Shown: positions 1-21,636 of the stretch, piece by piece
How the letters are laid out: each line of letters opens with the position of its first letter
How positions within the stretch are numbered: position 1 is the stretch's first letter
Source of the DNA: a virus
IMG/VR virus record: IMGVR_UViG_3300010885_024721
Coordinates: 1-21,636 of that record
Length of the DNA stretch: 21,636 bases
Strand: one strand, 5' to 3'
Translations under genes and position numbers: made by a program
The notes under the pieces: generated by a model
The model's database searches: none
What the model saw: the letters and a program-made list of their open reading frames with translations, nothing else
What the model was told of the DNA's origin: nothing

Positions 1-216
1 TGGCAACTCATCTTTTAACTTTGGATCGTAGTAATAGAAATACATACGTCCAATTATAGTATTCGTTTTAAGTCGTTCCTTGTCGTTTAGGAGCGCTTGG
101 CGAGTTGGTTTCAAGTCTTTAATCTTAGACCTTAACCAATCTCTTGCGGCAGTAGTCCTAGGTTCATAACCCGATTTTGCAAGCTGTTGTTTTATTCGTT
201 CTATTAGATATGCCAT
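1..216 (-). CDS. Conserved phage protein, N-terminal part (runs off left edge)
   Basis: The first 72 codons of a leftward gene are visible, starting at the ATG at 216-214. The reading frame is open to the window edge. The N-terminus is basic and helical (MAYLIERIKQQLAKSGYEPR), followed by an Arg/Lys-rich stretch and a Tyr-rich segment (GRMYFYYYDPK, about residues 56-66). The start is firm because an in-frame TAG lies at 222-220 and no earlier start is possible. There is no Shine-Dalgarno sequence directly before it. Instead a seven-codon leader ORF stops 7 bases upstream. I do not recognise a function. In T4, genes 3 and 2 (tail completion, DNA end protection) lie next to gene 4, so a role in virion completion is possible, but this rests on position only. 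Confidence 0.8.
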   Translation of the reverse strand, partial: MAYLIERIKQQLAKSGYEPRTTAARDWLRSKIKDLKPTRQALLNDKERLKTNTIIGRMYFYYYDPKLKDELP

Positions 217-220
217 TGTC

Positions 221-228
221 TATTTATG
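221..228 (-). promoter_or_regulatory. Possible late-promoter -10 motif (CATAAATA)
   Basis: CATAAATA on the minus strand differs by one base from the T4 late promoter box TATAAATA. It overlaps the stop codon of the leader ORF and ends only 4 bases before the ATG at 216. A transcript from it would be nearly leaderless, so it may be a chance match in AT-rich DNA. Confidence 0.3.
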
Positions 229-247
229 TCAGTAAATTAAACCTCAT
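224..247 (-). other. Possible seven-codon leader ORF before the leftmost gene
   Basis: On the minus strand an ATG at 247-245 opens a seven-codon frame (MRFNLLT) ending in TAA at 226-224. It has a good ribosome site (GAAGGT, 257-252) about six bases upstream. The next gene's ATG (216) lies 7 bases after this stop and has no ribosome site of its own, so termination and re-initiation could deliver ribosomes to it. This is inferred from spacing only. The ORF is short enough to arise by chance. Confidence 0.35.
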
Positions 248-300
248 TATTACCTTCAAAATTTGATATTTTCTTATAAGTATCGGTGTCCGCTTTGAAA

Positions 301-747
301 TTAGATACCTAGCTCCTTCTCAGTCATAATCATGAATTTCCAACCATGTTCCTGACAGAAGATATCCGCAGCTTTCCACTTCTCTTGATTTACAACATAA
401 GTTGCAGCCTCACGGATATATCGTTGAGTTTTCTTCTTTTGAATGGGCATTTTGGTTTGCTCTAACGGTTTCACTTCAATAATATAAGTCATTACGGAAC
501 CGTCTTTTTGTTTAATTTTAGCAATGAAGTCTGGAAAATAGCGATGCATCCTATTGTCCAGCGGTGATTTATATGGTATCGGCAGTTCTTCAGATGCCCA
601 CCAAATCACGTTTGGATGTTCATCCAGCCACTTCATAACACGCACTTCCCATGTAGAACGATAGATGATGTTATCTGCATCACCATTGTATTTCTTTGGA
701 TTTTTGGGTTGGAACCGACCCTTATAGGTTTTCTTACCGAATGTCAT
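301..747 (-). CDS. 4: Head completion protein gp4 with TnsA-like endonuclease signature
   Basis: This 148-residue protein matches T4 gp4 (also called gp50/gp65) in length and layout. That protein acts late in head maturation, before head and tail join. The N-terminus has the family's basic pattern (YKGRFQPKNPKKY), followed by YRSTWE. The acidic residues of a TnsA-type nuclease fold are present and in order: Glu34 in STWE, Asp73 in RYFPDF, and Glu91-Val-Lys93 in IIEVKP. The catalytic set therefore looks intact. The gene points left, divergent from the baseplate genes that start at 781. In T4, gene 4 reads in the same direction as gene 53. Its ATG (747-745) shares bases with a rightward TATAAATA box, so the two transcription units meet within a few bases. 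There is no clear ribosome site upstream of the ATG. Identity is strong from motif and context; the cleavage activity is inferred from the fold. Confidence 0.88.
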   Translation of the reverse strand: MTFGKKTYKGRFQPKNPKKYNGDADNIIYRSTWEVRVMKWLDEHPNVIWWASEELPIPYKSPLDNRMHRYFPDFIAKIKQKDGSVMTYIIEVKPLEQTKMPIQKKKTQRYIREAATYVVNQEKWKAADIFCQEHGWKFMIMTEKELGI

Positions 748-754
748 ATAAATA
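747..754 (+). promoter_or_regulatory. T4-type late promoter (TATAAATA) for the baseplate operon
   Basis: This is an exact match to the T4 late -10 box TATAAATA, which needs no -35 element and is read by the gp55 sigma factor. It ends 26 bases before the ATG at 781, leaving room for a leader that carries an AGGA ribosome site at 771-774. It is the most convincing promoter in the window and would start the rightward structural operon. Confidence 0.7.
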
Positions 755-780
755 TCTAGTAAACTTTTATAGGAATCTCA

Positions 781-2037
781 ATGGGACTTTTTAACCTTCT
801 TGGTGGTGGCATCAGCTTCGGTACTAGTGCTCGAACTGGAAATAGTGTTTTGACTGGTGATTCAAAATATCAAAGCAATTTGCTTAAATATCCAATCGAT
901 TTGGGTTCGGCTGATAAAGGTCATTATATACTTATAAACATTAATGAGCAAACTTTTACATCATTTCCTGGCACTAGAGCTGGATCGGATTTACCTTCAG
1001 TATTAGCAAATAGAAAATCAATCGCTCAACAAAATGGTGGATATGATACTGCTGCAGGATTAGCTAATGCATCAAAAATTGCACAAGGTGCGGTAGATGC
1101 GGTAGTTTCATCACCTATTGGCCAAGCAATTAAGACGTATACTGCACCAATTGTTAATGTTTTGGGTCCCTTAATTCCAAATGTAGCTAAAGAAGGTGCT
1201 GCTGGTGTGGGTGATGGTTTAAAACAATTTCTTGGCAACGTAGATGCTAATATTGGTGTAAGAACCATCAGTAGAATAACTGATACAATTGCTCTTTATA
1301 TGCCAAGTAGTCTAAATTTTGCATACAATCAGGGATATAGTGATTTGAGGCCTGGTGGTACCGGTTATCAAACTGCACTTTCGGTTTTAAATTCTGCATC
1401 TGATACTTATAAAAGTGGTGGTGATAAAAATACTACAAGAGCAATGATGAGTAATCTTTCACCATTTATTTTAAACACTTTACTTCAAGGTGCTGGTCCC
1501 GTTGGTCAAATTTTGTTTACTGCTGGAAGTGGTGGTAAAGTTCAAAATCCAATGCTTGAATTATTATATTCTTCACCAGAATTTAGAACATTTCAATTTG
1601 ATTTTTTAATGTTTCCAAGATCCGAACAAGAAGCATTAGAAGTTCAAAATATTATTAATAAATTAAGATTTCATCAAGCACCAGAATTAGTTAAAAATAG
1701 TGGTGGTTATTTTTTATATCCTCCTTCCGAATTTGATATCTCCTTTTATTACAACGGCCAAGTCAATCCAAATATACCAAAAATTTCAACTTGTGTTTTA
1801 ACAAATATAACAACAGATTATGCACCAGGTGGTTTTGCTACATATGAAGTTGAGGGTGAACCTTTTGCTGATGTGGGTAGAACCGGTATGCCAGTTGGCA
1901 TTCGTTTGAGTTTATCATTTAAAGAAACTGAATACTTGGTCAAAGGAAGTCCTTTATTAGGTGTTGCTAATAGATTTTCTGCTGATGCAGGTATTGCTGC
2001 TACTCAAAGAGAACTTACTGACCAAAATATACTTTAA
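781..2037 (+). CDS. Baseplate tail-tube cap/initiator-like protein (gp48/gp54 type)
   Basis: This 418-residue protein is the first gene after the late promoter, with AGGA at 771-774 before the ATG. Its N-terminus is Gly-rich (GLFNLLGGGISFG). The middle contains YMPSSLNFAYNQGYSD, and the C-terminal 160 residues hold the most telling block: FDFLMFPRSEQEALEVQNIINKL, then PELVKN, a FLYPPSEFDISF strand and ISTCVLTNITTDYAPGG. That pattern (a MxPR motif, a helix, then strands ending in an L-F-E segment, here LSLSFKETEYL) fits the T4 gp48/gp54 family. Those tube-like baseplate proteins cap the hub and start polymerisation of the gp19 tail tube. I cannot separate gp48 from gp54 by eye. Length and position beside gp53 and the hub fit either. 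The alanine-rich centre (residues 90-150) is not recognised. Confidence 0.7.
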   Translation: MGLFNLLGGGISFGTSARTGNSVLTGDSKYQSNLLKYPIDLGSADKGHYILININEQTFTSFPGTRAGSDLPSVLANRKSIAQQNGGYDTAAGLANASKIAQGAVDAVVSSPIGQAIKTYTAPIVNVLGPLIPNVAKEGAAGVGDGLKQFLGNVDANIGVRTISRITDTIALYMPSSLNFAYNQGYSDLRPGGTGYQTALSVLNSASDTYKSGGDKNTTRAMMSNLSPFILNTLLQGAGPVGQILFTAGSGGKVQNPMLELLYSSPEFRTFQFDFLMFPRSEQEALEVQNIINKLRFHQAPELVKNSGGYFLYPPSEFDISFYYNGQVNPNIPKISTCVLTNITTDYAPGGFATYEVEGEPFADVGRTGMPVGIRLSLSFKETEYLVKGSPLLGVANRFSADAGIAATQRELTDQNIL

Positions 2038-2040
2038 TCT

Positions 2041-2685
2041 ATGGCAAAATACTTTAGCAAATTTCCTAAAACTTATTATACTTTAGCGAATACTACTTAT
2101 AGTATTGATGTTGTTACAAACATCATATCCCGTTTTTCGCTTGAACAATCATTCAAAGACAATACATCAATTTATGAAAAATATAGTATTCAAGAAAGTG
2201 ATACACCAGAAATCATAGCATCAAAAATTTATGATTCACCTGAACGCCATTGGATTGTTTTGATGATGAATGATATTGTTGATCCTCAATATGATTGGCC
2301 ATTAGAATATAGAACACTAACAGCATTTATTAATGACAAATATACGGCAAATGCAAACACAGCTGCCGGTCAAACCGGTTTAATGTGGGCTCAAGAAAAT
2401 ACACATTCATATTATTCTGTTGAAAAAAGAACAACAATAAGAACAGGTGATTATTCTGAAAAGAAAGTTCGTGTTGACGCTAATACATATGCCAATGTAG
2501 TTACATCATCAACTAATAAAATACTTAATGATGGGAATGAAATTAAAATTGACACATCTAAAGAATCAATATCGTATTACACATATGAAATTGATGAGAA
2601 TGAAACAAAAAGGCAAATTAAAATTTTGAAACCAGAATTTGCTTATGCTCTTGAACAAGAGTTGAAAGTTGTATTTACCACATGA
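2041..2685 (+). CDS. 53: Baseplate wedge subunit gp53
   Basis: This 214-residue protein carries the signature of gp53, the wedge component that holds neighbouring wedges around the hub. The signature is the block at residues 50-90: DTPEIIASKIYDSPERHW, then IVLMMNDIVDPQYDWPL. This LysM-like stretch with His-Trp followed by an aromatic-Asp-Trp-Pro-Leu motif is diagnostic of the family. The N-terminus (KYFSKFPKTYYT) also fits. The C-terminal part (residues 100-214) is Lys/Thr-rich and less conserved. The gene starts three bases after the previous stop and its last codons overlap the next gene by four bases (ATGA). It is therefore probably translated as part of one operon with the 781 and 2682 genes. 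Confidence 0.92.
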   Translation: MAKYFSKFPKTYYTLANTTYSIDVVTNIISRFSLEQSFKDNTSIYEKYSIQESDTPEIIASKIYDSPERHWIVLMMNDIVDPQYDWPLEYRTLTAFINDKYTANANTAAGQTGLMWAQENTHSYYSVEKRTTIRTGDYSEKKVRVDANTYANVVTSSTNKILNDGNEIKIDTSKESISYYTYEIDENETKRQIKILKPEFAYALEQELKVVFTT

Positions 2686-4016
2686 GTCTTAATCTAACAC
2701 AAGCAACTCAATTTAAGATAAAGGATTTAACACTTATCACAAAATTGGGCAGCGTAAATATTACAGGTGTCTATCAAGAAATAAACATATATGATAGTAT
2801 GTTTATGCCTTGTGTTCGTGGTGATATTTTAATCCAAGATGCAATTGGTTTATGTAATAAACTTGTATTGGATGGTAGTGAATACATTTCAATGGAAATC
2901 ACAAAAGGTGAAGAATCTGAAAGTGATGCAACAACATTTAAAAAAACATTTAGAATTTACAAATTAAGTGGAAGAGAAAACATAAATCAAAATTCTGAAA
3001 TTTATGTTTTATATTTTGCTTCAGATGAAATGGTATATTCAGAACAACAAAAAATAAATCAATCATTTACTGGTGCATATAGTGATATTGTTAATGTCGT
3101 TTTAAGAAATTATCTTTCGGTTCCTAACAATAGAATAAACAAAATAGGAACAACAAAAGGTGTGCATACTGTGGTTATTCCAGGTTTATCACCATTTGAC
3201 ACAATGGAATGGTTGTGTAAGAAAGCAATTGATTTCGAATCTTTGCCTAACTTTTTGTTTTTTGAAAACAAGTATGGCTATAATTTTGTTTCATTATCAG
3301 AATTAATTCAAAAACCACCAATAATGAATATTAATTTTGAACCAAAAAACCTTCCTACGTCTGGCAGTAAGGAGTTTTATGGTGCTCGTGAAGCTAAAAT
3401 AGTTAGTTCAAACGATTTGATTGAAAATATAAAAAATGGTGTTTATGCAGGTAAATTTATTGGCATAGACCCACTAACAAGAAAAGTTAGTATTAACAAA
3501 ATAGATTTTCAACAGACATATGGCAAAACACAATCACATTTAAACAAGTATCCAAATTTTACAGGTGCTGTTAATAAAGATGGCCTTGATTCAGCACAGA
3601 TGTTTGATTCTAAAGTTTCATTGTATGCGTTTCAATCTTTTCGTGGTGCATCACCTTGGATTAAAAAAAATGATCCGAAAACAGGAATAATTATTAATGA
3701 CACTCATGCATATGTGTTTCAAAGAGCTCCTATATTCACAAACTTGTTACAAACAACAATACATTTGAATTTACCTGGTAATTTTGGTATCACATCTGGT
3801 TCTGTAATTAATTTAACTATGCCAGTAAAGTCAATAAAACCAGACGCTGGTGAAGCTATCGATGAAACCTTGAGTGGTAAATATATAGTTACAGCAGCAA
3901 GACAAATGATTAAAGGTGATATGCACGAAACAATTATTGAAGTAGCCACAGATTCTACAAATAGACCTTTCTTTAAACGATTAACAGATGAGTTGCTAAC
4001 AGCAACATTAATGTGA
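2682..4016 (+). CDS. Baseplate central hub protein, gp27-like
   Basis: This 444-residue protein sits between gp53 and the gp5 OB-fold gene. Its length is comparable to T4 gp27 (391 residues), which forms the trimeric hub that carries gp5. The first 75 residues form a beta-rich block (KLGSVNITGVYQEINIYDS, GDILIQDAIG) like the tube-type domains of hub proteins. A second part, around residues 165-210, reads GLSPFDTMEWLCKKAIDFE then NFLFFENKYGYNFVS. This is the pattern seen in gp27, Mu gp44 and gpD-type hub proteins: a helix that ends in a double-aromatic strand and a Gly turn. The C-terminal quarter (TIHLNLPGNFGITSGSVINL, GKYIVTAAR) again looks like a hub OB or tube domain. It overlaps the upstream gene by four bases and the downstream ATG by one. 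The identity comes from motif pattern plus context, not from a close sequence match. Confidence 0.75.
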   Translation: MSLNLTQATQFKIKDLTLITKLGSVNITGVYQEINIYDSMFMPCVRGDILIQDAIGLCNKLVLDGSEYISMEITKGEESESDATTFKKTFRIYKLSGRENINQNSEIYVLYFASDEMVYSEQQKINQSFTGAYSDIVNVVLRNYLSVPNNRINKIGTTKGVHTVVIPGLSPFDTMEWLCKKAIDFESLPNFLFFENKYGYNFVSLSELIQKPPIMNINFEPKNLPTSGSKEFYGAREAKIVSSNDLIENIKNGVYAGKFIGIDPLTRKVSINKIDFQQTYGKTQSHLNKYPNFTGAVNKDGLDSAQMFDSKVSLYAFQSFRGASPWIKKNDPKTGIIINDTHAYVFQRAPIFTNLLQTTIHLNLPGNFGITSGSVINLTMPVKSIKPDAGEAIDETLSGKYIVTAARQMIKGDMHETIIEVATDSTNRPFFKRLTDELLTATLM

Positions 4017-4312
4017 TGAATACAAATTTTGCAGGTAAAAATGGATTTATATGGTGGGTTGGTGTTGTGGAAAACCGTGTTGATCCAATGGCTGTTGGCC
4101 GTTGTCAAGTTCGTATTTTTGGATGGCACAATGAAAATTCAATTATATTACCAACAGAGAAATTACCTTGGGCTCAAGCCTTAATACCACTTAACAATTC
4201 AAAGAATTTCTCTGCACCAAGAGTTGGTGATTGGGTTCTTGGATTTTTTATGGATGGTGAGCAAGCTCAAATTCCCGTTATGATGGGTGTTTTACCAGGA
4301 CTAAAACCATGA
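4016..4312 (+). CDS. 5: Baseplate hub spike protein gp5, OB-fold domain only
   Basis: This 98-residue protein corresponds to the N-terminal OB-fold of T4 gp5, which sits on gp27 and joins it to the spike. The matches are close: FIWWVGVVENRVDPMAVGRC recalls T4's FVGVVEDRMDPLKLGR, LPTEKLPW is nearly identical to IPTEKLPW, and RVGDWVLGFFMDG resembles the final OB strand. The whole protein is this one domain, whereas T4 gp5 is 575 residues with lysozyme and beta-helix domains attached. I chose the ATG at 4016, which overlaps the upstream TGA by one base (TGATG). A GTG at 4013 in the same frame is a weaker alternative. The TGA stop at 4310-4312 is followed in the same frame by a TAA at 4322-4324, directly before the next gene's ATG. 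Confidence 0.88.
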   Translation: MNTNFAGKNGFIWWVGVVENRVDPMAVGRCQVRIFGWHNENSIILPTEKLPWAQALIPLNNSKNFSAPRVGDWVLGFFMDGEQAQIPVMMGVLPGLKP

Positions 4313-4324
4313 GGAATAATTTAA

Positions 4325-5506
4325 ATGGCTGAACTCATACCAATTGTTGCAGGCGCAGGTAACAGCGAGCTTGCCAGCCGTCTGGTCGTAGGAGAGGCAG
4401 ACCCTCCGGCGATTGTTCCGGTTGTAGAACCGATTGTGGTTGCTGTGGCTCCAGGTGCAACCAGTCCATTTGGTGGTACAGCCTTCAACAATGCAACTGC
4501 ACAAACTCCTACACCTGTGGATCCAGGTGCTAACACACCGTTTGGTGGTACAGTTTTCAACAATTCAATGAACGCTGCTGTAACTTCGATAAGGTCTGGC
4601 GTTGTAGTTCAAGATGCTGTTTTTGATGTAAGAAAGGCTGGCATAATTGTTATTAGTAATGGAAACATTAAAGAAAATGCACCGCCCGTATGTGTTCGCA
4701 CAGGTGATGCACCACAATCTGGAGAACCATCAAACACTCCAGGTACTTCTTATGGTAAGATTAACAATACCTGTATTGATGAAACAAATAAAAAACGGTC
4801 ACACGTTTGCGATTTTATTTCTGAGATGCAAAAAAATATTGCTTTGAAGGCCTACACTAAAGCTATTGGTGCAGCTATAAGAGAATCTATTAAAAAAATA
4901 ATGAAATTTTTAGGTTTAAGTGATAGAACAGGTAAATTTTCATATGTTATAAGCAGATTAAGAGCTTTTGCGGCTGAACTAAGAAGAATCAATAGAGAAA
5001 TTATACAACCAATTATTGATTTTGAAAGATATGTTTTAGCTTACATCACAAAACTTCGTGCTTTCATACAATGGCTTTTAAGTTTGCCAGCTGCTCTATT
5101 AGCACTACTTGCTGATTGTTTAGCGAGAGTATTAAAGTTAATTAGAAGTGTTTTTAGTGATATAATATCAGAAGCAACAAGTGGTGGTGATAAAACTAGT
5201 GAATTTTCAGAATTGATTGCGGCCGCCAAAGATGCGGCTAAAGCAACTGGAGAAACAATAAAAAAGGTTGTGGAGGCTACAACATTAGCAGTTGAAATTC
5301 CTATTGCTGCAACAGCTGGATTAATAGTTCCTGTTAGTCAATCTGAATTGAATGCTGCCAATACCACAATACAACAATTTAGTGCCTCGAGCCCTTCTTT
5401 ATCGGATATAGAAACTGCTGACCAAAATAAATTATCACAGTTTGGATATCCCGATAGAAACTATTTGAATGACCAACTTATGACATTAACGAAACCGGCA
5501 ATATAA
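4325..5506 (+). CDS. Helical, partly hydrophobic protein in the gp5 lysozyme position; function unknown
   Basis: This 393-residue protein lies between the OB-fold and beta-helix parts of the spike, where T4 gp5 has its lysozyme. No lysozyme motif is visible. Residues 28-43 are Pro/Val-rich (PPAIVPVVEPIVVAVAP), followed by two copies of a PGAxxPFGGTxFNN unit 24 residues apart (about 43-56 and 67-80). Residues 90-165 include four strands and three cysteines (123, 150, 162). Residues 170-285 are strongly helical and basic, with a hydrophobic stretch at 246-263 (AFIQWLLSLPAALLALLA). A second apolar segment lies at 317-337. The tail is polar. A GAGG ribosome site (4311-4314) precedes the ATG. The protein could be a hub plug, a tape-measure partner or a membrane-active tip component. 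None of these is established. It is probably a virion component because of its location. Confidence 0.85.
   Translation: MAELIPIVAGAGNSELASRLVVGEADPPAIVPVVEPIVVAVAPGATSPFGGTAFNNATAQTPTPVDPGANTPFGGTVFNNSMNAAVTSIRSGVVVQDAVFDVRKAGIIVISNGNIKENAPPVCVRTGDAPQSGEPSNTPGTSYGKINNTCIDETNKKRSHVCDFISEMQKNIALKAYTKAIGAAIRESIKKIMKFLGLSDRTGKFSYVISRLRAFAAELRRINREIIQPIIDFERYVLAYITKLRAFIQWLLSLPAALLALLADCLARVLKLIRSVFSDIISEATSGGDKTSEFSELIAAAKDAAKATGETIKKVVEATTLAVEIPIAATAGLIVPVSQSELNAANTTIQQFSASSPSLSDIETADQNKLSQFGYPDRNYLNDQLMTLTKPAI
4451..4564 (+). repeat. Two-copy tandem coding repeat, 72-base period
   Basis: CCAGGTGC...TTTGGTGGTACAG...TTCAACAAT occurs at 4451-4492 and again at 4523-4564. It encodes PGATSPFGGTAFNN and PGANTPFGGTVFNN. 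The copies differ at several third positions, so the repeat is not recent. It lies in a stretch that is G+C-richer than its surroundings. Confidence 0.85.
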
Positions 5507-5507
5507 T

Positions 5508-6398
5508 ATGGCAACAACACCAGAATTAGGAAACGTACCCAGCCTCGCAATTGATGCGGGTTGGACAGAACCAGAATCAGCTGCAAACACATCTTATCAG
5601 CCGCTTTATCCTTATAATGATGCAAAACAAACTGAGAGTGGACATCTATTTGAAATGGATGATACACCTACCCGTGAACGTATTCGTTTACAACACGGTA
5701 AAAGTTTAACCTTTTTTGAAATGCATCCTAATGGTGACCAAGTCCATAAAGTATTCGGTGATGATTATGAAATTACAATTAAAAATAAATGCGTTTTAAT
5801 TCAAGGACGTTGTAGTGTAACCGTTATCGGTGATTGCAATATGGAAGTTCGTGGTGATTATAATCTAGATGTAAAAGGTGATTATAATTTACAAGTTGCT
5901 GGTAAAATGAAAACCCGTGTCAAAGGTGATATAAGGATTTCTGGTGATGAATATGTTGCAATTACCGCAGATGAAAATATTGGTGGTACCATGTATCTCG
6001 GTGCTGCTGACAATATCACAATTGGTTCAGATATGAATCTTAAAGGTTCAATGGATGTGGATGGCACAGTTACTTGTGATACACTTATTGCTGATGGTGA
6101 TTTACAGTATGATGCGGTTGGAAATATTATTGGAGGTGGCGGTGTTTTTGCTGGACCATTTGGTTTTGTTTCAGTAAAAGGTGGTTTATCATTGGGTATT
6201 CCAATAGCAGTACCTGGCTCTGTTTTTGCTGTGGGTTCTGGAACATTTGGTATTAAAGTTTTTGCGCCTTATGTTTCATCATTGTATAGTTCAACAATTA
6301 TTGGTGGTGCGATATGGCAATCTGATATACTTAACTATGTTAAACGATTGATACATAGACCAGCTGGTACTGGTGAAATTAAAGCATCTGTGGCTTAA
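5508..6398 (+). CDS. Spike beta-helix protein, equivalent to gp5 C-terminal domain (gp5C)
   Basis: This 296-residue protein supplies the membrane-puncturing needle. Residues 44-92 (SGHLFEMDDTPTRERIRLQHG, FFEMHPNGDQVHKVFGDDYEI) are the conserved stretch that leads into the prism in gp5 and VgrG proteins. Next comes a run with valine and glycine at a strict period of eight: Gly100, 108, 116, 124, 132 and 140, with Val106, 114, 122, 130 and 138. This is the T4 gp5C octapeptide VxGxxxxx and predicts a trimeric three-stranded beta-helix. Residues 141-200 continue as a looser helix. Residues 203-260 are Gly-rich and hydrophobic (IIGGGGVFAGPFGF), and the end is basic and helical. T4 makes gp5C by cleaving gp5; here it is a separate gene, one base after the preceding stop. 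No PAAR-type tip gene (T4 gp5.4) follows. Confidence 0.88.
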   Translation: MATTPELGNVPSLAIDAGWTEPESAANTSYQPLYPYNDAKQTESGHLFEMDDTPTRERIRLQHGKSLTFFEMHPNGDQVHKVFGDDYEITIKNKCVLIQGRCSVTVIGDCNMEVRGDYNLDVKGDYNLQVAGKMKTRVKGDIRISGDEYVAITADENIGGTMYLGAADNITIGSDMNLKGSMDVDGTVTCDTLIADGDLQYDAVGNIIGGGGVFAGPFGFVSVKGGLSLGIPIAVPGSVFAVGSGTFGIKVFAPYVSSLYSSTIIGGAIWQSDILNYVKRLIHRPAGTGEIKASVA

Positions 6399-6420
6399 TT
6401 TATTATGAAAAGGAAATAAA

Positions 6421-7245
6421 ATGGCAAGCGTATATGGAAGATTAGGTTTTAATTTTGATGCTAATAATACAGGCATACTATCTTTGTCGGAGGATGCAAT
6501 TGGGCATTTAAATACAGCCCCAAGTTTTTTACCGAATGAATGGCAAGTAACTGACCTTGCAAATTCTGACACGGATGGGTATTATAAAAATCCAACCGCA
6601 AACGTCTATACAACAATGTCTGCAAACGCAAACTTAATTTATATTACTGCAACTTCAAGTAATATTACTTTTCCTTTTGCTGTTTATGGTGAAGGTGCAA
6701 AATTAGCAAATACTGCCAATAGTTACATGATAACTTTGGATTCGTTTAAATCCCATACGGATAATCTTACTGTAAATTTAATTGAAGATGGTGGCACATC
6801 TGCAGCAGATTTTCCATATAGACAAAGTGCGTTAGGATATGGAAAATTTTTAATTTATTTAACATATCAAACTGATGGAATCTCTAATGCTTCTCCAGCT
6901 TTAGGTAGTTTTACCAGCTTGTTTGTCAATGAACAACTAGAATCAAACAATACAATAATCTATAATGATTTCATTACTCTGAATAATTCAATATCAATGG
7001 TTTCTGGTAATGCAGTTTCGAGTTTGTCTGGTGCTGCCATAAACGTAATTATTTCACACATTCAAACTGCAAATACTTTAATTGATACTAGAAGAACACA
7101 CGATGTTCAATTTTTTCAAAATAGTGGTGAGGTTCTTAAAGATTTTGGAGTTGTAGCTGAATTTTCAAATATGGGTGCCCTAGACACCAATCTTGCTAAT
7201 AATTATATTGGTTCCGACAAATTACTTACCAGACTTAACTCATAA
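6421..7245 (+). CDS. Putative virion structural protein between the spike and gp25
   Basis: This 274-residue protein has no fold I can name. It starts MASVYGRLGFNFDANNTG and has a strong ribosome site (AAAAGGAAA, about 6407-6415). Residues 40-130 look like mixed strands (NLIYITATSSNITFPFAVYG, YMITLDSF). The last 70 residues are helical with RRTHDVQFFQNSGEVLKDFG and then EFSNMGALDTNLANNYIGSDKLL. T4-like phages of aquatic bacteria tend to carry a similar unassigned protein next to gp25. It has no signal peptide or membrane segment. Its place in the operon makes a baseplate or neck component likely. The gene's stop overlaps a CATAAATA motif seven bases before the gp25 ATG. Confidence 0.8.
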   Translation: MASVYGRLGFNFDANNTGILSLSEDAIGHLNTAPSFLPNEWQVTDLANSDTDGYYKNPTANVYTTMSANANLIYITATSSNITFPFAVYGEGAKLANTANSYMITLDSFKSHTDNLTVNLIEDGGTSAADFPYRQSALGYGKFLIYLTYQTDGISNASPALGSFTSLFVNEQLESNNTIIYNDFITLNNSISMVSGNAVSSLSGAAINVIISHIQTANTLIDTRRTHDVQFFQNSGEVLKDFGVVAEFSNMGALDTNLANNYIGSDKLLTRLNS

Positions 7246-7248
7246 ATA
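7241..7248 (+). promoter_or_regulatory. Possible late-promoter box (CATAAATA) before gp25
   Basis: CATAAATA overlaps the TAA stop of the 6421 gene and ends four bases before the gp25 ATG. The first ten bases (CATAAATAGA) and the four-base gap match the motif at 221-228 on the other strand. A T4-type start from here would give a nearly leaderless message, so the site may instead reflect translational coupling. Confidence 0.3.
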
Positions 7249-7252
7249 GAAT

Positions 7253-7657
7253 ATGGCAACCGTAACCACAGATATTGTTAGAGATTTCAAAGACTTGGAC
7301 TTGAATTTTACCATTCATCCAATTCGAAAAGACATTAATAGAGCCATCGGACCGATGGCTGTTGTCAATTCCATTAAAAATCTCATACTTACAAATTACT
7401 ATGAAAGACCATTTCAACCAGATGTTGGTTCAAATGTTCGTAGATTATTGTTCGAAAATCTTGATAATATTACGGCAACTACTTTAAAAAATGAGATAGA
7501 GCGGACTATTGCAAACTATGAACCTAGAGCTACCGTTAAAGCTATAAATGTGAAAGCAGATTTTGACAATAATGGATTCAAAGTTTACTTAGAATTTTTC
7601 ATTGTAAACCAAACACAACCCATCATAATTAATTTTCTCCTTGAACGGATCCGATAA
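7253..7657 (+). CDS. 25: Baseplate wedge subunit gp25
   Basis: This 134-residue protein has the length of T4 gp25 (132) and the marks of the GPW/gp25 family. These include the N-terminal strand-turn (DLDLNFTIHPIRKDINRA), the conserved VVNSIKNLILTNYYERPFQP block followed by GSNVRRLLFE at about residues 38-69, and the EPR motif in YEPRATV (residues 89-95). gp25 forms the core of each wedge with gp6 and gp53 and contacts the first sheath ring, linking baseplate change to sheath contraction. There is no Shine-Dalgarno sequence just before the ATG; the previous stop lies seven bases upstream, so coupled translation is likely. The next gene starts immediately after the TAA. Confidence 0.95.
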   Translation: MATVTTDIVRDFKDLDLNFTIHPIRKDINRAIGPMAVVNSIKNLILTNYYERPFQPDVGSNVRRLLFENLDNITATTLKNEIERTIANYEPRATVKAINVKADFDNNGFKVYLEFFIVNQTQPIIINFLLERIR

Positions 7658-8074
7658 ATGGCCAACGCACGTTTACAAATTACAGACCTTGATTTTGATA
7701 CAATCAAGAATAATTTAAAATCTTACCTACAACAACAATCTGAATTTACAGATTATGATTTTGAAGGTTCTAGTTTGAATATCCTTTTGGATATTCTGGC
7801 TTACAACACCCATTACAATGCTTATTATTTAAACATGGTTGCCAATGAGGCATTCATGGATACCGCACTATTGCGTGATTCTGTTGTTTCACACGCTAAA
7901 ACATTGAATTATGTTCCGTTCTCATATTCTGCATCCAAATCAATTATAAATTTAACTGTAACGTCTTTAAATAACACACCAGGTACATTAACATTACCTA
8001 AAGGTTTTACTTTCAGTTCAAATTTAATCGATAACATATCATACAATTTTGTTACAATTAAGATGCAACGGTAA
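7658..8074 (+). CDS. 6: Baseplate wedge subunit gp6, N-terminal fragment (frameshifted)
   Basis: The 138 residues visible in this frame are the start of gp6, the V-shaped wedge protein that forms the baseplate inner ring. The conserved opening is clear: LDFDTIKNNLKSYLQQQ, then YDFEGSSLNILLDILAYNTHYNAYY and MDTALLRDSVVSHAKTLNYVP. The frame stops at 8072-8074 after a stretch (YNFVTIKMQR) whose last residues do not fit the family. The rest of gp6 continues in the next frame at once, starting at 8062 with DATVTK. Joining the two gives about 684 residues, close to T4 gp6 (660). The break therefore looks like one lost base, not a real gene end. If the sequence is correct, this product would lack most of the protein. 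Confidence 0.85.
   Translation: MANARLQITDLDFDTIKNNLKSYLQQQSEFTDYDFEGSSLNILLDILAYNTHYNAYYLNMVANEAFMDTALLRDSVVSHAKTLNYVPFSYSASKSIINLTVTSLNNTPGTLTLPKGFTFSSNLIDNISYNFVTIKMQR
8057..8074 (+). other. Frameshift point inside gp6
   Basis: The upstream frame reads att-aag-atg-caa-cgg-taa here. The downstream frame is closed by a TAA at 8059-8061 and is open from 8062. The shift must therefore fall between about 8060 and 8074. Adding one A to the AA at 8060-8061 restores ...VTIKDATVTK... and a continuous reading frame. There is no canonical X-XXY-YYZ slippery heptamer. Confidence 0.85.
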
Positions 8075-8127
8075 CAAAATCCAACTCATCATACTTTTTT
8101 GAAAATTTAGAAATCTATGAAGGTAGG

Positions 8128-9711
8128 TTGGTAGATTACGTTTATACATTCAATAGAAATTCTAATCCAAAATCCATCTTTACGTTACCAGATTCGAACA
8201 TCGACACAAATACATTGTTTGTAAGTGTAACTGATGTGAGTGGTAATTCAGCAACACAAGTTTATAATCAAGTTACGGAAATCTTAGATGTTGATTCAAC
8301 ATCACAAGTTTATTTTTTACAAGAGTCTAAAAAAGGTAATTATGAGATTTACTTTGGTGATGGTGTAATTGGTAAAGCTCTCACCGATGGCTCTACTGTT
8401 AGTGTCAATTATCTTGTAACTTCAGGTATACCTGCAAATTCTGTTGATGGATTTATTCCAGATTCTTCTATTGGTGGATTTACTAATACGTCAATTGAAG
8501 TTGTAGCTGTAGCTAGCGGCGGTGCAATTCGTGAATCAGTAGACTCAATTAAATATTCTGCGGCTGCACAGTATGCTAATCAAAACAGGTTGGTAACAAT
8601 TAAAGATTATGAAACATATATTCAGTCAAAATATCCAAGTATAGATTCTTTATCTGTTTGGGGTGGAGAAGATGAAACACCGCCAGTATATGGTAAAGTA
8701 TTTGTTGCATTAAAACCAAAAACAAATTATTTTATTTCTGAATTAGAAAAAGCTCGTATTGTTTCTGAAATCATTGACCCAAAATCTATTGTAACGGTTC
8801 AATCTGAAATTCGTGATCCAGAATTTTTATATTTGTCCGTTGAATCTTCTGTTCAATATGATCCAAGAAAAACAGTTTTATCTGAAGATGCAATTAAAAC
8901 AAATATTAGAAATGCAATTATATCCTATCGTGATACATTTTTAAATAAATTTGGTGCAAGTTTTGTTTTATCAAAACTTCAAGATAACATTGACGGAACA
9001 GATATTAATGCTATTATTGGTTCTGAATCGACTGTTCGTGTCCAACGTAGATTTGAACCATCGTTGAATCAATCAGCGAGTTACAATATTAATTTCAATG
9101 TGCCTTTACATCGTGGTACAATTACAAATAAATTAACATCAACTGAGTTTAATGTGCTTGATAACACAGGCACATTAAGAACGGCACAATTTGATGAATC
9201 ACCACAATCATTCACAGGTGTTTCTGAAATCCAAGTTATTGATCCTGGTTCCGGTTACATAACTGCACCAACAGTTACAATTAATGGTGACGGTAATGGT
9301 GCAACCGCAGAAGCAACCATTGTAAATGGTCGTATTCAAAAAATTACAATTACAAATCGTGGTTCTGAATACACTAGAGCAACTGTAACTATTTCTGATG
9401 GTAGTGGTTATGGCGCTTCAGCTCTTGCTGTTGTAGATGCTAAAATTGGTACATTAAGGACCATCTATTATGATTCATTGGCACAAAGACAAATTATCAA
9501 TGCTAGTGCCGGTACAATTTTTTATGATACTGGTATTGTTATTATTAACGATATAAGATTTTTAGCTGTTAGTTCAACTGACAATTTAATTCGTATGACA
9601 ATTGAAGCTGAAAAAGGTATCATTCAATCAAAAAGAAATACTATTATTACAATAGATGAAACAGACCCAACATCAATTGTTACCACACTATCAAAAAATA
9701 CTAAACAATAA
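8128..9711 (+). CDS. 6: Baseplate wedge subunit gp6, C-terminal fragment
   Basis: This frame carries the remainder of gp6. It is open from 8062. The first start-like codon is a TTG at 8128, giving 527 residues, but a genuine start there is doubtful. Features include YEIYFGDGVIGKALTDGSTV, typical of the baseplate J/gp6 family, and then KYSAAAQYANQNRLVTIKDYE and VWGGEDETPPVYGKVFVALKP, also family hallmarks. Near the end a GxGY beta-module pair is inserted (about 9222-9450: DPGSGYITAPTVTI, GRIQKITI). After this the protein ends with a strand-rich segment and a Lys-rich tail. The stop overlaps the next ATG (TAATG). With the upstream fragment this is one gp6 gene interrupted by a single-base frameshift. 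Confidence 0.88.
   Translation: MVDYVYTFNRNSNPKSIFTLPDSNIDTNTLFVSVTDVSGNSATQVYNQVTEILDVDSTSQVYFLQESKKGNYEIYFGDGVIGKALTDGSTVSVNYLVTSGIPANSVDGFIPDSSIGGFTNTSIEVVAVASGGAIRESVDSIKYSAAAQYANQNRLVTIKDYETYIQSKYPSIDSLSVWGGEDETPPVYGKVFVALKPKTNYFISELEKARIVSEIIDPKSIVTVQSEIRDPEFLYLSVESSVQYDPRKTVLSEDAIKTNIRNAIISYRDTFLNKFGASFVLSKLQDNIDGTDINAIIGSESTVRVQRRFEPSLNQSASYNINFNVPLHRGTITNKLTSTEFNVLDNTGTLRTAQFDESPQSFTGVSEIQVIDPGSGYITAPTVTINGDGNGATAEATIVNGRIQKITITNRGSEYTRATVTISDGSGYGASALAVVDAKIGTLRTIYYDSLAQRQIINASAGTIFYDTGIVIINDIRFLAVSSTDNLIRMTIEAEKGIIQSKRNTIITIDETDPTSIVTTLSKNTKQ
9222..9450 (+). repeat. GxGY beta-module pair in gp6
   Basis: The encoded pattern is a valine-rich strand, DPGSGY, APTVTI, GNGATAEATIVNGRI, then a second copy, NRGSEYTRATVTI. 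The same module recurs in the genes at 9711, 12265 and 13831. It resembles repeats known from many phage tail proteins and probably forms a small beta-domain exposed on the baseplate. Confidence 0.7.
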
Positions 9712-12251
9712 TGTCTGAACAAAAAACATCATTACTGATTAATCGTCAGGTACCGGAGTTTGTTCGGGACGAATACCCTACGTTTGTTAATTTTTTAGAA
9801 GCTTACTATGAGTTTTTGGAAAATAAACAAACTGGTAAAAATAATGATTTAGTCAATAAATCAAAAGACCTTCGTTATCTTTCAGATGTTGATTATTCAA
9901 TAAATCAATTTGAAGATAATTTCCTCAATACATTTGCTACTTTTTTACCTAAAGATGTTCAAGTAGACAAAGCCTTTTTAATTAAACAAATGTTACCTTT
10001 GTATCTTGCAAAAGGTAATGAGAAATCTTTTAAACTTCTTTTTAGATTGATTTTTAATGAAGAAGTTGAGGTTATAAAACCAAAATCAAACATACTTAGA
10101 GCATCTGATGGTAAATGGTTAATTGAAAAGGCTTTTAGAATTTCGCAAGGTGTTTTTAGCACATATACCGCAAATGGTAACACATCTTCTAGTGCAACTG
10201 CATCAGGCAATACAGTATTTAAAATGGCGCAAATTGCTGCGTCTGATGAAATAGCTGTTTATGTAAACGATGTTTTACAAACTTCTGGATACAATGTTCG
10301 CCGAGAATCAAAGAAGGTTGTGTTTAACACAGCACCTTCAGCCAATTCAACAATCAAAATTTTATATAATGATTTTAATTACGCACTTTTAGAAAATAGA
10401 AAAATTACAGGTTCTTCTTCTGGTGCAACAGCTATTGTTGAAAGAGCTGCACAAAAAACTGTCAATGCAAAATCTGCATTTGAATTATATGTAAACGACA
10501 AAACACTTGTTGGTAATTTTGATAATGGTGAATTTGCCACACTCAATATAATTGGCGATAATAATGAATTAATTAATATTCTTGTTTCTGGCTTATCGAC
10601 ACTTGCAACAATTAATGTCATTGAGGGTGGTGCTAGTTACAATGTTGGTGACCCCGTTATTATTACCGGTGGTGGTCAAACAGAAACAGCTGAGGCTATT
10701 GTTTCAGAAGTGTTTTCTGGATTCATTAACCAAATTCGTGTTCTTGCTGGTGGTGCGGGTTTCAAAACTGGTTCAAATGTTAGACTTGTTGGTGCTACCG
10801 CAAATGCATCACTAGTTCTTGCTATTGATGCTGTTGATGTTTCTGGTGCAAATAGTGCAAACACATTTGTTGTAGATACGACAAGAATTGCTAACTACGC
10901 TTCGATTAATATTAGTGATGCTGATTACGGTTTTCCCAACACATCCATATCAGAGAATGTTAGTTCACGAATCATAGATGCTTTGGCATTTTCAAATGTA
11001 GTGAGTATTGGTCCAATCACCAACGTGGCAATTTTGTTTGCTAATGCAATTTTTGCATCTGTTCCAACTGTTGATGCCGATTCAGCACCTTTCACAAATG
11101 GTGCTTCTGAAGAACAACACGTTTTATACACACGTTCAGTAGGAAGAATTTCTATTAATAACGGTGGTGATGGATATAGAATTGGTGATGAATTAATCTT
11201 CACTACAACAGGCAACATGAATTTTGGTTTTGGTGCTGCAGCTGCCGTAACCAATGTATCTTCAATAGGTACAATCACTAAAGTTGAATTGCAACCACCT
11301 AGAATTACTGGTACAGCAAATGTTTATGGCAATACAAATGTAACTGTTAGTGGCACAGGCACATTTTTCTTAGATGAGTTGCGTGTTGGTGATAGAATTA
11401 TCGTCAATAATGAATCACGTTTTATCAATACGATTACTTCAAATACATCACTCAATGTAAATGTGAATTTCAATTCAGCAACAACTGGTGGTGGAAAGAA
11501 AATTGGTTTGTATGGTGCCTTACCTGTTGGTGGTGTTAATTATGAATCAACTAAATTACCATTAATTACAGTTTCTTCTGTTAATGGTGCTAACGCCAAC
11601 TTGTCAGTAATTGCATTGATGGGTGATGGAGAAAATCTATTAGCAACAGCAGACCAGGATCCTGGTGCAGTTTTAAAAATTCGAGTTGTTAATGCTGGTG
11701 CTGGTTATCAAACACCACCAACAATTGATTTGACACAAAAGGGTGATGGTACCGCTACTGCAAACGCTTTGGTTGAACCAAGTTATGTTACCTTCCCTGG
11801 TCGTTGGACAACATCTGATAGTATTCTTTCTGCATCTGAACGTGTGATGCAAGGTAGAGATTATTATGTTGATTATGCATACGTCTTGGCTTCAAAAGTT
11901 GAATCTTCTAAATTTAAAGAATTATTCAAGAATCTAATTCACCCAGCAGGATTTAAACAATATGCCGATTTTAGGGTTGATGAAACTATTTTAGCTAGTA
12001 ATATATCGGTTCTTGGTTACTCAAGTAATGTTATCTCTGGAACTGTAAACACGAATAGTAGCATCTATGTAACAGGCACCAACACATTGTTCAATATTGC
12101 AAATACTAATAATGTCATTACAATTGGAACACAAATTGCAATTAACGCTGAAATCAGAACAATCAGTAGTATTTTGAGTAATACGACATTGCGAGTTTCT
12201 TCTGCCTTTACTCAAACCGCAAATAACCAAGAACTTATAATTGTTACATAA
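9711..12251 (+). CDS. Large baseplate wedge protein in the gp7 position
   Basis: This 846-residue protein lies between gp6 and gp8, the place of T4 gp7 (1032 residues), which braces the wedge. The N-terminal 150 residues are the conserved part: VPEFVRDEYPTFVNFLEAYYEF, LPKDVQVDKAF, YLAKGNEKSFKLLFRLIFNEEV and LRASDGKW. I recognise this start from T4-like phages of aquatic bacteria but cannot prove homology to T4 gp7. A short beta-module follows (residues about 175-225: VYVNDVLQTSGYNV, VVFNTAPSANSTIKILY). Then come three GxGY-type modules (10605-10836, 11141-11320, 11678-11782) and two copies of a VxGTxTxF module (near 11341 and 12050). A conserved helical block (SSKFKELFKNLIHPAGFKQYA) sits before the second copy. 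The start codon overlaps the gp6 stop. Confidence 0.82.
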   Translation: MSEQKTSLLINRQVPEFVRDEYPTFVNFLEAYYEFLENKQTGKNNDLVNKSKDLRYLSDVDYSINQFEDNFLNTFATFLPKDVQVDKAFLIKQMLPLYLAKGNEKSFKLLFRLIFNEEVEVIKPKSNILRASDGKWLIEKAFRISQGVFSTYTANGNTSSSATASGNTVFKMAQIAASDEIAVYVNDVLQTSGYNVRRESKKVVFNTAPSANSTIKILYNDFNYALLENRKITGSSSGATAIVERAAQKTVNAKSAFELYVNDKTLVGNFDNGEFATLNIIGDNNELINILVSGLSTLATINVIEGGASYNVGDPVIITGGGQTETAEAIVSEVFSGFINQIRVLAGGAGFKTGSNVRLVGATANASLVLAIDAVDVSGANSANTFVVDTTRIANYASINISDADYGFPNTSISENVSSRIIDALAFSNVVSIGPITNVAILFANAIFASVPTVDADSAPFTNGASEEQHVLYTRSVGRISINNGGDGYRIGDELIFTTTGNMNFGFGAAAAVTNVSSIGTITKVELQPPRITGTANVYGNTNVTVSGTGTFFLDELRVGDRIIVNNESRFINTITSNTSLNVNVNFNSATTGGGKKIGLYGALPVGGVNYESTKLPLITVSSVNGANANLSVIALMGDGENLLATADQDPGAVLKIRVVNAGAGYQTPPTIDLTQKGDGTATANALVEPSYVTFPGRWTTSDSILSASERVMQGRDYYVDYAYVLASKVESSKFKELFKNLIHPAGFKQYADFRVDETILASNISVLGYSSNVISGTVNTNSSIYVTGTNTLFNIANTNNVITIGTQIAINAEIRTISSILSNTTLRVSSAFTQTANNQELIIVT
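10605..11782 (+). repeat. Three GxGY-type beta-modules in the gp7-position protein
   Basis: Module 1 (10605-10836) has EGGASY, GDPVIITGGG, then a second half with LAGGAGF. Module 2 (11141-11320) has NNGGDGYRIGDELIF. Module 3 (11678-11782) has NAGAGYQTPPTIDL. They share the strand-GxGY-strand-Gly-rich loop-Ala-rich strand plan but are diverged in sequence, and they are separated by other modules. Confidence 0.65.
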
Positions 12252-12254
12252 ATA
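12247..12254 (+). promoter_or_regulatory. Possible late-promoter box (CATAAATA) before gp8
   Basis: CATAAATA overlaps the TAA stop at 12249-12251 and ends ten bases before the gp8 ATG. It has one mismatch to the T4 late box. The spacing to the ATG is short, and the AT-rich setting makes chance possible. Confidence 0.35.
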
Positions 12255-12264
12255 AAGAATTACT

Positions 12265-13818
12265 ATGGCGACTTCATACACATCCAAAAAACTCTCGTTC
12301 AATAACGCAGAACAATTTAAAGAATCTTTTGCCGAACCACAACCAACAGTCGGTTACTTGTTCATTGGCAATAATGTTCCCTATGCAAACGAAGCATCAC
12401 CGAATTCTATTGTAGATTCTACATCCGATGAGAAAACGGTGTGGGACAATATGTTTGCTGCAAAAAAGATAACCGGTAACGATGTAGAATTGGTTACTCC
12501 ACGCATCAATTGGACTGCAAACAGACGATATAAACAGTTCGATGATAGAATTTCAACTGACGATTTATTGACTGCCGATACTGGTTCTGGTGGTAACAGT
12601 CAACCAATGTATGTGTTGACAAGTCAAAGAAATGTATATAAGTGTTTGTCAAACAACGCCAATGTCGTTTCCACAGTAGAACCATCAGGTGACTACAATA
12701 CTGCCAATGGTACAATTTTTACAGCAGATGGTTATATTTGGAAATACCTATACAATGTTAAATCATCTAACAAATTTTTAACGACAAGTTGGATGCCTGC
12801 ACCAGTTTCAACTTCAAAACTTGACTACAATGTTAGTTCCACAAGTGTAATTGAAGGTGAGTTAACGACCATTATGGTCACAAATAGTGGTACAGGTTAT
12901 GCAAATCCAACAACCACGGCTGCAGCTTTTGGTACTGGTGTTTCAACTCTGTCTTTGACTAGTACCAATAATGTCGCTGCCAATATGTCTGTAAGTGGTA
13001 CAGGTATTGCAGTAGGCACAACCGTTGCAACTGTTAATTCAATATTAAATATCATTACAATTTCTTCTGCAACCACGGCAAATGGTGGTGGTTCAGGTAA
13101 TAATATTACATTTAACACCAGAGTTTATATTCCAGGTGATGGTTCTGGTGCAGTAGCCACCGCAAATATCGTAAATAGTTCTATCTCAAAAGTTACGATT
13201 GATGTAACTGGTATAGGATATTCATATGCCAATGCCATAATTTTTGGTTCTGGCACTGGTGCAAACGTAAGAGTTGTTTTACCACCAAAATCGGGTCACG
13301 GATTCAACCCAGCCAAAGAATTGGACGGTTCAAATGTCATGGTTTCTGAGAGAATTGGCCAAGTCGATGCATCAGAAAATGGACTAATTTCTACATCAAC
13401 TTCAATAAGACAGTATGGTTTGCTGAGAGACCCGTATAAATATGGTGCGAACACAGTAGTATCAGCAGCTAATGCAAATACTGTTATCTCTCAAACCGTT
13501 AATTTGACTCTGGTTGCTGGTTCTCCATTTACTTTAAATGAGTTTGTTTATCAAGGTAGTGCGGCGAATAATGCTTATTTTTATGGTTTTGTCAATTCAC
13601 AATCATCAAATGAGGTTCGCCTAATTAAGGTAAGAGGTGATGTTGCGGTTGGTGGCACTTTAATTGGTGCCACGTCAGGTGTTACTAGAACGGTCGTTAG
13701 AAGATACGACCCCGAGTTTGAACCATATACAGGTGATATAGAGTATGTCGAAAATGTTGCAAAAATTCAAAGAGCAGACGGTCAAGCCGAAAATATTAAA
13801 TTTGTTATCAGATTTTAA
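12265..13818 (+). CDS. 8: Baseplate wedge subunit gp8
   Basis: This 517-residue protein is gp8, which binds gp7 and gp10 in the wedge. The conserved N-terminal body covers roughly residues 1-200: EQFKESFAEPQPTVGYLFIG, KTVWDNMFAAKKITGNDV, RINWTANRRYKQFDD, MYVLTSQRNVYKCLSNN, GYIWKYLYNVKSSNKFLTTSWMP. T4 gp8 is 334 residues. The excess is mainly an inserted block (residues about 200-345) made of a GxGY module with another beta-module nested inside it. The C-terminal body resumes with DPYKYGANT and continues to the final TGDIEYVENVAKIQRADGQ stretch, which is typical of the family. The ATG has no strong ribosome site and follows the previous stop by 13 bases. Confidence 0.9.
   Translation: MATSYTSKKLSFNNAEQFKESFAEPQPTVGYLFIGNNVPYANEASPNSIVDSTSDEKTVWDNMFAAKKITGNDVELVTPRINWTANRRYKQFDDRISTDDLLTADTGSGGNSQPMYVLTSQRNVYKCLSNNANVVSTVEPSGDYNTANGTIFTADGYIWKYLYNVKSSNKFLTTSWMPAPVSTSKLDYNVSSTSVIEGELTTIMVTNSGTGYANPTTTAAAFGTGVSTLSLTSTNNVAANMSVSGTGIAVGTTVATVNSILNIITISSATTANGGGSGNNITFNTRVYIPGDGSGAVATANIVNSSISKVTIDVTGIGYSYANAIIFGSGTGANVRVVLPPKSGHGFNPAKELDGSNVMVSERIGQVDASENGLISTSTSIRQYGLLRDPYKYGANTVVSAANANTVISQTVNLTLVAGSPFTLNEFVYQGSAANNAYFYGFVNSQSSNEVRLIKVRGDVAVGGTLIGATSGVTRTVVRRYDPEFEPYTGDIEYVENVAKIQRADGQAENIKFVIRF
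12862..13290 (+). repeat. GxGY module interrupted by a nested VSGTGI module in gp8
   Basis: The first half encodes VTNSGTGYANPTTT, and the second half, GDGSGAVATANIVNSSI then GIGYSYANAIIFG, begins about 13132. Between them (about 12940-13125) is a different module: VAANMSVSGTGIAVGTTV, then NIITISSATTAN. The nesting suggests insertion of one module into another. Confidence 0.65.
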
Positions 13819-13830
13819 GGAAATTATTTA

Positions 13831-16800
13831 ATGTCGTTAAATACTAATTTTAATGTCAATCCATACTATGATGATTTTGATGAAGATAAGAAATTTCTTC
13901 GGATATTATTTAAGCCTGGTTTTGCTGTTCAAGCCCGTGAATTAACACAATCTCAAACTATTTTACAGAAACAAATTGAACGCTTTGGTCAACACATTTT
14001 TAAAAATGGTTCTGTTGTTTCTGGTGGTCAACTGTTCATACATGATACCACATATTTAAATGTAAGCACAGATTATGCTGGTACTGCGGTTAATATCAAT
14101 AACTTTAATGGTAAAACAATTACCAATGTAGCAGGAACAAAAACAGGTCAAGTTGTAGTTGTTTATGATGTTAATTCTGGTACTGGTGATCCAAAAACAA
14201 TTTATGTGAAACAAATTTCAGGAACACCATTTGTTGCTGGAGATACAATTACCACAGTTGAAGATTCACCTGTTTTTGCTAATGTCGCAACAGGTGGTGT
14301 TGGAACTGGTCAAACATTTTCTGTAACTGATGGTGTTTATTTTTATGATGGATTTTTTCTTAAAAATAGTGAACAAACAATTGCCATTAGTAAATACAAT
14401 ACGTCATCTAATGTAAGAGTTGGTTTTGAAATTACAGAATCTATCATTGAATATACACAAGATACATCTTTGCTGGATCCAGCGCAAGATGCTTCTAATT
14501 TCCAAGCACCAGGTGCTGACCGATTTAAAGTTGATTTAATTCTTTCTAGTCGTTCATTAACTTCTACTGATGACACTCAATTTATTGAGTTAGCTAGAGT
14601 TCAAAGTGGAACTTTATCTTACGCATTAATTTACCCACAGTATGCTGTTCTTGAAGATACTCTTGCTCGTAGAACATATGATGAGTCTGGTAACTATACT
14701 GTTCGACCATTCAAACTTGCATTAGAAACAAGTGCAGCTAATACTGCCAAAGCTAATGTTATTTTATCTCCAGGTAAAGCATATGTTTATGGTTATGAAT
14801 ATGAAACAATTTCACCAACAACAATCACATTTGATAAACCACGCACAACAGATTCAGTTTTAGATAAACGATTAACTGCTGATTATGGTTACTATGTGTA
14901 TTCAAATACACATTTTGGTTCTTTACCAATTAACAGTTTACAAACAGTAGATTTGCATTGTGTATCAAATAGCACAATTAACGTAGCAACTGCTGGCACA
15001 ATTACCAACACTAAAATTGGTACAGCTCGTGTCAAATCTATTGCATTTGAATCCGCAGCAAATACACAAAATTCTGCAACCTACACTTATCGCACATATT
15101 TGTTTGATATAAATGTTGGTTCTGTTGCTGGTGGTAATGTTGTTGCTCTAGGAACAAACACAAGTTATGTGCAAATTGCAAATACTATAACTGGTTCAAA
15201 TTTATATTCTACTGCTAACAATGCCTATACTGGTGCTAAATTTAGAGTTATTGCAGGCACAGGTTCAGGTCAAACACCAAAAACCATTGTAAATTATAAT
15301 GGTGCAAATCACACAATACAACTTGCTGAACCATTTAACACAACATTAGATGCAACTTCAAACTGGTCTATTGACTTTGAAGTTAATGATGTTAAGTCGC
15401 TATCAGTAGTTAGTGGTACAACTCGTCTTGCCGCAGCTGATATTGATACCTCATCTAAAGATTTAGCTTCAACATTTAACGACACATTTATTTCAGATAG
15501 TAACCTTGAGCCATTATTGTTTAATCTTGGCCAAAACTATATTGCACAAAATACAATTGCTGATTTTTCATACTCTTATAAACGTCTGTATCAATCACAA
15601 TCGTTTTCATCTTCAGATTCTCCAGCATTAACTGTTGGTACAGGTGAAACAATTTCTGCTGCTACAAGTTCTTCCGCTAAAGCTGAGAACTATCAGATTG
15701 TTGTAACAACTCCAGGTACATCACCATATACTATTGGTCAAATTATTCCTGCCAACTTATACACAGTAGATACAGGTACTCGTAAAATTACTGTTACTTC
15801 AGGTAACAACATGGTTGCAAATATTACTGCAACAATTGATGCAAGTAATCCTGGTTCAAAAGGCAAAACATACGTTGGTGCCAATGCTACTGTGCAAACT
15901 TCTGGTGGTACAAGCATTTTTGCAAATAACGGAGTAATGCTCTATACAGCAAATGGCCAAGTTCATATAATGGCCAATACAATCATTAAAACTCCAGATT
16001 CTATTCAATCACTATTTGTTCCTGATGTGATTGAATTGGTTTCTGTTTTAGATTTTAATAATACTGCAATTACTGTTGCTAACTCAGCAATCGCAACCGA
16101 TGTTACATCACGATACACATTAGATAGTGGTCAAAGAGATTCATTCTATGACCACTCATCTATTAGATTGAAGGCTGGTTCAGTTGCACCTACCGGCCCA
16201 TTGGTTGTTAAATTTAATCGTTTCAGTTCATCTGGTGCAGGATTCTTTACCGTAGATTCATATGTTGGATACAATTACGGAAGTATTCCTGCTTACACTT
16301 CTGCGGCAACAGGGCAAGTTTACCAATTAAGAGATTGCCTTGATTATAGACCTGTTAGGTCAATACCCACAACACCAACGACAGCAAACACCGTCAGCTT
16401 TGATGTTGACTCAACCACGACTGGTCCTAAGATTCCAGAGAATGGTTCCGATGTGATTTTAGATTATCAGTATTTTCTACCAAGAATAGATAAGGTATTA
16501 TTAAATAAAAATCGTACCTTTGAAGTTGTTCAAGGTAACCCTTCTCTGACGCCAGTTCCACCTCTTGATAAAGATGGTGCAATGACGATGTATATTCTTC
16601 GTGAGCCTGCTTATGTTGCTAATACATCAGATATTGAAGTTCAATATATTGATAATAGACGTTATACAATGCGTGATATTGCTAACATCGATAAACGTGT
16701 TGGTAATTTAGAATATTACACTTCACTTTCTCTATTAGAACAAAATGCATTGAACAAACAAGATTTAACTATTTTAGACTCTACAAATTTACCAAGATTT

Positions 16801-19773
16801 AAAAATGGTATTATTGTGGACTCATTTGATGGTACATCTGTTGCTGACGTAACCAATACTGACTATTCTGTTTCTATTGATCCTAGAAAAAAGGAAGTTA
16901 GACCAACATTTAATATTACATCACATGGATTAACATTCGATTCAGCAAACTCATCTAATTATTTGCAAGCTGGTCCAATTGTGATGCCAAATGCATCTCC
17001 TAATACTGTTTTTGTTGACCAAAACAAATCTTCAAAAGTTTACAATATTAACCCATTTAATATTGTAAATTACATTGGTAAAATTCAGTTGAATCCACCA
17101 TCAGATGTTTGGATTGATACCGACAAACAGCCAGACGTTCTTGTAAACCTTGAAGGTGATAAAGATGCGTGGGCTCTGATTACTCAAAATGCTTTTAGTT
17201 ACGAATGGGGTAATTGGGAAACTTATTGGACAGGTACATCAACTTCTTCGTCTGTTAATCAACATACTGGTGGTCGCCAAGCAATCATTGAAACTACGAC
17301 CACAACTACTAGCAAAAAAGATACTCGTGCGGGTGTGCTATCAACAGTAGTTCCGTCAACAATCGTTGAATCATTAGGTGACCGTGTTATTGATGTATCA
17401 ATTATTCCGTATATGCGTGACCGTGGCATATTGTTTACTTGTTCCGATTTCAAACCAAATACCGAACTTTATGGATTCTTCGACAATATTAGTGTAAACA
17501 AATATATTGCTCGTGCGAATAAATTTACTTTAAGTTCCAACAACTTAGGTTATATTACACAATCTGGTAATCCAGAAGCTGTGAATGTTACCAATACAGC
17601 AACAAGCACCGTAAATGCAACAGCGTTTATTGTTCGCACATCAAACAGAGAAGCATTTGTAGTTAATTTAAATCCTTCATCGTTGTTAAATTCTGCAACT
17701 ATGAATTTGGTTGGCCAATCAAGTGGCACATCAATTAGAATTGATGGATATGACCACTATTCAGGATTTGTAACTTCTGCCACATCAAACACCATTGTAT
17801 TGGCTGTAGATGTTACAAGCGCAAACAATACTGGTAATTACGCTGGTGCAACAGTTTATATTGTATCTGGAACTGGTGCTGGCCAATCAGCTACAGTTTC
17901 TTCTTATACCGCAGGGACAAGAACATTAACAATTGTTGGAACATGGACAACTACACCAACATCTAATTCTTTATACTCAATTGGTAACTTAACAACAACA
18001 GCTGCAGGTGATGTTGCTGGTGTGTTCAACATTCCAAATGGAGTGTTCCGTATTGGTGAAAAGAATTTCAGATTGATTGATACTTCAAGTGGTGATATTG
18101 GTTCATCTTCTACAAACGGAGATGCTGCATTTTTTGCACAAGGCATTTTACAAAGAACAGAAAATACAATTATTTCTGCAACTGTTCCAACAATTCAACG
18201 TGTTGATGTTAAAGATAATCGTGTTGTTACAACATCATCTGTATCACAACGTCAAATTGGTTGGTATGATCCATTAGCACAAACATTCTTAGTATCACCA
18301 ACAAACTACCCACAAGGTATTTTCTTGTCTAAGGCTCGTTTCTGCTTTAAATCAAAGGATGCAACTGTACCTGTTACATTGCAAGTTCGTTCTGTTGTGA
18401 ATGGATATCCATCAACATCTTTGGTTTATCCTTACTCAACTGTTACATTGACACCTGATAAAGTTAAAACAACAACTTCACCTGATTTGGATGATGCAAC
18501 CAAATACACAGAATTTGTATTTGATTCTCCATTGTTCTTACAACCTGGTGAACATTGTTTTGTATTGTTGTCTAACTCTAACAAATATGAAACTTATGCG
18601 GCTGAAATTGGTAAATTAGATACAGTATCAGCAAGACAGATTTCAGAACAACCATATCAAGGTTCATTGTTCTTATCACAAAATGGTTCGACATGGACCG
18701 CCGAACAAAATGCAGACTTGATGTTTAGATTGTTTAGATATACATTTAGCACTGGTACAACTGAAGCACAATTTAATGTGAATTATCCTGCTGCTAATAC
18801 AGCATATGATTTAATGCATTTAATGGCTACAGGAATATCTGTTGAAAATACTTCAATCACATATCAATTTAATTCCGAAAAAGCCACTACTGGTGGAAAA
18901 ACTGGATTGTTGCCATTTACTCCGTTTACTGATTACCCAATGACTGATGGTTATGGACGCCGTGTGTTAACAACAACTGCTAATACAACATTAACAGTTA
19001 AAGCTACAATGGCTACTAGTAATCCAGATGTTGCACCATTCATTGATACTTCTCGTATGGGTATGATTGCAGTTGAAAACATTATCAATGATTTACCACT
19101 AAGCAATTCTGGAATTGTATTGTCAAGTGGTGGAACAGGTTACTCAACTAACGCTAATGCCGTTGTAACAATTACTGGTGGTGGCGGTTCAGGTGCCACG
19201 GCAGCTGCTGTTGTAACTAACAATGTCGTTACATCTGTATATCTAACTGCTGCTGGTTCTGGTTACGAAACATCACCAACAATTACATTGGTTGATGCTA
19301 ATACAACACCAGGTACCGGTGTAACAATCACCTATAACGGTGAAGATAAGAAATCTGGTGGTAACTCTATTGTTCGTTATATTACCCGCAAGGTTAATTT
19401 AGCAGATGGATTTGATTCTGGTGATTTGCGTGTTTATGTGACCGCATATAAACCATCTAATTCGAACATTCGTGTCTATTACAAAATGTTGTCTATTTCT
19501 GATCCTGATGCATTTGAAGATAAAAACTATCAGTTAATGACACAATTAAATAACACTAATTTTGTGTCAAATAATTATAACGATTATCGTGAAATTTCAT
19601 ATGCTCCAGGTGTAAATGGTACTGCAAACAATTCAGTAAGCTATACTTCTGGTTCAACTGCATATAGTAACTTTAGAACATTTGCCATTAAGATTGTATT
19701 GACTGGTCAATCAACTGTTGATGTGCCAAAAGTTCGTGATTTCCGTGCAATCGCATTGCCTGCTGGTTCATAA
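13831..19773 (+). CDS. Giant baseplate/virion structural protein (DUF4815 type)
   Basis: At 1980 residues this is the largest gene in the window. It has a clear ribosome site (AAGGAAA, 13817-13823). Its first 80 residues are a strong family mark: NVNPYYDDFDEDKKFLRILF, PGFAVQARELTQSQTILQKQ and ERFGQHIFKNGSVVSGGQLF, the DUF4815 signature of large structural proteins in T4-like phages. Other recognisable blocks are NAFSYEWGNWETYWTG (near residue 1125), a Thr-rich run, then ESLGDRVIDVSIIPYMRDRGI (about 1180), and YDPLAQTFLVSPTNYPQGIF with VPVTLQVRSVVNGYPS (about 1478-1530). Two copies of a GTGxGQ module lie near residues 465-517 and 1335-1387, and a GxGY pair at 19105-19350. It follows gp8 where T4 has genes 9 and 10, so it probably forms the outer baseplate and fibre-attachment layer. 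Its size suggests it replaces several T4 proteins; this is inference. Confidence 0.9.
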   Translation: MSLNTNFNVNPYYDDFDEDKKFLRILFKPGFAVQARELTQSQTILQKQIERFGQHIFKNGSVVSGGQLFIHDTTYLNVSTDYAGTAVNINNFNGKTITNVAGTKTGQVVVVYDVNSGTGDPKTIYVKQISGTPFVAGDTITTVEDSPVFANVATGGVGTGQTFSVTDGVYFYDGFFLKNSEQTIAISKYNTSSNVRVGFEITESIIEYTQDTSLLDPAQDASNFQAPGADRFKVDLILSSRSLTSTDDTQFIELARVQSGTLSYALIYPQYAVLEDTLARRTYDESGNYTVRPFKLALETSAANTAKANVILSPGKAYVYGYEYETISPTTITFDKPRTTDSVLDKRLTADYGYYVYSNTHFGSLPINSLQTVDLHCVSNSTINVATAGTITNTKIGTARVKSIAFESAANTQNSATYTYRTYLFDINVGSVAGGNVVALGTNTSYVQIANTITGSNLYSTANNAYTGAKFRVIAGTGSGQTPKTIVNYNGANHTIQLAEPFNTTLDATSNWSIDFEVNDVKSLSVVSGTTRLAAADIDTSSKDLASTFNDTFISDSNLEPLLFNLGQNYIAQNTIADFSYSYKRLYQSQSFSSSDSPALTVGTGETISAATSSSAKAENYQIVVTTPGTSPYTIGQIIPANLYTVDTGTRKITVTSGNNMVANITATIDASNPGSKGKTYVGANATVQTSGGTSIFANNGVMLYTANGQVHIMANTIIKTPDSIQSLFVPDVIELVSVLDFNNTAITVANSAIATDVTSRYTLDSGQRDSFYDHSSIRLKAGSVAPTGPLVVKFNRFSSSGAGFFTVDSYVGYNYGSIPAYTSAATGQVYQLRDCLDYRPVRSIPTTPTTANTVSFDVDSTTTGPKIPENGSDVILDYQYFLPRIDKVLLNKNRTFEVVQGNPSLTPVPPLDKDGAMTMYILREPAYVANTSDIEVQYIDNRRYTMRDIANIDKRVGNLEYYTSLSLLEQNALNKQDLTILDSTNLPRFKNGIIVDSFDGTSVADVTNTDYSVSIDPRKKEVRPTFNITSHGLTFDSANSSNYLQAGPIVMPNASPNTVFVDQNKSSKVYNINPFNIVNYIGKIQLNPPSDVWIDTDKQPDVLVNLEGDKDAWALITQNAFSYEWGNWETYWTGTSTSSSVNQHTGGRQAIIETTTTTTSKKDTRAGVLSTVVPSTIVESLGDRVIDVSIIPYMRDRGILFTCSDFKPNTELYGFFDNISVNKYIARANKFTLSSNNLGYITQSGNPEAVNVTNTATSTVNATAFIVRTSNREAFVVNLNPSSLLNSATMNLVGQSSGTSIRIDGYDHYSGFVTSATSNTIVLAVDVTSANNTGNYAGATVYIVSGTGAGQSATVSSYTAGTRTLTIVGTWTTTPTSNSLYSIGNLTTTAAGDVAGVFNIPNGVFRIGEKNFRLIDTSSGDIGSSSTNGDAAFFAQGILQRTENTIISATVPTIQRVDVKDNRVVTTSSVSQRQIGWYDPLAQTFLVSPTNYPQGIFLSKARFCFKSKDATVPVTLQVRSVVNGYPSTSLVYPYSTVTLTPDKVKTTTSPDLDDATKYTEFVFDSPLFLQPGEHCFVLLSNSNKYETYAAEIGKLDTVSARQISEQPYQGSLFLSQNGSTWTAEQNADLMFRLFRYTFSTGTTEAQFNVNYPAANTAYDLMHLMATGISVENTSITYQFNSEKATTGGKTGLLPFTPFTDYPMTDGYGRRVLTTTANTTLTVKATMATSNPDVAPFIDTSRMGMIAVENIINDLPLSNSGIVLSSGGTGYSTNANAVVTITGGGGSGATAAAVVTNNVVTSVYLTAAGSGYETSPTITLVDANTTPGTGVTITYNGEDKKSGGNSIVRYITRKVNLADGFDSGDLRVYVTAYKPSNSNIRVYYKMLSISDPDAFEDKNYQLMTQLNNTNFVSNNYNDYREISYAPGVNGTANNSVSYTSGSTAYSNFRTFAIKIVLTGQSTVDVPKVRDFRAIALPAGS
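15223..15380 (+). repeat. GTGxGQ beta-module, copy 1, in the giant protein
   Basis: This encodes YTGAKFRVIAGTGSGQ, an NYNGANHTIQL strand and DATSNWSI. It aligns in order with the block at 17833-17991. The shared plan is GA-strand, GTGxGQ, Tyr turn, strand, then a Ser/Thr-rich segment ending in an aromatic-Ser-Ile. Confidence 0.6.
17833..17991 (+). repeat. GTGxGQ beta-module, copy 2, in the giant protein
   Basis: This encodes YAGATVYIVSGTGAGQ, SYTAGTRTLTIVG and TSNSLYSIG. It is a diverged partner of the block at 15223-15380, about 2.6 kb upstream in the same gene. Confidence 0.6.
19105..19350 (+). repeat. GxGY beta-module pair in the giant protein
   Basis: This encodes LSSGGTGYSTNAN, VVTITGGGGSGATAAAVV, then TAAGSGYETSPTITLVD. 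It is the most regular copy of the module found in gp6, the gp7-position protein and gp8. It sits just before the conserved C-terminal domain. Confidence 0.75.
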
Positions 19774-19775
19774 TC

Positions 19776-20012
19776 ATGTATGCAAAAGTAAACGAACATG
19801 AAAACTTGGTTAGGGATATGCATTCCAAAGCTATTCTAAATAAAGATAAAGAAGGCTTGCAAGATTATCTTCGCAAAAGAGAGGTTGCCAAAAAGCAACA
19901 AGAAGAACAGATTGAAACAAAAAATCGTTTGACGAAAATAGAACAAGATATGTCAGAAATTAAAAATTTATTGCAGACCATAGCAAACTCAAGGTTCAGA
20001 GATGGCAATTAA
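19776..20012 (+). CDS. Small coiled-coil protein between the giant protein and fibre genes
   Basis: This 78-residue, highly charged protein starts two bases after the preceding stop. Residues 1-30 (MYAKVNEHENLVRDMHSKAI, then LNKDK) form a conserved-looking head. Residues 30-72 are a continuous helix rich in Lys, Glu and Gln (REVAKKQQEEQIETKNRLTK, IEQDMSEIKNLLQTI) with heptad-spaced hydrophobics, so a coiled coil is likely. Small proteins of this type recur next to the large structural protein in T4-like phages of aquatic bacteria. I know of no assigned function. It could be a minor virion part or an assembly chaperone for its neighbours, an inference from size and position. Its last 11 bases overlap the next gene. 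Confidence 0.82.
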   Translation: MYAKVNEHENLVRDMHSKAILNKDKEGLQDYLRKREVAKKQQEEQIETKNRLTKIEQDMSEIKNLLQTIANSRFRDGN

Positions 20013-20532
20013 TCAATTAACAACCGCTAATACATTCCAACATTGGTTAACGGCCACTCAAGCTTTAATTTCAACTGCCAACACATTAACTGATGGTAAC
20101 GGTGCTGTATTTGTTGCCAATACAAAACTAGATGTTTCTGGTACTGGTTCTCAATTAAATGTCCGTAATAGTGCGGGCATTAATACTCTCTATGCAAATA
20201 ACATTAATGTAAGTGGTAACATTTCAACTCTAAATGTTACTTCGAATGGATATTTTGGTGGTGACGTTCTTATCTCTGGAAACTTGACTGTTTCTGGAAA
20301 CATTACTTTAGATTCCATTGGTTTTGATGATATGATGGTCAACGGTTCAATAACCGTAGCCAACACACTATCTGTTACTGGAAATACAACTCTAAGTAAT
20401 TCTACCACAACTTACGGTAATTTTGGAACGGCTAATATTACATCTTTAGTTGGTACTTCAAATACTGCAATCTACACTAGAATTGAAAGTGCTGAAGCAT
20501 CGGCCTTGGCCTTTTCTATTGCATTAGGTTAA
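20002..20532 (+). CDS. Tail fibre/spike-like structural protein
   Basis: This 176-residue protein begins MAINQLTTANTFQHWLTATQ, a start I associate with fibre-type structural proteins of T4-like aquatic phages. From residue 45 it is a run of short strands with repeated N-[IV]-x-V-[ST]-G-N patterns (LYANNINVSGNISTLNV, DVLISGNLTVSGNIT, VNGSITVANTLSVTGN). This predicts a beta-helical or beta-prism shaft. The end (YTRIESAEASALAFSIALG) is helical. The gene starts inside the preceding one (11-base overlap) and is followed directly by a late-promoter box. A role in the distal tail or host contact is likely by type, but no receptor-binding domain is visible; it may be a connecting segment. Confidence 0.8.
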   Translation: MAINQLTTANTFQHWLTATQALISTANTLTDGNGAVFVANTKLDVSGTGSQLNVRNSAGINTLYANNINVSGNISTLNVTSNGYFGGDVLISGNLTVSGNITLDSIGFDDMMVNGSITVANTLSVTGNTTLSNSTTTYGNFGTANITSLVGTSNTAIYTRIESAEASALAFSIALG

Positions 20533-20540
20533 TATAAATA
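20533..20540 (+). promoter_or_regulatory. T4-type late promoter (TATAAATA) for the fibre genes
   Basis: This exact TATAAATA directly follows the TAA stop of the 20002 gene. The next ATG (20568) is 27 bases downstream with AAGGAA (20554-20559) between, so the leader length is realistic. It would allow the 20568 gene and those after it to be expressed separately, and perhaps at higher level. Confidence 0.7.
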
Positions 20541-20567
20541 GTGAATTAATACTAAGGAATTTATTCA

Positions 20568-20894
20568 ATGGCAAACAATTTTAAAAATTATTTTCTCAAA
20601 AACGCCACGACAACTGCCGCTAACGTGTATGCTCCAGCTGCTGCTACTCAGGCAACAGTAATTGGTATGACGATTGGAAACACAACCGCATCACCAATTT
20701 CAGCAAACGTCACCGTAGTTTCTGGTGGTACGACACACTTCATGGTACAAAACGCAACCATTTCTAATGGTGGTGCGTTGGTACCGATTGGTGGTGACCA
20801 AAAATTGGTGTTAGAATTTGGAGATTATATTCAAGTCCAAACATCAGCCGTAAATTCTGCTGATGTAATTTTAAGCGTTTTGGAGATTACATAA
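20568..20894 (+). CDS. Small beta-rich virion protein (unassigned)
   Basis: This 108-residue protein has a late promoter and a good AAGGAA ribosome site. Its N-terminus is helical and basic (MANNFKNYFLKNATTTAANV). The rest alternates strands and turns (ATVIGMTIGNTTASPISANV, THFMVQNATISNGGALVPIG, KLVLEFGDYIQVQTS), ending LSVLEIT. This looks like a small jelly-roll or Ig-like beta-sandwich. Similar short proteins sit among the tail fibre genes of T4-like aquatic phages. It may decorate the virion or cap a fibre; there is no catalytic motif. The strong promoter and ribosome site suggest many copies per virion. Confidence 0.8.
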   Translation: MANNFKNYFLKNATTTAANVYAPAAATQATVIGMTIGNTTASPISANVTVVSGGTTHFMVQNATISNGGALVPIGGDQKLVLEFGDYIQVQTSAVNSADVILSVLEIT

Positions 20895-20895
20895 T

Positions 20896-21597
20896 ATGGC
20901 ATACCTTGGCAACGAGCCTGGTGTAGGATCATTTATCGTTTCAACCGAAAGGTTCAACGGTACGGGTTCTTGCACACAATTTTCGTTAACTCAAACAGGC
21001 ATTCAAGACCCAAATGCGATTGAGGTTCTTGTTAATAGTATTCAACAGGATCCAATAAATTCATATTCTGTTGCCAATGGTGTAATCACGTTTACTGAGG
21101 CACCTTCATCTGGCGCAAATAACATTACTGTTACATATCGTGCAACGACAGTAATTACCTATAATAATATATTAAATTCTCAAATACCAGACGGAACAAT
21201 TACTGCATCCAAGTTAGCCTCTGGTGTTTTACCTGATGCAAAAACTAATTCGGCTGCAACGTATGCTAATTCAGGATTTGCAGTAGCTAACTCAGCTGCA
21301 TCATATGCTAATGCCGCTTTCGGTCAAGCAAACAATGTAATCGGTGCCGCATCATATGCCAACTCGGCATTCTCTGCTGCGAATACTGGTGGTTCAGCGG
21401 CAGCTTATGCTAACGGTGCTTTTGCACAGGCGAATAATGATGTAACTAACATAAGTATTACTAGTGGTACATTCGGCAATGCAGCATATTATCCAATTAT
21501 TACTGTTTCTGCGAATGGTAGGATTAATACAGTATCAACACAAGTGGTAACGGGTGTGGATGCTCATCCGTTTTTCTTTACAGCAATGGGGTCATAA
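20896..21597 (+). CDS. Tail fibre-like protein with AAxYAN repeats
   Basis: This 233-residue protein starts one base after the previous stop (TAATATGG). Residues 1-75 hold a beta-module (MAYLGNEPGVGSF, then EVLVNSIQQDPINSYSVANG, and TFTEAPSSGANNITVTYRAT). This type is common at the attachment end of phage fibres and is related in pattern to a segment of the 9711 gene. A linker with IPDGTITASKLASG follows. Residues 120-180 contain four copies of AAxYANxxFxxAN, likely a helical or coiled shaft. The end (NAAYYPIITVSANGRINTVS) resembles the short motif that closes many fibre proteins. It is short for a complete fibre; the distal part may be another gene or a partner chain. Confidence 0.83.
   Translation: MAYLGNEPGVGSFIVSTERFNGTGSCTQFSLTQTGIQDPNAIEVLVNSIQQDPINSYSVANGVITFTEAPSSGANNITVTYRATTVITYNNILNSQIPDGTITASKLASGVLPDAKTNSAATYANSGFAVANSAASYANAAFGQANNVIGAASYANSAFSAANTGGSAAAYANGAFAQANNDVTNISITSGTFGNAAYYPIITVSANGRINTVSTQVVTGVDAHPFFFTAMGS
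21253..21445 (+). repeat. Four-copy AAxYANxAF coding repeat
   Basis: Units start at 21253, 21295, 21346 and 21397, so the spacing is 42, 51 and 51 bases (14, 17 and 17 residues). They encode AATYANSGFAVAN, AASYANAAFGQAN, AASYANSAFSAAN and AAAYANGAFAQAN. Codon choice differs between copies. Confidence 0.85.
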
Positions 21598-21636
21598 TGC
21601 CAACAGCATATAAAATTTTAGGTCAAACACTACCAA
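21597..21636 (+). CDS. Start of a virion structural protein (runs off right edge)
   Basis: The ATG at 21597 overlaps the previous TAA (TAATG). Thirteen codons are visible: MPTAYKILGQTLP. This opening resembles short structural proteins found beside fibre genes in T4-like aquatic phages, but too little is present to be sure. Confidence 0.6.
   Translation, partial: MPTAYKILGQTLP

Follow-up and report, generated by a model that had tools for sequence, protein, structure and literature searches.

A T4-type tail hub encoded by three genes, with a helical protein in the lysozyme position and a predicted wall enzyme on a tape-measure-like protein

T4 gp5 is the textbook case of a puncturing protein with a wall enzyme of its own, and it matures by cleavage. 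The DNA analysed here (the window, meaning the whole stretch) is a 21.6-kb piece of a T4-like virus from an IMG/VR record, and it raises the question of what becomes of such a device where the OB-fold part and the beta-helix lie in different genes, what occupies the position between them, and where the wall enzyme resides. The tail module of the window runs gp48, gp53, gp27-like, OB, M, beta-helix, x274, gp25 and gp6, with wedge-type proteins beyond. Its relevant features, with those that lie to the left, are as follows (window positions unless a locus is named).

2682-4016, + strand: gp27-like hub protein, 444 aa (phrog_350, 'tail protein', 7e-68)
4016-4312, + strand: OB-fold part of gp5, 98 aa, in a gene of its own (gp5 PHROG profiles; T4 gp5 similarity)
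4325-5506, + strand: protein M, 393 aa, in frame with OB (alignment of relatives; AlphaFold2 model)
5508-6398, + strand: gp5C-like beta-helix spike, 296 aa (phrog_430, 3e-36; T4 alignment)
6421-7245, + strand: x274, 274 aa, next to the split hub (conserved in M-bearing loci extending past the helix gene)
7253-7657, + strand: gp25 wedge protein, which marks the tail module (GPW_gp25, 3e-11)
1-216, - strand: first 72 aa of a 192-aa gene; the tail tube, gp26-like and TM genes follow to its left
L157:8641-10950, - strand: TM of contig G016, a tape-measure-like protein beyond the 192-aa gene, the tail tube gene and the gp26-like gene

The start of OB was taken as the ATG at 4016, which overlaps the gp27 stop (TGATG), while the mechanical list of open reading frames has a GTG at 4013. 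The x274 protein gave no match in Pfam or PHROGs and is probably structural.

OB, M and the helix protein are three separate open reading frames on the + strand. The match of OB to gp5 PHROG profiles (7e-33 to 3e-25) is confined to profile positions 8-113, at the N-terminus; the profiles span about 850-930 positions, and their beta-helix part is matched by the helix protein. A profile of the OB family aligns with residues 6-103 of T4 gp5 (1e-17), and a model of an OB+M fusion finds the T4 gp5 structures (1k28, 1pdl and 9mkb) at about 1e-5. A T4-type N-terminal OB domain is thus indicated by sequence and by the fold match to 1k28; the gp27-like gene is adjacent, and binding to gp27 is predicted. 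The helix protein matches phrog_430 at positions 326-471 and aligns with residues 367-549 of T4 gp5, which identifies it as a T4-type C-terminal triple-stranded beta-helix; its match to Gp5_trimer_C falls below the curated Pfam cut-off. These matches confirm the proposal of the initial annotation that the gp5 chain is divided at the level of the gene. The position of the division can also be specified. The maturation cut of T4 gp5 falls between residues 351 and 352, and the YPY motif of the helix protein (residue 34) corresponds to residue 387 of T4 gp5, so that the initiating methionine of the helix protein corresponds to T4 residue ~354. The gene border hence lies a few residues from the site of proteolytic division. 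There is no single precursor to be cut after residue 351, as there is in T4, and with separate genes of this kind the maturation cut is unnecessary.

To place this arrangement among relatives, M was collected from 40 IMG/VR loci and OB from 80 of 220 loci, and the genes were classified with our own profiles. The order gp27-OB-M-helix is kept in about 100 related metagenomic loci, some of the related loci being overlapping cuts of one contig. The gp27-like gene lies directly upstream of OB in related loci that reach that far, and the longer order gp27-OB-M-helix-x274-gp25 is kept as far as the contigs reach, except in loci where OB and helix form one chain. The OB stop and the M restart recur in about 95 related loci, which rules out a sequencing error behind the split. 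At these junctions there are AGGA-type Shine-Dalgarno-like stretches, or ATGA or TAATG overlaps.

In 10 loci, OB and M form one open frame. These fused forms are nested among split lineages on the gp27 tree, which calls for at least two changes. They also place M directly behind OB, in the slot that lysozyme occupies in T4, and on this evidence the claim that the lysozyme position is held by an unrelated, helical protein is upheld. The presence of M was confined to loci that encode OB and helix separately; none of the loci of a sister clade that joins the two in a single chain contains it. One locus mixes features of both clades: L283 (4323-6359) encodes an OB+helix chain of 678 aa with a long extension at its C-terminus, together with a PAAR gene and x274, and M was not detected in it. 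Separately, loci L021, L023, L026, L035, L073, L088-L101 and L106 have about 200-234 bases between OB and M. This spacer holds an extra start codon and a small frame, e.g. ATGAGTCAAAGTTTAATTGATTTGCAC, which perhaps encodes a small additional protein of the hub (about 70 aa).

An alignment of 44 M relatives (A1) revealed a variable N-terminus (residues 1-100) and a core with invariant H160, C162, L254, P255 and C265. Helices are predicted at residues 174-195, 205-252 and 256-286, the latter two joined at a conserved LP turn in the AlphaFold2 model, which has a mean pLDDT of 57.7, with about 75 for the long helices. The OB+M fusion model repeats these helices and adds the OB fold. M is under purifying selection, with a dN/dS of about 0.35-0.47 against three relatives. 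The long basic helices ascribed to M in the initial annotation are borne out for the helical core, residues 160-300 (net charge +7), and not for the protein as a whole (+1). The helices are strongly amphipathic (moment 0.69-0.87), with hydrophobic 19-residue stretches of up to KD 1.9-2.15.

A T4-type central lysozyme domain was not recovered in this protein. Searches of Pfam, PHROGs and NCBIfam returned chance-level or compositional matches only, and there was no significant match in 50,697 phage records and no significant similarity to T4 lysozyme or lambda R. No hydrolase was found by a PDB sequence search, and Foldseek gave nothing significant against PDB structures and viral models. A hydrolase fold in 4325-5506, named beforehand as the observation that would count against an unrelated protein in this position, was accordingly absent from the family, PDB sequence and fold searches; given the modest confidence of the M model, this is to be read as a negative result. 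A resemblance of the M N-terminus to a degenerate PAAR motif (GIIVxNG...VRTGD) was also considered and was dismissed (hhalign 0.1%).

A candidate for the wall enzyme lies in this tail module too, on the opposite strand. Contig G016 shares 7372 bp with the window at 99.986% identity and continues beyond its left end. The TM protein of G016, of 769 aa, begins about 2.1 kb left of window base 1, and the TM gene lies between the gp26-like and ssb genes. Residues ~540-700 resemble domains of isolates that are annotated as tape measure protein, lysozyme-like or lambda lysozyme, with matches to a 'tape measure protein' of Burkholderia phage Magia (39%, 2e-17) and to a cyanophage 'lambda lysozyme'. 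The domain aligns with lambda R (hhalign 94.7%, 6e-8; hmmsearch 2.6e-7, against 0.23 for the best of 500 shuffles), and the catalytic Glu of the lambda R WSEG motif aligns with TM E548. Homology and catalytic residue together make the C-terminal domain of TM a lambda R-type lysozyme with predicted activity. A PDB sequence search with this domain gave chance matches only.

This habit extends to the orthologues. Among 19 full-length TM proteins, tandem pairs included, 14 carry clear evidence of a hydrolase: Phage_lysozyme2 in four, Phage_lysozyme (T4-type) in three, a lambda-R-like domain in two, and M23, SLT, gp5-type lysozyme (phrog_27932), Amidase_2 and a GH19-like domain in one each. A further two have sub-threshold Hydrolase_2 matches, and the remaining three, two of them from tandem TM pairs, have no clear hydrolase. 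Match values reach 4e-23 for M23, 1e-18 for Phage_lysozyme, 2e-35 for Phage_lysozyme2 and 6e-22 for Amidase_2. In the TM of L165, the match is to the lysozyme region of the gp5 profile phrog_27932 (3e-29). The GH19-like domain of the G032 TM shares 36% identity (4e-17) with the one that gp5 of phage BUCT-ZZ01 has between OB and helix, so that one enzyme type is seen in either protein, depending on the phage. The TM proteins measure 563-793 aa, lie near gp26-like and tail tube genes, and share a short conserved C-terminal motif. TM would be the tape measure by its position, length and hydrolase habit, rather than by a match to T4 gp29. The initial annotation had offered a tail that works without a hub lysozyme or one that carries the enzyme elsewhere. 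The lambda-R-like domain in the TM of the near-identical contig, and the hydrolases of most orthologues, favour the latter. Tandem TM paralogues were seen in L160 (12864-16745), with an amidase domain in the second only, and in the G032 record (L328), where one of the pair has the GH19-like domain.

We consider it probable that the phage builds a T4-type hub in which gp5 is divided into three parts, M is a coupler in the middle slot, the wall enzyme has moved to TM, and entry follows the order given here. An OB trimer would plug the gp27-like ring, a beta-helix trimer would form the spike, and the helical M would fill the middle position that carries lysozyme in T4. Contraction of the sheath would push OB-M-helix across the outer membrane; the spike would detach in the periplasm, TM would then exit the tube, and its C-terminal hydrolase, of the lambda-R type in this phage, would cleave peptidoglycan. 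The wall enzyme would have shifted to the C-terminal region of the tape-measure-like protein. The sequence of contraction, spike loss, TM exit and cleavage is modelled rather than observed. Cryo-EM of A-1(L) shows the C-termini of the tape measure interlocked with the N-termini of the spike (PMC10966104). By analogy, the conserved TM end may lie at the hub, and docking on the spike as in A-1(L) (PMC10966104) would be compatible with it.

Since M occurs where OB and helix are separate and is absent where they form one chain, the simplest reading of M is as a coupler of the two. M may be a non-covalent coupler, hung from OB and holding the beta-helix, in place of a covalent linker. M could instead be a chaperone of assembly or a plug that departs before maturation, so that OB contacts the helix directly in the virion. 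In favour of this, M is a separate, coupled gene with a variable N-terminus; however, M and OB are one chain in 10 loci, which makes a transient factor unlikely unless M is cut off, and we regard this explanation as improbable. Still less credible, and in our view highly improbable, is a diverged or novel wall hydrolase by which the hub would keep its enzyme. M does occupy the slot that holds T4 lysozyme, and GH19 or CHAP in other gp5 proteins, but there is no Glu or Asp among its invariant residues, the family, PDB sequence and fold searches gave no match, and TM already has a hydrolase.

The least unlikely of the alternatives, although we still doubt it, is that lysozyme was traded for a membrane-active module, the helices of which would enter the inner membrane after loss of the spike and aid the passage of DNA. 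The strong amphipathicity, the hydrophobic stretches and the basic core would suit such a role, as would a position under OB that is exposed once the spike is lost. However, no segment is a clear transmembrane helix, matches to pore-formers were not above chance (Pfam, PHROGs, NCBIfam and fold searches), and trimeric helical bundles give the same pattern. A broader formulation embraces both the coupler and a membrane-passage device: M would be an undescribed, non-enzymatic part of the spike that replaces the OB-helix linker and part of the hub, with wall digestion placed on an exchangeable tape-measure cassette. To this we give slightly less than an even chance.

Comparison with described systems helps to delimit what is particular to the locus. 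T4 gp5, which serves as both baseplate hub and tail lysozyme alongside gp27 and gp5.4, has homologous OB and beta-helix parts in the same order, and the gp27-like gene is adjacent to OB in this phage. In T4, however, these are parts of one precursor with a lysozyme, whereas here there are three genes, M stands in place of the enzyme, and no PAAR was found in M-bearing records. In Methylophilales phage Melnitz, the OB and helix parts are likewise in two adjacent genes, but a VanY/M15-type peptidase lies behind OB, the helix protein has an M15-like end, and M is absent. In the locus from this isolate (L118, 6001-9044), OB is fused to the VanY/M15-like peptidase, the beta-helix is in the next gene, and a PAAR-like gene follows. 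Synechococcus phage BUCT-ZZ01 also places a foreign domain between OB and helix, in this case GH19 rather than M. For CBA120 gp5, the domain between OB and helix has been reported as exchangeable, with CHAP/NLPC_P60 at that position in one chain (PMC3184105); the exchanged middle is shared with our locus, but it is another hydrolase in a single polypeptide.

Cyanophage gp5 proteins (S-SSM5, P-TIM40) combine OB, a helical insert with no recognised hydrolase and a beta-helix, though in a single chain of about 850 aa. Comparison of M with this insert gave a hhalign value of 10.8%, which is above unrelated tail-protein controls and is not significant. The lysozyme of these phages is in a separate gene by gp26/gp51 (T4-GC 607): in S-SSM5, gp5 has no lysozyme and a relative of T4 lysozyme (1e-13 to T4 gp5) is encoded near gp26/gp51. 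Two long proteins (T4-GC 606 and 607) are also found at the site of the tandem TM pairs. Homology of TM to these proteins is not supported: there is no significant similarity, and the resemblance is positional only. A hydrolase on a tape-measure or tape-measure-like protein is known from TM4 (PMC1796659) and Magia; what differs here is its combination with a hub of the T4 type from which the lysozyme has been lost.

A gp5 devoid of lysozyme is also present in Vibrio Ackermannviridae and in the IMG/VR sister clade of L108, which has gp27, OB, helix and TM in common with our locus. In both, OB and helix form one chain of about 285 aa and M is absent. The Vibrio phages and some of the L108 sister loci have a PAAR tip gene. 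In Vibrio phage 1.244 (L115, 7986-8975), the PAAR tip is fused to an M15-type peptidase-like domain, which is a further route by which the spike can bear a wall enzyme. All loci in which PAAR tip genes were found lack M, several sister-clade loci among them. None was found in M-bearing loci, or in 18 records of the group, one of which is 135.9 kb. Since the records are fragments, the statement on PAAR is provisional.

The exchange of modules at the middle of gp5 (CBA120, PMC3184105) and hydrolases on tape measures (PMC1796659) are known already. No description of the three-gene hub was found in the open-access literature on gp5 variants, and what is new is its occurrence, with M, across a large uncultured clade of T4-like phages and its link to the relocation of the wall enzyme. 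The clade implies that a tail need not couple piercing to wall digestion: the spike is built of separate chains, with the division close to the T4 cut site, and the enzyme is carried by a different tail protein, at which at least seven hydrolase types have been exchanged. This leads to the questions as to what joins OB and spike as separate chains, and whether an unchanging spike goes with a tape-measure-like protein whose hydrolase is adapted to the wall of the host. An annotation rule also follows for many uncultured T4-like phages, in which the label 'tail lysozyme' is attached to proteins without lysozyme.

Some minor observations concern the window and its group. No photosystem genes were found in eight records, and a cyanobacterial host is therefore unsupported. 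The gp6 gene of the window is split into 7658-8074 and 8128-9711 by a one-base deletion relative to relatives (window 8055-8130), against an intact gp6 of 684 aa in G001; this is either an assembly error or a real mutation. Downstream of a gp8-like gene, positions 13831-19773 encode a 1980-aa protein, the length of which is conserved in G001.

Follow-up and report, generated by a model that had tools for sequence, protein, structure and literature searches.

A T4-like baseplate wedge gene, gp6, interrupted by an apparent one-base loss in a single viral metagenome contig

In phage T4 the core wedge protein gp6 forms a continuous ring of the baseplate, and the wedges are built in a strictly ordered assembly that stalls in the absence of one of the components, gp6 for example (PMC3004832). 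The statement in the earlier note on this DNA that gp6 is essential in T4 is therefore in line with published work. T4 gp6 (PDB 5hx2/5iv5) belongs to the same family as homologues from marine T4-like phages, among them Pelagibacter phage Mosig, cyanophages and Methylophilales phage Melnitz. The gp6 gene analyzed here is a further member of this family. It lies in a contig from environmental sequencing (IMG/VR record IMGVR_UViG_3300010885_024721, positions 1 to 21,636), and the whole 21,636-base viral stretch, termed the window, carries a T4-like tail and baseplate gene cluster. T4, the marine T4-like phages and the window share a gene neighborhood made up of gp53, gp5-like hub/lysozyme, gp25-like, gp6, wedge subunit and gp8. 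Unlike in these systems, however, the gp6 copy of the window is interrupted, with one base missing. A second difference is a small C-terminal repeat domain in the gp6 of this clade, which is also found in its gp8.

The cluster comprises a tail-tube-cap-like gene (781-2037), gp53 (2041-2685), a tail protein (2682-4016), a 393-aa ORF (4325-5506), a gp5-like hub/lysozyme (5508-6398), a gp25-like wedge gene (7253-7657), gp6 in two frames (7658-9711), a large wedge subunit of 846 aa (9711-12251), gp8 (12265-13818) and a 1980-aa protein (13831-19773). The gp25-like gene was named from its baseplate wedge match (phrog_261/phrog_43) and its position. Upstream of the cluster, on the minus strand, a divergent ORF (301-747) has a TnsA-like endonuclease N-terminal domain (Pfam, E 5e-24), and its product may be the head-completion protein of T4-like phages, gp4. 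A local hypervariable segment (4330-4640) lies at the beginning of the 393-aa ORF; it is unaligned in most close relatives while both its flanks align. Moreover, the 3' end of the 846-aa wedge ORF (12076-12265) is unlike that of the relatives, whose version has 873 aa in L075, L076 and L082. L075 and L076 carry additional DNA at this ORF end, which in L076 includes an ORF of about 470 aa related to the window gene at 20896-21597. This suggests that the region is a mobile or exchanged tail module. A search of an annotated phage collection for DNA near-identical to the window found none.

The gp6 gene is thus located inside the wedge gene cluster, with the gp25-like gene on one side and other wedge genes on the other. 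Its N-terminal piece (7658-8074, plus strand) is a 138-aa ORF that consists of 134-135 family residues and an out-of-frame tail, MQR, followed by TAA. The C-terminal 549 residues lie in another frame of the same strand, in a stop-to-stop ORF (8062-9711, coding to 9708) that has no ATG near its beginning and offers TTG at 8128 as the first of the common start codons. Both pieces match a single family, phrog_219 ('baseplate wedge subunit'), and do so in order: the first at profile positions 3-132 (E 7e-50), the second at positions 160-585 (E 2e-98). In addition, the N-terminal piece matches the helical N-terminal domain of gp6 above the cut-off (Pfam Gp6-like_1st, PF21379, E 2.9e-22). Domain III at the C-terminus (PF21871, E 1.4e-5) scores 25.5 bits, slightly below the cut-off of 27, and we counted both domains as present. 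Compared to intact relatives, the first piece extends from residue 1 to residue 134 or 135, the second comprises residues 136-684, and no family content is lost between them. These alignments and the phrog_219 matches confirm the proposal that two parts of one protein lie in different frames with continuous family content; the proposed sizes, about 136 and 550 residues of a total of about 684, were right as well. The intact relative L011 aligns with T4 gp6 in the PDB (E 1.2e-48) and is ungapped at the column of the window's break, placing the junction inside an ungapped aligned stretch. The C-terminal part of gp6 (9274-9450) also contains a repeat of about 60 residues of the 'GSGY..APTVTI' type, which shares 47% identity with part of gp8 (13123-13296; blastp E 2e-6). 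The 846-aa wedge subunit has weaker stretches of this kind, which match repeats found in large virion proteins. Adjacent baseplate proteins therefore seem to share a decorating domain.

The lesion can be narrowed to a few bases. When the window was aligned with close relatives, all 12 alignments left the window a single base short with no compensation, the gap falling at 8060 in ten alignments and at 8062 in the other two; other gaps whose length is not a multiple of three appear as locally offset pairs or groups. This bears out the apparent one-base loss that had been reported for gp6, and puts the deficit at 8059/8060, in codon 135. The N-terminal frame agrees with the relatives up to residue 134 (codon 8057-8059), and the C-terminal frame does so starting at the aspartate encoded at 8062. 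Since a TAA at 8059-8061 lies in the downstream frame and a TAA at 8072-8074 in the upstream frame, the shift is confined to the 16 bases 8059-8074, TAAGATGCAACGGTAA, where the relatives have one base more. The interval given before, 8057-8127, contains the break and is too wide. The suggested loss of an A near 8061 found no support, as the closest relatives usually have a different codon at that column.

Relatives were searched for in the viral collection with the downstream half of gp6 only, so that intact copies were not favored by the choice of query. The search yielded 73 loci with amino-acid identities of 54-95%, and in 73 of 73 both halves of gp6 form a single uninterrupted frame, which in the window they do not. 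All 73 read straight across the junction, which settles the comparison with close relatives that had been proposed as a check. An exact match to the 18-base string of the broken junction was seen in no other contig of the viral collection. Its intact 19-base counterpart is present in three relatives and in L134, which does not match the window at the DNA level and was left out of the set. A systematic split of the gene across the clade is thereby ruled out.

Selection on the two halves was estimated as dN/dS (Nei-Gojobori) between the window and ten relatives, with the distant L013 excluded. The upstream half gave values of 0.04-0.11 and the downstream half values of 0.10-0.15; for L013 they were 0.07 and 0.21, respectively. 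Pairs of intact relatives gave 0.08-0.18 in the downstream half, which is matched by the halves of the window. The gene is therefore not drifting as a dead gene would, and a long-dead pseudogene was rejected. Judged by these ratios, the break should be either very recent or not present in the phage.

Purifying selection on both halves, together with their close spacing and overlapping register, is also what would be expected if ribosomes shifted frame within 8059-8074, in a programmed or tolerated manner, and produced full-length gp6. However, the 16 bases between the two stops contain no X_XXY_YYZ motif, in agreement with the earlier remark that a classic slippery heptamer is missing. Moreover, the RNA downstream of the break folds no better than shuffled sequences (z-score -0.71), a search for Rfam elements gave no match, and the shift is needed by 0 of 73 relatives, so that a conserved signal is absent. 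On these grounds recoding was rejected, and we give it hardly any credence. We consider it just as improbable that gp6 functions as two chains, the second of which is made from an internal start such as the TTG at 8128. This codon is directly preceded by a purine-rich stretch, but the purine-rich codons are coding sequence that is present in the relatives too. The downstream frame offers no ATG close to where it opens, and initiation at the TTG would drop about 22 residues that are conserved among the relatives, in a region that aligns to T4 gp6 and is ungapped at the junction. A split gene is found in 0 of 73 relatives. Even taken together, the two readings account for a very small share of the probability. 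Much the same holds for the general proposition of a real short form that is fixed in this phage, with gp6 made through an unrecognized frameshift within the 16 bases or as two cooperating chains, which is very improbable.

The main rival to a technical error is a genuine defective variant, that is, a real and recent one-base deletion in the phage genome or lineage, possibly carried along by co-infecting intact phage. In favor of this variant, the consensus just lacks the base, the break does not fall in a long homopolymer, other frameshifts are missing from this group of contigs, and a very recent mutation would predict undiminished selection equally well. On the other hand, a consensus should show the majority of the reads, and a variant lacking gp6 should not dominate. 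Such dominance is unlikely because wedge assembly in T4 is strictly ordered and gp6 forms the baseplate ring. Furthermore, the broken junction is seen in no other contig. We regard this variant as possible but rather unlikely.

The missing base is probably a sequencing or consensus error, or an error of assembly. When 74 contigs (832 kb) were scanned for genes divided between frames, the gp6 of the window was the sole case, and in the other 73 contigs of the group (about 810 kb) no frameshift was detected. Such errors are thus rare in the collection, which counts against an error, as does the position of the break away from the long homopolymers where indel errors are commonest. A contig of generally low quality was ruled out, since no second split gene was detected in the window. 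Viral assemblies from short reads scaffolded with long reads contain fewer than 2 indels per 100 kb, and in long-read-only assemblies indels are far more frequent (PMC6487183). The single indel in the 21.6 kb of the window fits the lower of these rates, although the platform of the benchmark may not be that of the contig. In the published viral metagenomes, too, a single-base indel breaks an otherwise conserved gene (PMC6487183).

Between 6800 and 10450 the nearest relative of the window alternates along the baseplate genes between the L002/L076 and the L078/L082 groups, indicating strong mosaicism, which may be natural or may stem from co-assembly of strains. One switch, from the L002/L076 to the L078/L082 type, lies between 7996 and 8009 and precedes the break by some 50-60 bases. 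This is suggestive, but only suggestive, of a chimeric consensus of two strains that changes over near the break. Switches around 7250 and 8570 are not accompanied by an indel, and natural recombination therefore explains the mosaic equally well.

We propose that the window carries an ordinary T4-type gp6 gene whose contig consensus is short of one base in codon 135, most likely through a sequencing or assembly slip. If the assembler was responsible, a join of co-occurring, closely related strains would be a plausible route, as the nearest relative switches not far from the break. In the phage population, gp6 would very probably be encoded as an uninterrupted protein of 684 residues. A technical origin of the deficit, which we infer from its absence from the relatives, the purifying selection on both halves and the lack of a second detectable frameshift, is most likely. 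Of the three explanations offered in the earlier note, an error and a dead variant in a population stand, whereas an unusual recoding event is very unlikely.

For annotation, the consequence is that automatic gene callers would report gp6 as a truncated gene followed by another ORF with a shifted start. The biological weight of the finding is small: most likely, the interruption involves no new biological mechanism and is not a real feature of the phage. When an essential gene appears broken in one metagenome contig, its relatives should be compared before recoding or gene loss is claimed.
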